Of a stretch of 64,000 nt of DNA, positions 1 through 64,000 are shown one piece after another. How positions within the stretch are numbered: the first letter of the stretch is position 1; every line of letters starts with the position of its first letter. Under the pieces are notes generated by a model. That model was given only the letters and a program-made list of their open reading frames with translations, was not told the DNA's origin and searched no databases. A program made the position numbers and the translations under genes. Origin of the DNA: Opitutia bacterium (GTDB taxonomy: Bacteria > Verrucomicrobiota > Verrucomicrobiia > Opitutales > Opitutaceae); assembly GCA_016187945.1 (NCBI GenBank), contig JACPIT010000004.1, forward strand, positions 242,854 to 306,853. Reading direction: 5' to 3'.

Positions 1-2938
1 GTCCACCCAATTCGTAGAGCGAAAGAACCACGGAACCGGACGCCCCGCGGAAAAGGAGGGTGTCCGGCTGCGTCGTTTCACAGACCAAGTGCCGGACGCC
101 GGGCTGCCGGAGCCATTCCCATACTTCGGTGGAGTGTTTCGGGCAGACGTGCGTTCCGAGCGTCTCGATTTTCTGGCTGGGCTGACCAAGCATGCTCGTG
201 CTCATCGTAGCACACGTGTTTCCTGCCGGCGCGAACCGGAGCAGTTGAGTCACGGTTTGCAGCGACAGACTCGCATCATCGGGATCTAGCGCCAGCCAGT
301 CCCACGGAATTGCTCCGTGCGGGTAGCTGAGGATCGTCCGCCTCAGCCCGCGAATCTGCCCGGCGTTCTTGAGCATGCTGCCCTCAGGAATGACCATGTT
401 CGCAAGTTTGCGTCCGATGGCCCGGCGCATGACTGCGTGATCCGCTCCGGTCTGAGCCAGCGCCTCCTGCAGGTGGGCCATCATTGGCGCGATCGCGTGC
501 GCAATCGCGCAGGGATCGAACTCGCGCGTGATCGGCACGCGGCGGTAGGCCGAATCGTAACCCTGGTAATTCAGATACAACTGCATTGCGGACGGGCCCA
601 AGCTGTGCGGCCCCAAATCACCGGAGTCGCCGCCGTCCAGCGGCACCGATGGCCCCAGCGCTCCGCGCGGCGAACGTGCGAACCGGCGTGCCACGGGTGG
701 CGCGATCAGCAGGCGCACCGCCGGCGCATTGCCCCACAGGCACACAACCTCGCGGGAAACCTTTTGCCAGTCACCTTCGTAGGGAGAGTCGTCCGAGACG
801 CTGATCGCTATAGTGAAAGCACCCTCCCCACCAGGCCCGGAAATCTGCACCGCGGTCGGCTCGAAAGTCAGGTTGCTTTCGAGCAGAACGCGCACGTCGC
901 AATCGAGCCCGAATGGCCGAACTTCGACCCTTCCCACCTTGGCCGCGCCCGGCCCCACGATCGGGCAGCCTACGCCCATCGGCACCGGGCCTCGCTGCCG
1001 GGAGGTTTGTCGTTCGCAGCGATCAAGCACTTCTTCGTAGCCTTGGGCCAGACTGTCCTGCGACGAGCGGTGCCGCTCCAGCGCACTGTGAATTTCCTGC
1101 GCGACAGACGCCACCCCCGGTGATCGCGACCGCATCGTCCGCGCGGCCAGAGTCGTCAGACCGGCCTGCACGCACGCGGAGAGCGAACTGCCGTGACGCA
1201 GACAGTCGACCGCGTAGGCCAGCCTTGAATCGGGATTTCGTTCCGACTTCATTGCGCGCAGGTCACGATGTTCGCGCGCTAAGATCTCGGTGTAGTATTC
1301 GATAAGCGAACTTGCCGAAGCCGCAAAGCTCGGCTCGAAGAAATCCGCCGTGCTTGCGTCGCGCTCGGCCCGCACCCGGCGGTGGTCGAGCGGCGTGTCA
1401 TGGACGACGGCGAGAAGGTAGTCCGGGTCTCGCAGCAGGCTGTTCAGGTAATAGAGTCCGGCCTGCGTTAAACCGCACGCATCGGGCTGGTGAAGGCTGT
1501 CCCAATTTTTGTCGAGATCCGTGCCATAAATCAGGTTGGCGATGCGCAGGCGGTTCATCGTCTTGACGATCTCATCCGCGTCGACGACGCCGCACGCCGC
1601 GAGAAAGCCATGGATCTCCGCCAGGCCGGTGGCCGGCCGCTGGGCGCGGATGACCGCGAGGATTCGATGCGTCAGCAGGAACTGGGCTTCCCCTCTCGCG
1701 TCCGGCGTGAAGAGCAGGTTGGCGACATACTCGTTGCGCTCGTAAAGGGTGTGGCTGCCGTAGATCGCCGCTGTCACCGGGTGAAAATCCGCCGCCCGTT
1801 GCTGGTCCGAATCAGCGCTCAACAGCGGCGGGAGCTTGTGGTTCGCGACCATCCGATTGAACAGCACAGCGAGATGCCGCATGTCCTCCGAACTCACGGC
1901 ATCGAAGAACTTCATGATCTGGCGGAACTCCCGCATTGGGTGTCCGGCTTCAATGAGGCGGATCAGACGCTCGCCGATCGCGTGCGCCAACGCAGGCGTC
2001 ACGGGTTGTCCGTCGATGTGCGGCGGCGCCACCATGTAGTTCGCCGCCGCATAGGCCTCGAGCCGCTTGGGCACCCGCGCCAAGATCGCCGCCGCAGCGG
2101 GCGGCCGGATCCGCACGCGAAACGGGCGCGCGGTGCGGCAGCCCAAGCGCGACTGGACGTTTTCGTAGGAGGACGGCCTCATCGTGAGGATCGTGCCCAT
2201 CCCCGTCGACGCCTTGAGGCGCAGGCAGAACGAATACATCTCCGTGATCGTCGCGTTCGGCAACGGATCGAGGTTGTCGAACACAAGGGTCAGCCAGCAG
2301 GTGTGATTCGCCGAGTGGCCGGTCAGCAACATTCCACAGGTGTCGAAAAACGCCGCTTCCGACGCGCCTTTCCTCGTGATCGGCGCAAGAGACTGTCGGA
2401 TCGCCGCGGCGTCCGCCGGCCGTTCGTGCCGCTCTTCACATGCCGCGATCCTTTCCGCCTCCTGGAGAAATTTCCGCAGGAAGGCGGGCCACCATTTTTC
2501 GTTGAACTCGCCGTCGCCGTTCCGGCTGTCCGTGTTCCCATCGAAAAACGCCAGGTGATAGGACTCGTCCTTGCACTCCTGGCTGAGAACGCCGGCGATG
2601 TAGCGGATGGAGGTCGACTTCCCCACCCCGCGCGGGCCGAGGATCGAGAGCATCCGGTTTTGCGGATGGTTGACGATGAAATCCATCACGTCCGCCTCGA
2701 TGTAGCCAGTCGGATAGCTGGCCCAACTCGCGGGTAGCGCGCCGAGCATCGCCTCCTTCACCGAAGGCGTCCACGAGTTGCCCTGCCGCTCGACTATGTA
2801 GAGGTCGCCGATCTTCGCCTTGTCACGAAAATCGAAATTCAGGCCAGACGCGGGGAAGGCATTGGCAAAGGCCCCTTGCAGAGCCGCGAACGTCGAATTG
2901 ATGGCTTCGCTGCTAAGCGAACTCGGGAGCCAGGGCAT
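1..2938 (-). CDS. Partial large P-loop NTPase (STAND/AAA-like) with middle wHTH-like segment and C-terminal CHAT-like region; continues past left edge
   Basis: Manual minus-strand translation from ATG at 2938 (MPWLPSSLSSEAINSTFAALQGAFANAF...) stays open to position 1. Walker A GPRGVGKST (~2612-2638), Walker B-like TLVFDNLDP (~2263-2290), sensor-like GTILTMRPSSYE, then winged-helix-like THRILAVIRAQRP...LTQAGLYYLNSLL, and LANMVIPEGSMLKN..LSYPHGAIPWDWLALD near the left edge. Absent from the ORF track because no stop lies in the window. Confidence 0.85.
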   Translation of the reverse strand, partial: MPWLPSSLSSEAINSTFAALQGAFANAFPASGLNFDFRDKAKIGDLYIVERQGNSWTPSVKEAMLGALPASWASYPTGYIEADVMDFIVNHPQNRMLSILGPRGVGKSTSIRYIAGVLSQECKDESYHLAFFDGNTDSRNGDGEFNEKWWPAFLRKFLQEAERIAACEERHERPADAAAIRQSLAPITRKGASEAAFFDTCGMLLTGHSANHTCWLTLVFDNLDPLPNATITEMYSFCLRLKASTGMGTILTMRPSSYENVQSRLGCRTARPFRVRIRPPAAAAILARVPKRLEAYAAANYMVAPPHIDGQPVTPALAHAIGERLIRLIEAGHPMREFRQIMKFFDAVSSEDMRHLAVLFNRMVANHKLPPLLSADSDQQRAADFHPVTAAIYGSHTLYERNEYVANLLFTPDARGEAQFLLTHRILAVIRAQRPATGLAEIHGFLAACGVVDADEIVKTMNRLRIANLIYGTDLDKNWDSLHQPDACGLTQAGLYYLNSLLRDPDYLLAVVHDTPLDHRRVRAERDASTADFFEPSFAASASSLIEYYTEILAREHRDLRAMKSERNPDSRLAYAVDCLRHGSSLSACVQAGLTTLAARTMRSRSPGVASVAQEIHSALERHRSSQDSLAQGYEEVLDRCERQTSRQRGPVPMGVGCPIVGPGAAKVGRVEVRPFGLDCDVRVLLESNLTFEPTAVQISGPGGEGAFTIAISVSDDSPYEGDWQKVSREVVCLWGNAPAVRLLIAPPVARRFARSPRGALGPSVPLDGGDSGDLGPHSLGPSAMQLYLNYQGYDSAYRRVPITREFDPCAIAHAIAPMMAHLQEALAQTGADHAVMRRAIGRKLANMVIPEGSMLKNAGQIRGLRRTILSYPHGAIPWDWLALDPDDASLSLQTVTQLLRFAPAGNTCATMSTSMLGQPSQKIETLGTHVCPKHSTEVWEWLRQPGVRHLVCETTQPDTLLFRGASGSVVLSLYELGG

Positions 2939-3039
2939 GGGGACAAAACTTGTTCGGACGGCTGAGTTGGCGAAGGATTCATCGATCCTTTGCACCGCGT
3001 GGCCCCACGGTGCTGGCAGCAAGAGCGAGGAAGACCGCC

Positions 3040-3174
3040 ATGGCAAAACTAAAGCCTGCCGAACCGAGCCGCGGCATTCTGGCCGAGCCGACGGCGGAGG
3101 CCCGACGAGACGAGCTGACGCGTGACCAGATGGGGTCATGGCTTGAGGGCCTGTTGCCCAAATCGCGCCGCTGA
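3040..3174 (+). CDS. Possible small protein (44 aa), divergent from the NTPase
   Basis: ATG preceded by GAGGAA; MAKLKPAEPSRGILAEPTAEARRDELTRDQMGSWLEGLLPKSRR*. Short and without recognised homology. Confidence 0.35.
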   Translation: MAKLKPAEPSRGILAEPTAEARRDELTRDQMGSWLEGLLPKSRR

Positions 3175-3357
3175 TTGAACGGGGCGCCGCGCGAGGCGTC
3201 TGACTCCGCCAATATGATGGGCGTGCATTCGGCGCAGAAGGAGTTGTTCAGTTATCAGGTCGATCTCGATCGGCGGGTGCGGGCCGATCACCCGCTGCGC
3301 GTTCGTATCGTTCGTGTGTTTCGTGAGCCCTTCTGCCGCTCCGTTTCTCCCCTCCCC

Positions 3358-3610
3358 GCGCTCTCTGCGTCCTCTGTGCCCTCTGTGTTTCAACCGCTGG
3401 GAATCCGGTCATGATCCAACGGGCTCGATCCGTTTAACACAGAGGTCGCGGAGCACGCGGAGCCGATCCAAACCAGGGAGGCCCGCAGGCCGGCCACGAC
3501 GAGGCACGAAATCTCGACCGCCTTGCAGCTCACAAGGCGCCTATAGGCGCTCGGCACGCAAGCCCCGCCGGACAAAAATCTTTTTGCGCCTCTTTGCGGC
3601 AATCCTTCCG
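3358..3610. repeat. Composite intergenic repeat (CTCTGCGTCCTCTGTG / AACACAGAGGTCGCGGAG, GGCGCCTATAGGCGC, TTTTTGCGCCTCTTTGCGGC)
   Basis: Same modules recur at 5306-5602, 7713-7955 and 59492-59638, in inverted pairs. Confidence 0.75.
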
Positions 3611-3792
3611 TCGCTCGCACCTCTGCGCTCTCTGCGTCCTCTGTGTTTAGCCTTTCGGCGCGGCTGTGAGCTGGGCCGACGTGAAGCGCCGCGGGCCCAG
3701 CTTGGTTCACTTCGTCGAATGCGTCGCGCGGCACGCCGAGATCATGGATCGTCGCTTCGATATCCATGATCTCCTGCGGCCGCTTCACCCGC

Positions 3793-4182
3793 TCAGCCCG
3801 GGATACCTTCGTATTTCACGCCCTGCTTGCTTCCCTTCACCGGCATGATGATGTCGAAACTCGATTGATAGAGCTGCACGCGCACGACGCCGCCTTCATT
3901 TTCCGCCGTGAAATCGCAGTTCACATTGCCGAGAAACACTTCCACCGGCGTGGCGTCGGCTCCCTGGGTGATGAAGCTGAGCTTCCAGTTGTCGGTGTTG
4001 TCGCTGGACCCTTCCAGTGACACCGGCGGCAGTTCGAAAATAGTGTCGTTCGCATCCCTGCTGAGCGTCGCGGCGCTGGAAACGGCGACGCCTAGCTTGG
4101 AGACGAATTGCACGGAGACATTGGAGAGGTCGCTGTTCGTCTGGTTTACGACGACGAACGCGCCTTTGTAGGTTTGGGACAT
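3793..4182 (-). CDS. Hypothetical small beta-rich protein
   Basis: 129-aa ORF MSQTYKGAFVVVNQTNSDLSNVSVQFVSKLG...; composition unlike the spurious ORFs; faint resemblance to Up-regulated-in-Daf-2-type beta-sandwich proteins. Confidence 0.7.
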   Translation of the reverse strand: MSQTYKGAFVVVNQTNSDLSNVSVQFVSKLGVAVSSAATLSRDANDTIFELPPVSLEGSSDNTDNWKLSFITQGADATPVEVFLGNVNCDFTAENEGGVVRVQLYQSSFDIIMPVKGSKQGVKYEGIPG

Positions 4183-4714
4183 TGGAATCGAGAGGGGTGA
4201 GGGGGAGGTTTCGCTGCGGGAAATCGAAGCATGTTTTCATGCCCGCTCATGGGCGGGTATGGCGGCCGCGCAACACGTGCCGCGACGCGAAGTCCATCAG
4301 GACGGGATTTCGAGGTTTGGGGTTTGCCGCCGGGGTGCGTGAATCGAGCTCGGGGGCGCGAGGTCGATCTCGGCGGCAATGTGCGCCGTCACCAAAGCGC
4401 GATCTTCCCGCTAAAGGTGCCATGCCGCGAACAGTTTTCCGCCCATTGCGATCATTTGTTCTCGAACGGTTGAGGAGGTGCCCGAGGGAGTTTCGGCTCT
4501 CGACGGTCTCAAGCCGCCCTGGAGCTCGGCTGCGATTGGGCCGCGGCCTGCCTGGCCGCACCGCGGATCGGCTTTCCCCGAGGCAATGAATGCGTCCGCG
4601 ATACCGCCCATGCGCGATCCAAACTGGTATTCCATCTCGGGCGGACGGCTCGTTTTCACGCGGAACGCATCGCCGCTTCATACTGGCTTCACCGGACGGC
4701 GCCATCTTGCCTCC

Positions 4715-5203
4715 ATGAAAACGTCCGGCATGAAAAGCAGCTCAGCCTTGTTCCTTCAGGCGATCATTGTGCTCATCGCCGTCGGCACTCTCGCTTTCCT
4801 GCTCGGAGAACCTCATCTCGAAGGCAGGAACGCCCACGCCACGATCCTCGAAATCTATTTCCACGATCCCTTCCTCGCGTATGTGTATGCGGGCTCGATC
4901 CCGTTCTTCGTGGCGGTCTGGCGCGCTTTCGGGCTGCTCGATCGCGTCCGGCGCGACGGGGGCCTTTCGCCGCTCGACGTGGATGCTCTCCGCACCATCA
5001 AGAAGTGTGCGCTGGTCCTCCTCGGTTTCATCGCCGGAGGAGTGGTCATCATCCTCGTGTGCGGCGACGGCGAGGATCGGCCGGCGGGACTGTTCATGAG
5101 CCTCCTGATCGCGTCTGCCGCGAGTGTCGTCGCCATTGTGGCCGCGAAGCTCGCTCGAAAGCTGCAGAATGCCTTGGACGGAGCTGAAGAGCGAACGGCC
5201 TGA
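4715..5203 (+). CDS. DUF2975-family membrane protein
   Basis: MKTSGMKSSSALFLQAIIVLIAVGTLAFLLGEPHLEGRN..; four hydrophobic segments; pattern typical of DUF2975. ORF track start (4478) is too far upstream. Confidence 0.8.
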   Translation: MKTSGMKSSSALFLQAIIVLIAVGTLAFLLGEPHLEGRNAHATILEIYFHDPFLAYVYAGSIPFFVAVWRAFGLLDRVRRDGGLSPLDVDALRTIKKCALVLLGFIAGGVVIILVCGDGEDRPAGLFMSLLIASAASVVAIVAAKLARKLQNALDGAEERTA

Positions 5204-5305
5204 ACGCCTGCTGAAAAAATTCCGCTCCGATCATCCGATCGCTCTCAGGCGGGAGGAAACCACTGTCGCAACGAACGCGCTCCGGCGACGCGCCCGGTTT
5301 TCTTG

Positions 5306-5602
5306 TCTGCTCTGCGTCCTTCGCGTTTCAATTCCGGTGAATCCGCGCCCAAACCGAACGATCTCGATCTGCTTAACGCGGAGGCCGCGGAGAACGCGGA
5401 GGGCAGATGACAAAGTCCTCTAGTTGGCGATGGAGCGGCACGAAAACCCGACTGTCTCCCCGCTTATTGCGCGAGTCGTCGGATGATCGAAGTGCCGCCG
5501 AGCTGGAATCCATCAAACGATCAAACTCCTGAGCTGCCAAAAGACACGAAGGCGCACAAAATGGGACTGGGCTTTTCGTGCTTCTTTGTGCCTCTTCGTG
5601 GC
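5306..5602. repeat. Composite intergenic repeat (CTCTGCGTCCTTCGCG / AACGCGGAGGCCGCGGAG and CAAAAGACACGAAGGCGCACAAAA / TTTTCGTGCTTCTTTGTGCCTCTTCGTGG)
   Basis: Two adjacent inverted pairs from the same families as 3358-3610 and 7713-7955. Confidence 0.75.
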
Positions 5603-5680
5603 CAGCTTTCCCGCGATCGATCGTCCCTCGCTGGCTCTCCAGCCGTGTCGATCCATGTCCGTTCGCGGTCAACTCCGCGC

Positions 5681-7591
5681 TCACTGGTGCTCTTCGTAGC
5701 TGATCTCGATCTTCGCGGCGAAAGCCCTCTTCTTCGCGGCGCCGTTGAAGCGGACGCTGTGCGTGCGCTCGTCGTAGACGAAACCGTTCTCCGGATCGGC
5801 CGACACTGGCTGTCCGTCGACGAGCACGCGCAGGCTCTTCTTAGCCAGCGTGGCGCCGGGATCGACCGGATCGAGCGCCACGGCGACGGTATCGGCAATG
5901 CGATCGCCGAGGGCGGCGAGTGGCGCGGAGAAATCGCTGTCGATGTCCAACACGGCGCCGCCGGTGAGTTCGGCCGCGCGGCGGTGCGAGAGATTGTTCG
6001 GTGAGACGACGGCGTGCATCTCGATTTTTCCGCGCTGGTTGCCCTTCACGATGATGAAGGGGCGCAGCACCCAGTAATTGATGTAGCCGTCGAGCGTCTG
6101 CCGCTTCTCGGCATGGTCCGCGTTGTAAGCTTGGATCAGCTCGGGGAGCTTGCCGTTCTCGACCCACTCGGCCTTCGGCGCTCCGCTCGCCCGCTCCACC
6201 CACGTCGCCATGCGCGTCTCCTCCTCGTCCATGAAATAGACCACGATCGTCGTGGCTTCGGGACGCAGCAGCTTGTTCCCGCCGGCCTGATAGTCGGCCA
6301 CGAAGTTATACACGGCGGTGAAGGCAGTGCGGTTGTCGTCGCCGTTGGTGCCGACCTTCACGAGTTCGGCGAAAACCGCATCGGGCGTCTCCGGCGTCAC
6401 CCACGGCTGCGGCATCGCCGGCAACGTCACGAGTTGGCCGTTGCTCGCCACTTCCTTGGTCGCGCGCTTGGGCTGCCCCTTGCGATCGAGCGCCGGTTTG
6501 CCCGCGGCGTCGAGTTGCACGGCGGCGACGCTCTTGGCGTGGCGCTCGCCCTCGTTGACGAAGTCGGTCGTCAGCACGCCGATGCGGTAATCGAGCTTCT
6601 TCTCGTCGAACAACTGGCGGAAGCGACGGAGATTTTCCGCGATGCGCTGCTGGTGCGGCGCCATCGAACGGGAATTATTGATCACGAACACGAGGTCGAC
6701 CTGCCGGCTCTTGCTGCGATCGACGATCTTCTGCTTCGGGATGCGGATCGGTTCGACGCTCACGGTGACGATATTCTCCACGCCGAGCTCCGGATTGTTT
6801 TCGTCCGTCGTGTAGTAGTTGAAGCGATCTTCGCCGATGAAACCGGGATTCGGCGCGTAGCGGAGTTCGCCGGTGCGGCGGTCGAGTTGCGCGGTGCCGT
6901 GCTGCGGCCGGATTTTTTCGTCCAGCGCCCAAACGATCTTCGGGTTCGCCACGGCGGCGCGCTCGGCCTCGCGCATGAAATCCTGGTGGCTGGGAATTTT
7001 CTTCGCGACCGGCGTGTTCGGCCGCGTGATGAGTGCGACGGCGGCCGCAGTCAACGTGTGCTCGCGCGAGCCCTTGACCGTGAATTCGTCGAGCACCACC
7101 GGCGGCGGCGGGCGAATCGCGATCGCGACACGGTTCTCGAAAACGAGCCCGGAGGTCGTGTTGCGCACGGTGTAGGTGAACGAGTCCTCGCCCGTGTAAT
7201 CCTCCCTTGCTTCGTAGACGAAATAGCCGAAGCGCGACGTCTTGGTCGCGAAGAAATCCTCCTCATCGCCCTCGCCCGCCATGCCGACGCGCCCGAACTT
7301 CGGTTCGGTGACGATCGTGTAAATCAAATCGGCAGAGGTGTCGGCGCTCAGAATTTGCGGGGCGACGGCCAAGCGACCGGACAAGCGCCGGCCTTCGACT
7401 TCCAACTTCGTCGGGTTCGGCGACACGATCTTTTCCGCGCCGACCGCGGCTGCTTGATCGGCGGGAGCGCCCGCCGCAGCGGGCGGCACTTCGCCACGGA
7501 CGCACAGCGCCGTGGCGAGAAAGAAGAAAACCATCCGCGCCCACGTGGGCAGGTCGAGTGAGCAGGTCATCGTTGGGAGGTGGATACCCAC
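5681..7591 (-). CDS. Secreted VWA-domain protein with cadherin-like/Ig-like N-terminal repeats
   Basis: 636-aa ORF; hydrophobic N-terminal segment; repeats GEDSFTYTV.. and GEDRFNYYTTDEN; VDLVFVINNSRSM VWA-like motif. Confidence 0.8.
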   Translation of the reverse strand: MGIHLPTMTCSLDLPTWARMVFFFLATALCVRGEVPPAAAGAPADQAAAVGAEKIVSPNPTKLEVEGRRLSGRLAVAPQILSADTSADLIYTIVTEPKFGRVGMAGEGDEEDFFATKTSRFGYFVYEAREDYTGEDSFTYTVRNTTSGLVFENRVAIAIRPPPPVVLDEFTVKGSREHTLTAAAVALITRPNTPVAKKIPSHQDFMREAERAAVANPKIVWALDEKIRPQHGTAQLDRRTGELRYAPNPGFIGEDRFNYYTTDENNPELGVENIVTVSVEPIRIPKQKIVDRSKSRQVDLVFVINNSRSMAPHQQRIAENLRRFRQLFDEKKLDYRIGVLTTDFVNEGERHAKSVAAVQLDAAGKPALDRKGQPKRATKEVASNGQLVTLPAMPQPWVTPETPDAVFAELVKVGTNGDDNRTAFTAVYNFVADYQAGGNKLLRPEATTIVVYFMDEEETRMATWVERASGAPKAEWVENGKLPELIQAYNADHAEKRQTLDGYINYWVLRPFIIVKGNQRGKIEMHAVVSPNNLSHRRAAELTGGAVLDIDSDFSAPLAALGDRIADTVAVALDPVDPGATLAKKSLRVLVDGQPVSADPENGFVYDERTHSVRFNGAAKKRAFAAKIEISYEEHQ

Positions 7592-7712
7592 CTTAGTCTG
7601 GGACGGCCAGCACTAGTTCCGCCACACTCCGAAATCAGCGGGAGGTTTTCCGACCATGCGCAAACGCGAGAGGCGCCATCACGCACGGCGCAGCGAACAG
7701 TGCGTCCGCCGG

Positions 7713-7955
7713 CGTTCCCTCTGCGATCTCTGTGTCCTCCGTGTTCAACCTTTCGGTAGCTGGCTCACGGGCCGCACGAGCCCAATTCTTTCAACACAGA
7801 GATCGCGGAGGACGCGGAGATACCACGCATTGGAGTAGCTGCAAAGAGGCACAAAAGCCCGACGGCGAACGAAAATCACCAGGCGCCTATAGGAGCGCGG
7901 AAGATGATGCAGAACAGGACAGACGCTTTTGCGCCTTTTTGCGGCCATCCTGCCG
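7713..7955. repeat. Composite intergenic repeat (third copy of the AACACAGAG/CTCTGTG plus TTTTGCGCCTTTTTGCGGCC family)
   Basis: Shared modules including CAGGCGCCTATAGG with 3358-3610. Confidence 0.75.
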
Positions 7956-7958
7956 GTC

Positions 7959-8156
7959 CTATCGTTTCAAGAGGACGTGCGTGGCCGCGGGCGTGGTCAC
8001 GTGCTCGGCGACTTTGTAGCCGAGTTGTCGGAGATCGATGCCGGCGAAGAGATTTTCTCCGCGACCAAGGACGACCGGCGCGACTGCGACGTGCTGTCCG
8101 TCGATCAAACCGGCTTGCAGGTATTCGCGGACCGTAGCAATGCCGCCGCCCGACAC
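7959..8156 (-). pseudogene. C-terminal remnant of a dihydrofolate-reductase/RibD-C-like family protein
   Basis: VSGGGIATVREYLQAGLIDGQHVAVAPVVLGRGENLFAGIDLRQLGYKVAEHVTTPAATHVLLKR matches the family C-terminus. An in-frame TGA lies five codons upstream of the GTG and an inverted repeat (8177-8263) adjoins the truncated end. Confidence 0.75.
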
Positions 8157-8176
8157 GCGACGCCAACTTCATCCCC

Positions 8177-8263
8177 TGTCATTCTGAGCGCAGCGAGGAA
8201 TCCCCGCGTGTGAATCCTGCATCGCGCTCGAGCACGTGGATCTTTCGCTTCATTCAGGATGAC
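8177..8263. repeat. Inverted repeat GTCATTCTGAGCGCAGCGA ... CGCTTCATTCAGGATGAC
   Basis: Arms seen directly; the GTCATTCTGAGCG-type sequence is a familiar interspersed repeat in several bacterial phyla. Confidence 0.75.
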
Positions 8264-8434
8264 ACGCCAAGGAGGTCCGAAAGAGTTCTTGGGGAACGGC
8301 TGTGCGTCTGGACCGGCGGGACAGAGGAGCCCGGCGAAGACACCTTCGCGGCGCGCCCAGCAGTCGCGCCCTACCGATCGCGCCGACCGCGCCGCTTCTT
8401 CACGTGATCGTCGATGATCGGGGCGCGGAGCGTT

Positions 8435-8782
8435 TCACTCCACCGTCGCCCCGATCGCGATCGTTTCCTCGCGGTGTTCCTCGGCGTGCTCCTCTTCGAC
8501 TTCGCGGAAACGCTCGGCGTTGAAACCCAGTTCGGCGCGGTTGCCGTTGAACGGGTCGAGCGGGTTCACGAGTTCGTGCAGGAGGATGCGCACCGTGACG
8601 CTCTCTTCCGACGCGCCATTCGGCACGATCTTGCCGTCCTTCACGATGGCGAGCTTCTCGCGGCCGAGCGACACCTCGCGCACCGTGTAGGTCGCGCCCT
8701 TCACGGGCAGCGCCAGGTAGAACTCCCGGATCGCGGCAGGGAAAACATCGTCCACGCAGACTACTTTCGCACCAACTTTCAT
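8435..8782 (-). CDS. Hypothetical protein
   Basis: MKVGAKVVCVDDVFPAAIREFYLALPVKGATYTVREVSLGREKLAIVKDGK...; start shortened relative to the ORF track. Confidence 0.75.
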   Translation of the reverse strand: MKVGAKVVCVDDVFPAAIREFYLALPVKGATYTVREVSLGREKLAIVKDGKIVPNGASEESVTVRILLHELVNPLDPFNGNRAELGFNAERFREVEEEHAEEHREETIAIGATVE

Positions 8783-8825
8783 CGCCCCCACGGGACACAC
8801 TCGCCGGCAAAGTGCAACTCCAACG

Positions 8826-9617
8826 GTGCCCGCGCGTGGACCATCGGCGTCCGCCGCCACTTGTTGTCTCGCTTTCGCCGTTCGGGGCGCGACGCTGCTC
8901 GTTCCGTTGCCCCCTCCTCCCACCGATTCGCTGCCGGACGATCCCTACGAACGCACGCTGACCCAGATGCAAAAACGGCTGCAACGAGTCCGCTCGCTCC
9001 GGCAGATGTTCGCCGCGCTACGTTGGGGCCTCGACGAACTCGATCGCACGCTCGCCGACACGCCCGCGGGCGTGCGGAAGAAAGTCGCCTGCCGCTCCGG
9101 TTGCGATTTCTGCTGCTACGTGCCGGTCGATGTGCAGGCGCATGAAGTGTTTTTCGCCGCCGAACACATCCAACTCCATTCTTCGCCCGAGGCGCTCGAA
9201 GGGATCGTCGCGCGACTCGCCGCCCATCGCGTGCGCGTCGCCGCCTATCGCGCCGGCGAGCGCGACCACAGCCGAAATCCGTGCGCACTGCTCGCCGCCG
9301 GCGCTTGTTCGATCTACGACGCCCGCCCGCAGCCCTGTCGCGCGCATCACGCAAGCGACGCCGCCGTGTGCCGCGCCCATCGCGACGACCCGACGATCGA
9401 CATCGGCGCGGTCTATATCCCCGCGCTGCGCGCGCGCATGTTCGCCGTGATGCTCAGCGTCGACGCCGCACTGGAAACCGCCGGCTACGACGACCGCGCC
9501 TACGACTTCGGCTCCGCGTTGCACGAAGCGCTCACCAACAGCCTCAGCCTCGACACCTGGATGCGCCACCAACCGGCTTTCCCCGACTCGTGCCTGGCCG
9601 ACGCCAGCGATGCCTGA
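8826..9617 (+). CDS. YkgJ-like cysteine cluster protein (putative metal-binding)
   Basis: Cys pattern CRSGCDFCCYVPVDVQAHE ... CALLAAGACSIYDARPQPCRAHH; start uncertain. Confidence 0.8.
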   Translation: MPARGPSASAATCCLAFAVRGATLLVPLPPPPTDSLPDDPYERTLTQMQKRLQRVRSLRQMFAALRWGLDELDRTLADTPAGVRKKVACRSGCDFCCYVPVDVQAHEVFFAAEHIQLHSSPEALEGIVARLAAHRVRVAAYRAGERDHSRNPCALLAAGACSIYDARPQPCRAHHASDAAVCRAHRDDPTIDIGAVYIPALRARMFAVMLSVDAALETAGYDDRAYDFGSALHEALTNSLSLDTWMRHQPAFPDSCLADASDA

Positions 9618-9711
9618 GCCCACGCCGGCACGAGCGAGCAACCTGCGATTGCACCGCGCCACGCGCTTCATTTTTCGTGTCTTCGCCGCATTTCGTGATG
9701 AAATCCCGGCC

Positions 9712-10230
9712 ATGTCGCGCTGGCTTTTGCCCCTGCTTCTGCTCCTGAGCGCCTGCTCGAAACCCGATCTGCCGAACACCGTCGTTCGAGCCGGCTCGGA
9801 GGAAGAACTCACCGCCTTCCGCGCCGAACTCGTCGACCGCTTCGGCCTCGATCCGCTCGCCGCCTACGACGTCGCCATCCAGGAACTTCAACTCGCCGGC
9901 ATGGACCGCGGCGTCGCCTCCGCCGCCGATCGCGCCGCCGCGATGCACGCGCAGGTGAACGGCCAAACGGTGCGCGCCGTGGAGATTCTCGGCTGGCAAG
10001 CGCGCCGCGCGCGGCTGCAAGGCGAGATCGCGGAATTCGCCGCGCTGCTCGAACACGACCTCGCCCTCCGCGAAAAGACCGCCGCCACCGGCGCGCCGCA
10101 AGCCGTCACGCACCGCATCGAGAACGAGCAGGACATCCTCGCCAAACTCCACCGCCTCCGCACCGAAGCCGACGCGAAGCTCGCCGCGTGGGGCGAGCCG
10201 GCAACGAGCGACGCGAACGCGAAGCCGTAG
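9712..10230 (+). CDS. Putative lipoprotein
   Basis: MSRWLLPLLLLLSACSKPDL: lipobox LLSAC; start revised from 9610. Confidence 0.75.
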   Translation: MSRWLLPLLLLLSACSKPDLPNTVVRAGSEEELTAFRAELVDRFGLDPLAAYDVAIQELQLAGMDRGVASAADRAAAMHAQVNGQTVRAVEILGWQARRARLQGEIAEFAALLEHDLALREKTAATGAPQAVTHRIENEQDILAKLHRLRTEADAKLAAWGEPATSDANAKP

Positions 10231-10393
10231 GGCCGCTCTCGCCCGAGACACCGCGCACGCCGCGATGACCGGCGCACCTCTGCCCCCCCGCCTTCTGTGA
10301 GACCTCTGCGTGCTCGGGTCAATCGAGCCTTCACGACAGGTTCCTGTTGTGCGCTTCTCGCGCTTTTTGCCATCCATCCCATGCCTCATCGCT

Positions 10394-11191
10394 CTACCGC
10401 AGGGCTATCTCCGCAATGAGGTTTCCCGTTCGGAACTCCCCGCACTCCTGCTCGATCCGGCGCACGCGCACTTTGTCGTCCGTCACGTCGACGAGGTTGC
10501 CGCCGAGCGGTCGGAAGAACGAGCCGGTGTTGATCACGGTCGGCCCGCCGTTCGTTCTCCACACGCCGGGGAAATGCACGTGCCCGGTCACGACGACTTG
10601 CGCGGTCGGCCGCTGCGCGCGCGCGAGCGCGCGGGCGCGTTGCGGCAGGTCGCGCCAACAGCGCAGCATCGCGAGCACCTGCGTCGGCGGGAAAAACGTC
10701 CGCCAGAACCACCCAAAATGAGAGAGCCACGTGCGCGTCACGAGGTCCGGCACGTTCGTCTCGGTGCGAGCCACGTGACGCGCGATGCGGAACCGCACGT
10801 CGAGCCGCGAGTAGTCCGCGCGTGGATCGCTCGCGAGTTGCGCGGCGACATAGCGCCGGATTTCCGCGACGTGCCGGCTCCACGGCGTCAAGTCGTCGAA
10901 ACAGACGTCGCCATGCACCACCCACACGCGCCCGTCGGCAGCGAGATATTCGTGCGCATCGCTGATGTCCGGGTCGTGATTGCCGGTGACGAACACCACT
11001 TCCGGCACGCGCGCGCGGAAAAAGTTTTTCAGTTCCTCCACCTGCGCCCGCGAGAGGCCGCGCCGCATTTCGCAGGTGTCGCCGTTGAGCACCAGCGTCC
11101 GCACGCCCGCCAACAACGGTTCGAGCTGCCGCAGCGCGCGCACCTCGGAGCGTGCGTCGTGAAGATGCAGATCGGACAGGATGCGAAGCAT
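10394..11191 (-). CDS. Metallophosphoesterase
   Basis: MLRILSDLHLHD.., LNGDTCE, TGNHDPD, TGHVHFP motifs. Confidence 0.9.
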   Translation of the reverse strand: MLRILSDLHLHDARSEVRALRQLEPLLAGVRTLVLNGDTCEMRRGLSRAQVEELKNFFRARVPEVVFVTGNHDPDISDAHEYLAADGRVWVVHGDVCFDDLTPWSRHVAEIRRYVAAQLASDPRADYSRLDVRFRIARHVARTETNVPDLVTRTWLSHFGWFWRTFFPPTQVLAMLRCWRDLPQRARALARAQRPTAQVVVTGHVHFPGVWRTNGGPTVINTGSFFRPLGGNLVDVTDDKVRVRRIEQECGEFRTGNLIAEIALR

Positions 11192-11283
11192 CCGCCCATC
11201 GAAGCGCGCGCCTCGCCGTCTGCAACTCCGGACGGCCGGATCGCGGGCCGGCCGGAGTTTTGCTTCTGGCGCCGCGACTGGCG

Positions 11284-11853
11284 ATGGAGAAGCTGCTGCG
11301 TATCGCCATGCCGCTCCCCGATCGCCCCGCCGCCACCGCCCTCCTCCACGAACACGTCCGCGATCCCTACCAACGCACGCATGCGCTCATGGTCGCCACC
11401 GCGCTCGAAGGTTACGCCGTCCACCTCAACGAACCCGTGAACCTGTGGTTCGTCACCGGTCTGTTGCACGACCTCGATTTCGAAGCGCATCCGGCCGAGC
11501 ATCCCGGCCCGTCGCTTCAGTGGTTTCGCGAGTGGGGTTACCCTCTCGATCTCGTCCACGCCGTCGAGGCGCACGCGTATGGCTACCACAGTTTCAAGAC
11601 GCTCCCGCAGACGAAGCTCGCCGCCGCGCTCCTCGCCACCGACGAACTCTGCGGCCTCTTCTACGCCTATCGAAAGATGAACCCGATCGCCTACGCCGCG
11701 ATGAAGCCGTCCTCGATCCTGAAGAAGTTCAAGGAGCCCGCCTTCGCTGCGAAGATCGACCGCCGCACTATCGAACTCGGCGTGCAGCACCTCGGCATCG
11801 CGCTTGACGAACACATCGCCAATGTCGGCCGCTTCCTCGCGCCGCTGAACTGA
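11284..11853 (+). CDS. HD-domain hydrolase
   Basis: RTHALMVATALEGYA...GLLHDLDFEAHP...AVEAHAYGYH: HD-domain pattern. Confidence 0.85.
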   Translation: MEKLLRIAMPLPDRPAATALLHEHVRDPYQRTHALMVATALEGYAVHLNEPVNLWFVTGLLHDLDFEAHPAEHPGPSLQWFREWGYPLDLVHAVEAHAYGYHSFKTLPQTKLAAALLATDELCGLFYAYRKMNPIAYAAMKPSSILKKFKEPAFAAKIDRRTIELGVQHLGIALDEHIANVGRFLAPLN

Positions 11854-11882
11854 GCCCGCGGCGGCGTGCGCGCTCGCGCGAA

Positions 11883-12689
11883 ATGCGGACTTTGCACTTG
11901 GAACTGCGCGCGTCCTCGGGAGAATCCGCCACCGTGAACCTACCCCACGCTTACCGGTTCTTCGCCGGCATGTTCGCAATCGCCGCGCTTTCGGCCCACG
12001 CGCAAATCGTCCAAACCAACTTCGGCTCCGAAACGGAGTCCCTTCCCGGCGGTGTGACTCTCTCCACGACCGACCTGCTGCAAACCTCGCTCTCGTCTGC
12101 CAGCCGCACGGGCTCGGCCGGCTCGGGCAACACGTATTTCTATCGCGAAGACAGCGGCTACACCGTCGACATTTCGCGACTCTACGACGGCGACTTCGGC
12201 TCCTTCGGCTCCACCGGTCTCGGCGGCGACGGCCACTACACGGTCATGCCGAACAATGTGACCATCACGTTCACGTTCGATCTCTCGACCAACACCTCCG
12301 GCTACGATCTCTCCGCCATCCGCACGTTCGCGAGCTGGGACGACGGCCGCGACGGCCAGCGATACGAAGTCCAATACTCGACCGCCTCGGCGCCGAGCAC
12401 CTTCACGTCGCTCTACACGATCGCATCCTACAATCCGTCCTTCGTCACCGGCGATCCGGCTAACACCGTCGTGCAACTGACCGCGTCCAGCGGCTCGCTG
12501 GCGACGAATGTCGCGGCGCTCCGCTTCTTCTTCACCGGTTTCGAAAACGGCGGCACGGCCTATCGCGAATTCGACGTGGTCGGCGCCGCGGCCGTGCCGG
12601 AGCCGTCGACTTACGCCGCCCTCGTCGGGCTCGCCGCGCTCGCGCTCGTCGGGTTGCGCCGTCGTCAGCACGCCACGGCGGGCCGCTGA
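11883..12689 (+). CDS. PEP-CTERM sorting-domain protein
   Basis: Signal-like N-terminus and C-terminal VPEPSTYAALVGLAALALVGLRRRQ. True start may be downstream of 11883. Confidence 0.9.
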   Translation: MRTLHLELRASSGESATVNLPHAYRFFAGMFAIAALSAHAQIVQTNFGSETESLPGGVTLSTTDLLQTSLSSASRTGSAGSGNTYFYREDSGYTVDISRLYDGDFGSFGSTGLGGDGHYTVMPNNVTITFTFDLSTNTSGYDLSAIRTFASWDDGRDGQRYEVQYSTASAPSTFTSLYTIASYNPSFVTGDPANTVVQLTASSGSLATNVAALRFFFTGFENGGTAYREFDVVGAAAVPEPSTYAALVGLAALALVGLRRRQHATAGR

Positions 12690-12721
12690 GCTCTACTTTC
12701 GCCCCCGCATTTCACGCCGGC

Positions 12722-13525
12722 GGGCTCCGGAGTAGTGCGGGGCTTCAGCCCGCACCGGTGGACTTTCCGCGCGGGCTGAAAGCACCACGCTACCGCGATC
12801 GTCCGCTCCCGATCGCACCGCTGCCCTTGCCGCCGTCGTCGTTCGCCAGTCTCGCACGCCGAAATTGCAGGAGCGGCTTTATGCCGCGATCCGTTCGGAC
12901 GCGGCGCGCGCTTCGCAGCAATCGCGGCGCAAAGCCGCTCCTACATTTCACACGGGCGGGCTCCAGAGTAGTGCGGTGCTTCAGCCCCCACCGGTGGACT
13001 TTCCGCGCGGGCTGATGCACCACGCTACCGCGATCATCCGCTCCCGATCGCACCGCTGCCCTTGCCGCTGTCGTCGTTCGCCAGTCTCGCACGCCGAAAT
13101 TGTAGGAGCGGCTTTCTGCCGCGATCCGTTCGGACGCGGCGCGCGCTTCGCAGCAATCGCGGTGTAAAGCCGCTCCTACATTTCACGCGGGCGGGCTCCA
13201 GAGTAGTGCGGGGCTTCAGCCCGCACCGGTGGACTTTCCGCGCGGGCTGAAAGCACCGCGCTACCGCGATCGTCCGCTCCCGATCCCACCGCTCTCCTAG
13301 CCGCTGTCGTCGTTCGCCAGTCTCGCACGCCGAAATTGCAGGAGCGGCTTTATGCCGCGATCCGTTCGGACGCGGCGCGCGCTTCGCAGCAATCGCGGCG
13401 TAAAGCCGCTCCTACATTTCACGCGGGCGGGCTCCGGAGTAGTGCGGGGCTTCAGCCCGCACCGGTGGACTTTCCGCGCGGGCTGATGCACCACGCTACC
13501 GCGATCATCCGCTCCCGATGCCGCG
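12722..13525. repeat. Tandem array of ~235-bp units (about 3.4 copies), each holding two different REP-like palindromes
   Basis: GGGCTCC(G/A)GAGTAGTGCGG begins at 12722, 12958, 13193, 13429; GAAATTG(C/T)AGGAGCGGCTTT begins at 12861, 13096, 13332; spacing 235-236 bp. Confidence 0.95.
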
Positions 13526-13564
13526 CTCGCTCGGGACGGGGCTCCGCACTCGGGCGAGTCTCGT

Positions 13565-14116
13565 TCAGTCCTTCTGTAGCGCGCCGATCGCGATCCCCAC
13601 CACGAGCGAGCCGATCGGTTTGCCGTCGGACAACACCGGCACCGCGATCTGGATTTGGTGCGCGCCGGCCGATTGATCGACCTCGATCTTCCCTTGCCAA
13701 AATTCCCCGGCCATCGGCTCGTCGTGCTTCGGCTTGCCCAAGTGCGACCAGTTCGTCGTCTTCGCGAGGAACGCCACCTTGCGCCCCTTAGCGTCCGAGA
13801 CGAACGCCTCGGTCACTTTGTCGGTGCGCGCCTCGCGCAGGAATTTCGCCGCGTCGTTCGCACTGAGCGCGCGCACGAGCGGCGCATGCCCGTCGAGCGA
13901 GGCCCACGCGCCCTGATTCATCGCTTCGATCTCGGGCCCGGGCGAGGCGTTCTGCGCCTGCACGGCATTCACGACCGCGGGATTGGCCGCCCAACCGACC
14001 GCGAGTTCGCGCACCGCATCGACACGCTTTTGGGCTTCGGCGCTCAACCCCTGTCCGAACACGGCCGCCGGCAACAACAATGCCGCGGCGAAGAGAAAAC
14101 CGTGGATCGTTTTCAT
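13565..14116 (-). CDS. Secreted/periplasmic Cache/PDC-like sensor protein
   Basis: MKTIHGFLFAAALLLPAAVFGQ signal; AFVSDAKGRKVAFLAKTTNWSHL...IQIAVPVLSDGKPIGSLVVGIAI reads as a Cache-type core. Confidence 0.7.
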   Translation of the reverse strand: MKTIHGFLFAAALLLPAAVFGQGLSAEAQKRVDAVRELAVGWAANPAVVNAVQAQNASPGPEIEAMNQGAWASLDGHAPLVRALSANDAAKFLREARTDKVTEAFVSDAKGRKVAFLAKTTNWSHLGKPKHDEPMAGEFWQGKIEVDQSAGAHQIQIAVPVLSDGKPIGSLVVGIAIGALQKD

Positions 14117-14223
14117 ACTCCCTCTACATCGGCTCAAGCGGCACCGATGCGAGCGATAATTTCGTAACACCGCCGCGCCCGCCTCGCGACGCCCATCCTC
14201 CGCGCGCGCGCGTGCGCCTGCAC

Positions 14224-15711
14224 CTAGCGCGCTGCTTTCGGATCGAGCAACCGCCCGGCCAGGCGCGCGGCGATCAGCATCACGGCGCATGCGCCGCCGA
14301 CGAGCGCGGCGTGCAGCAGCCAGAAATTAGTGCCGGACATCTTTTCGAGCAGGCCGCCGAGCCAGCCCACGAGGCTGTTGCACGCAAAGAGGTGCAGGTA
14401 GTAGACGCCCATGATCGTGCCCGAAATGCTCTTCGGCGCCGCGCGTGCATACATCGCCAGACCGACGGGGAACACGTTCGCGAAGCCGATGCTGTTGAGC
14501 ACCTCGAAGCCGAATACCCAACCGATGCTCGCTTTCTGGCCGTCGCCCGACGACAGCGCCGCTCCGGCCAAACACAGCGCGCCGCACGCGCTGATGCCGA
14601 GGCCGAGCGTGATCTTCACCACTTCGCTCGGCTCGCGATAATGCTTCGCCCACCAGCGCCAAAACGCGACCGCGCCGACGAGCGACGACACGCTCACGAT
14701 CGCATCGAGCGTCACGAGCCACGTGGTCGGCATCGTCCGGCCGAAGAACACGAGGCTCACGTGATCGGGCACCCAGAGCAGGTAGGCATTGAAAATTTGC
14801 TGATTCAGCACCGCGCCGACCGCGAGCACCGGCAGCAGCCCGATCAACACCAGCGTGACGATCCACTCGTCCCGCGAGAGCCCGCGCGCCGGGGGCGCTT
14901 CCGCCGGCCGTGGGTCCGTTGCGCGGCGCGCCACGGCGTTCTCCGGCGGCAGCCACTTGCGTCCGGCGAGGTAGATCGCCAGCCCGATCACCATGCCGAC
15001 GCCCGCCGCGCCGAAGCCGTAGTGCCAGCCCCAGACTTCGCCGAGCGTGCCGGTGACGAGCGGCGCGACAATCACCGCGCCGTTGATGAACAGATAATAG
15101 ATTTGGTAGGCGTCGGCGCGACGCAGATCCTCGGGCTTGTAGAGCGCGCCGACTTGAGTCGCGAGGTTGCCTTTGAAGCACCCGACGCCGAGCAGCAGAC
15201 ACAACAGCGCGAGCAGGAACGTCAGATCGAACGCCATCAAGAAATGCCCCGCGGCCATCAGCAACGCACCGAGCGTCACCGTGCGCGTGCGGCCGAGCCA
15301 GCGATCGGCGATGAAGCCGCCCGCGATCGGCGTCAGGTAAACGAGCCCCGTGTAGAGCCCGAAAATCGCGGAGGCCGTCGCGAGCACGCTCAGCGGCCCG
15401 CCGCCGCCGTAAGTGCGTTCGAGCCACACGCGGAAATCCGCGAAGCCGCCGACGCGCTCGACGTGACCAGGCAGCAGCAGTTGCTTGGTCATGTAGAGCA
15501 CCAGCAGCGTCTGCATGCCATAGTAGGAAAAACGCTCCCACGCTTCCGCGAAGGCGATGTAGCCGAGGCCGCGCGGATGACCGAGGAAGGCGCGGTCGGA
15601 TTCGGGACCGGCACCAGGGGTAAGGTGACTCGAGCTCAAGCCCGCACGCTCTCCGGCACCGTCGCTGGAGGCAAGCCGCCAGACGCACGGGCCGACGAGG
15701 CGGCCCGACAA
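14224..15711 (-). CDS. POT-family proton-dependent oligopeptide transporter (MFS)
   Basis: EAWERFSYYGMQTLLVLYM, IADRWLGRTRTVTLGALLM, GVGCFKGNLATQVGALY, FYLFINGAV-like motifs. Exact start uncertain. Confidence 0.9.
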   Translation of the reverse strand: MSGRLVGPCVWRLASSDGAGERAGLSSSHLTPGAGPESDRAFLGHPRGLGYIAFAEAWERFSYYGMQTLLVLYMTKQLLLPGHVERVGGFADFRVWLERTYGGGGPLSVLATASAIFGLYTGLVYLTPIAGGFIADRWLGRTRTVTLGALLMAAGHFLMAFDLTFLLALLCLLLGVGCFKGNLATQVGALYKPEDLRRADAYQIYYLFINGAVIVAPLVTGTLGEVWGWHYGFGAAGVGMVIGLAIYLAGRKWLPPENAVARRATDPRPAEAPPARGLSRDEWIVTLVLIGLLPVLAVGAVLNQQIFNAYLLWVPDHVSLVFFGRTMPTTWLVTLDAIVSVSSLVGAVAFWRWWAKHYREPSEVVKITLGLGISACGALCLAGAALSSGDGQKASIGWVFGFEVLNSIGFANVFPVGLAMYARAAPKSISGTIMGVYYLHLFACNSLVGWLGGLLEKMSGTNFWLLHAALVGGACAVMLIAARLAGRLLDPKAAR

Positions 15712-15840
15712 TTTCGCTCGCGCGAAACCGCAGAGCCCACGGAAGACATCGCAACCCTTCCGTGCATTCTGCGTCTTCTGTGATCCGCGTCTTGTGGCCC
15801 GCGTTTCCGGGTGTGGCCGAAAGCCGGGTAGAGCGGCGCG

Positions 15841-16290
15841 CTACTCGCCCGAGCGCCGCGGCTCGTTGCTGCTCGCGCCGTGCGCCGAGTCGGTCGACGG
15901 CGCGGAGGCTGGCGGCGGCGCTATGCCCGCCTTTTCCAATTCGCTGCGCAACGCCGGCAGGTAACGCTGCGGCATCGTCTCGAGGTCGAACGTGAAGTCG
16001 ACGTCCCAACCCTCGTCCTCGAGGAACATCAGCAGTTCATCGAGCTCGAGCATGTCCTCGTCGAGGAAATGCTCGTCGATCACCGACTGATTGCCGCGAT
16101 GCGCGACCAGCGCCGGCCAGAAACGGTCGGCTTGCGGATCGGCGCCGTGGAGCGTCACCGGACCGTGCAGTCCGGCGCGCGCGACGCGTTCCGCGAAGTC
16201 GCTGAGCCGCGAGTAGGCGAACGCGAGGTTGGCGAGGCGCGCCTCGCGCAGCAGCGCTTCGCGATGGAGGAGGAGTTGGGAGAAGTTCAT
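15841..16290 (-). CDS. Hypothetical protein
   Basis: MNFSQLLLHREALLREARLANLAFAYSRLSDFAERV...; start shifted from the ORF track. Confidence 0.75.
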   Translation of the reverse strand: MNFSQLLLHREALLREARLANLAFAYSRLSDFAERVARAGLHGPVTLHGADPQADRFWPALVAHRGNQSVIDEHFLDEDMLELDELLMFLEDEGWDVDFTFDLETMPQRYLPALRSELEKAGIAPPPASAPSTDSAHGASSNEPRRSGE

Positions 16291-16688
16291 GACGATTCCG
16301 CGGCACGGGGCCGCGTCCTTTCGGTTGACGGAGGTTGCATTGCCGCACGGCCGCAATCGGGACGCCCCGCGGGCGCCGCGCCTGACTTGCTGTCGCTTCC
16401 TGTCGTTGCCTGACCTGCTAACTCGTAGAAGTCGCTAACGCAGAAATCTGAAACTCGTTGCCTGACTCAAATCACGATCTCGACCGTGCATCTGACCTGA
16501 CATCGAACACCCTCCTGATTCGGCACAATCGCGGATTCCGCAAGTGAAATCTCCCGCGCGCGCCCACATCGCGCGACGCGTCGGCGCTAAGAAAACCTCA
16601 ACTCGTTGGCCCAGGCTCGTCGTTGCCCACGGGCGGCGATCGCCATCGCTCGGAGCCGCGGCCGACGATAGAAACGCGCATTCACCGC

Positions 16689-17435
16689 ATGCACTTGCTC
16701 CCCGCCGTCCGCCTCATCGTCTTCACGCTGCCATTCCTCGCCGTCGCGGCGCTTCGCGCCGGCATCCTGGAAGATCGCGACATCGAAGACGCGATCGAGC
16801 GATCCTACGTCTTCCGCGAAGTCCTCATCGATCGCAGCATGGTGCAGCTCTACATCCGGCACGGCGCCGTCGAGCTGCGCGGCCAAGTCGCCGACGAGCG
16901 CGAGCGCGATCTCCTCGTCTACATGATCGCCAACCTGCGCTACGTCGAACACGTCGACAACCGTCTCTTCGTCGATTCCGCCGGCCGCCGAGCCTGGCCG
17001 AATTGGCGCGCCGCTCGCATTCGTTCGCACATCCAGACCGAACGGGATTTCGACGCGACCAACGTCCAAATCGCCAGTCGCGACGGCGCCTTGGAACTGA
17101 CCGGCACCGTTCGCACCGACACGCAGCGCCTGGCGGTCGCCGAACGCGTCCGCCTGCTCGACGCCGAGCGCATCCCGCTCAATCGCCTGCAGATCGATCC
17201 CACGCGCGTCAGCGGCCCGGAACTCGACGACGCCTCTGTGGCCGCCATGGTGCGATGCGCGCTCGAAGCGCTTCCCGTTTCCCCCGACCCGACCCGCAAA
17301 ATCTCCAGCCGGCGCGGCGAAATCACGATCACCGGTGCGCCCGTCAGCTCCGCCGATGCCGCCGAGCTGACCCGACATGCCACCGCCGTGCGCGGTGTCA
17401 CGCGCGTCGTCAATCGCCTCGCCACGCGCGAGTAG
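16689..17435 (+). CDS. Secreted BON-domain protein
   Basis: MHLLPAVRLIVFTLPFLAV signal; repeated BON-like segments VQLYIRHGAVELRGQVADERERDLL and VQIASRDGALELTGTVRTDTQRLAV. Confidence 0.85.
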   Translation: MHLLPAVRLIVFTLPFLAVAALRAGILEDRDIEDAIERSYVFREVLIDRSMVQLYIRHGAVELRGQVADERERDLLVYMIANLRYVEHVDNRLFVDSAGRRAWPNWRAARIRSHIQTERDFDATNVQIASRDGALELTGTVRTDTQRLAVAERVRLLDAERIPLNRLQIDPTRVSGPELDDASVAAMVRCALEALPVSPDPTRKISSRRGEITITGAPVSSADAAELTRHATAVRGVTRVVNRLATRE

Positions 17436-17526
17436 AATCGCCGCGTCGGACCGGAGCGCCCCGCGGGAATTCCTCGCCCGTTTTTCTGCCGCGGCCTCGC
17501 GGCGAACTGCGCTCACCTTGGCGGGC

Positions 17527-18039
17527 ATGTCCACGCCCGTCGCCTCCCCCATCCGTTTCGCCATCGCGCCGATCTCGCCGGAATTCGTCCAACGCGTGCG
17601 CGCCACGCTGCGCGACGACTTCGGGCGCACGGTGCGCGTGAGCGTCGCCGAGGGCGGCGAGCCGTTGCGCGACCAACTGCGGCGCGCCGCTCCGGGCGAG
17701 CGCATCATTCTCGGCGGCTATCAAGCCGTCGCGCTGCCGAGCGAGTTTGCGGCGATCGGTCCGGTGTTCGTCAGCGCCGACGGAGCCGACGCGCCGCCGC
17801 CGATCCGCGACGCGCTGCCCGCCGGGTATTTCAATCGCACGTTCGCGCTCCGCGGTTACGACGCGCTCGACCGCATCGCGCACTCCACGCTGGTCGAGCC
17901 GGAGCGCGCGCCGGACGAATTCGCCGCGATGCTCGCGCGGCCGGGCGTGGCGTATCTGCATGCGCATTTCGCCGGGCACGGCTGTTTCGCCGCGCGCATC
18001 GACCGCTCCGAGAGCGACCAAGCGGCCCGTAGCGGCTAG
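17527..18039 (+). CDS. DUF1203-like protein
   Basis: MSTPVASPIRFAIAPISPEFVQRVRATLRDD...APGERIILGGYQAV...GPVFVSADGAD...LRGYDALDRI. Confidence 0.75.
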   Translation: MSTPVASPIRFAIAPISPEFVQRVRATLRDDFGRTVRVSVAEGGEPLRDQLRRAAPGERIILGGYQAVALPSEFAAIGPVFVSADGADAPPPIRDALPAGYFNRTFALRGYDALDRIAHSTLVEPERAPDEFAAMLARPGVAYLHAHFAGHGCFAARIDRSESDQAARSG

Positions 18040-18146
18040 ACCTCAGCTCAACTCTGTTCCTCGCGGCCGGGCCGGGATCAACAACACGACCGCGACCCGC
18101 CGGCTCCGCGTTCGGAGTCGGCCGGCGCACCCGCGGGCGGCGCGCG

Positions 18147-18362
18147 TCAGGTTTCGTCGGCGCCGAGCCAGATGCCGGTGGCCAAGGTCGCAATGAGCAA
18201 CGTCGGGACGACGACCCAGGCCGCGTGAATCGGCACGCTCCAGTGATCGATCGCCCACGCCACCGCGACGCACTTCGCCAGGATCAGCGCCCACGCGCCA
18301 GCGAGAAACCAGCGCATCCGGATCGGATACCTCGTCTCGTCGAGATGAAAGCTGAGGTTCAC
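18147..18362 (-). CDS. Small two-TM hypothetical membrane protein
   Basis: MNLSFHLDETRYPIRMRWFLAGAWALILAKCVAVAWAI...VVVPTLLIATLATGIWLG. Confidence 0.65.
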   Translation of the reverse strand: MNLSFHLDETRYPIRMRWFLAGAWALILAKCVAVAWAIDHWSVPIHAAWVVVPTLLIATLATGIWLGADET

Positions 18363-18561
18363 GCCGTGATTTTAGCCCCGCATGGCAACCCGCGCTGCGC
18401 ACCGGTTGTCAAACCCCAGTCGCACCCCGCCCCGTGGGTTCGCCACGCCCGGCGGGCCTTTCCGCCGACGCTCCGGCCGAGCTTACGGTCGGCGTGAAAA
18501 TAGTTCAAATAAACTGCCGCCGCCGAACGTCACACCTGCGGCCGAACCCAAGCTCCGCACC

Positions 18562-19890
18562 ATGAAAACACCCCTGCTGCTGCTCGCGTGCCTCGCCGCT
18601 TTCGTAGGTTTCGGGCGACTCGCCGCCGCCGACGTCGACGACGATACGCCGCCACTGACTCCGGACCAAATCGAAACACTCGTCGCGCCGATCGCGCTCT
18701 ATCCCGATCCGCTCATCGCGCTGATTTTGCCCGCGGCGACGCATGCCTCCGATGTCGTGCTCGCGTCGCGTTTCCTCGCCGGCGGCGGCTCGCCGGAAAC
18801 CGTGCTTTCCGAACCATGGGACGAGAGCGTGAAAGTGCTCACTCGTTACCGCGAAGTGGTCGACTATCTTGATCGCAACCTCGAGTGGACGCGCCGCCTC
18901 GGCGATTGCTTCATCGACCAGCCCGACGACGTGATGGACGCCATCCAAGCCGTCCGCGCCCGCGCGCGCGCCGCCGGCATGCTCGCCGACACGCCGCAAC
19001 AGGAAGTCGTCGTCGAATCCGACGAGATTTGCATTCTGCCGACGAATCCGACCGTGATCTACGTGCCGCGCTACGATCCGGTCGTGCTGTGCGGCCCGGC
19101 CGTGACGAGTTGGTATCCGCGCGTGTGGATCACCTTCGGCGTCGCCTACAGCGTCGGCCCGTGGCTGCGCTACGATTGCGACTGGCGCGCGCGCCACGTG
19201 CGCATCGCGCAACGTCCGCCCGCGTGGTATTACCAGCCCGATTGGCGCAATCACCACCACTCGACGAACGTCGGGTGGACGCGCTGGAGCCCGCCGCCGC
19301 GCCGCGATCGCGATTTCGACCGGCGCAACGACGGCCCGAATCGCCACTGGATTGGCGCCAACGACACCATCGCGCGCCGCGACCGCACGCCCGACCGCGA
19401 CCACCGCGGCGATCGGGACCGCACGCGGTCACCCGATTTCCGTCGCGATCGCGACCGCCACGCACGGCCCGATTTCGACAACCGTCCGCGGCGCGAGTCT
19501 AATTCCCCGGCGGTGGCGACGGCCCCGAGCGTCGTCGCCGCGAGCCCCGACGCCCTCACGGCACCGGTCGTCGCCTCGCGGCCACCGGGCGGCTTCACGA
19601 CGCAGACGCCGCCGCCGTTTCCCGAGCGCCGCCGCTTCCCCCGCCCCGACGATGGTCCGCGCGAAGACCGCACGCCTCATCGCGATGTGCGCCCGGGCTC
19701 GCCGCCGCCTCCGATGGTGAATCCCGCGCCGATGACCTCTTCGCCGGTCGGTCCGCCCGTGCGCCCGCCGGCTCCGATGGTCCGCACCGGAAGCGACGCG
19801 TCCGACCGCACGCCCGTGCCGCGCGACGAGCGTCGGAGCGGCGATCGCGGAGGTCGCGGCGATCGCAACCGCGACCGGCAGCAGAATTGA
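18562..19890 (+). CDS. DUF3300-like secreted protein with Arg/Asp/Pro-rich C-terminus
   Basis: MKTPLLLLACLAAFVGFGRLAAADVDDDTPPLTPDQIETLVAPIALYPDPLIALILPAATHASDVV..NPTVIYVPRYDPVVL. Confidence 0.9.
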   Translation: MKTPLLLLACLAAFVGFGRLAAADVDDDTPPLTPDQIETLVAPIALYPDPLIALILPAATHASDVVLASRFLAGGGSPETVLSEPWDESVKVLTRYREVVDYLDRNLEWTRRLGDCFIDQPDDVMDAIQAVRARARAAGMLADTPQQEVVVESDEICILPTNPTVIYVPRYDPVVLCGPAVTSWYPRVWITFGVAYSVGPWLRYDCDWRARHVRIAQRPPAWYYQPDWRNHHHSTNVGWTRWSPPPRRDRDFDRRNDGPNRHWIGANDTIARRDRTPDRDHRGDRDRTRSPDFRRDRDRHARPDFDNRPRRESNSPAVATAPSVVAASPDALTAPVVASRPPGGFTTQTPPPFPERRRFPRPDDGPREDRTPHRDVRPGSPPPPMVNPAPMTSSPVGPPVRPPAPMVRTGSDASDRTPVPRDERRSGDRGGRGDRNRDRQQN

Positions 19891-20060
19891 CCGTCGCACT
19901 CCCGCCCGCGTTCGCGACCGACCGCCGCCCCGCGCTGATTTTTCCCTAAATCTCCGCCGCCGTGCGCCGATGGATCGGGAGTCCTTCCCCGAACCATCCC
20001 CCTCGCTGCATGCCGCTGCTAACCACGAGAGCCGGCTCGCCGCGATTTCGTCTCGTATTC

Positions 20061-21230
20061 ATGCAGCTCTCGTCGCACCGCAAAATTCTGGCCGCCTTCG
20101 GTCTCGTAATGACCGCCGCCGCTCTGCTCGCCGCCACGGCATTCGGCCTCCTCCACCTCCTCGGGACTCACGTCGATCGACTCGCCGCCACCGCGACCGA
20201 TCCCGAGTTCCAGCGCAGCGCCGCGGCGTTGAGAGGCGAGATCGGGTTCGGCTATCGGATGGTGTTCGCGGTCGGCGCTGGCGGCACGGTCGTCTCGTGC
20301 GCGTGCATTTGGTGGATTTGGCGCACGCTCGGCCGCGTGCTGCGGGATGTCGCCGCCGTGCTCCAAGTCTCCTCCGCCGAAGTGCTCGCCTCGGCCGACC
20401 GGCTCTCGGAGCGCAGCCAGAGCCTCGCCGACCACGCGAGCCGGGCCGCCGCGCATCTCGAACAGACCAGCAGCTCCGTCGAGCAACTCGCCGGCTCCGC
20501 CGCGCGCAACGCCGAGATCGCCGGCACGGCCAAGCAACTCGCCAACGACGCCCACGGCGCCGCCGACACCGGCGCCGCCGACATGCGCGCGCTCGCCGAA
20601 GCCATCGACGCCATCCGCCGCGGCAGCGACGAGATCGCCCGCATCGTGACGACGATCGATCAGATCGCTTTTCAAACGAACATCCTCGCCCTGAACGCCG
20701 CGGTCGAGGCCGCGCGCGCCGGCGAAGCCGGACTCGGTTTCTCCGTCGTCGCCGAAGAAGTGCGCGCGCTCGCCCAACGCAGCGCCAGCTCTGCGCACGA
20801 GACCGCCGATCGCATCGGCGCCGCCGCACAGGAGACGCACCGCGGCGTCGAACTCGCGGCCAAAGTCGCGCGCGGGCTCCAATCCATCGTCGCCAACAAC
20901 CAACAGCTCGACGGCCTCGCCGCCGAAGTGGCCAGCGCCAGCGCCGAGCAGCGACGCGGCGTCGAGCTCCTTCGCGCCGCCACTCTGGAAATGGACAAAT
21001 CCACCCAATCCAACGCCACGACCGCGCACGAGACGGCCACCGACGCCCGTGACCTGCGCGACCACGCCGACCGCCTGCGCGAGGCCGTGCTCCAGCTTCG
21101 CGAAGTCGTCGGCGGCGACGGCACGGCCGCGCGTGCCCTCGCGCGCGCCTCGGTCAAGTCGGCCGCGGTAATGGCTCGCCCATCGGTCGCGGTCGTCGCG
21201 AGGCCCGTCGAGCTGTTCGCCGAAAGCTGA
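20061..21230 (+). CDS. Methyl-accepting chemotaxis-type protein (short sensor)
   Basis: Two TM segments then MCP signalling core [48 protein letters not shown]. Confidence 0.92.
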
Positions 21231-21248
21231 GCGCGCGCATCGCGTGAG

Positions 21249-21326
21249 TTGCAGGAGCGGCTTTACGCCGCGACTGCTGCGAAGCGCGTGCCGCGCTCGA
21301 ATCGCGGCGTAAAGCCGCTCCTACAA
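21249..21326. repeat. REP-like palindrome (GCAGGAGCGGCTTTACGCCGCGA ... ATCGCGGCGTAAAGCCGCTCCTAC)
   Basis: Inverted repeat matching those at 12866-12945, 13101-13180, 13337-13415 and 44306-44383. Confidence 0.93.
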
Positions 21327-21452
21327 TTTTCGCCGCGGCGGTTGGAGCGCGTGCGTCAGCGCGGCGGCGGCGCGTTCGGCGCCGTTCCTTTGGCCGCTCT
21401 CGCGCTCCGCGGCCGGGCTTGCCGGCGGCGCACGCGTGCTTAGCTTCGCGCG

Positions 21453-21914
21453 ATGCACCGCTCCTCCCGCCTTTTCGCTTTCGTCGCGTTGCTCTTCGTC
21501 TCCGTCGTCGGAGTCGTTCGCGCCGAGTCGGCCCCCACGCCCGAGCAGACAGTTTCCGCCGTCGCGGGCCTGCTGCGCGAGTTCCTCGCGAACGTCGACG
21601 ACCCGGCGATGCACGCCCGCTTCTGGGCGGACGACCTCGTCTATACGAGCGGCCGCGGCGAGGTGAAGGCGAAGGCAGCCATCGTCGCCGAGGTCGCCGC
21701 CGCCGCGAAAACGCTTCGGCCCGATTCGCCGCGCACGCGTTATGGTGCCGACGAGATTCGCGTGCGCCCGTATGGAAATTTCGCCGCGTTGAACTTCCGC
21801 CTGCTCGTCAAAAACCCCGACGGCACGCAGTGGTTTTCGCGCAACAGCGGCGCGTTTCTCTGGCGCGATGGTCGCTGGCAGGTCGTCACCTGGCAGGCGA
21901 CGCGGGAACCGTAG
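21453..21914 (+). CDS. NTF2-like (SnoaL/DUF4440-type) secreted protein
   Basis: MHRSSRLFAFVALLFVSVVGVVRAESAPTPEQTVSAVAGLLREFLANVDDPAMHARFWADDLVYTSGRGEV...FLWRDGRWQVVTWQAT. Confidence 0.8.
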   Translation: MHRSSRLFAFVALLFVSVVGVVRAESAPTPEQTVSAVAGLLREFLANVDDPAMHARFWADDLVYTSGRGEVKAKAAIVAEVAAAAKTLRPDSPRTRYGADEIRVRPYGNFAALNFRLLVKNPDGTQWFSRNSGAFLWRDGRWQVVTWQATREP

Positions 21915-21939
21915 TCGGAGGACGGAAGAGGAAAAATTT

Positions 21940-22078
21940 GGAGCACTTTCAACAAAGGCGTGGCCGCGCTGGAGCGCAGCGACAACGTCGTTTCACTCGG
22001 GCCACGCTTGGCAGAATCTCGCTTCGCTCGGAACGCCACGGGCGCAAGCCCGGCTGCACTTTTTCTGAATTTGCTCCA
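21940..22078 (+). repeat. ~140-bp dispersed repeat, copy 1
   Basis: GAGCACTTTCAACAAAGGCGTGGCCGCGCTGGAGCGCAGCGACAACG...CTTTTTCTGAATTTGCTCC; near-identical direct copy at 26527-26666. Confidence 0.93.
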
Positions 22079-22152
22079 GGCCTCGAGATAGGCACTCCGC
22101 CCCGAGCCCGCCCCGCCGCCATCCGTCCCCCGTTCTCCATCCTCCGCTCCGC

Positions 22153-23016
22153 TCAGCTCGGCGCGACGGGCGGCAGTTCCTTGCGATGCTCTTTCATCTG
22201 GTCGTTCGCACAGTCGGCGCAGATGCCGTGCGTGAAGCGGATGCGGTCGCGCTTCTCGAAGTATTCCTCGACCTGCTGCCAATAGCCGTCGTCGTCGCGC
22301 ACCTTTTTGCACCATGCACAAATCGGCAGGAGGCCGGACAGCGTCTCCACCTCTGCGCGCGCGCTCGAGAGTTCCTCGTGGCGCTGTTGCAGGTTGGCGA
22401 TGAGCAGCGCGACGAACAGCGCCACCATGAAGAAACTCACTTCGAGGTCGCCGATGATCTGGATGCTGTCGGCGACGCGCGTCCAATCCCACGCTGCCGA
22501 CGCGAGCGCGAGGTTCATGCGCACGAGGTGGAACGTCGCGTGCGCGAGGAACACGTTCGCGGGCGCCACGGGAGAGCGCCAGAAGAAGCCCGGCGCCTGC
22601 CGCAGCGCCAGAAACGCCGAGACGGACAACCCCGACCAGATCGCGCCGTTCGTGAAGAGGCGCCACGGCGTCTTTTGGCCGAGCCAGAGAAAAAAGATCA
22701 GCGCGGCCGCGTGAAACAGGATCACGCCGTTCAGCAGCGCCCACGGGCGCGATCGTTTCGCCGTCGTGCGCGCGCCGATCAGCAGCGTCACGTGTCCGAC
22801 GGTGACCATCAGGGTCGGAAAAAAGCGGCCGATCGTCTCCGAGACTTGCGGCCGCATCGCAAAGAGAACGTCGGCGGCCATCATCGTCCACGCCGCGATC
22901 ATCCATGCGCGCATCGCCGTCGAGCGGCCTTGCGTCCGCCAGTAGTGCGTCGTCAAACCCGCCAGGATCACGCTGATGACGATGTTCGTCAGATAGATCG
23001 TTGATTCCTGGTCCAT
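22153..23016 (-). CDS. Multi-TM protein with C-terminal zinc-ribbon-like ICAWCKKVRDDDGYW module
   Basis: MDQESTIYLTNIVISVILAGLTTHYW..; coiled-coil then LLPICAWCKKVRDDDGYWQQVEEYFEKRDRIRFTHGICADC. Confidence 0.85.
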   Translation of the reverse strand: MDQESTIYLTNIVISVILAGLTTHYWRTQGRSTAMRAWMIAAWTMMAADVLFAMRPQVSETIGRFFPTLMVTVGHVTLLIGARTTAKRSRPWALLNGVILFHAAALIFFLWLGQKTPWRLFTNGAIWSGLSVSAFLALRQAPGFFWRSPVAPANVFLAHATFHLVRMNLALASAAWDWTRVADSIQIIGDLEVSFFMVALFVALLIANLQQRHEELSSARAEVETLSGLLPICAWCKKVRDDDGYWQQVEEYFEKRDRIRFTHGICADCANDQMKEHRKELPPVAPS

Positions 23017-23104
23017 GCGGGCGGGCGGCAGTTCAGCTTGCAGCCGGCGTCGGCCTTGGAAAGCGGTTTATTTGGGAAACTTTTTCGTCGGGGCTGATCG
23101 AGCG

Positions 23105-23136
23105 CAAAAATAGCACTGCCGGCGGGCCGGCAGTGC
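23105..23136 (-). terminator. Rho-independent terminator
   Basis: GCACTGCCGGCGGGCCGGCAGTGC hairpin followed on the minus strand by TTTTT, downstream of 23162-23986. Confidence 0.8.
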
Positions 23137-23161
23137 GCGGGAGGAGCGAGGCCGTCGTGAT

Positions 23162-23986
23162 TTAACGGCCGCCGGAGGAATTGCCGGCCTTGCTGTCGAC
23201 GTCGGATTTCGAGACGTCGCACGTGAGGTGGTTGCTCGTGGAATCCCAGCGGAGCTGCGAGATCGGGATGCGGACCTTCGATTCGTTCCGGCTGAAAAGG
23301 CCGCCGGTGGAGACGAGGACCGCCGCTTCGCCGCTCGCGCCGCTGCTGCCGGTCGCGCCGCTGTAGATCGACGACGTGTCTTGGGCGGACGTGGAGCCGG
23401 AGAGATTGCCCGAGCTGCCGGTCGCGCTGCCGGCAGATCCACTCGAGCTGCCCGCGGCGCCGGAAGACGTGCCGCTCGCGTCCGTGGAACTCGGCGTCGC
23501 GCCGCTGCCGCCGGTGCTCGAGGTCGTGCTCGCGCCACTCGTCGAACCGTAGGTCGAGCCCGACGAGCCGGTCGAACCCGTGCTGCCGGTGGCGCTGCCT
23601 GCGGTGCTTTCGCCCGTGCTGCCGGCCATCGCGCCGCTCTGCGACGACGTGCTCGAAGCGAGTGCGACCGCGAGCTGTTGCGTGCCCGCGCCGCTGAGGA
23701 CGACGTCGTCGATCGAGCCGATCTTCTGACCGTCGCGACCAAAAACGTCTTTACCCATCAGTTCCTTCACGCGCAACTGCCCGCTCAATTGCGAGTCAGT
23801 GACGGTTTGAACTTGGGCAGACGACGACTGCGACGCGGACGTGCTGGATTGGTCCTGCGTCGACGACGAAGCGCTTCCGCTCCCGGTCTGAGACGATCCG
23901 GTGGAGGAAGAACTTTGCGCGAGAGCGACGAACGGAATCGCCGCGATGCTGGTAAGAGCGATGAGCGCTCGGAGGTTTTGCGTCAT
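23162..23986 (-). CDS. Secreted PRC-barrel-like protein with Ser/Gly/Thr-rich insertion
   Basis: MTQNLRALIALTSIAAIPFVALAQ..; LRVKELMGKDVFGRDGQKIGSIDDVVL, then a ~110-aa S/T/G/A-rich stretch. Confidence 0.8.
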   Translation of the reverse strand: MTQNLRALIALTSIAAIPFVALAQSSSSTGSSQTGSGSASSSTQDQSSTSASQSSSAQVQTVTDSQLSGQLRVKELMGKDVFGRDGQKIGSIDDVVLSGAGTQQLAVALASSTSSQSGAMAGSTGESTAGSATGSTGSTGSSGSTYGSTSGASTTSSTGGSGATPSSTDASGTSSGAAGSSSGSAGSATGSSGNLSGSTSAQDTSSIYSGATGSSGASGEAAVLVSTGGLFSRNESKVRIPISQLRWDSTSNHLTCDVSKSDVDSKAGNSSGGR

Positions 23987-24138
23987 GGGTGATAACCGGG
24001 TTGAGGGTTACGGGTTGAATTCACCATGACCCGCCGCGCGCGAACGAGTGCGCGCGAACCGCGTGGGGAAAGCGGCTCTTCCGTCGGACGGGAATTTTGC
24101 CGGGGCGCCGGCCGAGCGCTCGCCCGGCCGGCCCGCGC

Positions 24139-24651
24139 TCAGTCGAGAGCGCGCGCGTAGTAGCTCAGCGTTTCCTGCTTCGGCGGCATCACGATCTCGC
24201 GCTCGAACCGCAAACCGAGTTTCTCGAGCACGCGGATCGAACCGGCATTCTCGCGCATCGTGATGCCTGCGATCCGCCGCAAACCGAAAGCGCGGCGCCC
24301 GTGCGCGATCACCGCCTCCGCCGCCTCGCCCGCGTAGCCTTGCCCGCAGTGCTCCGGCAAAAACGCGAAACCCACGTCGACGTCCGGCAGCGTGTCGCGC
24401 CGCAACAGCCCGCACATGCCCACGGGCAGATCGTCCGCGCGCCGCGCCACGTGATACAGCCCGAGCCCGTCGTGCTGCGCGTAACTCGCGATCGGCCCCG
24501 CGGCGAGGTAGCGACGGGCACCGTCCGCATCGCGCACGCCGCGATCGCCGATGAACGCGAGCCAGCCGGGCGAGTTGAGCAGCGCGACAACGAACGGTGC
24601 ATCCTCGAGCGTGAAACGGCGCAGCCGCAGACGTGGAGTTTCGAGCAGCAT
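24139..24651 (-). CDS. GNAT-family N-acetyltransferase
   Basis: MLLETPRLRLRRFTLEDAPFVVALLNSPGW...FLPEHCGQGYAGEAAEAVIAHGRRAFGLRRIAGITMRENAGSIRVLEKLGLRFE. Confidence 0.93.
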   Translation of the reverse strand: MLLETPRLRLRRFTLEDAPFVVALLNSPGWLAFIGDRGVRDADGARRYLAAGPIASYAQHDGLGLYHVARRADDLPVGMCGLLRRDTLPDVDVGFAFLPEHCGQGYAGEAAEAVIAHGRRAFGLRRIAGITMRENAGSIRVLEKLGLRFEREIVMPPKQETLSYYARALD

Positions 24652-24957
24652 GGAACCGCGCGAGCGTCCGCGAACGCGCGCGCGTTTCCAAGCGCGAATC
24701 GCTGCAGCTCTATTCGCGGCTCGTGCGCATCGCCTACGTGAATCCCGTGTGCACGCACCAACTCGCCGCGCAGCCGTGGCTCGACCTCGGCGAAACCTGG
24801 GAAATGGCCCCGTGGAGCCGCATCAAGACTCCCGTGCATTTCTACCGCACGCGCACCTGGCGGAATTTCCCGATCCCGGCAGCCGGAGCGGAACCGCGAG
24901 GTGCTGCATCGTTTCTCAAACGACCACGCGCCCCGTGCGGGCCGATCCACACTCGCC

Positions 24958-25077
24958 ATGATTGTCACGCCGGTCCCGATCGCCATGCTCGGCTGGTCGC
25001 TGCTCTGTTTGCTGTTCGGCGGCGTTCTGCTCGGCGCCATCGTGATTTTCGTTTTGCTGAGGGCGTTCAAGAAATAG
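24958..25077 (+). CDS. Possible 39-aa single-TM small protein
   Basis: MIVTPVPIAMLGWSLLCLLFGGVLLGAIVIFVLLRAFKK*; below the ORF-track length cutoff. Confidence 0.5.
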   Translation: MIVTPVPIAMLGWSLLCLLFGGVLLGAIVIFVLLRAFKK

Positions 25078-25140
25078 CGCCGCAGCCGCACGGGAGCGAA
25101 GCGCCAGCGTGGCCTCTCTCAAACTATTGCGCTTCGCGTA

Positions 25141-25285
25141 TCAGACTGACAGGTAGGGCGCACCGCCGAGGCATCGCACTCGTCGCCGGCCCTGTGCGCC
25201 GAGATCGTGATATCGCCCTCGCGGCGGAGCGGGCCGCTCCGCCCTGCGTTTCGCTTCGTGCGCGTCAGCCTATTGCGCGAGCCTT
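25141..25285 (+). repeat. ~147-bp structured dispersed repeat, copy 1
   Basis: TCAGACTGACAGGTAGGGCGCACCGCCGAGGCATCGCACTCGTCGCCGGCCC...GCGGCGGAGCGGGCCGCTCCGCCCT...; inverted copy at 59204-59350. Confidence 0.93.
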
Positions 25286-25354
25286 AATAGGCGCGGCCAA
25301 GGCTCCGGTGCGCGAGTTGGCCGACGAAAAGTGAAATTCGCAGCGGGCGCTCTC

Positions 25355-25588
25355 CTACGCGAGCGGCGCCCATCGCGGCGGCTGCGGTCGCGCATTCCAC
25401 ATCGCCTGCACGTAGCGCCTCACGGCGCGGCCGCGTCGGGTGAAGTCGGTGACGATCACTTGCGGGCCGTCCATGATCCAGCCGGCTGCGCGCCGCGCGG
25501 CGACTTTCAGCCGGAGAGTGGAGCGGGAACGAGCCTCGAGACAGATGGAGCTGGATTGACGTGTGGTCATGCGCGGATCGTAGCCCAA
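25355..25588 (-). CDS. Small hypothetical protein
   Basis: MGYDPRMTTRQSSSICLEARSRSTLRLKVAARRAAGWIMDGPQVIVTDFTRRGRAVRRYVQAMWNAR; likely start is the internal MTTRQ. Confidence 0.5.
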   Translation of the reverse strand: MGYDPRMTTRQSSSICLEARSRSTLRLKVAARRAAGWIMDGPQVIVTDFTRRGRAVRRYVQAMWNARPQPPRWAPLA

Positions 25589-25727
25589 CTCACGCGCAAA
25601 AAAAAATAGGGGCGCCTGCTACCGGAGCATACCTTAACGGCGTTGTGAACAACCGTGAGCAAGTTTCCGGGAAAAAGTTTGCCTCTACTCCCGCGCCCAC
25701 GCGTGCGCGACCCGAGCGCGCCGCAGG

Positions 25728-26411
25728 TTATTTCCCGCGCAGCAACGCCCGCGTCAGCACCACGTGCCCGAACAGGGCGCCGCCCACGCACACCGGACCG
25801 ATCAGCGCGTAGGGCAGATGGAACGCGACCAGCAGCGGCGGTTGCTGCCCCCAACCGAACGGCACCGGCGACGAGAGCAGCGCAACGCGAATCACGTTCA
25901 GCAGCAACGCCGCGCCGACCAGGTTCGCTCCCCAGGCGACCCCGCGGCGCCGCGCGACGAACGGCGCCGCCGCCAGCGCGACGATACCGGACACGATGTC
26001 GAGATTCTGCCCCGTCCACGTCATCGTCGTCGGAATCGTCCCCTGCCCCGCCCACGCGTGCAGCACGAATTCGAGCGGCAAGCGAAACGCCTGAAATCCC
26101 ACCAGCGCCGTCAACGGCACCGCGCCCGCGAATCTCGCACCCAGCGGCGACAGCCCCGCGCCGACCGACACTACCAACACGCCGCCGAAAAACACCGGCA
26201 ATCCGTGCAGCGGCAGCGCTTCGAGTCGTCCGCTCATCACGAGCGCCGCGAGCAATCCGACCCACGCGCCGAAGCCGAGCGCCACGGCGAAAAATTTGCC
26301 GCGCTCCGCCGCGAACGCGCGCCGAGCGGCGGCGAGAAACGCGACGATCACCGCCGCCACGACGACGAGAAACACCGCGACCGATCCGAAGCTGGCAGGC
26401 GTGAAGTTCAT
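25728..26411 (-). CDS. Hypothetical integral membrane protein
   Basis: MNFTPASFGSVAVFLVVVAAVIVAFLAAARRAF.., about six hydrophobic segments, LLLNVIRVALLSSPVPFGWG. Confidence 0.8.
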   Translation of the reverse strand: MNFTPASFGSVAVFLVVVAAVIVAFLAAARRAFAAERGKFFAVALGFGAWVGLLAALVMSGRLEALPLHGLPVFFGGVLVVSVGAGLSPLGARFAGAVPLTALVGFQAFRLPLEFVLHAWAGQGTIPTTMTWTGQNLDIVSGIVALAAAPFVARRRGVAWGANLVGAALLLNVIRVALLSSPVPFGWGQQPPLLVAFHLPYALIGPVCVGGALFGHVVLTRALLRGK

Positions 26412-26526
26412 CGCCGCCGAGTTCAGCGAAGCGCGCCGTCCAGCGCAAACCGCAACCCGCCGCCGTAGCCGAAAGGAGAACGCCTCCGAGGAGTCGCACT
26501 CGTTTCGTCGCGGCGGGGGAGACTCC

Positions 26527-26666
26527 AGAGCACTTTCAAGACAGGCGTGGCCGCGTTGGCGCGCAGCGACAACGCGGTTTCACTCGGGCGACGCTTGGCA
26601 GAATCTCGCTGCGCTCGGAACGCCACGGGCTCAAGCGCGGCTACACTTTTTCTGAATTTTGCTCCC
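26527..26666 (+). repeat. ~140-bp dispersed repeat, copy 2
   Basis: GAGCACTTTCAAGACAGGCGTGGCCGCGTTGGCGCGCAGCGACAACG...; direct copy of 21940-22078. Confidence 0.93.
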
Positions 26667-26740
26667 GGCCCCGACGCTCGGCGCGCGTTCACCGTCGGCG
26701 TGAAGAAAATCCCTCGCGCACTCCCGCGGGCGCGCCGCCC

Positions 26741-26941
26741 TTGCCTCGCCGGCGCCGCGCGCCATGCTCCGCGCCCGTGAAGAAGCCCAGCCCCGAGCAA
26801 CGCCAGCGCATGTGCACGCGCAAGCGCCGCTACCGCACGCAAGCCGACGCGCTCGACGCCGCTCTGCTCGCGGGCGTCGCACGGCAGCGCGACGCGTATC
26901 GCTGCCCGCTTTGCGGATTCTGGCACCTCACGAGCACCTGA
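26741..26941 (+). CDS. Small zinc-ribbon-like protein
   Basis: KKPSPEQRQRMCTRKRRYRTQADALDAALLAGVARQRDAYRCPLCGFWHLTST; start may be GTG near 26778. Confidence 0.65.
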   Translation: MPRRRRAPCSAPVKKPSPEQRQRMCTRKRRYRTQADALDAALLAGVARQRDAYRCPLCGFWHLTST

Positions 26942-26966
26942 AAGGTCGGCGGGCGCGTCCTACCGC

Positions 26967-27392
26967 TCAGGCGAGGCTCGCTGCGAGCGAGATTTCGGCG
27001 TTCAGCACGCGCGAGACCGGGCAGTTGGCTTTCGCCTTCGCCGCGATCTCATGGAACTTCTCCGGCGTGATGCCCGGCACCTGCGCCCTCAACGTCAGGT
27101 GCGACGCGGTGATCGTCCAGCCCTTCGGCGGCACGTTGTCGAAATTCAGCTCGGCGCTCGACTCGAGGCGCGTCGGCGTGAACCCGGCTTCGCCGAGCGC
27201 GGCCGACAGCGCCATCGCGAAGCAGCCCGCGTGCGCCGCAGCGATGAGTTCCTCGGGATTCGTGCCGGCGCCCGACGCGAAGCGCGAGCCGAACGAATAC
27301 TCGGTGTTCTTCAACGCGCCTCCCGGCGCGGTCAGCGTGCCTTTGCCTTCCTTGAGCGAACCTTGCCAGACGGCGGATGCGGAACGTTTCAT
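26967..27392 (-). CDS. OsmC-family peroxiredoxin-like protein
   Basis: MKRSASAVWQGSLKEGKGTLTAPGGALKN..GTNPEELIAAAHAGCFAMALSAAL...CPVSRVLN. Confidence 0.92.
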   Translation of the reverse strand: MKRSASAVWQGSLKEGKGTLTAPGGALKNTEYSFGSRFASGAGTNPEELIAAAHAGCFAMALSAALGEAGFTPTRLESSAELNFDNVPPKGWTITASHLTLRAQVPGITPEKFHEIAAKAKANCPVSRVLNAEISLAASLA

Positions 27393-27478
27393 GCCGCGGA
27401 CCGTCGCCAGAAATCGCCGTTTCGCAAGCCGCCGCCCGCTTGCCAGCTCCGCGCACGGGCCTCAACCTTCGCTCGTCC

Positions 27479-28453
27479 ATGCGCCGTCTTCTCCTCGTTC
27501 CGCTCGTGCTCGCTCTGCTCGCTCCGCTCCGTGCGCAGGAAAAAACACCCGCGTCCGAGACGCCGGCCGCGGAGCCGGCCGCGAGCGAGTTCGAGGCCCG
27601 GCCCGTGCAAAGTCTCCTCGAAGCGCAGGTCGAGTTGCACCGCCGCGGTTTCTCGTGCGGCTCGATCGACGGCGTGCGCGGTGCGCAAACCGCCGCGGCG
27701 CTCAAGGCGTTCCAACGCAGTGCCGGGCTCAAGGAAACCGGCGACCTCGATATGGCGACGCGCGAGGCGTTGCTGCTCACCGAACCCGCGCTCGGCGAGC
27801 ACTCGTTCACGCCCGAGGAGCTGGCGTCGCTGCATCCGGTGCCCGACACCTGGGTCGGCAAATCCGAGTTGGAGCGGCTCGGCCACGCGACCGCGCTCGA
27901 ACTCGCCGCCGAGCGCCACCGCGCCAACCCGAAATTGCTCCGCCAGCTCAACCCCGACTTCGATTGGGAACACCTGTTGCCCGGCGCCACCGTGCAGGTG
28001 CCGAACGTCGGCACCGTGCTGCTCGAGGGCAAAGCCGCGCTGCTCCACGTGCGCCTGAGCGAGCGCGAACTCGAAGTCACCGATCCCGACGGCAAGCTCA
28101 TCGCCCACTTTCCCGTCAGCATCGCGAAGATGGCCGAGAAACGCCCGGTCGGCGAACTCGTCATCAAGGTCGTCATCCCCGACCCGAACTACACGTTCGA
28201 CCCCGCGGTTTTTCCCGAATCGCAGGAAGCGCAGACGCTCGACCACAAACTGATTTTGCCGCCCGGACCGAACAACCCCGTCGGTGTCGCGTGGATCGGC
28301 CTCGACCGTCCCGGCTATGGCATTCACGGCACGCCCGAGCCGGAGAAAGTCGGCCGCACCGAATCGCACGGCTGCTTTCGCCTCGCGAACTGGGACGCGC
28401 GCACGCTCCTCGCGCTCGTCGACGTGGGCCTGCCGGTCGTCGTCGAACCCTGA
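27479..28453 (+). CDS. L,D-transpeptidase (YkuD) with peptidoglycan-binding domain
   Basis: LLEAQVELHRRGFSCGSIDGVRGAQTAAALKAFQRSAGL; GYGIHGTPEPEKVGRTESHGCFRLANWDA catalytic motif. Confidence 0.95.
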   Translation: MRRLLLVPLVLALLAPLRAQEKTPASETPAAEPAASEFEARPVQSLLEAQVELHRRGFSCGSIDGVRGAQTAAALKAFQRSAGLKETGDLDMATREALLLTEPALGEHSFTPEELASLHPVPDTWVGKSELERLGHATALELAAERHRANPKLLRQLNPDFDWEHLLPGATVQVPNVGTVLLEGKAALLHVRLSERELEVTDPDGKLIAHFPVSIAKMAEKRPVGELVIKVVIPDPNYTFDPAVFPESQEAQTLDHKLILPPGPNNPVGVAWIGLDRPGYGIHGTPEPEKVGRTESHGCFRLANWDARTLLALVDVGLPVVVEP

Positions 28454-28550
28454 ACCCGGCGCGATCCGCCCGCGGTGGCATCGGGAGAATCCCGTGTAAC
28501 CCGTCCCGGGCGCGCGGAAACCTTTTCCGCCGCATGGCGTCTCACGACGC

Positions 28551-29069
28551 ATGAAAGCAATCCGTCTGCTTCTCCTCACCGCGGCGAGCGTCGCGATGTT
28601 CGCGACTGCACGCGCCGACCTCGATGTGTCGATTTCCGCCGACATCCGCCTCGGCCGCGCGCTTCCACCGCCGCCGCCGGAAATCGAAATCGTCGATCTG
28701 CCGGCACCGAAAGGTCCGCCGCCGTGGGCGCGACACGGATGGTTCACGCGCGAGCGCGTCTACTATTTTTATCCCGAAGCGGAGGTCTACTACCGCCCGA
28801 CGGATCGCATGTGGTTCTACGCCGATCACGGTGCGTGGCGCACGAGCATCGAGCTGCCGGTGTGGGTGCGCGTCGATCTCGGTCACAACGTCCAGCTCAC
28901 GATGACGACCGATCGGCCGTTCGAGCGGCACCGCGATGTCGTGGTCTACTACCCGCGCAGCTACTTCACGCACGTGCGCATCAAAGGTCCGCCGCCCGGC
29001 CACGACGAACGCCATGACCGCAACGACGATCGCGGTCACGGCCGCGGCAAAGGTCGCGACCGGCACTGA
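28551..29069 (+). CDS. Secreted hypothetical protein
   Basis: MKAIRLLLLTAASVAMFATARADLDVSISADIRLG...; His/Arg/Asp-rich C-terminus. Confidence 0.75.
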   Translation: MKAIRLLLLTAASVAMFATARADLDVSISADIRLGRALPPPPPEIEIVDLPAPKGPPPWARHGWFTRERVYYFYPEAEVYYRPTDRMWFYADHGAWRTSIELPVWVRVDLGHNVQLTMTTDRPFERHRDVVVYYPRSYFTHVRIKGPPPGHDERHDRNDDRGHGRGKGRDRH

Positions 29070-29111
29070 GCAGCACGCACTGTCGCGGCGGAACGCGCCC
29101 GTTGCCGCATC

Positions 29112-30377
29112 TCACATCTGCTCGAGCGCCTGCCGGAGATCCCAGATCAAGTCGTCCGCGTTCTCGATGCCGATCGAAATGCGCACGAGATCGTCGGACA
29201 CACCGCTGGCCTTCTTCGCCTCGGGCGTCAGTCCCGAATGCGTCATCGCCGCCGGATGCTGCGCGAGCGACTCCGTCGAGCCGAGCGACACCGCGAGCTT
29301 GATCACCTTCAACGCATCGAGAAACCGGAACGCCTCCGCTTCGCCGCCCTTCACGAACACCGAGATGAGCGAGCCCGGGCCGGTCTGCTGCTTCTGGTAG
29401 ATCGCGTATTCCGCGTCGCCCGGCTTGAGCAAGCCGAGGAAGCTCACCGCGCGCACCTTCGGATGCGCCGCGAGAAACTCGGCGCATTTCTGCGCGTTCG
29501 TCGCGGCGGCTTCGGCGCGGATTTTCAGCGTCTCGAGCGAGCGCGTCAGCAGCCACGCGGTGTGCGGATTCGGCATGCCACCGAGGCTATTGCGCAGACC
29601 GGTGATCGCTTTGAGCAATTTCATGTCGTTCGCCAGCGCGACGCCGCCGACGACGTCCGAGTGACCGCCGATGAATTTCGTCGCGGAATAGAGCACCACA
29701 TCCGCCCCGTGCTTCGCCGGCTGCGAGAACACCGGGCCCGCCATCGTGTTGTCGACCATCACGAGCACCGCGCCGCTGTCAGGGCGCGAGTGCGCTGCCG
29801 CGAGCTGCTTCATCGCTTCGATGTCGGTGAGCTTGTTGTTCGGATTCGCCGGGGTCTCGATGAAGATCGAGCGCGTCGCCGGCCCGAAGAATTTCTTCGC
29901 CTCCTCGACCGCCGTCACGCCGGCGTGGATGAAATGCGACTTGATGCCGAACTTCGTCAGAAACCCGCGCATGAACGTCTCGGTGCCGCCGTAGAGTGGC
30001 GCGCACACGATCATCTCGTCGCCGGGCACGTGCGTCGCGAGGAGCGCCGTGCTGATCGCCGCCATGCCGCTCGAGAAACTGCACGCGCCCTTCATGCCCT
30101 CCCACATCGCCATGCGGTCCTCGAAAATCTCGAGATTCGGGTTGTTGAAACGCGAGTAGATGAGGCCCGCCTGATGCTTGCCCGTCGGCGCGCCGCCCTC
30201 GCCGCGCATCCACGCGAAGAATTTTTTGCCGTCCTCCGATTTCTTGAACGCGAACGTCGACGTGAGGAACACGGGCGGCTTCACGGCGCCCTCGCTCAGG
30301 AACGGATCGAAGCCGAGGCTGAGCGCGAGAGTTTCAGGATGAAGGTGGGCGGATTCTTCGGGAGACAACTTGGACAT
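29112..30377 (-). CDS. Cys/Met-metabolism PLP-dependent enzyme (cystathionine gamma-synthase family)
   Basis: YSRFNNPNLEIFEDRMAMWEG, SSGMAAIS, VVLYSATKFIGGHSDVVGG; start MSKLSPEES at 30377. Confidence 0.93.
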   Translation of the reverse strand: MSKLSPEESAHLHPETLALSLGFDPFLSEGAVKPPVFLTSTFAFKKSEDGKKFFAWMRGEGGAPTGKHQAGLIYSRFNNPNLEIFEDRMAMWEGMKGACSFSSGMAAISTALLATHVPGDEMIVCAPLYGGTETFMRGFLTKFGIKSHFIHAGVTAVEEAKKFFGPATRSIFIETPANPNNKLTDIEAMKQLAAAHSRPDSGAVLVMVDNTMAGPVFSQPAKHGADVVLYSATKFIGGHSDVVGGVALANDMKLLKAITGLRNSLGGMPNPHTAWLLTRSLETLKIRAEAAATNAQKCAEFLAAHPKVRAVSFLGLLKPGDAEYAIYQKQQTGPGSLISVFVKGGEAEAFRFLDALKVIKLAVSLGSTESLAQHPAAMTHSGLTPEAKKASGVSDDLVRISIGIENADDLIWDLRQALEQM

Positions 30378-30525
30378 GCCGCCATGCGATATGACACGGC
30401 TCGCCAACGCAAGGCCGGGCTTGCCGATCGCGCGCGGCAGCCGACAGGCGGCTCGGAGCTTTCCCCACGCCCCTTTCCGAGGAAGCTGCGCAAGACATCC
30501 GTCCGCGCGCGCGCATCGTTTCGCC

Positions 30526-30831
30526 ATGCGCAAAACCAAACCCGCCGCTGCCGCCCGTTCCCGCAAAATCGAAGTCCCGCGCGACCCCGACGCCGGTCGC
30601 TTTTCCGAGCGAGACGTGACGCCACCGCGTCACCATGCGGTCGAAGGCGTCGATGCACGTGTCCGCGGTTCGCTCGAACCCGAATCGCCGATCGCGCGGG
30701 CATTGCAGGAGCATCCGCCCAAAGGCAAAGGGCAGCTCGACGTGGGCACCGGCGGCGACGCCGCGCGCCCCGGCAAGACTGGCATCGGTCCGACTTCGAT
30801 TCCTCCCCGGCGCAGCTATCGGCAAGCCTGA
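30526..30831 (+). CDS. Hypothetical small protein
   Basis: MRKTKPAAAARSRKIEVPRDPDAGRFSERDVTPPRHHAVEGVDARVRGSLEPESPIARALQEHPPKGKGQLDVGTGGDA. Confidence 0.55.
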   Translation: MRKTKPAAAARSRKIEVPRDPDAGRFSERDVTPPRHHAVEGVDARVRGSLEPESPIARALQEHPPKGKGQLDVGTGGDAARPGKTGIGPTSIPPRRSYRQA

Positions 30832-30924
30832 CGATATGACATGGCGGGGCGGGCGAATCGCCCATAGGCAGCCCGCGCTCCGCCCCGATGGCTCGCGCCG
30901 ACGCGCACCGATACAGTCCGCGCG

Positions 30925-31326
30925 ATGAAAACAATCCATGTCGCCGAAATGATCGCGCAAGGCGGACGCGATGGCCAAGTCGAGTCGCCCGAAGGCGGTT
31001 TCGCGGTGCAGCTCTCGACCGACGAACAGCCGGGCAGCGTGACGCCCGAGCATCTCTTCGCGGGCGCCTACGCTGCGTGTTTCCTCGGCGCCGTCGAAAA
31101 CGCCGCCCGCAAATCCCACCTGACGGTCAACGGCCTCACCGTCGTCGCGCGCGTGCACTTGGACGAAGACGAACGCGGCGGCTACAATCTCAACGTCGAC
31201 CTCCGCGCCACCATGCCGGGCTTCGAGGAGACCAAGGCGCAACACCTGCTCAATCTCGCGCACCAATCCTGCCCCTACTCGAAAGCCACCCGCGGCAACA
31301 TCAACGTCACGCTCGGGACGGATTAG
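30925..31326 (+). CDS. OsmC/Ohr-family protein
   Basis: MKTIHVAEMIAQGGRDGQVESPEGGFAVQLSTDEQPGSVTPEHLFAGAYAACFLGAVENAARK...SCPYSKATRGN. Confidence 0.9.
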   Translation: MKTIHVAEMIAQGGRDGQVESPEGGFAVQLSTDEQPGSVTPEHLFAGAYAACFLGAVENAARKSHLTVNGLTVVARVHLDEDERGGYNLNVDLRATMPGFEETKAQHLLNLAHQSCPYSKATRGNINVTLGTD

Positions 31327-31615
31327 CCACCGAAGATTTCACGCCCGGTTTGTCATCGCGAGCCGACGCCGTGGCTTCATCGGCCGGGAGTAGCGTCGCG
31401 CGACGGAGCGCAGCGAATGCGTGACTCGCGCGCCGCACCTCAGCGGCCTTTGCAACACAGCGATCGACGCGAAATCGGACGCGCGTCCCAATCCTCGCGA
31501 AGCGCGCAGCAAATTATGCAGCGTCGCCGGGCTTGCGCCCGGGTCGCCATTCCGGTGTCGTTCCTCCGGGCCGTCCCACGCACACCGCGTGGTTCGGCTC
31601 TTTTTGTTCTCCCCC

Positions 31616-33715
31616 ATGCATCACCCCCATCGGACTGCCCTTCTCCTGGCCTGTTTCGTGTGGCGCGCGGCTCTCTCGCTCGTCGCGGCCGAGCCGGTCG
31701 ACCTGAGTCGCGTGGAGCCGGTCGCCGCAGATCAACCGGTGCCCACCCAGGACTTTTTTCGCCCTGCACTCTTGCAGCAGCCGGCGTTGAATCCCTCCGG
31801 CACGCACATCGGCGCCATCATCACGGCCGGTTTCGACCGCCACGAACTCCTCGTCTACGAACTGAAGACGCAGAAGGCCGAGCGCATCGACTGCGAGGGC
31901 GACAAGGACATCTACCACTTCTCCTGGCTGAACGACCAGCGGCTCGTCTTCATGCTCAGCGGGCGCAAGCTCTACGGACTCGGCCTCTTCGCGCTCGATG
32001 TGAATTCGGTCCACGGCGCCTATCCGCTGCTCCAGTATTACGGCAGCGCGCTGGTATCCGTGCCGCGGCAAAACCGCCTCCAGCCGCTCGTGTGGAACCG
32101 CCGCGATTTTGAAACCGAAAAGGATCTCGGCGTCTGCGCGATCAACACCGGTCTGCGCACCGGCAAATTCGTCAACGCGCTCGCCGCCGGCGTCCGCTGG
32201 GAGGATTTGATGGACGTCCGCGACAACAACGAACGCCACATCATCACGCGCTACCCGGTCCCGGGAAAGGGCTTCGGCCTCGGTTATCTGACCGACAAGA
32301 ACGGCAACCTCGAATTCGCGTTCACGATGGAGCAAGGCGTCCAAAAACTCCTGCGCTTCGCCGACGGCCAATGGAAACCGTGCCCGATCGATCTCGACAC
32401 CGTCGACGTCCTCGGCTGCGGCGAGCAGCCGGGCGAACTGGTCGTGCGCGGCCCGCGCCAGGAAGGCCAGTCGCGCGCCCTGCAGTTCATGGATGCCGCC
32501 ACGGGCCGGCTCGGCGAGGTGCTGATGCAGGACAAAGATTACGACTTCTACGGCGGTGGCGTCTCCAACGGCTGGCTCTACCGCGATCCCGCGAACGGCA
32601 ATATCCTCGGCGCCTACTACGAGCGCGTCGGCCCGCACGTCGTTTGGTTCTCCGAGGGATATCGCGCGCTCCAGAAAATCCTCAGCGGCTTCTTTCCCAA
32701 ATTGGTTGTCCGCATCATCGGCAGCAACGAGGCGCAGAACTTTTTTCTGGTCGCCGTTTCCTCGGACCGCCAGCCCGTCACCTACCAGTGGGTCGACCTC
32801 GAAAAACGCACGGCCGGGCTGTTCAAAAGCTCCGCCCCGTGGATCGACCCGCAGCGGATGCGACCGATGATGCCGCTGAAATTCAAGACCGGCGATGGCC
32901 GCCAGCTCGACGCCTACGTCACGCTCCCCGCCGGCGCGTCGAAACAAAATCCGCCGCCGCTCATCGTCCTCCCGCACGGCGGCCCGTGGGCACGCGACAC
33001 CTGGGGTTTCGACCCCGAGGTGCAATTCCTCGCCAGCCGCGGCTACGCAGTGCTCCAGCCCAATTACCGCGGCTCGCCCGGCACGTCGTGGATGTTCCCC
33101 GAGTCCGATCGCTGGGACTTCCTGAAAATGCACGACGACGTGACCGCCGCCGCCAAAACGCTCGTCGCCTCCGGCCTCGTCGACGGCCGACGCGTCGCGA
33201 TCATGGGCGGATCGTTCGGCGGCTACCTCGCGCTCAGCGGTGCCGTCAAGGAGCCCGGATTCTATCGCTGCGCCGTCACCATCGCCGGCGTGTTCGACTG
33301 GGAGCAACTGATCCGGGAGCGAAAATTCGACCGCTACGATAACCCCACGTTCGACTACTTCCTCCGGAAACTCGGCGATCCGGCCAACCACCCGGAACGA
33401 TTCGCCGCCATCTCGCCCGTCCGCCACGTCGCCAGCGTCCGCGTCCCGGTCTTCGTCGCCCACGGCAAGGACGACCCCATCGCCGACATCAGCCAATCGA
33501 AGCGACTCATCGCCGAACTCGATAAACATCACGTCACTCACGAAAACCTGCTCGTTAGCGAAGAAGGCCACGGCATGGGGCATTTGAAAAACCAGGTCGA
33601 ACTCTACTCCCGCATCGAAGCCTTCCTCGCGAAGCACCTGATGCCGCTTCCGACTGCGGCCGCCGCGCCCGCGCCCGGGTCTGCATCCGTCACGAGCGAT
33701 CGCGGGACACCGTAG
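31616..33715 (+). CDS. S9-family prolyl oligopeptidase-like peptidase
   Basis: C-terminal alpha/beta-hydrolase: PLIVLPHGGPWARDTWGFDPEVQFLASRGYAVLQPNYRGSPG, GGSFGGYLAL, VFVAHGKDDPI, EGHGMGH. Confidence 0.93.
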   Translation: MHHPHRTALLLACFVWRAALSLVAAEPVDLSRVEPVAADQPVPTQDFFRPALLQQPALNPSGTHIGAIITAGFDRHELLVYELKTQKAERIDCEGDKDIYHFSWLNDQRLVFMLSGRKLYGLGLFALDVNSVHGAYPLLQYYGSALVSVPRQNRLQPLVWNRRDFETEKDLGVCAINTGLRTGKFVNALAAGVRWEDLMDVRDNNERHIITRYPVPGKGFGLGYLTDKNGNLEFAFTMEQGVQKLLRFADGQWKPCPIDLDTVDVLGCGEQPGELVVRGPRQEGQSRALQFMDAATGRLGEVLMQDKDYDFYGGGVSNGWLYRDPANGNILGAYYERVGPHVVWFSEGYRALQKILSGFFPKLVVRIIGSNEAQNFFLVAVSSDRQPVTYQWVDLEKRTAGLFKSSAPWIDPQRMRPMMPLKFKTGDGRQLDAYVTLPAGASKQNPPPLIVLPHGGPWARDTWGFDPEVQFLASRGYAVLQPNYRGSPGTSWMFPESDRWDFLKMHDDVTAAAKTLVASGLVDGRRVAIMGGSFGGYLALSGAVKEPGFYRCAVTIAGVFDWEQLIRERKFDRYDNPTFDYFLRKLGDPANHPERFAAISPVRHVASVRVPVFVAHGKDDPIADISQSKRLIAELDKHHVTHENLLVSEEGHGMGHLKNQVELYSRIEAFLAKHLMPLPTAAAAPAPGSASVTSDRGTP

Positions 33716-33782
33716 CCGTCAGCGACCGCTTCGCGGCCCGCCCTTGCGCTCGCCGACCGCGCCCGCATAGTGCGCGGCACTC

Positions 33783-36371
33783 ATGCTCCGCGTCCTCCTG
33801 CCGCCCAATCTCGCCAGCGCCGCCCCGCGCAACGCGATTCCCGTGCGGCTGGAACTCGACCTGAAGGCGGAGCCGCCCGCGGCCTTCGTGCCCGCGCTGG
33901 CGATTCTACAACGCATCGGCGTCACGCCGCAGCCCGTCTCTTTCGTCCAGCTCACGCGCGCTCAGCTCCGCGAGCTGCTCAGCGCACTCGTTGGCGAAAA
34001 AGTCTTCTTCCGCCTCGACCGCCCCGCCGATCCGCTCCCGTGGAACGGCCTCGTGCTCCCCGGCGTCAGCGAGCACCTCGCCGAGAAACCCGCCGCGCCC
34101 CCGCCGCCGCCGCCCGCCGCCAAACTCCGAAATACGGAGTTTGCCCCCGGCGCCACCCGGGAGCCGGCAAAAACCAAAGTCCGTAATACGGACTTTGCCA
34201 AAACGCAGCCGCTCGCACCGATGACGGTCGACGGGTCGGAGCATTACCTCGCGATCACGTTGCCGGCGCGCGAATCGGTCCTCTACGCACCCGCGCTCGA
34301 GTTTCTCCAAGTCAACCGCTTCGTCCTCGATCCGCTCACGCGCAAGTGGTGGCTGCGCGACCGCCACAAGGTGCTCAACATTCTCGCCACCCACGGCGCC
34401 GAGCTCCGCGAGCGCTACGACGCCGAGTTCACGCCCAATTTCGACCGCAACACCGCCCACCTCAAAACCGCCGCGATCGCCGCGGAGGTCGCCGAGGCGG
34501 GCGACGACTACGACGTCTCACTCGGCCTGAAGGCTGGCAGCGCGCCCGAAGCGCAAATCCGGGCCGCGATCGCCACCGGGCGCGGCTACATCGAGGACAA
34601 CGGCACGATCTTCCTCGTCGACCGCGCCCGCCTCGCCCAGCTCGAGCAGGCGCATCGCGCGCTCGCGCAGGAGCCGTCCGCCAGCGCGCTCGGCAAACGC
34701 CGCATCTCGCGAGCGCGCGTCGCCGAGGTTTCCGATCTCCTCGAGCAAATCGCGCCCGGCTTCCAAGCGCCCGAGACCTGGCGCGCACGCAGCACCGCGT
34801 TGCACAATCTCTCCACGCTCGCGCCCGCGCCGATCCCCGCGTGGTTCGCCGCGACGCTGCGCCCCTACCAACAGCTCGGCGTCGCGTGGCTCTGGCACCT
34901 CTACCGTCAGCAGCTCGGCGGCATCCTCGCCGATGAGATGGGCCTCGGCAAAACGCCGCAAGCGCTCGCGCTGCTCGCCGCGGCCACCGCGGACGCGTTG
35001 GTGGGAGGGGCTCTATGCCCCGACGAGAAGTCAACGTCGGGGCACAAAGCCCCTCCCACCCCAAACCGCGCCGCGCGCGCCGCGCGTCCGCACCTCGTCG
35101 TCGTGCCCGCCTCGCTGATGGAAAACTGGCGCCGGGAGGCCGCGCGGTTCGCGCCGGCGTTGCGGACGTTCGTCCATCACGGGGCGCAGCGCCTCGCCGC
35201 GGTCGATTTCGCCGCGCACAATCTCGTGCTGACCTCCTACGGCACGCTCGCACGCGACGTCGCCTTGTTCGAGAGCGTCGAGTTCGACCTCGTGCTCGCC
35301 GACGAGGCGCAGCACTTGAAGAACCGCCGCACGCAAGCTGCGCAATCGCTCCGCGCGCTGCGCGGTCGCGGCCGTTTTCTTCTCACCGGCACGCCGCTCG
35401 AAAACTCGCTCGACGATCTGCGCTCGCTCTTCGAGTTTCTGATGCCCGGCTTCGTGCCGAAGCTCCCGCCGGGCCTGAAGCGCGACGAGCGCACGTTTCA
35501 CGACGAGCGGCTCCGCGCGCAAACCGCGCCCTACATCCTGCGACGCACGAAGAGCGCCGTCGCACCCGAGCTGCCGCCGAAAATCGAGCAGGTCGTCTGG
35601 TGCGAGCCGAGCGCCGCGCAGACGCAACTCTATCGCCGACTTCAGGAGGACAGCGAACGCGAGTTGATCGACCTCGCTGCGAAAGGCGCCTCGGAAAACC
35701 GCCTGCGCCTCGCGACGCTCACGCAGCTTTTGCGCCTGCGGCAAATCTGCTGCGACCCGCGCTTGCTGGAAAAGGTAGGGCGAGTCGTCCCCGACGAGCC
35801 GTCGTCCGCGTCCACACCAAAGCCTCGGCTCACCGGGGACGGTTCGCCCTACCCCGACTCCGCCAAGCTCGACGCGTTTCGCGAACTGCTCGCCGAGTCG
35901 ATCGACGAAGGCCACCGCATGTTGGTCTTCTCGCAATTCACCTCGCTGCTGGCGCTGCTGCGCGAGGAGCTCGAAGCGCAGGGCGTGGCTTTCTGCTACC
36001 TCGACGGCTCGATGAGCGCGAAGGCGCGCCAGGCCGAGGTCGACCGGTTTCAGTCGAGCGACGACGTGCCCGTTTTCCTCATCTCGCTCAAGGCCGGCGG
36101 CACCGGTCTGAATCTCACCGGCGCGGACGTCGTCGTGCACTACGACCCGTGGTGGAATCCCGCCGCCGAAGCGCAGGCGACGGACCGCACGCACCGCATC
36201 GGCCAGACGAGAGTCGTGACGAGTTACCGGCTGATCTGCTCCGGCACTGTCGAGGAAAAGGTCATGGCGCTCCAGGACGCGAAACGCGCGCTGCTCGCCG
36301 ACGTGTTCGAGGCGAGCGACGCCGCGGCGGCGCGGCTCAGTCTCGCCGATCTCAAGAGCCTGCTGGCGTGA
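33783..36371 (+). CDS. SNF2-family DEAD/DEAH-box helicase
   Basis: DEMGLGKTPQALALLAA, LVVVPASLMENWRREA, VLADEAQHLKN, FLLTGTPLENSLDDL, QFTSLLALLREEL, SLKAGGTGLNLTGADVVVHYDPWWNPAAEAQATDRTHRIGQ. Confidence 0.96.
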   Translation: MLRVLLPPNLASAAPRNAIPVRLELDLKAEPPAAFVPALAILQRIGVTPQPVSFVQLTRAQLRELLSALVGEKVFFRLDRPADPLPWNGLVLPGVSEHLAEKPAAPPPPPPAAKLRNTEFAPGATREPAKTKVRNTDFAKTQPLAPMTVDGSEHYLAITLPARESVLYAPALEFLQVNRFVLDPLTRKWWLRDRHKVLNILATHGAELRERYDAEFTPNFDRNTAHLKTAAIAAEVAEAGDDYDVSLGLKAGSAPEAQIRAAIATGRGYIEDNGTIFLVDRARLAQLEQAHRALAQEPSASALGKRRISRARVAEVSDLLEQIAPGFQAPETWRARSTALHNLSTLAPAPIPAWFAATLRPYQQLGVAWLWHLYRQQLGGILADEMGLGKTPQALALLAAATADALVGGALCPDEKSTSGHKAPPTPNRAARAARPHLVVVPASLMENWRREAARFAPALRTFVHHGAQRLAAVDFAAHNLVLTSYGTLARDVALFESVEFDLVLADEAQHLKNRRTQAAQSLRALRGRGRFLLTGTPLENSLDDLRSLFEFLMPGFVPKLPPGLKRDERTFHDERLRAQTAPYILRRTKSAVAPELPPKIEQVVWCEPSAAQTQLYRRLQEDSERELIDLAAKGASENRLRLATLTQLLRLRQICCDPRLLEKVGRVVPDEPSSASTPKPRLTGDGSPYPDSAKLDAFRELLAESIDEGHRMLVFSQFTSLLALLREELEAQGVAFCYLDGSMSAKARQAEVDRFQSSDDVPVFLISLKAGGTGLNLTGADVVVHYDPWWNPAAEAQATDRTHRIGQTRVVTSYRLICSGTVEEKVMALQDAKRALLADVFEASDAAAARLSLADLKSLLA
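34122..34196. repeat. Paired 21-nt palindromes inside the SNF2 gene
   Basis: AAACTCCGAAATACGGAGTTT (34122-34142) and AAAGTCCGTAATACGGACTTT (34176-34196), each followed by GCC; encode LRNTEFA / VRNTDFA. Confidence 0.92.
35000..35060. repeat. REP-like inverted repeat inside the SNF2 gene
   Basis: GGTGGGAGGGGCTCTATGCCCCGACG...CGTCGGGGCACAAAGCCCCTCCCACC. Confidence 0.93.
35774..35853. repeat. GGTAGGGCG-type inverted repeat inside the SNF2 gene
   Basis: GGTAGGGCGAGTCGTCCCCGACGAGCCG...CGGCTCACCGGGGACGGTTCGCCCTACC. Confidence 0.9.
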
Positions 36372-37563
36372 GTTGCGGCGCCGCGGCGGCGCGCTGGGCC
36401 TCCTCGGGCGTCGGGCGCTGCACGAGCAGCGGCTCCTGGAGTTCGCCGAGTTGCAGGAAATTTTCCAGGCGCGCGATCACCATCGCGGTCAGGACGGTGC
36501 CGGCGCGCACGAGCGTGAAGCCCGAACGCGTCGCGATGTCCGACACCACGACGTCGCCCGCCTGCGCCGAGTGGAGCGGCAGTTGGTGCACGGGCCGGTC
36601 GGAGCTGAGCGTGTTCGCGAGGAAATCGCCGAAGCACTCGAAGCATTTCTCCAGCAACTTCGGATCGTAGTAGCCGGTGCGGGCGTTCATCGCCTCGAAC
36701 GCGCGGCGTTTCACCACGCCGTCGTCCTCGAGGTCGAGGCGGTCGCTCAGGATTTTGATCATCCGACTCGCGACCGGCAGCGACTCGCCCGCGAGGCCGT
36801 CGCCGGGAAAACCGCTGCCGTCGAAGCGCGCCGATTGATAGAGGACGGCGCGGGCCACGGGCTTGAGACGCGGAATCTCGATGAGCAAGTCGTGGCCGAT
36901 ACGCGGCGTGCGTTCGACGATGTGCTGTTCCTCCGGCAGCAGTTCGAGCCCCGAGCCCAGTTTCCGGAGCACATTGTAGGGCACGACGGTGTAGCCGATG
37001 TTCACCAGCAGCGCGGCGAGATCGAGTTCCCAGAGCGGACCGGTGCCGACGAAACGCGCGAAACGCGCCATCGAGTCGCGCAGCCGCTGGCCGCGTCCGA
37101 GCGCGTGCGGAGAGATCATGCCGAGCACGTCGACGAGCACCTTGACGCTGCCGGCGAGCGTGCCTTCGAGCAGCTCGCGTTCGATGCGGAGAAGTTCGTA
37201 GGCGCGCAACGCGGCCTCGAGCGCCGGCACGAGCGTTTCGGGCGGACAGGGTTTGTTGAGGAAACGGAAGACTTCGCCGCGATTCACGGCGTCGACCGCG
37301 GTCTGTTGGTCGGCGTTGCCGGTGAGCATCATTCGCACCGTGTCGGGCGCGCGTTGGCGCACGCGTTCGAGCAGCTCGATGCCTTTCATGCCGGGCATGT
37401 TCATGTCCGCGAGCACGACGGCGTAGGGCCCTTTCGTTTCGAGGAGCTGGAGCGCCTCGGCGCCGCTCAGGGCGGTGTCGAAGGAGAATTGCTTGCGCAG
37501 ATTGCGCTGAAAGGCGGCGAGCAGGTTGGCGTCGTCGTCGACGATGAGCAGGCGGGCGTTCAT
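36352..37563 (-). CDS. Response regulator with degenerate HD-GYP-like output domain
   Basis: [55 protein letters not shown]; output LVNIGYTVVPYNVLRK...ARFDGSGFPGDGLAGE. ATGA overlap with upstream kinase. Confidence 0.9.
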   Translation of the reverse strand: MNARLLIVDDDANLLAAFQRNLRKQFSFDTALSGAEALQLLETKGPYAVVLADMNMPGMKGIELLERVRQRAPDTVRMMLTGNADQQTAVDAVNRGEVFRFLNKPCPPETLVPALEAALRAYELLRIERELLEGTLAGSVKVLVDVLGMISPHALGRGQRLRDSMARFARFVGTGPLWELDLAALLVNIGYTVVPYNVLRKLGSGLELLPEEQHIVERTPRIGHDLLIEIPRLKPVARAVLYQSARFDGSGFPGDGLAGESLPVASRMIKILSDRLDLEDDGVVKRRAFEAMNARTGYYDPKLLEKCFECFGDFLANTLSSDRPVHQLPLHSAQAGDVVVSDIATRSGFTLVRAGTVLTAMVIARLENFLQLGELQEPLLVQRPTPEEAQRAAAAPQLTPAGS

Positions 37564-39302
37564 GGAGCGGAGTTGGTTTCGGGCGCGGCGGAGAGACACG
37601 TTTCGCCGGCGAGCGGGAGGCGGATTTTGAAGACGGTGCCGCGACCGATCTCGGTGTCGAAGTTCACGGTGCCGTGGTGACGCTTCACGATCACGCGGTG
37701 GACGATCGTCAGACCCTGGCCGGTGCCGCGGCCGACCTCCTTGGTGGTGAAAAACGGCTCGAAGATGCGCGCGCGGTGCGCCTCGGGGATGCCGGTGCCG
37801 GTGTCCTCGACCTCGACCTCGACCCAGTCGTCCTCCCGGCGCGTGCGGATCGTGATCTTGCCGCGCACGCTGCCGTCGTCGCACTGCTTCAACGCGTCGC
37901 CGATCGCGTGCGAGGCGTTCACGATGAGGTTCAGCATGACCTGGTTGAACTCGTCCACGACGCACGGCACGGTGGGCAGGTCCGGGGCGAGTTCGCAGAC
38001 GACCTCGGCCACGTATTTCCACTCGTGGCGCGTCACGTTCACGGCGGTCTCGATCACGTGATTCAAATCGGCGGTGGAGCTGTGCGCGTTGTTGGGGTGC
38101 GAGAATTCCTTGAGCGAACCCACGATGCGCGCGACCCGCTGGAGGCCCTCGAGCGATTGCGTCAGCGTCTGCGGAATTTCCGTCAACAGGTAGTCGAGTT
38201 CGACGTCCTCGCGCAACTTCGCCACGGCCGCGGCCTGCTCGCGCAACTCCGGACTCGCCGTCGCCGCGGCGCGCAGCGCGTCGCAGGCCTTCAGCAGGTC
38301 CGCGAGCTGCGCGAACGAGCGACGGAGGAAGTGCACGTTGTCGGTCACGAATTGCGTCGGCGTGTTGATCTCGTGCGCGATGCCGGCGGCGAGGCCGCCG
38401 ATCGACTCCATGCGCTGCGCGAGATGCCGTTGCGCTTCCATTTCCCGGCGCTCCGCCTCGGCGAGTTTCTGTTCGGTGATGTTGCGCGAGATGCCGAACG
38501 TGCCGACGATCTCGCCCTCGGAGTCGCGCAACGGGAACTTCGAGGTCGAAACCCACGACACACGACCGTCCGGCCAGACCTCCTTCTCCTCGACGTCGAG
38601 CACCGAATCGCCGGTGCGCATGATCGTCTGCTCCATCTCGAACGCCGGCTGCGCGTGCTCGGCGGTGAACCGGTCGAAATCCGTCTTGCCGATCAGCGCC
38701 GAAGGTTCCGCGCAACCGTCCTTCTTCGCCAGCGAGCGGCTCACGCGCAGGAAGCGACTGTTGCGGTCCTTGAAATAGACCTGATCGTGCACGGTCTCGA
38801 GGAGCGCCTGGAGCAGTTCGCGATCGTAGGCCGCATGGATCGCGGCGGTGGTCGGCAGTCGCGTGGCGGCGACGCAATAATACGGCTGCCCGTCGACGAC
38901 GCGTTTCAGCATCGCCAGCTCGACGGAGGTCTCGCTGCCCCACACGTCCCGCAGCTCGCACGCGCCGCGCCAGCCGCCGAGCACCTGCGTGTGCGGCAGG
39001 ATCGTGTTGTTGAGCAGATCGAGCGAGCGGACGCCGAAGATGTCGGGCAACGTGAACGCGTGCAGCTTCGCCGTCGGCTCGGCCGTCAGCCAGCGCCGGC
39101 CGAAATCGTTCAGGTAGAGCGCACGGCTGTTCGCGGCATCGAAGATCGCGACGAGCGTCGGCGCGTGCGCCAGGATCGCCGCGAGCAGGCGATCGCGCGC
39201 GGCGTCGGACAATGCGGCGTCGATGCCCGTGAGCGGGAAGGGAGGTGCGGTGACGGAATTCACGCGCGGCGGCAAGCGGGGCCGCCCCCCTCTCATCGGC
39301 AC
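37560..39302 (-). CDS. PAS-domain sensor histidine kinase
   Basis: PAS segments, [23 protein letters not shown]-box, [13 protein letters not shown]-box, [30 protein letters not shown]. Confidence 0.95.
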
Positions 39303-39323
39303 GCACGAGGGAAACTGAAGCCG

Positions 39324-39818
39324 TCAACCCGCGTTCGGCACGCGTTCGAGATACTCGCGCGTGATCTGCGGAATCCGGTCCTCGAGCCAGAGCGCCATCG
39401 CCGTCTCCTCGCGCAGGATGTCGCTGCAGGTATGCGAGAGATCGACGAACCCCGCCCCCTCCGCCGCCGCGATCAAAGCGCTGTAAGTGGCGATCTCGAG
39501 GTGCTCCATCGCGTATTCGGCGAGGGCGTTTTTGACCGGCTCGTCGCGAAAAATGCCGGTGCTCATTCCTTGCAGCGCCCCGAAGGCACCGGCCGCGAGA
39601 TCCTTGGCAACCGAGGCGTGGGCACCGAGCGCCTCGAGCGCAGCGCCGATGCGGCGCGCGTGCTCGCGCGTTTCCGCGAGATGTTTTTCGAGCTGCTCGC
39701 GGACGGCGGGATAATTCTGCGCCTCCTTGAGGTGCCAGCCGAGCACGTGCTCGACGTTGCGCTCCATCGCGTGCGCATCGTGCAGCCAGGCGATGATCTG
39801 TTCGTGGGACGATTCCAT
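39324..39818 (-). CDS. DUF892/YciE-like ferritin-fold protein
   Basis: MESSHEQIIAWLHDAHAMERNVEHVLGWHLKEAQNYPAVREQLEKHLAETREHARRI...EYAMEHLEIATYSALIAAAE. Confidence 0.85.
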   Translation of the reverse strand: MESSHEQIIAWLHDAHAMERNVEHVLGWHLKEAQNYPAVREQLEKHLAETREHARRIGAALEALGAHASVAKDLAAGAFGALQGMSTGIFRDEPVKNALAEYAMEHLEIATYSALIAAAEGAGFVDLSHTCSDILREETAMALWLEDRIPQITREYLERVPNAG

Positions 39819-40068
39819 GAGAGAAGCGGAGGTGAGGTTGACCGCGCTGCGGAAGGAAGGCGGAAGACCGCGGGCGCGGAATGCACCGTGCGGCACGGAC
39901 CGCGAACTGCAAAGCGCGCTGCCGCCCGTTTCGCCCGAAAGCGCGCGCCGCAGTTTTCCCCACACGGACTCGGCGAAGCTCGCAGCGGCTTTTCGGGCAA
40001 ACGCGCCGCGCCGCTCGTCACGCGCTGGTCCGCGCGAACTTTCCGCGCGCCACCGTGTCGGTGCATGC

Positions 40069-40332
40069 ATGGCGGAACGACTTCCCATCCTCTACATCAA
40101 GCCCGGCTGCCCGTGGTGCGACGAGGCCATCGAGTTTCTCGACGCTCACGGCATCGGTTACCAACAGAAGGATGTGACGCGCGACGACGCCGCGCGCGCG
40201 GAGCTGCATCGCAAGTCCGGGCAAACCAAGGCGCCCATGCTCGACTGGCACGGCGACATCCTCGCGGACTTCGGCGTCGACGAGCTCGTGCCATTTCTGC
40301 GCGAGCGGGAAGTGCAACTCGAGGACAGCTAA
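40069..40332 (+). CDS. Glutaredoxin-family protein
   Basis: MAERLPILYIKPGCPWCDEAIEFLDAHGIGYQQKDVTRDDAARAELHRKSGQTKAPMLDWHGDILADFGVDEL; CPWC motif. Confidence 0.92.
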   Translation: MAERLPILYIKPGCPWCDEAIEFLDAHGIGYQQKDVTRDDAARAELHRKSGQTKAPMLDWHGDILADFGVDELVPFLREREVQLEDS

Positions 40333-40342
40333 CCCGAATCGC

Positions 40343-40795
40343 TCACCGCGCCGCGACGACCGGGAAATGCCGCGCGAGCTCCTGTGGCGCGATTTTCGTG
40401 AGATCCTTGATTTCCGCCCGATCGAGCCGCGCACGCTGCTCGGCCGGCAGACGTTCGAGCACGGCGTGATGGAGGCCCGGACCGGCGGCGTAGTCCCAAG
40501 CGAGGCCCGGATGGCGCGCGAGGAAGCGCGAGAGTTCGCGCGCGATCTCGGCGATGTTGCGACGCTCGTATTCCTCCTGCATCGGCAATCGTTCGTCGAT
40601 CGACGCACCATTGCCCGTGCCGCGCGAGAAGCGGCCGGCGAAATCCGAGTCGTTTCCCGTGTAGGGCTGGTGGCCCTCCGGAAAATCCGCGGCCTCGATG
40701 AGCGTGAAATGAGGTCCAAGTGCGCCGGTCGGCTGATCCTCGCGGAAGAGACGGAGCGACGCCCGATTCAAGACAGCGACAAGACGTGGGATCAT
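40343..40795 (-). CDS. Host-attachment-family-like protein
   Basis: MIPRLVAVLNRASLRLFREDQPTG...EEYERRNIAEIARELSRFLARHPGLAWDYAAGPGLHHAVLERLPAEQRARL; family call tentative. Confidence 0.7.
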   Translation of the reverse strand: MIPRLVAVLNRASLRLFREDQPTGALGPHFTLIEAADFPEGHQPYTGNDSDFAGRFSRGTGNGASIDERLPMQEEYERRNIAEIARELSRFLARHPGLAWDYAAGPGLHHAVLERLPAEQRARLDRAEIKDLTKIAPQELARHFPVVAAR

Positions 40796-40984
40796 GCCTG
40801 AACGGTAGCATGCGCCCACGCCGCCCGCAAGGTGCCGCTCGTCGACACGACGAGCCGGCGCCACAAATGGGGGCGCCTCCGCAGGCGCGAGCGCGGGTTT
40901 CGCCCCCGGCACTTCGCGGCGCGGCGCCGGTCGCGCCGCTCGCGCGGGAGGGAACATCGGCGGCGCGCCGCGGTATCGGATAGT

Positions 40985-41305
40985 ATGTTTTCCGCCGCCA
41001 AAGACGCGATGGCGAGTCGCGCCGCCCAAGCCTACCTGAACAACCGCATCGCGCGCTACGGCCGGTTGCAGGAGCTGCGGATCGACTCGCGTGCGCGCAC
41101 GATGGAAGGCACGTGCCTGCTCGACGGCGAGCGCACGCCGATCACGATCCAAGTCGAGCGCTACGAAATCAGCGAGCGCGACGGCGCGAAATACCTGACG
41201 ATGCACCGTTGCCGCTGCGCGCGGCCGTGGTTGCAGAATCTGCTCCGCGACTTCGTCGAAGGTCGCAGCGTCGAGCTGCCGGCCTGGGCAGCGGCGGCGC
41301 TGTGA
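40985..41305 (+). CDS. Hypothetical protein
   Basis: MFSAAKDAMASRAAQAYLNNRIARYGRLQELRIDSRARTMEGTCLLDGERTPITIQVERYEISERDG. Confidence 0.8.
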   Translation: MFSAAKDAMASRAAQAYLNNRIARYGRLQELRIDSRARTMEGTCLLDGERTPITIQVERYEISERDGAKYLTMHRCRCARPWLQNLLRDFVEGRSVELPAWAAAAL

Positions 41306-41439
41306 CACGCGCGAGTCGTCGATCGCGCGGCGGCGAGCGCCCGCACGCCGTCGACTCACGACTCGCCGGCGGCCGGCGCGCCGGGAATCGGCGAGGATTT
41401 CCCGATTGAGCGCGCGGCGGCGGCGCCAATGATCCGCGC

Positions 41440-42339
41440 ATGCGTCTCGCGCTTCTTTCCCGACTCACGCTCGTCCTTCTCCTCGGCGCCGTCTCGCTGC
41501 GAGCGGACGACTATGCCGCAACGATCGCCCAATGGCGCTCCGAGCGCGTCGGCCGGTTGACGGCGCCCGACGGCTGGCTGTCGCTCATCGGCCTGCATTG
41601 GCTGCAACTCGGCGACAACACGGTCGGCTCCGCCGAGGACAACCGCATCCGCCTTTCCGCGGGCGCGGCCTATCTCGGGACCGTGCACCTCACCGCAGAC
41701 GGCAAGGCCAGCTTCCTCGCCGCGCCGGCTTCGCTCGCGAACGTCGATGGCGTGGCCGCCGGCGAGCATCCGGTCGAGCTGAGCTACGGCGCGGGCAAAC
41801 CCAGCCTCGTGGCGGCGCGCAACGTGAGTTTCTTCGTCATCAAGCGCGGCGAAAAAATCGGCCTGCGCGTGCGCGACAGCGAGAGCGCGCGCCGCACGGG
41901 ATTCGCGGGCATCGATTATTTCGAGATCGACCCGAGCTGGCGCATCGAGGCGACGTGGGTGGCGTTCGAGCAGCCGCGCATGATCCCGATCACGAACGTG
42001 CTCGGCCAAACGTCGACGATGCCCGTCCCCGGCAAAGCGGTATTCACGCGCGACGGTCGGACGATCGAGCTGCTGCCCGTGCTCGAAGGCGGGCCGGATG
42101 AACCGCTGTTCTTCATCATCGCCGACGAGACGAGTGGCACCGAGACCTACGGCGCTTCCCGCTTCCTCTACGCCGAGCCGCCGAAAGACGGGAAGATCGT
42201 CCTCGATTTCAACCGCGCGCAAAATCCGCCGTGCGCGTTCACGCCGTTTGCGACGTGTCCGTTGCCGCCGAAGGAGAATCGCCTGCCGATCCGCGTGACC
42301 GCCGGCGAGAAGGTTTATCGCGGCGAGACGCACGAGTAG
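41440..42339 (+). CDS. DUF1684-family protein
   Basis: WRSERVGRLTAPDGWLSLIGLHWLQLGDNTVGSAEDNRIRL...VLDFNRAQNPPCAFTPFATCPLPPKENRLPIRVTAGEK. Confidence 0.93.
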   Translation: MRLALLSRLTLVLLLGAVSLRADDYAATIAQWRSERVGRLTAPDGWLSLIGLHWLQLGDNTVGSAEDNRIRLSAGAAYLGTVHLTADGKASFLAAPASLANVDGVAAGEHPVELSYGAGKPSLVAARNVSFFVIKRGEKIGLRVRDSESARRTGFAGIDYFEIDPSWRIEATWVAFEQPRMIPITNVLGQTSTMPVPGKAVFTRDGRTIELLPVLEGGPDEPLFFIIADETSGTETYGASRFLYAEPPKDGKIVLDFNRAQNPPCAFTPFATCPLPPKENRLPIRVTAGEKVYRGETHE

Positions 42340-42354
42340 CGCGGTGTCTCCGCC

Positions 42355-42385
42355 CCGGAGCGGCGATATTTTATCGCCGTTCCGC
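42355..42385. repeat. Short palindrome GGAGCGGCGATATTTTATCGCCGTTCC
   Basis: Second copy at 48909-48936 (GGAGCGGCGATATAATATCGCCGTTCC). Confidence 0.85.
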
Positions 42386-42504
42386 CAAAGATCGCGCCGC
42401 GCAGGCGTGTTTGAACTCGGCTTCATCGCGCCGTTCGGCCTGCTCGCGCGCCGCTCTCCATTGCCCGCTTGCCGGCGACGTGAGCGCCCGTAACGTCGCG
42501 CGCC

Positions 42505-43749
42505 ATGACCTCCACGCCCGCGCGCACGCCTGCGCTCAGTTTCATCTTCGTCACCATGGTGCTCGCGATCATGGGCATGGGGTTGCTCATTCCCGTGTTG
42601 CCGAAACTCATCGTCGAGATGCAGGGCGGCAACGAGACGGCTGGTGCGCACGCCTACGGCGTGATCGTGATGGTTTATGCGCTGATGCAGTTCATCGGTT
42701 CGCCGGTCCTCGGTTCGCTCTCGGACCGCTTCGGTCGCCGGCGCATCATCCTCATCGCGACCGCGGGCTCGGCGATCGACTACGTGATCATGGCCAACGC
42801 GCCGACGCTGTCGTGGCTCGTCGTCGCGCGCGTGATTGCCGGCTTGACGGCCGGGATCATGGCCACGGCGAACGCCTACATCGTCGACGTCACGCCGCCC
42901 GAGAAACGGGCGGGCGCGTTCGGTTTGCTCGGCGCGGCATTCGGCATCGGGTTCGTCCTCGGTCCCGCGATCGGCGGCTGGCTCGGCGACATCGACCTGC
43001 GTCTGCCGTTCTGGGTCGCAGCGGGGTGCGCGGCGGCGAACTGGGTGTTCGGATTCTTCGTGTTGCCCGAATCGTTGAAACCGGAAAACCGGCGGGCGTT
43101 CTCGTGGCAGCGGGCGAATCCGATCGGCGCGATCGTCGCACTCGAGCGGTTCCCCGCCGTGCTGTCGCTCGCGGGGAGCTATTTCATCCTGATGCTCGCC
43201 CAAATGACGCTGTTCAGCACGTGGACGCTCTACACGCTCCACCGCTATCAGTGGACGATGCGCACGGTGGGATTTTCGCTGATGTGTTCCGGTCTCTTGA
43301 TGGGGATCGTGCAAGCGACGCTCGTGCGAAAAATCGTGCCGAAGCTGGGCGATACGCGCGCGGTGGTGGTCGGCATGATCATCTCCTGCTGCGCGCACGT
43401 CTGCTACGGCCTCGCCTATGAAGGCTGGATGATCTTTGCGATCATCGTGTTCGGCTCGCTCGCGGGCATCTCGGGGCCGGCGCTGCAATCCTACATCACG
43501 AAACACGTGCCGGCGAACGAGCAGGGCGCGGTGCAAGGCGTGTTCATCGGCCTGCAAAGCCTGGCGGCGATTCCGGCGGCGCTCATGGGCACGTGGAGCT
43601 TCGGCTGGGCGATCGCGCCCGAACGCAGCGTGAAGCTCCCCGGCATCGCGTTCTTCGAGGCGGCGTTTCTCGTCCTGTGCGCCTTGGCGCTCGCGATCCG
43701 CTCGTTCCGCAAGGACCACGAGCCCATCCTGCATCCGACGCACACCTGA
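42505..43749 (+). CDS. MFS transporter, TetA-like drug efflux type
   Basis: GSPVLGSLSDRFGRRRIIL, ARVIAGLTAGIMATANAYIVDVTPPEKRAGAFGLLGAAFGIGFVLGPAIGG. Confidence 0.92.
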   Translation: MTSTPARTPALSFIFVTMVLAIMGMGLLIPVLPKLIVEMQGGNETAGAHAYGVIVMVYALMQFIGSPVLGSLSDRFGRRRIILIATAGSAIDYVIMANAPTLSWLVVARVIAGLTAGIMATANAYIVDVTPPEKRAGAFGLLGAAFGIGFVLGPAIGGWLGDIDLRLPFWVAAGCAAANWVFGFFVLPESLKPENRRAFSWQRANPIGAIVALERFPAVLSLAGSYFILMLAQMTLFSTWTLYTLHRYQWTMRTVGFSLMCSGLLMGIVQATLVRKIVPKLGDTRAVVVGMIISCCAHVCYGLAYEGWMIFAIIVFGSLAGISGPALQSYITKHVPANEQGAVQGVFIGLQSLAAIPAALMGTWSFGWAIAPERSVKLPGIAFFEAAFLVLCALALAIRSFRKDHEPILHPTHT

Positions 43750-43959
43750 ACGCGCCCCCCGCGCCTCGCGCCTGCGCGTGCGGGTCGCGGGCAACCTCCG
43801 GTCGGCTTCAGCCAAGTTTTGCGCAGGGCGGACACTTGACCGCGCCGTGAAGTTGCGCACTCTCTGGCTCGCGCCCGAGACGCTTACCGGGACCGCGCGA
43901 AAGAACGCGACCCCGGCGGACCAAGCGCCCCGTCATCGACGCAAGAGCTTCAACCCCGC

Positions 43960-44208
43960 TTGCACACCATGACTTGGAAAATCGAGATCACGGAGCCACA
44001 CAGCGGTGAACTCGGGGAGGCGATCGAGCACGCCGACCACGAGTTCGCCATGGAAGAATACTCCTACGAAAAGGGACAACTGCTCGAGGTGTTCGTCCAC
44101 AGCGCCGATCACGGCCCGTGGCACATCTTCACCGACCTCGGCTCCGGCCATCGCTTCAAGATCCCGCCGGAACGCTATCGGAAAGTCGCCGAAGTGCAGG
44201 TCGCCTAG
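43960..44208 (+). CDS. Small hypothetical protein
   Basis: MHTMTWKIEITEPHSGELGEAIEHADHEFAMEEYSYEKGQLLEVFVHSADHGPWHIFTDLG. Confidence 0.75.
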   Translation: MHTMTWKIEITEPHSGELGEAIEHADHEFAMEEYSYEKGQLLEVFVHSADHGPWHIFTDLGSGHRFKIPPERYRKVAEVQVA

Positions 44209-44233
44209 ACCTGCATTTTGTTTTGTCAGCTTC

Positions 44234-44284
44234 GCCGCCACCCGCGCCGCACGCCCGTGCGGAGTCGGTGGCGGTTTCTGTTTT
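44234..44284 (+). terminator. Putative Rho-independent terminator
   Basis: CCGCCACC...GGTGGCGG followed by TTTCTGTTTT, after 43960-44208. Confidence 0.5.
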
Positions 44285-44305
44285 CCCGCGCGCAGCGCGC
44301 GGGAA

Positions 44306-44383
44306 CTGCAGGAGCGGCTTTACGCCGCGATTCGCGCGCGGCATGCACCTCGATCCAATCGCGGCATAAAGCCGCTCCTACAA
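44306..44383. repeat. REP-like palindrome
   Basis: CTGCAGGAGCGGCTTTACGCCGCGATTCG...CCAATCGCGGCATAAAGCCGCTCCTACA. Confidence 0.93.
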
Positions 44384-44429
44384 AAACCAAACCCGCGGCG
44401 TTCGGCTGCGGGTCGTCGTTTTGAAGGCC

Positions 44430-44474
44430 CCAAACGAACAGGGCGGGCTCCACGCTGCCCGCCCTGTCGTTTGG
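44430..44474 (-). terminator. Putative hairpin terminator of the OmpW-like gene
   Basis: CCAAACGAACAGGGCGGG...CCCGCCCTGTCGTTTGG inverted repeat downstream of 44507. Confidence 0.6.
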
Positions 44475-44506
44475 TGCGCAGTTACACTGCGCTCAAATTC
44501 CTCCCG

Positions 44507-45154
44507 TCAAAACTTCCATCCGTAGCCGATGGAGAAGATCCACGGGTTGAGCTTCGCGGTCGTCAGGCGGGAACCGCCCGCGAACACATCGCTGCCGAGC
44601 GACGTCTTCTTGAGGTCGACGTTGATGTATTGGCCGTTGCCGAGATCGTAGTCGAAGCCGACCTGGCCAGAGAGGCCGAGGCTGCTGCTCTCGAGATCGA
44701 GCGGCACACCGGCCACGCTGAGTTTCTTGTTCCAGATCAGAGTGAAGTTCACTCCGGCGCCCACGTAGGGCTGGAACGCCTGATCGGGAGCGAAGTGATA
44801 AACCGCCATGAAGTGCGGGGGCAGTTCCTGGAAGGTGCCGAGCTTGCCGACGCCGGCGAGCTTCACGTCATGCTTCTGCGGGATCGTCAGCACGACGTGG
44901 GCGGACCAATTCGGCGTGAACGCGTAGTTCACGTCGATTTCCGGGATGAACTTGCTTTGGACGCTGACAGCGTCGGCCGCGAAGTTGATGCCGAGGGCGG
45001 AGAACGCGTCGGACTTGTCGGCCATATCGACGTAAGTAGCGCCGACACGAACGTTCCAACCGGTCTTGGGCTCAGCCGCAGAGGCCGAGGCGGTGATCAG
45101 CAGCGCTGCGAGGACGCTGCCGAGGATGCGAGTTGTGGGGGTGTTTTTGAACAT
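44507..45154 (-). CDS. OmpW-family outer membrane protein
   Basis: Signal MFKNTPTTRILGSVLAALLITASASA; GWNVRVGATYVDM...VLTIPQKHDV...LPPHFMAVYHFAPDQAFQPYVGAGVNFTLIW...FSIGYGWKF. Confidence 0.92.
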   Translation of the reverse strand: MFKNTPTTRILGSVLAALLITASASAAEPKTGWNVRVGATYVDMADKSDAFSALGINFAADAVSVQSKFIPEIDVNYAFTPNWSAHVVLTIPQKHDVKLAGVGKLGTFQELPPHFMAVYHFAPDQAFQPYVGAGVNFTLIWNKKLSVAGVPLDLESSSLGLSGQVGFDYDLGNGQYINVDLKKTSLGSDVFAGGSRLTTAKLNPWIFSIGYGWKF

Positions 45155-45278
45155 CCAACTCACCCTACCAGAAAACGCCCGCGCTCCGCCTCGCATCGGT
45201 TGGTGAACACCCCGCGCAAATTGCCTGTGCAATTCTTGCGAAGCGCGTCCGCGCGAGAAACGCCGCTACTTCGCCGCG

Positions 45279-45956
45279 TCAGGCCGGCGGCCCCGGACGG
45301 CGCGTCCGAAACTCCGCGTAAGCCGCCACGTCCGCCTGCATCGCATCGATCGTCGCGACGAGCGGCTCGAGGCGCACGAGGCCGGAGAAAACGGCGCGAT
45401 CGCCGATCGCGTCCTCGATCACGAACGTCGGGCGCTGGCTCACCTGCAACGCGTGAAACTCCGCCGTCGTCGCCTGCAGGCGTGCGGCGACCTCGCGCGA
45501 TTGCGCGCGCTCGCGCAGGAGCGCCGCATCGAGTCCGCTCGCGGCCGCCGCGATTTCCGCGGCCACGTCGAGCCGTCCGACTTTTTTGCCTTCGCGATAC
45601 GCCGCTTGCGAGAGTGCGCAGCGCACCTCGTCGCCCGCGACGCCGAGATCGCGCGCCGCCTCGGCGACGGCGCTCGCCGCGGGATAACCGTGCGGCAGCG
45701 GCAGTTCGTAGTAGCCGGAGTTCGGCACGAACGGCGAACCCAGCACCGACGCGCTGCGCTGGAGGAACCAGTCGTATTGCGCGTGGCTCGCCGGAAAATC
45801 GTCCGCGTTCATCAGCGCGATCTTCCACTGAAACTCGGCTCGCTCCGCGTAGCGTCGCTTCAGTTCGGCCCAGGTCGGCTCCGCCCAGAAACACCACGAG
45901 GAAGTCACTTCGAGGTAATAGGTGATTTTCACGCACCGAGTGTCGGCGCGCGGCAC
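45279..45956 (-). CDS. DsbA-family (thioredoxin-fold oxidoreductase) protein
   Basis: VKITYYLEVTSSWCFWAEPTWAELKRRY...ALQVSQRPTFVIEDAIGDRAVFSGLVRLEPL; probable start at the VKITYYLE codon just inside the ORF. Confidence 0.8.
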   Translation of the reverse strand: MPRADTRCVKITYYLEVTSSWCFWAEPTWAELKRRYAERAEFQWKIALMNADDFPASHAQYDWFLQRSASVLGSPFVPNSGYYELPLPHGYPAASAVAEAARDLGVAGDEVRCALSQAAYREGKKVGRLDVAAEIAAAASGLDAALLRERAQSREVAARLQATTAEFHALQVSQRPTFVIEDAIGDRAVFSGLVRLEPLVATIDAMQADVAAYAEFRTRRPGPPA

Positions 45957-46117
45957 GACGCGTCAACGCCCCGGCGCCGCGCCACCGGAACAGCGTGCGG
46001 CAAATCTGCGTCGCGCGTGCGCGGACGCTTTTCCGCTCAAGCCGGGTGGCTTCAGGTCGATTTATCGGCTACATTCAACCCGCCGGCCACTGCCCCGCGG
46101 GCCGTGTCATCTTTTCC

Positions 46118-46831
46118 ATGTCTTCCCTGCCCTCGCCCGCTCCGGCGGCTTCCGCCGCTCGCGCCACGCAATACGAACTGCTCGGCCACTTGGCCGGCTC
46201 CGTCGCGCACGACTTCAACAACGTGCTCGCGGCCATCAGCGGCAGCGCCGGCTTGATCGAGATGGATCTGACCGGTCCGCACACGCCGCGACACATCGAC
46301 AACATCCGTCGCGCCGTCCAGCGCGGCGCGGGCATCCTGCGACAGCTCCAGTTTTTCCACCCGCGCGCGGACGGCCCGCTCGAGACGCTCTCGCTCGCCT
46401 CCGTCGTCACGCCGTTCGCGCATTCGTTGCGCGAGCAGTTTGGCGCGGCGTATTTCATCGACGTCGTCGTGCGCGAGCCGTCGCCCGCGATCCGCGCCGA
46501 CCTCACGCAGTTGCAGCAAATCATCCTCTGCCTCGCGACCAACGCGCGCGACGCCATGCCGCAAGGCGGCACGATCGAGTTCGTCGTGCAGTCCGCGCCG
46601 GACGATCCGGCCCACGTCGAGTTCAGCGTGCGCGATCACGGCACCGGAATCGCCGCCGCGACGCAGGCGCGATTGTTCGAACCGTTTTTCTCGACCAAGC
46701 CGAAGGGCAAAGGCGCCGGCCTCGGCCTCGCGATCGTCCATCGCCTGATGGAGCGGCACGGCGGCAGCATGCGCTTCACGACGGCGTCGGGCGAGGGCTC
46801 GACCTTCACGTGCCGCTTCCCCGCCGGCTGA
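46118..46831 (+). CDS. Short sensor histidine kinase without recognisable sensor domain
   Basis: LLGHLAGSVAHDFNNVLAAISGSAGLIEMD; DHGTGIAAATQARLFEPFFSTKPKGKGAGLGLAIVHRLMERHGGSM. Confidence 0.9.
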   Translation: MSSLPSPAPAASAARATQYELLGHLAGSVAHDFNNVLAAISGSAGLIEMDLTGPHTPRHIDNIRRAVQRGAGILRQLQFFHPRADGPLETLSLASVVTPFAHSLREQFGAAYFIDVVVREPSPAIRADLTQLQQIILCLATNARDAMPQGGTIEFVVQSAPDDPAHVEFSVRDHGTGIAAATQARLFEPFFSTKPKGKGAGLGLAIVHRLMERHGGSMRFTTASGEGSTFTCRFPAG

Positions 46832-47282
46832 GCGCCGCGCGCGCCCGCGCGAAGCGTGTCATCAAACGTAATCCCGGTCGCCATCGGGGGATTTCCCTAA
46901 ACTCGCCGCCTCCGCGCGTCGATGGAGAGGACGGTCACCTCTCTCTCCGCCTGGTTGTGAAAACAACACAGTATCGTCGCGCTTGCCTGCAAACGCACCG
47001 CCCTCCGCCGGTGTGGCCGCAGAGGATTCGTTCGTTCGACCGCCGCGTCGCGGAGAGGGTGATGAGGCTCGCATTTTCTTCGTCCACGAAACGGCCAATG
47101 GGTGACGCCGCCGAAACTCACCCGCCGGCGCCCCCGGTCCCGGCGTGCCGCTTCGCGCTCTGCGCCCGCGGCTTCCGGTTCTCTGGCGCTCGTTCCCGCA
47201 GCTCCGTTCGTGCGCACTCGCTCGATCGCCACCGGTTCTCCCGCGAGACCGGCCGCGGCCTCGTCGCGCGCACTCTGTCACC

Positions 47283-48863
47283 ATGAACCTTCGCTCCCTC
47301 GGTCAACGCGTGACGTTCGGCTTCGCCCTCGTCATCGCCTTCACGCTCGCGTTCGGACTCGTCTCGCTCAACCGCTTCCTCGCCGTCGCCGACTCCGGCA
47401 ACTACCTCGCCACCGATCCGATGCCGGGCACGCTCGCGATCCTGCGCGTCGGCCTCGCCTTCCGCGAAAACTACGGCCTCGTCCAAAAATACCTCAGCAC
47501 GCCCGATCGCGCCGCGGTCGGGCAGCGTCTGTCGGCCAACAAAGGCATGATCGACCAGGTGATCGCCGATTACGACGCTACGATCACCGATCCGCGCGAC
47601 CGCGCGATGTTCGACCGCTTCAAGCAGGCGCGCGTCGACTTCGTCACGGAGTTCAAAGCTGTCGTCGCCCTCGTCGACGCCGGCAAGACCGACGAAGCGA
47701 TCCGCGCCGCCGCCACACGCGTCGATCCAGCCTACGAGCGGCTCTGCACGCAATTGAACGAGCTCATCGATTTCAATCAGCAGAATCTCCAGCGCGGCGT
47801 CGGCGATGTCACGCACGCCGCGCATCTCGGCAAACTCGTCCTCCTCTTCGGTCTCTCGTTCGCCGTCGTCGCCGCGGTCGCCATCGCGTGGTTCATCACC
47901 CGGACCGCAAACCGCGCGCTCGGCTCCATCGGCTCGCGCCTCGCCGCCGGCGCCGAGCAAACGTCCGCCGCCGCCGGCCAGGTCTCCAGCTCGAGCCAGT
48001 CGCTCGCGGAAGGCGCCTCCGAGCAGGCCGCTTCGCTCGAGGAAACCTCCGCCTCGCTCGAGGAGATGGCGTCGATGACCAAGCGCAACGCCGAGAGCGC
48101 CGTGAAGGCCAAGGAAATCTCCGCGCAAACCCGCGTCGCCGCCGACACCGGTGCCGCCGACATGGACGCGATGAAATCCGCCATGGACGCCATCAAGCAT
48201 TCCTCCGGCGAGATCGCGAAGATCGTGAAGACGATCGACGAAATCGCATTCCAGACGAACATCCTCGCGCTCAACGCCGCGGTCGAGGCCGCGCGCGCGG
48301 GCGAAGCCGGCGCCGGTTTCGCCGTCGTGGCCGAGGAGGTCCGCGCCCTCGCGCAGCGTTCCGCCACCGCCGCCAAGGAGACCGCCGCGAAGATCGAAGA
48401 CTCCGTCGCCAAGAGCGAAGCCGGCGTGCAAATCTCCGGCAAGGTCGCCGCCTCGCTCCAGCAGATCGTCGCCGGCGCGCGCCAAGTCGACACGCTCGTC
48501 GGCGAGATCGCCACCGCCTCCGCCGAGCAGAGCCAGGGCATCGGCCAGGTGAACGGCGCCGTCTCGCAGATGGACAAGGTCACGCAAAGCAACGCGTCCG
48601 CCGCCGAGGAATCCGCCGCCGCCGCCGAGGAGCTCAACGCGCAATCCGCCGAGGTGCAGAAGCTCGTCGGCGAACTGCTCGCGCTCGCCGGCAACGCCGC
48701 CGCCCGCGCAACCGCCCCCACTCCCCCGCACGCGCCGGCGAGACCGCACCTGTCCACCGCGTCGCGCGCACCGCACCACGCCGCCACGCACGCCCACGCG
48801 CCCGTCCACGCCGGCGCGTCCACGCACGGCGAAGCGAGCGACAAATTCTTCCAAGACGCCTGA
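47283..48863 (+). CDS. Methyl-accepting chemotaxis protein
   Basis: [29 protein letters not shown]; 4HB-like sensor; [48 protein letters not shown]. Confidence 0.95.
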
Positions 48864-48908
48864 CGCGCCGCCCCACGCGGCTCCGGAACGCGCCGCGACG
48901 ATCTCAAG

Positions 48909-48936
48909 GAGCGGCGATATAATATCGCCGTTCCGA
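48909..48936. repeat. Short palindrome GGAGCGGCGATATAATATCGCCGTTCC
   Basis: Matches 42355-42385. Confidence 0.85.
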
Positions 48937-48951
48937 GGACCGATCCGCCCC

Positions 48952-49578
48952 TCACCGCGGCGCCACGAGCGCCAGCCGCACCGCCAGCGCGCCGAGCACG
49001 CTGCCCATCACCCAGCGCTGAATTTTCAGCCCCCACGGTTTCTCCGCCACCGTGCGGCCGAGCGCGCCGGCGGCGAAGATGATCGCCGCGTTGCACACGA
49101 AGCTGATCGAGATTTGCACCGCGCCGAGCACGAGGCTCTGCCCGAGCACGCCGCCACGCTCGGGGTGGATGAATTGCGAAAAGATCGACAGGTAGAGGAA
49201 CGCCGCCTGCGGATTCAGCGCGTTCGTCATGAAACCCATGAAGAACAACTGCCGCGGCGTCGCATCCGGCAGCCGGCTCGTCTGCAACGCGCTGCCGCCG
49301 GGCCGCAGCGCTTTCCACGCGAGCCACGCCAGATACGCGACGCCCGCGTAGCGGATCAGGTTGTAGGCCGCCGGTGTCGCACGCAGCACGGCGGCGAGTC
49401 CGCTCGCCGCGACCGTCAGGTGAATCAGAAAACCCGTCGCCACGCCCCAGAGCGAGAGGATCGCCGCGCCGCGCCCCTGGCACAGCGCGCGCGAGGTGAG
49501 ATACATCATGTTCGGGCCGGGCGTGAGCGACATCGTCACGCACATCAGGAGAAACACGGGCCATTCCGCAGACTGCAT
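48952..49578 (-). CDS. LysE-family translocator
   Basis: LMCVTMSLTPGPNMMYLTSRALCQGRGAAILSLWGVATGFLIHLTVAASGLAAVL..GVAYLAWLAWKALR. Confidence 0.93.
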   Translation of the reverse strand: MQSAEWPVFLLMCVTMSLTPGPNMMYLTSRALCQGRGAAILSLWGVATGFLIHLTVAASGLAAVLRATPAAYNLIRYAGVAYLAWLAWKALRPGGSALQTSRLPDATPRQLFFMGFMTNALNPQAAFLYLSIFSQFIHPERGGVLGQSLVLGAVQISISFVCNAAIIFAAGALGRTVAEKPWGLKIQRWVMGSVLGALAVRLALVAPR

Positions 49579-49647
49579 GTCCGAACCGGTAACGCGTCGC
49601 CGTCGCTCGTCGAGCGGTGAACGAGCGCCGCTCGCACAGCGGCATTC

Positions 49648-50412
49648 CTACTCGTCCGGCACAGGCCGCGGCGCCACCGCACGCAGGTCCGGCGCGGCGA
49701 CCAGGGCGTCGGGCGTCGCGAGCCGGTAGCCGTCGGGCGTGGTCACGATGCACTGCGGGCGGCTCCGCGTCGGACAGATTTTGTGCCGCAGTCGCCAGAT
49801 GTAGGTGTCGACCGTGCGCGAGGAGGCGCCGGGAGAATACCGCCAGACCTTCTGCAGCAATTCCTCCCGCGTGAGCGAGCGCCCCGGCTCCGCGGCGAGC
49901 TCTTCGATCAGGCGAAACTCCATCCGCGTCAGCGCCAGCGGCGCGCCGCGGATCTCCGCCTTGCGCGCCGCGAAGTCGATGCGCACATCGCCGAGCTGCA
50001 GCACGCTTTCCCGCGCACGCGGCTTGCGCACGCGACGCAACACGGCGTTCACGCGCGCGACGAGTTCGCGCTGCTCGCACGGTTTGGCCAGAAAATCGTC
50101 CGCACCGGCCGTCAGCGCGCGCACGGCGTCCTCGGTCGTATCGGCGCCCGTGAGCACGATCGTCGCGCCGGCGTAGTTCCGCTCGCGCAGCGCGGCGAGC
50201 ACCTGCCAGCCGTTCATCTCGGGCATGTCGATGTCGAGCAGCAGCACGTCGGGCGCCGCCGCCGCGATGCGCGCGAGGCCCTCGCGGCCGTTGGCCGCTT
50301 CGTCGGTCGCGTAGCCGAGCGCGCGCAGCAGCGTCGTCAACGCGCGCCGCGCCTCCTCGTCATCGTCGACGATGAGCACCCGTGGAGCCGCCGCTGCATC
50401 GGGAATGGGCAT
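49648..50412 (-). CDS. OmpR-family response regulator
   Basis: RVLIVDDDEEARRALTTLLRALG, LLLDIDMPEMNGWQVL; C-terminal wHTH LTRMEFRLIEELAAEPGRSLTREELLQKVWRYSPGASSRTVDTYIWRLRHKI. Confidence 0.94.
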   Translation of the reverse strand: MPIPDAAAAPRVLIVDDDEEARRALTTLLRALGYATDEAANGREGLARIAAAAPDVLLLDIDMPEMNGWQVLAALRERNYAGATIVLTGADTTEDAVRALTAGADDFLAKPCEQRELVARVNAVLRRVRKPRARESVLQLGDVRIDFAARKAEIRGAPLALTRMEFRLIEELAAEPGRSLTREELLQKVWRYSPGASSRTVDTYIWRLRHKICPTRSRPQCIVTTPDGYRLATPDALVAAPDLRAVAPRPVPDE

Positions 50413-50531
50413 GGGACTGAGTCTATTATCGACGGGTCGCCGGCAAAGCGAAGCCCGATTTTGACCATTCTGTGACGCATCGCGCCCGCCGCTGCGTCGT
50501 TGTTGGTAGCGGCCACCCCTTCCGCCCCCCA

Positions 50532-52175
50532 ATGAAAATCGGCACCAAGATCATTGCCGGCACGCTGCTGGCAGTGCTGCTCACCGTCACTGTCACCCTC
50601 GTCGTGCAGAATGTCGTGATTCACCGTCAAGGCGCCAGCCTCACCATCGCCACGATGCGCGCCGCGATCGTCGAAGCCGAGCACGTCCGCGAAAGCATCT
50701 CGCGCCTCGGCCAGGGCGGCGCGTTCGACCGCAAGAAGCTCCTCGCCGAATACCGGGCGAGCGGCGATCTCCGCAGCTCCACACTTTACCGCACCATTCC
50801 CGTCGTCGCCGCGTGGGAGGCGATCGCGAAGGCCGCGCAGCAGGAAGGTTTCGAGTTCCGCGTGCCCAAGCACCAGGCGCGCAACCCGCAGAACAATCCC
50901 ACGCCCGAGGAGGCCGCCATCCTCGCCGATCTCGAGAGCGGTCAGCGCGAGGAATACATCCGCATCGATCGCGCCGCCAATCTCCTCGTCTACGCGCGCC
51001 CGATCAAGCTCAGCGCCGACTGCCTCACCTGCCACGGCGACCCGATCGACAGCCCGACGCACGACGGCAAGGATCTCCTCGGTTTCGCCATGGAAAATTG
51101 GAAAACCGGCGAAGTGCACGGCGCATTCGTGCTCAAATCCCCGCTGGCGCGCGTCGACGCTGTCGCGCGTGCCGGCATGTTCTCGAGTCTCGCCTGGGTG
51201 CTGCCGGTCACCGGCCTGATCGCCGGCGGCTTCATCGTCCTCAATCGCGTCCTCATCGTTCGCCCGCTCGGCCGCTCGATCGAGAGCCTGCAAAACACCA
51301 GCCACGAAACCAGCGCCGCCGCGCGTCAGATTTCCGACGCCAGCAACGGCCTCGCCAACGGCGCCTCCGAACAAGCCGCGTCGCTCGAGGAAACCTCCGC
51401 CTCGCTCGAAGAGATGGCTTCGATGACGCGGCGCAACGCCGACCACGCCGCCGCCGCACGTCGGACCGCCGGCACCGCCCGCCAATGCGCCGATACCGGC
51501 CACGCCCGCATGGCGCAGATGCAGACCGCCATGCGCGCCATCGAGACGGCCAGTCAGGACATCACCCATATTCTCAAGACGATCGACGAGATCGCGTTTC
51601 AGACCAACATCCTCGCGCTGAACGCCGCCGTCGAAGCCGCACGCGCCGGCGACGCCGGCGCCGGATTCGCCGTCGTCGCCGAGGAAGTGCGTGCGCTCGC
51701 CCAGCGCTGCGCCGCGGCCGCGAAGGAAACCGCCGCCAAGATCGACGACAGCGTCCAGCGCAGCCACCACGGCGTGCAGATCAGCAGCGATGTCGCCGGG
51801 AGCTTCGAGGAAATCCTCCGCCACGTGCGCGAACTCGAAGCGCTCGTCGGCGAAATCGCCACCGCCTCGAACGAGCAGCACACCGGCATCGGCCAGGTGA
51901 ACACTGCCGTCACCGCGATGGACAAGGTCACGCAAGGCAACGCCGCGCATGCCGAGGAAACCGCCGCCGCCGCCGCGCAGCTCGACTCCCAAACCGTCGC
52001 GCTCGACGACGCCATCACCGAACTCCGCCACCTCATCGGCGGCGCCACCGAGACCTCGCTGCCGGCCGCGGTCGCGATTGCCGCCGCACCCACGCCTCCA
52101 TCCGCGGCACCGCACGCGCCGCGCGTCGCGGCGAACGCACGCCCGCGAGCTCATGCTCCACGCTCCCCTCTGTGA
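50532..52175 (+). CDS. Methyl-accepting chemotaxis protein with DUF3365/Tll0287-like haem-binding sensor
   Basis: [47 protein letters not shown] CxxCH motif; MCP signalling core [41 protein letters not shown]. Confidence 0.93.
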
Positions 52176-52196
52176 TTTTTCGGGACAGGAAGGACG

Positions 52197-52238
52197 GCGG
52201 ACCCGGTTGCCCGTGCGGCGCCGGGTCCGCTTGTTTTT
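52197..52238 (+). terminator. Rho-independent terminator
   Basis: GCGGACCCGG...CCGGGTCCGC then TTGTTTTT, just after the MCP stop at 52175. Confidence 0.8.
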
Positions 52239-52361
52239 CGCTCCGCCATTTTCTCAACTTTGTCCAACTTGCGCCGATTTCCTGTGCGGCAAGGCGCGCT
52301 CCGGCACCTCAGCCGGGAGTCGCGGCCCGGACGAGGAAGACGCGGCGCCCTCGTTTTCGTC

Positions 52362-52586
52362 ATGAACCCAACCAGTCCCGCTCCCGCTTCCGTTTCCGTG
52401 CCCGCCCCCGCCACGCCGCGCGCTCCGCGCGAGATCGTCGCCATGAGCGCTTCGCACATCTCGATTCAGGCCCCGCGCGGCAGTTGGGTGACGATCATGT
52501 GCCCGGTCGGCTTCTCGCCCGGCAGCGTCGAAGGCCTCAGCCTCGACAAGCCGCTGTTCGCTCGCGTCCGCTACCTCGCCTGCTAG
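52362..52586 (+). CDS. Small hypothetical protein
   Basis: MNPTSPAPASVSVPAPATPRAPREIVAMSASHISIQAPRGSWVTIMCPVGFSPGSVEGLSLDKPLFARVRYLAC. Confidence 0.5.
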   Translation: MNPTSPAPASVSVPAPATPRAPREIVAMSASHISIQAPRGSWVTIMCPVGFSPGSVEGLSLDKPLFARVRYLAC

Positions 52587-52703
52587 CGGAGAGCGAACTA
52601 TTCGCTCGGCAAAATCGGGGGCCGCTCCTACCGTGGCGGGCGTTTCCGACTGGCCACGCACTGCTCGGTGCTCCGCTTCGTCCCCCTCCCGCAGCAGGTC
52701 GAC

Positions 52704-55700
52704 ATGCCTCTCCTCGTCCGCCGCCCCGTTTTTGACGGCATAATCGCCGGTGGCGTTGGCGTTGCCTCGCGGTGCGCGCGTCTCGCCCGCCACGTCCTGT
52801 GGCTCGGGCTCGCCGCCGTGGCGCTGCACGGCGCGCGTCCGTATCAGCCGGTGAGCTCGGACCCGTTGCTGGAATCCTGGCGGTGGCGATCGTTTCCGGA
52901 ACTGAGCGGGCTCGACGCGCAATGCGTCGCCGCCGCGCCCGACGGCTCGCTGTGGTTCGGCACGGGCGACGGCCTCGCGAGCTACGACGGCCTCGAATGG
53001 CATCGCGAACTCGCCGACAACAACGCCTTCATCGGCTGGGTCGCCGCGCTGTGTTTCCAGCCCGACGGCTCGCTCGTCGTCGGCGGTTGGTGGGGCATGA
53101 GCCGCTTCGCCAACGGAAAATGGATGCGCCTGTTTCCGCCGGGCGATCAACGCCCGGTGCCTTGCAGCGAAGCGCCGACGGATGGCTCCCCGCGCCCGCG
53201 CGCGCCGGACGTGCGCAAACTCGTCGCCGCGCCCGACGGCACGATCTGGGCCGCGACGTCGTGGGGCGCGCTGCGCTGGCAGGGCGCGACGTGGACGCTG
53301 TTCACCAACGCCAACATCGCCGCGCTCCTCCGCGGCGACAAAGACTACGCGGAACTCCGCATCGAGCTGCTGCCCGACACCGTGCTCGCGCAACCGCGCC
53401 CGACGGCCCTCGCGCAAAATCGAGTCGATCTCTGCGACGTCTGCGTCGATGCCCGGAGCGCCGTGTGGTTCGGCACGCGCGGCGGCGAAGTCCTGCGCCG
53501 CGCCGGCGACGCGTGGACGCTCTTCAACGAAGCCGACGGACTCGCCAGCGGCCGCCTCGCCTCGCTGCTCGCCCGGCGCGACGGCGCACTCTGGGTCGCG
53601 CATGGCGCGGCCGACGCGGTGAGCCTCTTCGACGGCGCGCGCTGGAGCACGCTGCCGATCCCGGCGACCACCGGCCCCGACAGCGGCAAACTGCTCGAAA
53701 CGCGCGACGGCGCCGTGTGGCTTTCCGCCCGCTACATGCTCCTCGGTTACCGCGACGGCGTCTGGCGCAAATACGAATCGCCCGAGATTCCGCTGCCGCT
53801 CGCGACCAACCTCCTCACCCAATCGCCCGACGGCGCGCTCTGGCTCGTCGGCCCGAACACCGACGTGCTGCGCCTCGATTACCAGACCCCGCGCTGGCTC
53901 ACGCTGCGCGATTTGAATTTTCAGTGGGAAAGCCCCGCGGGCGACGAGTGGTTCCTGCATCGCGACGATCGCGTCGTGCGGCATCGCGGCGACACGTGGA
54001 CGAGCTACGGTGTCGAAGACGGCTTGCCCGCCAAGCCCGTCGCGCTGCTCGGCGCACGCGACGGCGTGGTGTGGGTCGCGGGCAGCCACGACGGCGTCGC
54101 CGCGACCGCGACCTTCGACGGCCGCGGCTGGCAACGGCGCACGCACCCGGATTTCGCGTGGGGCATCGATTACCGCGGCGTCTACGAGGCGCGCGACGGC
54201 TCGCTGTGGTTCGGCGCGGCGGTGGATTCCTCCGGCCCCGCGGAGCACCGCGACGGCCTCCTGCAATTTCGCGCCGGCGAATGGCGGCACCACCATCAAC
54301 CGGGGCGCTCGCCGCGATCCGACGGCGCCGAGTCTGCCGCCACGCTGCTGCCGCCATCGCACCGCGTAGAGCCGATCGAGAAATTCGTCTGCCTCGGCGA
54401 ATCCCGCGACGGTAAACTCTGGGCCGGCCGCAATGTCCTCGCCTACTCCGACGGCCAGCGTTGGACCGAGCAGACCGGCGACAAGAACCTCCGCTTCGGA
54501 ATCATCGAGTCCATGTTCACCACCCGCGAGGGCGATTTCTGGATCGGCACGCGGCAATACGGCGCGCTCCGCTACGACGGTCGCACGTGGAGCCATTTCC
54601 AGGACAAGGACGACCTCGCCGCCAACTCCGTGCGCAGCTTCGCGCAGACCTCCGACGGCTCGCTCTGGGTCGCGACCGATCGCGGCGTCAGCCGCTTCGA
54701 CGGCCAGTCGTGGACCGCCGGCGTGTTGCCCGCCGCGATGACCATCGATCACGAGAGCGGCACGCTGAAAGCCACCCCGAGCGGCGCGCTCTGGATCAAC
54801 CGCCACACCATCGGCTGGAATCGCCGCGGCTGGTCGAAATCGCCGCCCGTCGCGCCGAGCGAGGAATTCTGGACGATCCGCTACCGCCCCAGCGGCGCGC
54901 CGCCGGAGACCGTCATCACCTCGCACGTCGATCGCGTTTCGCAACCGGGCAACGCGTCGATCCTCTGGCGCGGCACCGCCGCCTGGCGCGAGCCGGCGGA
55001 CTCGCACGTGCAATTTTCCCACCGGCTCGACGATCGCCCGTGGTCGCCCTACACGCCCGCCGGCGGCGAAGCGTTCTTCACGCTGCCCGCCGGTGCGCAC
55101 CACCTCGCCGTGCGGGCGCGCGACAACGACTTCAACGTCGACCCGACGCCCGCCACGCTCGACTTCGTCGTCCTGCCGCCCGTCTGGCAGCAAGGCTGGT
55201 TCATCGCGCTCCTGGCCGCGCTCGGCGGCCTGATCGCGACCCAGAGCGTCCGCGTCTGGCTGCATCAGCGCCGCCTGCGCAAGGCCCACGGCGAACTCGA
55301 GGAACGCGTCCGCCAGCGCACCGGCGAACTCGAGGCGGCCAACCGCGAGCTCGAAGCGTTTTCCTACTCCGTCTCGCACGACCTCCGCGCGCCGCTCCGC
55401 AGCATCGACGGCTTCAGCAAGGCCGTGCTCGAGGACTACGATGCGAAACTCGACGACGAAGGCCGCGACTCCCTGCGCCGCATCCGCACGGCCGCACAGC
55501 GCATGGGCTTCCTGATCGAAGCGCTGCTCGGCCTCTCGCGCGTCACCCGCGGCCCGCTGCGCACGGGGCCGGTGAATCTCTCCGCCCTCGCGACGGAACT
55601 CGCCGCGGACCTCGCCGCCGCCGCGCCGGCGCAGCGCGTCGAGATCGTCATCGCCCCCGACCTCGTCGCCACCGGCGATCCCGCCCTGCTCCGCAACGTT

Positions 55701-56030
55701 CTCCAAAATCTCCTCGGCAACGCCTGGAAATTCACCGCCGGCCGCCCCGACGCGCGCATCGAATTCGGCGCCGCCGAGCGCGCCGGGCAGCGCGCGTTCT
55801 TCGTGCGCGACAACGGCGCCGGCTTCGACCGCGCCACCGCGCACAATCTCTTCGGCGCGTTCCAGCGCTACCACACCGCCGAGGAATTTCCCGGCACCGG
55901 CATCGGCCTCGCCACGGTCCGCCGCATCGTCCACCGCCACGGCGGCACCGTCGACGCCGAGAGCCTCCCCGGTGCCGGCGCCACTTTCTACTTCACCCTC
56001 CCCAACCCCAGCCGCGCCGCCCCGTCATGA
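52704..56030 (+). CDS. Two-component regulator propeller sensor histidine kinase
   Basis: Repeated blades DGSLWFGTGDGLASYDG, SAVWFGTRGGEVLRRAG, DGSLWVATDRGVSRFDG; Y_Y_Y-like region and TM; AFSYSVSHDLRAPLRSIDGFSKAVLEDY; DNGAGFDRATAHNLFGAFQRYH. Confidence 0.95.
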   Translation: MPLLVRRPVFDGIIAGGVGVASRCARLARHVLWLGLAAVALHGARPYQPVSSDPLLESWRWRSFPELSGLDAQCVAAAPDGSLWFGTGDGLASYDGLEWHRELADNNAFIGWVAALCFQPDGSLVVGGWWGMSRFANGKWMRLFPPGDQRPVPCSEAPTDGSPRPRAPDVRKLVAAPDGTIWAATSWGALRWQGATWTLFTNANIAALLRGDKDYAELRIELLPDTVLAQPRPTALAQNRVDLCDVCVDARSAVWFGTRGGEVLRRAGDAWTLFNEADGLASGRLASLLARRDGALWVAHGAADAVSLFDGARWSTLPIPATTGPDSGKLLETRDGAVWLSARYMLLGYRDGVWRKYESPEIPLPLATNLLTQSPDGALWLVGPNTDVLRLDYQTPRWLTLRDLNFQWESPAGDEWFLHRDDRVVRHRGDTWTSYGVEDGLPAKPVALLGARDGVVWVAGSHDGVAATATFDGRGWQRRTHPDFAWGIDYRGVYEARDGSLWFGAAVDSSGPAEHRDGLLQFRAGEWRHHHQPGRSPRSDGAESAATLLPPSHRVEPIEKFVCLGESRDGKLWAGRNVLAYSDGQRWTEQTGDKNLRFGIIESMFTTREGDFWIGTRQYGALRYDGRTWSHFQDKDDLAANSVRSFAQTSDGSLWVATDRGVSRFDGQSWTAGVLPAAMTIDHESGTLKATPSGALWINRHTIGWNRRGWSKSPPVAPSEEFWTIRYRPSGAPPETVITSHVDRVSQPGNASILWRGTAAWREPADSHVQFSHRLDDRPWSPYTPAGGEAFFTLPAGAHHLAVRARDNDFNVDPTPATLDFVVLPPVWQQGWFIALLAALGGLIATQSVRVWLHQRRLRKAHGELEERVRQRTGELEAANRELEAFSYSVSHDLRAPLRSIDGFSKAVLEDYDAKLDDEGRDSLRRIRTAAQRMGFLIEALLGLSRVTRGPLRTGPVNLSALATELAADLAAAAPAQRVEIVIAPDLVATGDPALLRNVLQNLLGNAWKFTAGRPDARIEFGAAERAGQRAFFVRDNGAGFDRATAHNLFGAFQRYHTAEEFPGTGIGLATVRRIVHRHGGTVDAESLPGAGATFYFTLPNPSRAAPS

Positions 56031-56467
56031 AAACGCATTCGATCCTGCTCGTGGAAGACAACGAAGACGATGTCCGCCTCACCCAGCGCGCGCTCAAGAA
56101 GGCCAACATCGCCAACGCTCTCGACGTGGTCGGCGACGGCATCGCCGCGCTCGCTGCGCTGCGCGCCGCCGCCGCACAATCGGCGCTGCCCTCCATCGTG
56201 CTGCTCGACTTGAAACTGCCGCGGCTCGACGGCCTCGGCGTGCTCCGCGAAATCCGCGCCGATCCGCGGCTGCGTTGCCAGCCCGTCGTCGTGCTCACGA
56301 CCTCGCAGGAGCAACAGGACGTCCTTCAGAGCTACGAACTCGGCGCGAACAGCTACGTGCGCAAGCCGGTGGATTTCGAGCAATTCGCCGCCGCCATCCA
56401 ACAACTCGGGCTCTACTGGCTCGTCCTGAACGAACTGCCGTCCGCCCCCGCCACCCCGCCCGCATGA
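56027..56467 (+). CDS. Single-domain (Rcp1-like) response regulator
   Basis: MKTHSILLVEDNEDDVRLTQRALKKANIANALDVVGDG...IVLLDLKLPRLDGLGVLREI...VVVLTTSQEQQDVLQSYELGANSYVRKPVDFEQF; ATGA overlaps at both ends. Confidence 0.95.
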   Translation: MKTHSILLVEDNEDDVRLTQRALKKANIANALDVVGDGIAALAALRAAAAQSALPSIVLLDLKLPRLDGLGVLREIRADPRLRCQPVVVLTTSQEQQDVLQSYELGANSYVRKPVDFEQFAAAIQQLGLYWLVLNELPSAPATPPA

Positions 56468-59205
56468 AAACCCCGCTGCACGTCCTGCTCGTCGAAGATT
56501 CCGAGGACGACGCGCTCCTGCTCATCCGCGAGCTCACGCGCTACGGCTACGCCGTCACCTGCGAGCGCGTGCAGACCGCGCCCGACCTCCGCCGTGCGCT
56601 CGCCCGTCCCGAATGGGAAATCGTGCTGAGCGACTACTCGATGCCGCACCTCACCGGCGAGACGGCGCTGCAAATCGTCCGCGCCGACGCGCGCGATCTG
56701 CCCTTCATTTTCACCTCCGCCACGATGGGCGAGGACATTGCCGTCGCCGCGATGCGCTCCGGCGCCAACGACTACGTGATGAAGGACAACCTCGCGCGCC
56801 TCGGTCCCGCCGTCGCCCGCGAATTGCGCGACGCCGTCGAACGCCACCAGCGCCGCGTCGCCGAAGCCGCCCTGCGCAACGTCCTCCGTCACGCCCGCAC
56901 CATCGTCGTCCACACGACGCTCACCGCTCCGCCCGGCCCGCCGCCCGGCGCGCCGGATTTCCACGCCGCCGCGCTCGCGTGGGACTCGCGCATCGCCGAC
57001 GAGACCGCCGCCCGCGAAGTCCTGCCGCTCGATGTCGCGCCCGAAAGCAACTACGCCGAAAGCTGGCGCCGCGCGATGCACCCCGACGACCGCGCCACTA
57101 TCGACCACGCCATCACCCGCGCGCTCGCCAACCGTCAATCGAGCTGGCGCGTCGAGTTCCGCAGCCTCGATCGGCACGGCGCCACGCACTGGTTCAGCCA
57201 GGTCGCCTACCTCGAAGCGCTCGGCCCCGGCCGCTGGTGGGTGACGACGGTCAGCAGCGACATCACCGAGCGAAAACTCGCCGAGGAAGCGCTGCGCACG
57301 AGCGAGGAGCGGCTCTCGACGATCTTCCATCTCAGCCCGACCGCGATCTGCGTCCTGCGCGCGGCCGACAACTGTTTCGTCGACGTCAACGAGGCTTTCT
57401 GCGCCGGCACCGGCTACGCGCGCGGCGAGTTGCTGGGCAAGACTCCCTTTGCGACCGACCTCTGGCCCGACGCATCGGAGCGCGACGCGATCCTCACGCA
57501 GCTCCGCGAACACGGCGCCGCGACCGCGGTGAAAATCCACGGCCGCCGCAAATCCGGCGAGATCGGCGTCGGCCTCGCGTCCGTCGCGCGCATCACGCTG
57601 CACGGCGAGGCGCATCTGCTCTGGCTCCTCCTCGACATCAGCGATCTCGCCCGCGCGCAGGAAGCGCTGCGCACGAGCGAACAGCGTTTCCGCCAGGTGA
57701 CGGAGAACATCGACGAAGTGTTCTGGCTCACCGACGCCGCCCGTCGCGAGTTCATCTACGTCAGCCCGGCCTACCGCTGCGTCTTCGGTCGCGAGTGCGA
57801 GAGCCTCGCCGCGCAACCGCAGTCGTGGCTCGACGCCATCCACGAGGACGATCGCAGCGCGTTCGACGACGCGCTCGCCGCCCTGCCGCGCAACGACGGC
57901 TACAACCTCGAGTATCGCATCGCGCGCCCGGACGGCAGCGTGCGCTGGGTGCACGACCGCGCGTTCGCGATCCGCGATGCCGAGGGCAACGTCGTCCGCA
58001 TCGCCGGCGTCGCCGCCGACGTCACCAACGAGCGCCAGCTCGAGACCCAGTTGCGCCAGGCGCAGAAGATGGAATCGCTCGGCACGCTCGCCGGCGGCAT
58101 CGCGCACGACTTCAACAACATTCTCACCGGCGTGCTCGGCTCGGCCGAAGTGGCGCGCATGGAGCTGCCCGCCGACCACCGCGCGCTGCCATGGCTGGAA
58201 AACATCGTCGGCGCCGGCAACCGCGCCCGCAACCTCGTCCAGCAAATCCTCACGATCGCGCGCAAGCACGAGAGCGTCATGGTCGCGCGCCGCCTCGACC
58301 CCGTGCTCGACGAGGCGTTCCGTCTCCTCCGCTCGTCGATCCCGAGCATGGTGCAGCTCGAGTTGAAAATCGACCCGCGCTGCCCGCCCGTCGTCGCCGA
58401 CGACACGCAGATTCACCAGGTCGTGATGAATCTCTGCACCAACGCCTGGCACGCGCTCCCGGAGCAAGGCGGCCGCATCGACCTCGGCCTCGCTCCGCGC
58501 GAGGTCGACGCGGAGTTCGCCGCGACGCACCTCGGCCTCCAGCCCGGCCCGCACGCGCTGCTCACCGTGCGCGACAACGGCTGCGGCATGCCGCCCGACG
58601 TGCTCGCGCGCATCTTCGAGCCGTTCTTCACCACGAAACAACCCGGCGAAGGCACCGGCCTCGGCCTCGCCGTCGTGCACGGCATCGTGCAAAGCCACCG
58701 CGGCGCCATCTTCGTCGACAGCGAGCCGGGGCGCGGCACGACCTTTGAAATCTACCTGCCCGCGCTCGCGCAGCCGGCCGCCGCGGGCGATCGCGCCGAC
58801 AACGCGCCGCTCCCGCGGGGCTCGGGCCAGCACATCCTGCTCGTCGACGACGACACCGTCGCGCGCGAAGGCCTCCGCGGCCAGCTCGCGCATCTCGGCT
58901 ACCGCGTCACCGCGCTCGGCAGCGCGCGCGTGGCCCTCGCGCATTTTCTGACCAAGCGGAAGGACATCGACCTCGTGCTCACCGACTACGCCATGCCCGA
59001 CCTCGACGGCGGCGAACTCGCCGCGCGCATCCTCGATGTCGCGCCCGGATTCCCGGTGCTGTTCGTGTCCGGTTACGTCGACGGCCGGTTGCAGGAAAAA
59101 TTGCGTGCACTCGGCGTGCGCGAACTCGTCCGCAAACCCGCCGAGCTCGCCGACCTCGCCCCCGTGATCGCCCGCCACGTGCGCTCACGAAATAAAACGT
59201 ATTGA
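56464..59205 (+). CDS. Hybrid histidine kinase: receiver, PAS repeats, HisKA/HATPase, C-terminal receiver
   Basis: N-terminal LLVEDSEDDALLLIRELTRYGY; PAS segments; SLGTLAGGIAHDFNNILTGVLGSAEVA; C-terminal ILLVDDDTVAREGLRGQLAHLGYRV...VLTDYAMPDLDGGELAARI. Confidence 0.95.
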   Translation: MKTPLHVLLVEDSEDDALLLIRELTRYGYAVTCERVQTAPDLRRALARPEWEIVLSDYSMPHLTGETALQIVRADARDLPFIFTSATMGEDIAVAAMRSGANDYVMKDNLARLGPAVARELRDAVERHQRRVAEAALRNVLRHARTIVVHTTLTAPPGPPPGAPDFHAAALAWDSRIADETAAREVLPLDVAPESNYAESWRRAMHPDDRATIDHAITRALANRQSSWRVEFRSLDRHGATHWFSQVAYLEALGPGRWWVTTVSSDITERKLAEEALRTSEERLSTIFHLSPTAICVLRAADNCFVDVNEAFCAGTGYARGELLGKTPFATDLWPDASERDAILTQLREHGAATAVKIHGRRKSGEIGVGLASVARITLHGEAHLLWLLLDISDLARAQEALRTSEQRFRQVTENIDEVFWLTDAARREFIYVSPAYRCVFGRECESLAAQPQSWLDAIHEDDRSAFDDALAALPRNDGYNLEYRIARPDGSVRWVHDRAFAIRDAEGNVVRIAGVAADVTNERQLETQLRQAQKMESLGTLAGGIAHDFNNILTGVLGSAEVARMELPADHRALPWLENIVGAGNRARNLVQQILTIARKHESVMVARRLDPVLDEAFRLLRSSIPSMVQLELKIDPRCPPVVADDTQIHQVVMNLCTNAWHALPEQGGRIDLGLAPREVDAEFAATHLGLQPGPHALLTVRDNGCGMPPDVLARIFEPFFTTKQPGEGTGLGLAVVHGIVQSHRGAIFVDSEPGRGTTFEIYLPALAQPAAAGDRADNAPLPRGSGQHILLVDDDTVAREGLRGQLAHLGYRVTALGSARVALAHFLTKRKDIDLVLTDYAMPDLDGGELAARILDVAPGFPVLFVSGYVDGRLQEKLRALGVRELVRKPAELADLAPVIARHVRSRNKTY

Positions 59206-59350
59206 GGCTCGCTCAATAGACTGACGCTCACGAAGCGGAAGGTAGGGCGGAGCGGCCCGCTCCGCCGCGAAAGTGACACCACGTTCCCGACGCACCGGGC
59301 CGGCGACGAGTGCGATGCCTCGACGGTGCGCCCTACCTGTCAGTCTGATT
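59204..59350 (-). repeat. ~147-bp structured dispersed repeat, copy 2 (inverted relative to 25141-25285)
   Basis: Reverse complement reads CAGACTGACAGGTAGGGCGCACCGTCGAGGCATCGCACTCGTCGCCGGCCC...; overlaps the stop codon of the preceding kinase gene. Confidence 0.93.
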
Positions 59351-59371
59351 CGAAATTCCGCAGAATATTAA

Positions 59372-59678
59372 CCACTGATGAACACTCATGCACACTGATG
59401 AATGAGAAGGCCGAAGAGCGCGGCGTGAGGTAGCTCACCTGCAGGTGGGCGATCGCGGCGATGCAAGTCTGCTTTGATCCTAAAAAACGCCGTTGAAACG
59501 CGGAGGACGTGGAGAGCGCAAAGGAGAAACTCCGATCATTCCGCTCCGCGGCCCTTCACCCGGCCGGTGAGTCCTTCGGAGGCCGGATATTCCCGCGTTC
59601 CACTCCGCGCCCTCCGCGCTCTCCGCGTTTCAACTGCGGAATTTAGGTTGATGAGTGCTCATCAGCGAAAATCAGTGG
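59372..59678. repeat. Nested inverted-repeat block
   Basis: Outer CCACTGATGAACACTCATG / GATGAGTGCTCATCAGCGAAAATCAGTGG; inner GTTGAAACGCGGAGGACGTGGAGAGCG / CGCTCTCCGCGTTTCAAC. Confidence 0.85.
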
Positions 59679-59826
59679 CCCGACTGCGCTTTCCAGAATG
59701 AGATCGTCGATCCCCGGGTTCGCCGATCGGTGCGGTCAATCGGGCGGAGGAAAAGAATTCTTCCACTCAGAATTCGCGAAGACTCGCGCCATTCGCGGGC
59801 GGCCTTCTGAACGAGTTCGGCTCAGC

Positions 59827-60570
59827 TCAGGGCTTGCCGCCGAAAAGCTTTTTGATGCTCTCGCCCGTCTTCTTCGCCGCGTCCTTCGTCTGTTCGACCG
59901 CGTTCGCTCCCAATGTGCCGGCGGTCTTGCTCAACGCCTCGGCCGTGCCGGTCACGATGCCGCCGAGCACATTGCGCATGATGGCACCCGCCGCTTGGTC
60001 GGGCGTGATGCCGCCTTCCTTCGTGCCGAGGTCGTCGATCGAGATCGGCGGCAGCGGCACCGGAATCGCCGTCGGGCCGACGCCGAGACGCGCCACGCCG
60101 TTGGTCAGACGGAATTTTTTGATCTCAAATTTGATCGGCTTGCCGGACTTGCTCGCGGGTTTGGCCTCGGCGTTCTTGCCGCCGGAGAACTCGTCGATGT
60201 TTTTCAGGAGATCCTTGATGTTGCTCGAGACGAGTTTGGTTTCGTAGAGAAATTCCGGCCCGTCGACAGTGATCTCCTCGATCACGATGTGATCGCCGAA
60301 CAGCGACATCGGCGCGACGTCGACGTGCACCTTGCCGAGCTTGAACGCGTCGCGATCGGACCAGCCCTTCGGGTTGCCCACCGAGAGGCCGCTCAACGTC
60401 CCCGAGCCGGTGAGCGGAGAAATCGTCGCCCCCGCCAACTCGACTTTCGTCTGGGTGAATTTCGGGCCGAAGGTGTTCACGCCGGCCTTCACGATCGAGC
60501 CGAGGAAGAACATGCCGCCGACGTAGAGGGCGAGAACGAGAACCAAACCGATGAGCAGGAATTTTTTCAT
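59827..60570 (-). CDS. AsmA-like membrane-anchored protein
   Basis: [70 protein letters not shown]. Confidence 0.85.
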
Positions 60571-60858
60571 ACGCGAGGAAGTTGCCGTTACCGTAGCTGC
60601 CCGGCCCGCTCCCGCAAGCTGGCATCCGTTTACCTGCCGCCCTTTTCCCGCCCGACCGCCGCACCGGCGCATTTGTCCGGGCCGATTCGCTTTCCGCCTC
60701 AACTGCCTCCGACGCGTGCCGATAGGCGAGGGGGACTCACCAGCGGGTTTTCGATCGCGCACGATCGACCGTTCGCTCGCGAGTCGCACCTCTTTCATCC
60801 CAACTTCATCGACGAGCAAACACGGTGCCACGGCCGCCTCGCTTCGTCGGACTCGCTC

Positions 60859-62973
60859 ATGAACTTACGCCGTGCCCTCTCGGTTTCGCGCATCGGAACG
60901 AAAATCACCCTCTTGGCGATCTGCCCGGTGGTCGCCGCTTTGGCGGTCACGTTCGGCACGCTGTTGCTCCTCCGCCGACAGCTCGACGCGCAGATCGACA
61001 CCAGCGTCCAAAACCAGGCGCGCAGCGAATGCGCCAAGATCGCGCAAAACGTCCAGATTCTCTGCGCCAGCGTCGAGGCCCGCAATCAGCGCGAACTCGC
61101 CCACGGCCTCGGCGTCGCACGCGAATTCGTCACGCGCGCCGGCGGACTCCGCCTCGCCGAGGAAACGGTGCCCTGGCGCGCGGTGAATCAGCTCACGCAG
61201 GAGGTCGTCCCCGTGACGCTGCCCAAGATGTTCCTCGCCGACCGCTGGCTCGGCCAGGTGTCCGCGACCAGTGAGGCCGTGCCCATCGTCGACGATGTCC
61301 GCCGTCTCACGGGCCATTTCTGCACCATCTTCCAACGCATGAACGAAGCCGGCGACATGCTGCGCGTCGGCACCAGCATCGTGAAAGCCGACGGCACCCG
61401 CGCGCTCGGCACTTTCGTGCCGGCCCGCAACGCCGACGGTGCGCCGAATGCCGTTGTGCAAGCCGTCCTCCGCGGCGAAACCGACCGCGGGCGCGCCTTC
61501 GTGGTGAACGACTGGCACGCGGCCGCCTACGAGCCGATCTGGGACGCCGACCATCGCCGCGTCATCGGAATGCTTTTCACCGGCGTCGCGCTCGGCGTCA
61601 TCAACCGCGAGTTGCACGACGCGATCACGACCATGACCGTCGGCAAGACCGGCTACGTGTTCGTGCTCGGCGGCAACGGCGACCAGCGCGGCAAATACAT
61701 CGTGTCGTTCAAGGGCCAGCGCGACGGCGAGAGCGTCTGGGACGCGCGCGACACGCACGGCTCGCCGTTCGTCCAATCGCTCGTCGGGAAGGCGCTGCGC
61801 CTCGCCGATCCGCAGGCGGTCGATTTCGAGTCCTACTCGTGGAAAAACGCCGACGACGCCCACCCGCGCGAAAAGATCGTGGCCGTCAGCTACTACGCGC
61901 CGTGGGACTGGGTGATCGGCGCCGGCGCCTACGAGGAGGACTTCGCCGACGTGCGCGCGCAAATCGAGCAGGCCGAAACCCACCTCGTCACCTCCCTCGC
62001 CATCACCGCCGGCATCGTCGCGTTCCTCGCGACCGTAGCCGGCATTTTCATCTCCGGCAGCATCACGCGCCCGATCGTGCGGATCATCGCCAGCCTCCGC
62101 GGCAGCTCCGACGAAATCACCACCGCCGCCGGCCAAATGGCCGACTCCAGCCAGACGCTTGCGCAGGGCGCCAGCGAGCAAGCCTCCGCTCTCGAGGAGA
62201 CCAGCGCATCGCTCGAAGAGATGCGGAGCATGACCGAGCGCAACGCGGAGAACGCCACCCAGGCAAACTCTCTCGCCGGCAAAACCCGCCAATCGGCCGA
62301 CGCCGGCGCCGTGGACATGCACGCGATGGATCAGGCCATGCGCGCCATCAAGGCCTCGTCCGACGACGTCGCGAAGATCATCAAGACGATCGACGAAATC
62401 GCCTTCCAGACGAACATCCTCGCGCTCAACGCCGCCGTCGAGGCCGCGCGTGCCGGCGAAGCCGGCGCCGGTTTCGCCGTCGTCGCCGAAGAAGTCCGCG
62501 CGCTCGCCCAGCGCTCCGCGGCGGCCGCCAAGGAAACCGCAACCAAGATCGAGACCGCCATTTCCACCACGGCTCAAGGAGTCACGTTGAGCCAGCGCGT
62601 CGCCAAAGCGTTGAACGAAATCGTCCAGCAGGCGCGCACGCTCGACCAGCTCGTCACCGAAGTAGCCACCGCGAGCAAAGATCAGAGCCAGGGCGTCGCG
62701 CAGATCAATCGCGCCGTCACGCAGGTGGATCGGGTCGTGCAGACGAACGCCTCCAGCGCCGAGGAAGGCGCCGCCGCCGCGCAGGAACTCAACGCCCAAG
62801 CCGTCGCGCTGCGCGACGCCTTGCGGGCGCTGCAGGAGCTGGTCGGCGGCGACGCTCTCGCCGTCGAGAACACCGTCGCTGCGGCATCTGCCCCGCTCGC
62901 GTCGAGGTCGCCATCGTCTCTGCGCACGCTACGCGCCTCCCACCGCTCGACGCCCACGGCCGCGCACGTCTGA
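60859..62973 (+). CDS. Methyl-accepting chemotaxis protein with Cache sensor domain
   Basis: Long periplasmic region [37 protein letters not shown]...[63 protein letters not shown]. Confidence 0.95.
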
Positions 62974-63162
62974 ACGCCGGCGTTGGCCGCACCGCGGGCG
63001 CGGAGCGCGGCTCGTTTTCCGAAAATCCTCCGCCGCCGCGACCGTCGGCGGAATCCGAATCGCGCTTGCCACGCCGCCGCGCGGACTCTCTCTATTTTCC
63101 GCGCCTCCACGCCCGCGCGGCGCCGACTCACTTTTTCTTTCCCTCTCCCTTTCACTCTTCCG

Positions 63163-64000
63163 ATGGCGTCCAACTACACCGAAGCCAGCATCAAGACCCT
63201 CAGCTCCCTCGAGCACATCCGCCTCCGCCCCGGCATGTATATCGGCCGGCTCGGCAACGGCACCCATGCTGAGGATGGCATCTACGTCCTGCTCAAGGAG
63301 ACGATCGATAACTCGATCGACGAGTTCACGATGGGCGCCGGCCGCAAGATCGAGGTCGAGATCGACGAGGAGAAGCGCCGTATCCGCGTGCGCGACTACG
63401 GCCGCGGCATCCCGCTCGGCAAACTCGTCGACTGCGTCTCCATCATCAACACCGGCGCGAAATACGACTCCGAGACCTTCCAAAAAGCCGTCGGCCTGAA
63501 CGGCGTCGGCCAGAAAGCCGTCAACGCCCTCGCGCTGAACTACCGCGCGCAAGCCGTGCGCGATGGCGAGACCAAGATCGTCGAGTTCGAGCAGGGCCGA
63601 CTGAAATCGCAGTCGAAGACCCAAAAATCCGACGAGCGCAACGGCACCATCATCGAGTTCACGCCCGACGCGCAGCTCTTCGGCGCCGACTTCCGTTTCC
63701 GCACCGAGTTCATCGAGGACATGCTCTGGAACTACGCGTTCCTCAACCGCGGCCTCACGCTCACGCTCAACGGCAAACCGTTCCGCTCCGAGAACGGCCT
63801 CAAGGATCTTCTCACCAAGGAGCTCTCCGGCGAGCCGCTCTACCCGATCATCCACCTCGAAGGCGAGGACATCGAAGTCGCGTTCACGCACGGCAATCAC
63901 TACGGCGAAGAGTATTGGTCGTTCGTCAACGGCCAGCACACCACGATGGGCGGCACGCACCTCGCCGCCTTCCGCGAAGCGCTCGTCGAGACCGTGCGCA
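63163..64000 (+). CDS. Type IIA topoisomerase ATPase subunit (GyrB/ParE family), partial
   Basis: [68 protein letters not shown]...[45 protein letters not shown]; open to right edge. Confidence 0.95.

Follow-up and report, generated by a model that had tools for sequence, protein, structure and literature searches.

A predicted NTPase-CHAT protein encoded beside nrdA in a Verrucomicrobiota genome: a likely defence protein whose CHAT-derived domain may not cleave

Background

Fusions of NTPases with caspase-like domains are common to bacterial and eukaryotic immunity. The 64,000-nucleotide stretch analysed here (the window; G000:C8:242854-306853) opens with a large minus-strand frame, directly downstream of nrdA and convergent with it, for which a preliminary description had proposed an NTPase-gated, CHAT-like protease of a defence system. 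This raises the question of whether the frame encodes a real protein, whether that protein carries a CHAT domain capable of proteolysis, and whether its genomic position is consistent with a role in defence. The following features of the window are referred to below.

1-2938, minus strand: NTPase/CHAT-like protein of 1074 residues, represented here by residues 1-979; contig C8:242567-242853 encodes the other 95 and the stop codon
2144-2698, minus strand: P-loop NTPase region, approximately residues 81-265
1349-1738, minus strand: winged-helix-like middle, residues 401-530, with the motif DPDYLL...D.PL
1-601, minus strand: in-window part (residues 780-979) of the CHAT-like region (residues 780-1074), supported by alignment to a relative and comparison with a CHAT profile
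293-310, minus strand: IPWDWL motif, residues 877-882 (VPWEWL in the relative), from the same alignment
77-79, minus strand: Glu954, in the column of the CHAT catalytic His (His in the relative), from the same alignment

Results and Discussion

Gene extent and coding character

As originally described, the frame starting at ATG 2938 remains open to the window edge over 979 codons, and the motifs GPRGVGKST, TLVFDNLDP, AIPWDWL and RHLVCETT all lie in its translation where they had been placed. On the adjoining contig sequence the same frame continues and ends about 287 bases past the window edge, stop codon included, giving a protein of 1074 aa (P0001, hereafter the window protein). The start at ATG 2938 is a choice among several, with alternative in-frame starts upstream as far as ATG 3139. 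It should be noted that open-frame length is weak coding evidence here, since this DNA is GC-rich and contains many long antisense frames; for example, an antisense frame of 1123 aa runs across nrdA. The GC content at the three codon positions (0.64/0.49/0.77) matches that of real genes, unlike the antisense frames, and because the gene follows real genes in this respect and a relative aligns with it end to end, we consider the frame to be coding. Its codon usage is less adapted than that of nrdA, nrdB or a TonB receptor gene, as expected of an accessory gene.

A single relative in a planctomycete

Among approximately 1,000 genomes of three phyla, together with viral, phage and plasmid collections, there was one true relative, P0003 (1034 aa, E = 2e-50; L143:6635-9736, minus strand), in the planctomycete genome G697. 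This genome was found among the 379 screened from the phylum of a Phycisphaeraceae record, and none of the eight other genomes of its class that were screened contains a protein of this type. The two proteins share their architecture over the full length, with 28% identity from end to end. P0003 has different neighbours, including a 258-aa ParB-HTH-like gene 68 nt upstream. No relative was found in 147 kin genomes, in about 390 other genomes of the phylum, in 45 CHAT-bearing genomes, in 368 genomes from the phylum of a Myxococcota record, or in plasmids, phages and viral contigs; these absences from large genome scans are approximate, since such scans score few candidates per genome. Two weak matches within the phylum proved to be an ABC-type Walker A motif and an unrelated frame (G477 and G341), and matches in G988 and G744 were judged to be chance, as the DNA there has overlapping long open frames in several reading frames.

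The N-terminal half

The proposed P-loop NTPase is supported by a Walker A motif (GPRGVGKST, residues 101-109, window 2638-2612), a Walker B-like motif (LVFDNLD, residues 218-224, within LTLVFDNLD and TLVFDNLDP) and a sensor-like LTMRP, and both Walker motifs are conserved in P0003. The Pfam AAA_16 model matches below its cut-off (E = 2.6e-6; 28.4 bits versus 32.6), and Pfam returned nothing else of weight for the whole protein. Searches with NCBIfam and PADLOC gave P-loop-wide weak matches only, and no PADLOC defence model fits. The winged-helix-like middle, likewise anticipated from the sequence, is the best conserved part of the protein (42% identity to P0003), and P0003 gives a hint of a PaaX-type winged helix at E = 0.043. 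In its Walker motifs, its sensor-like motif, its winged-helix-like middle followed by further domains and its large single-protein format, the window protein resembles STAND/AAA_16-type immune NTPases. It differs from them in reaching no curated family, in having no recognisable repeat sensor, and in carrying an output domain that is C-terminal and probably inactive.

A C-terminal region of probable CHAT ancestry

Taken by itself, the window protein does not uphold the CHAT assignment, because it has no match to the Pfam CHAT model (PF12770), its last 334 residues alone match nothing, and a profile built from CHATs of the phylum scores it inside the range of shuffled sequences. The relative provides the missing step. 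Pfam CHAT matches the last 301 residues of P0003 with E = 0.004 and 17.1 bits, below the cut-off of 24, and the C-termini of the two proteins are homologous, with an alignment score of 91 against a mean of 35 and a maximum of 57 in 300 shuffles. A two-sequence profile of the pair scores 32.8 against a CHAT profile, versus 21.9 for the best of 100 column shuffles. In this alignment the CHAT His strand falls over VLHLVGHQD (P0003) and VRHLVCETT (window protein) and the Cys strand over VVSACG and VISGCS, in register. P0003 has both the His and the Cys expected of CHAT proteases, and through it a CHAT ancestry of the window protein's C-terminus is supported. A single-sequence AlphaFold model of the in-window part alone was uninformative on the fold (pLDDT 39).

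These results bear on a second explanation, namely a regulatory ATPase of AAA/STAND type that ends in some other alpha/beta domain, the likeness of IPWDWL to the CHAT motif being fortuitous. The window protein's own lack of a CHAT match, with a score within the shuffle range, is what such a protein would show. We nonetheless regard this explanation as improbable, given that the homologous C-terminus of P0003 matches CHAT and that the (V/I)PW(E/D)WL, His and Cys blocks occur in the right order.

Probable loss of the catalytic His

The preliminary description had placed the expected His and Cys partly beyond the window. This holds for the Cys (Cys998), which lies outside; the His column lies inside, at residue 954 (nucleotides 79-77), and reads Glu where P0003 has His. 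A frame slip does not explain Glu954: the residues around it remain in register, and no His appears at this point in the other reading frames. With Glu in the His column, and despite the retained Cys998, the window protein is probably not a protease, and the claim of an NTPase-gated protease is not sustained. The loss of the His is read from a two-row alignment, as there is one relative only. A missing His/Cys dyad had been named in advance as grounds for giving up the original reading; the broken dyad speaks against catalysis and leaves CHAT ancestry standing. We file the window protein as a putative NTPase-CHAT type, outside the CHAT protease family proper, because it lacks the catalytic His and falls short of the family score.

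Could the protein still cleave? If this were an active CHAT protease gated by the NTPase, a different residue, such as His950 earlier in the same strand, would have to act as the base for Cys998. The preserved Cys998 with its SGC context, the nearby His and the complete dyad of P0003 are compatible with this scenario, which we consider unlikely: His950 corresponds in the alignment to the first His in the HLVGH block, P0003 has that residue plus the second His in the catalytic column, and the conserved catalytic pair in the TPR-CHAT protein of Craspase consists of His585 and Cys627 (PMC9729208). Compared with CHAT (PF12770) proteases such as that of Craspase, the window protein shows, via P0003, the same succession of (V/I)PW(E/D)WL, His and Cys blocks, but it is sub-threshold to the Pfam model, has Glu in place of the catalytic His, and carries an NTPase where Craspase has a TPR sensor.

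Non-catalytic caspase-like domains have precedent in a described class of NTP-dependent conflict systems, where inactivity is reported for about 70% of the caspase domains that occupy the effector position (PMC7159879). The present locus shares with these systems an NTPase joined to a caspase-superfamily domain, the occurrence of inactive versions and a co-encoded small protein. It differs in that no MoxR, vWA, VMAP or EACC1 partner was recognised beside the gene, and its 132-aa small protein matches no Pfam, NCBIfam or PADLOC model.

The slot downstream of nrdA

Four congeners retain nrdA and share parts of the far flank (from window 4652 on), and differ in the sequence in between. The slot after nrdA holds the following in related genomes.

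G007: type II methylase and DpdB/DndB-like protein
G012: type II methylase (PADLOC E = 4e-168), unclassified 195-aa restriction enzyme candidate and IS200-like transposase
G008: type II restriction endonuclease (5.6e-6), methylase and IS200-like transposases
G005: PIN_8 protein
G004: ParE-like toxin
G001: ordinary-looking gene (contig end)
G011: no gene
G016 (another genus, same family): STAND-like protein of 1277 aa, close to an HSDR_N_2 frame

Differing defence-type genes thus occupy the slot in five of seven other genomes of the genus, as three methylase pairs, a PIN_8 protein and a ParE-like toxin, the last two being weaker evidence of a defence slot than the methylase loci. Housekeeping or metabolic genes are found there in G013, G017 and genomes of other families. 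On a rough judgement, a random slot should hold unrelated defence-type genes in far fewer than five of seven genomes. Our reading is that the slot is a defence hotspot in this Verrucomicrobiota genus, and that in another genus it holds a STAND-like NTPase whose N-terminus is restriction-like; the window protein is unrelated to that protein. The proposed defence role is supported by position, because of what the slot holds in these congeners. The slot is also a cheap place to seek further defence genes in this genus. The slot loci are L043:314-2936, L044:9627-11428, L047:10101-11603, L046:5882-7069, L045:11368-11814 and L049:6488-10321, and the IS200-like transposases in some of them are of the Y1_Tnp type.

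Given the probable loss of one catalytic residue and a slot used for phage-defence genes in related bacteria, the window protein most likely serves in immunity, as an unusual protein that may not cut. In full, the interpretation we favour, with moderate confidence, is a rare, accessory and horizontally exchanged defence protein, comprising a putative AAA_16/STAND-ORC-like P-loop NTPase and a winged-helix middle, as the motifs and the relative show, followed by a divergent linker and, at the C-terminus, a domain whose derivation from a CHAT protease is indicated by the relative and which is most likely non-cleaving. Another reading of the missing catalytic His and the patchy occurrence is that the gene is a relict, an NTPase-CHAT defence gene decaying and losing function in this lineage. 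This appears quite improbable, as the 1074-codon frame is intact and coding-like at its codon positions, the Walker motifs and the Cys are retained, and a downstream gene overlaps it. A family with both dyad-complete and dyad-broken members, the latter in a defence slot, would offer a handle on the role of pseudo-caspases in immunity.

A possible mode of action and the small neighbouring genes

The overlapping gene encodes 132 aa, is coding-like and lies on the same strand (L002:15185-15583, about 270-670 bases to the left of window base 1), its first 16 bases lying within the 3' end of the NTPase/CHAT-like gene. Its product had no Pfam, NCBIfam or PADLOC match, no second copy was found, and there is no evident counterpart at the P0003 locus. 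An apparent likeness to Pepco (PF24393) was dropped, as there was no Pfam match to this protein and none in the genome.

If the favoured interpretation is correct, a cue of invasion might switch the NTPase from a resting to an NTP-bound, oligomeric state, whereupon the pseudo-CHAT domain would offer a docking or regulatory surface instead of acting as a protease, and the 132-aa protein could perhaps dock on it; the outcome would be anti-phage function. A more specific version, which we hold to be rather doubtful, is a two-gene immune system in which the NTPase-CHAT protein gave up proteolysis and its NTPase-switched pseudo-CHAT domain licenses the overlapping 132-aa orphan as effector.

On the other side of the gene, upstream of it, lies a 129-aa orphan frame (window 3793-4182, minus strand) with no DNA match in the congeners' slots and no Pfam or PADLOC match. 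Window positions of about 3140-3790 contain short translated motifs like NTEDAESAEVRATEG, resembling dispersed intergenic repeats. Elsewhere in the same genome (L012:6544-13074; G000:C14), an ordinary CHAT protein of 927 aa (PF12770, 3.7e-15) with intact ASHGG and VCSAG motifs and a STAND-like NTPase of 1238 aa, whose AAA_16 match is below threshold, are encoded tail to tail.
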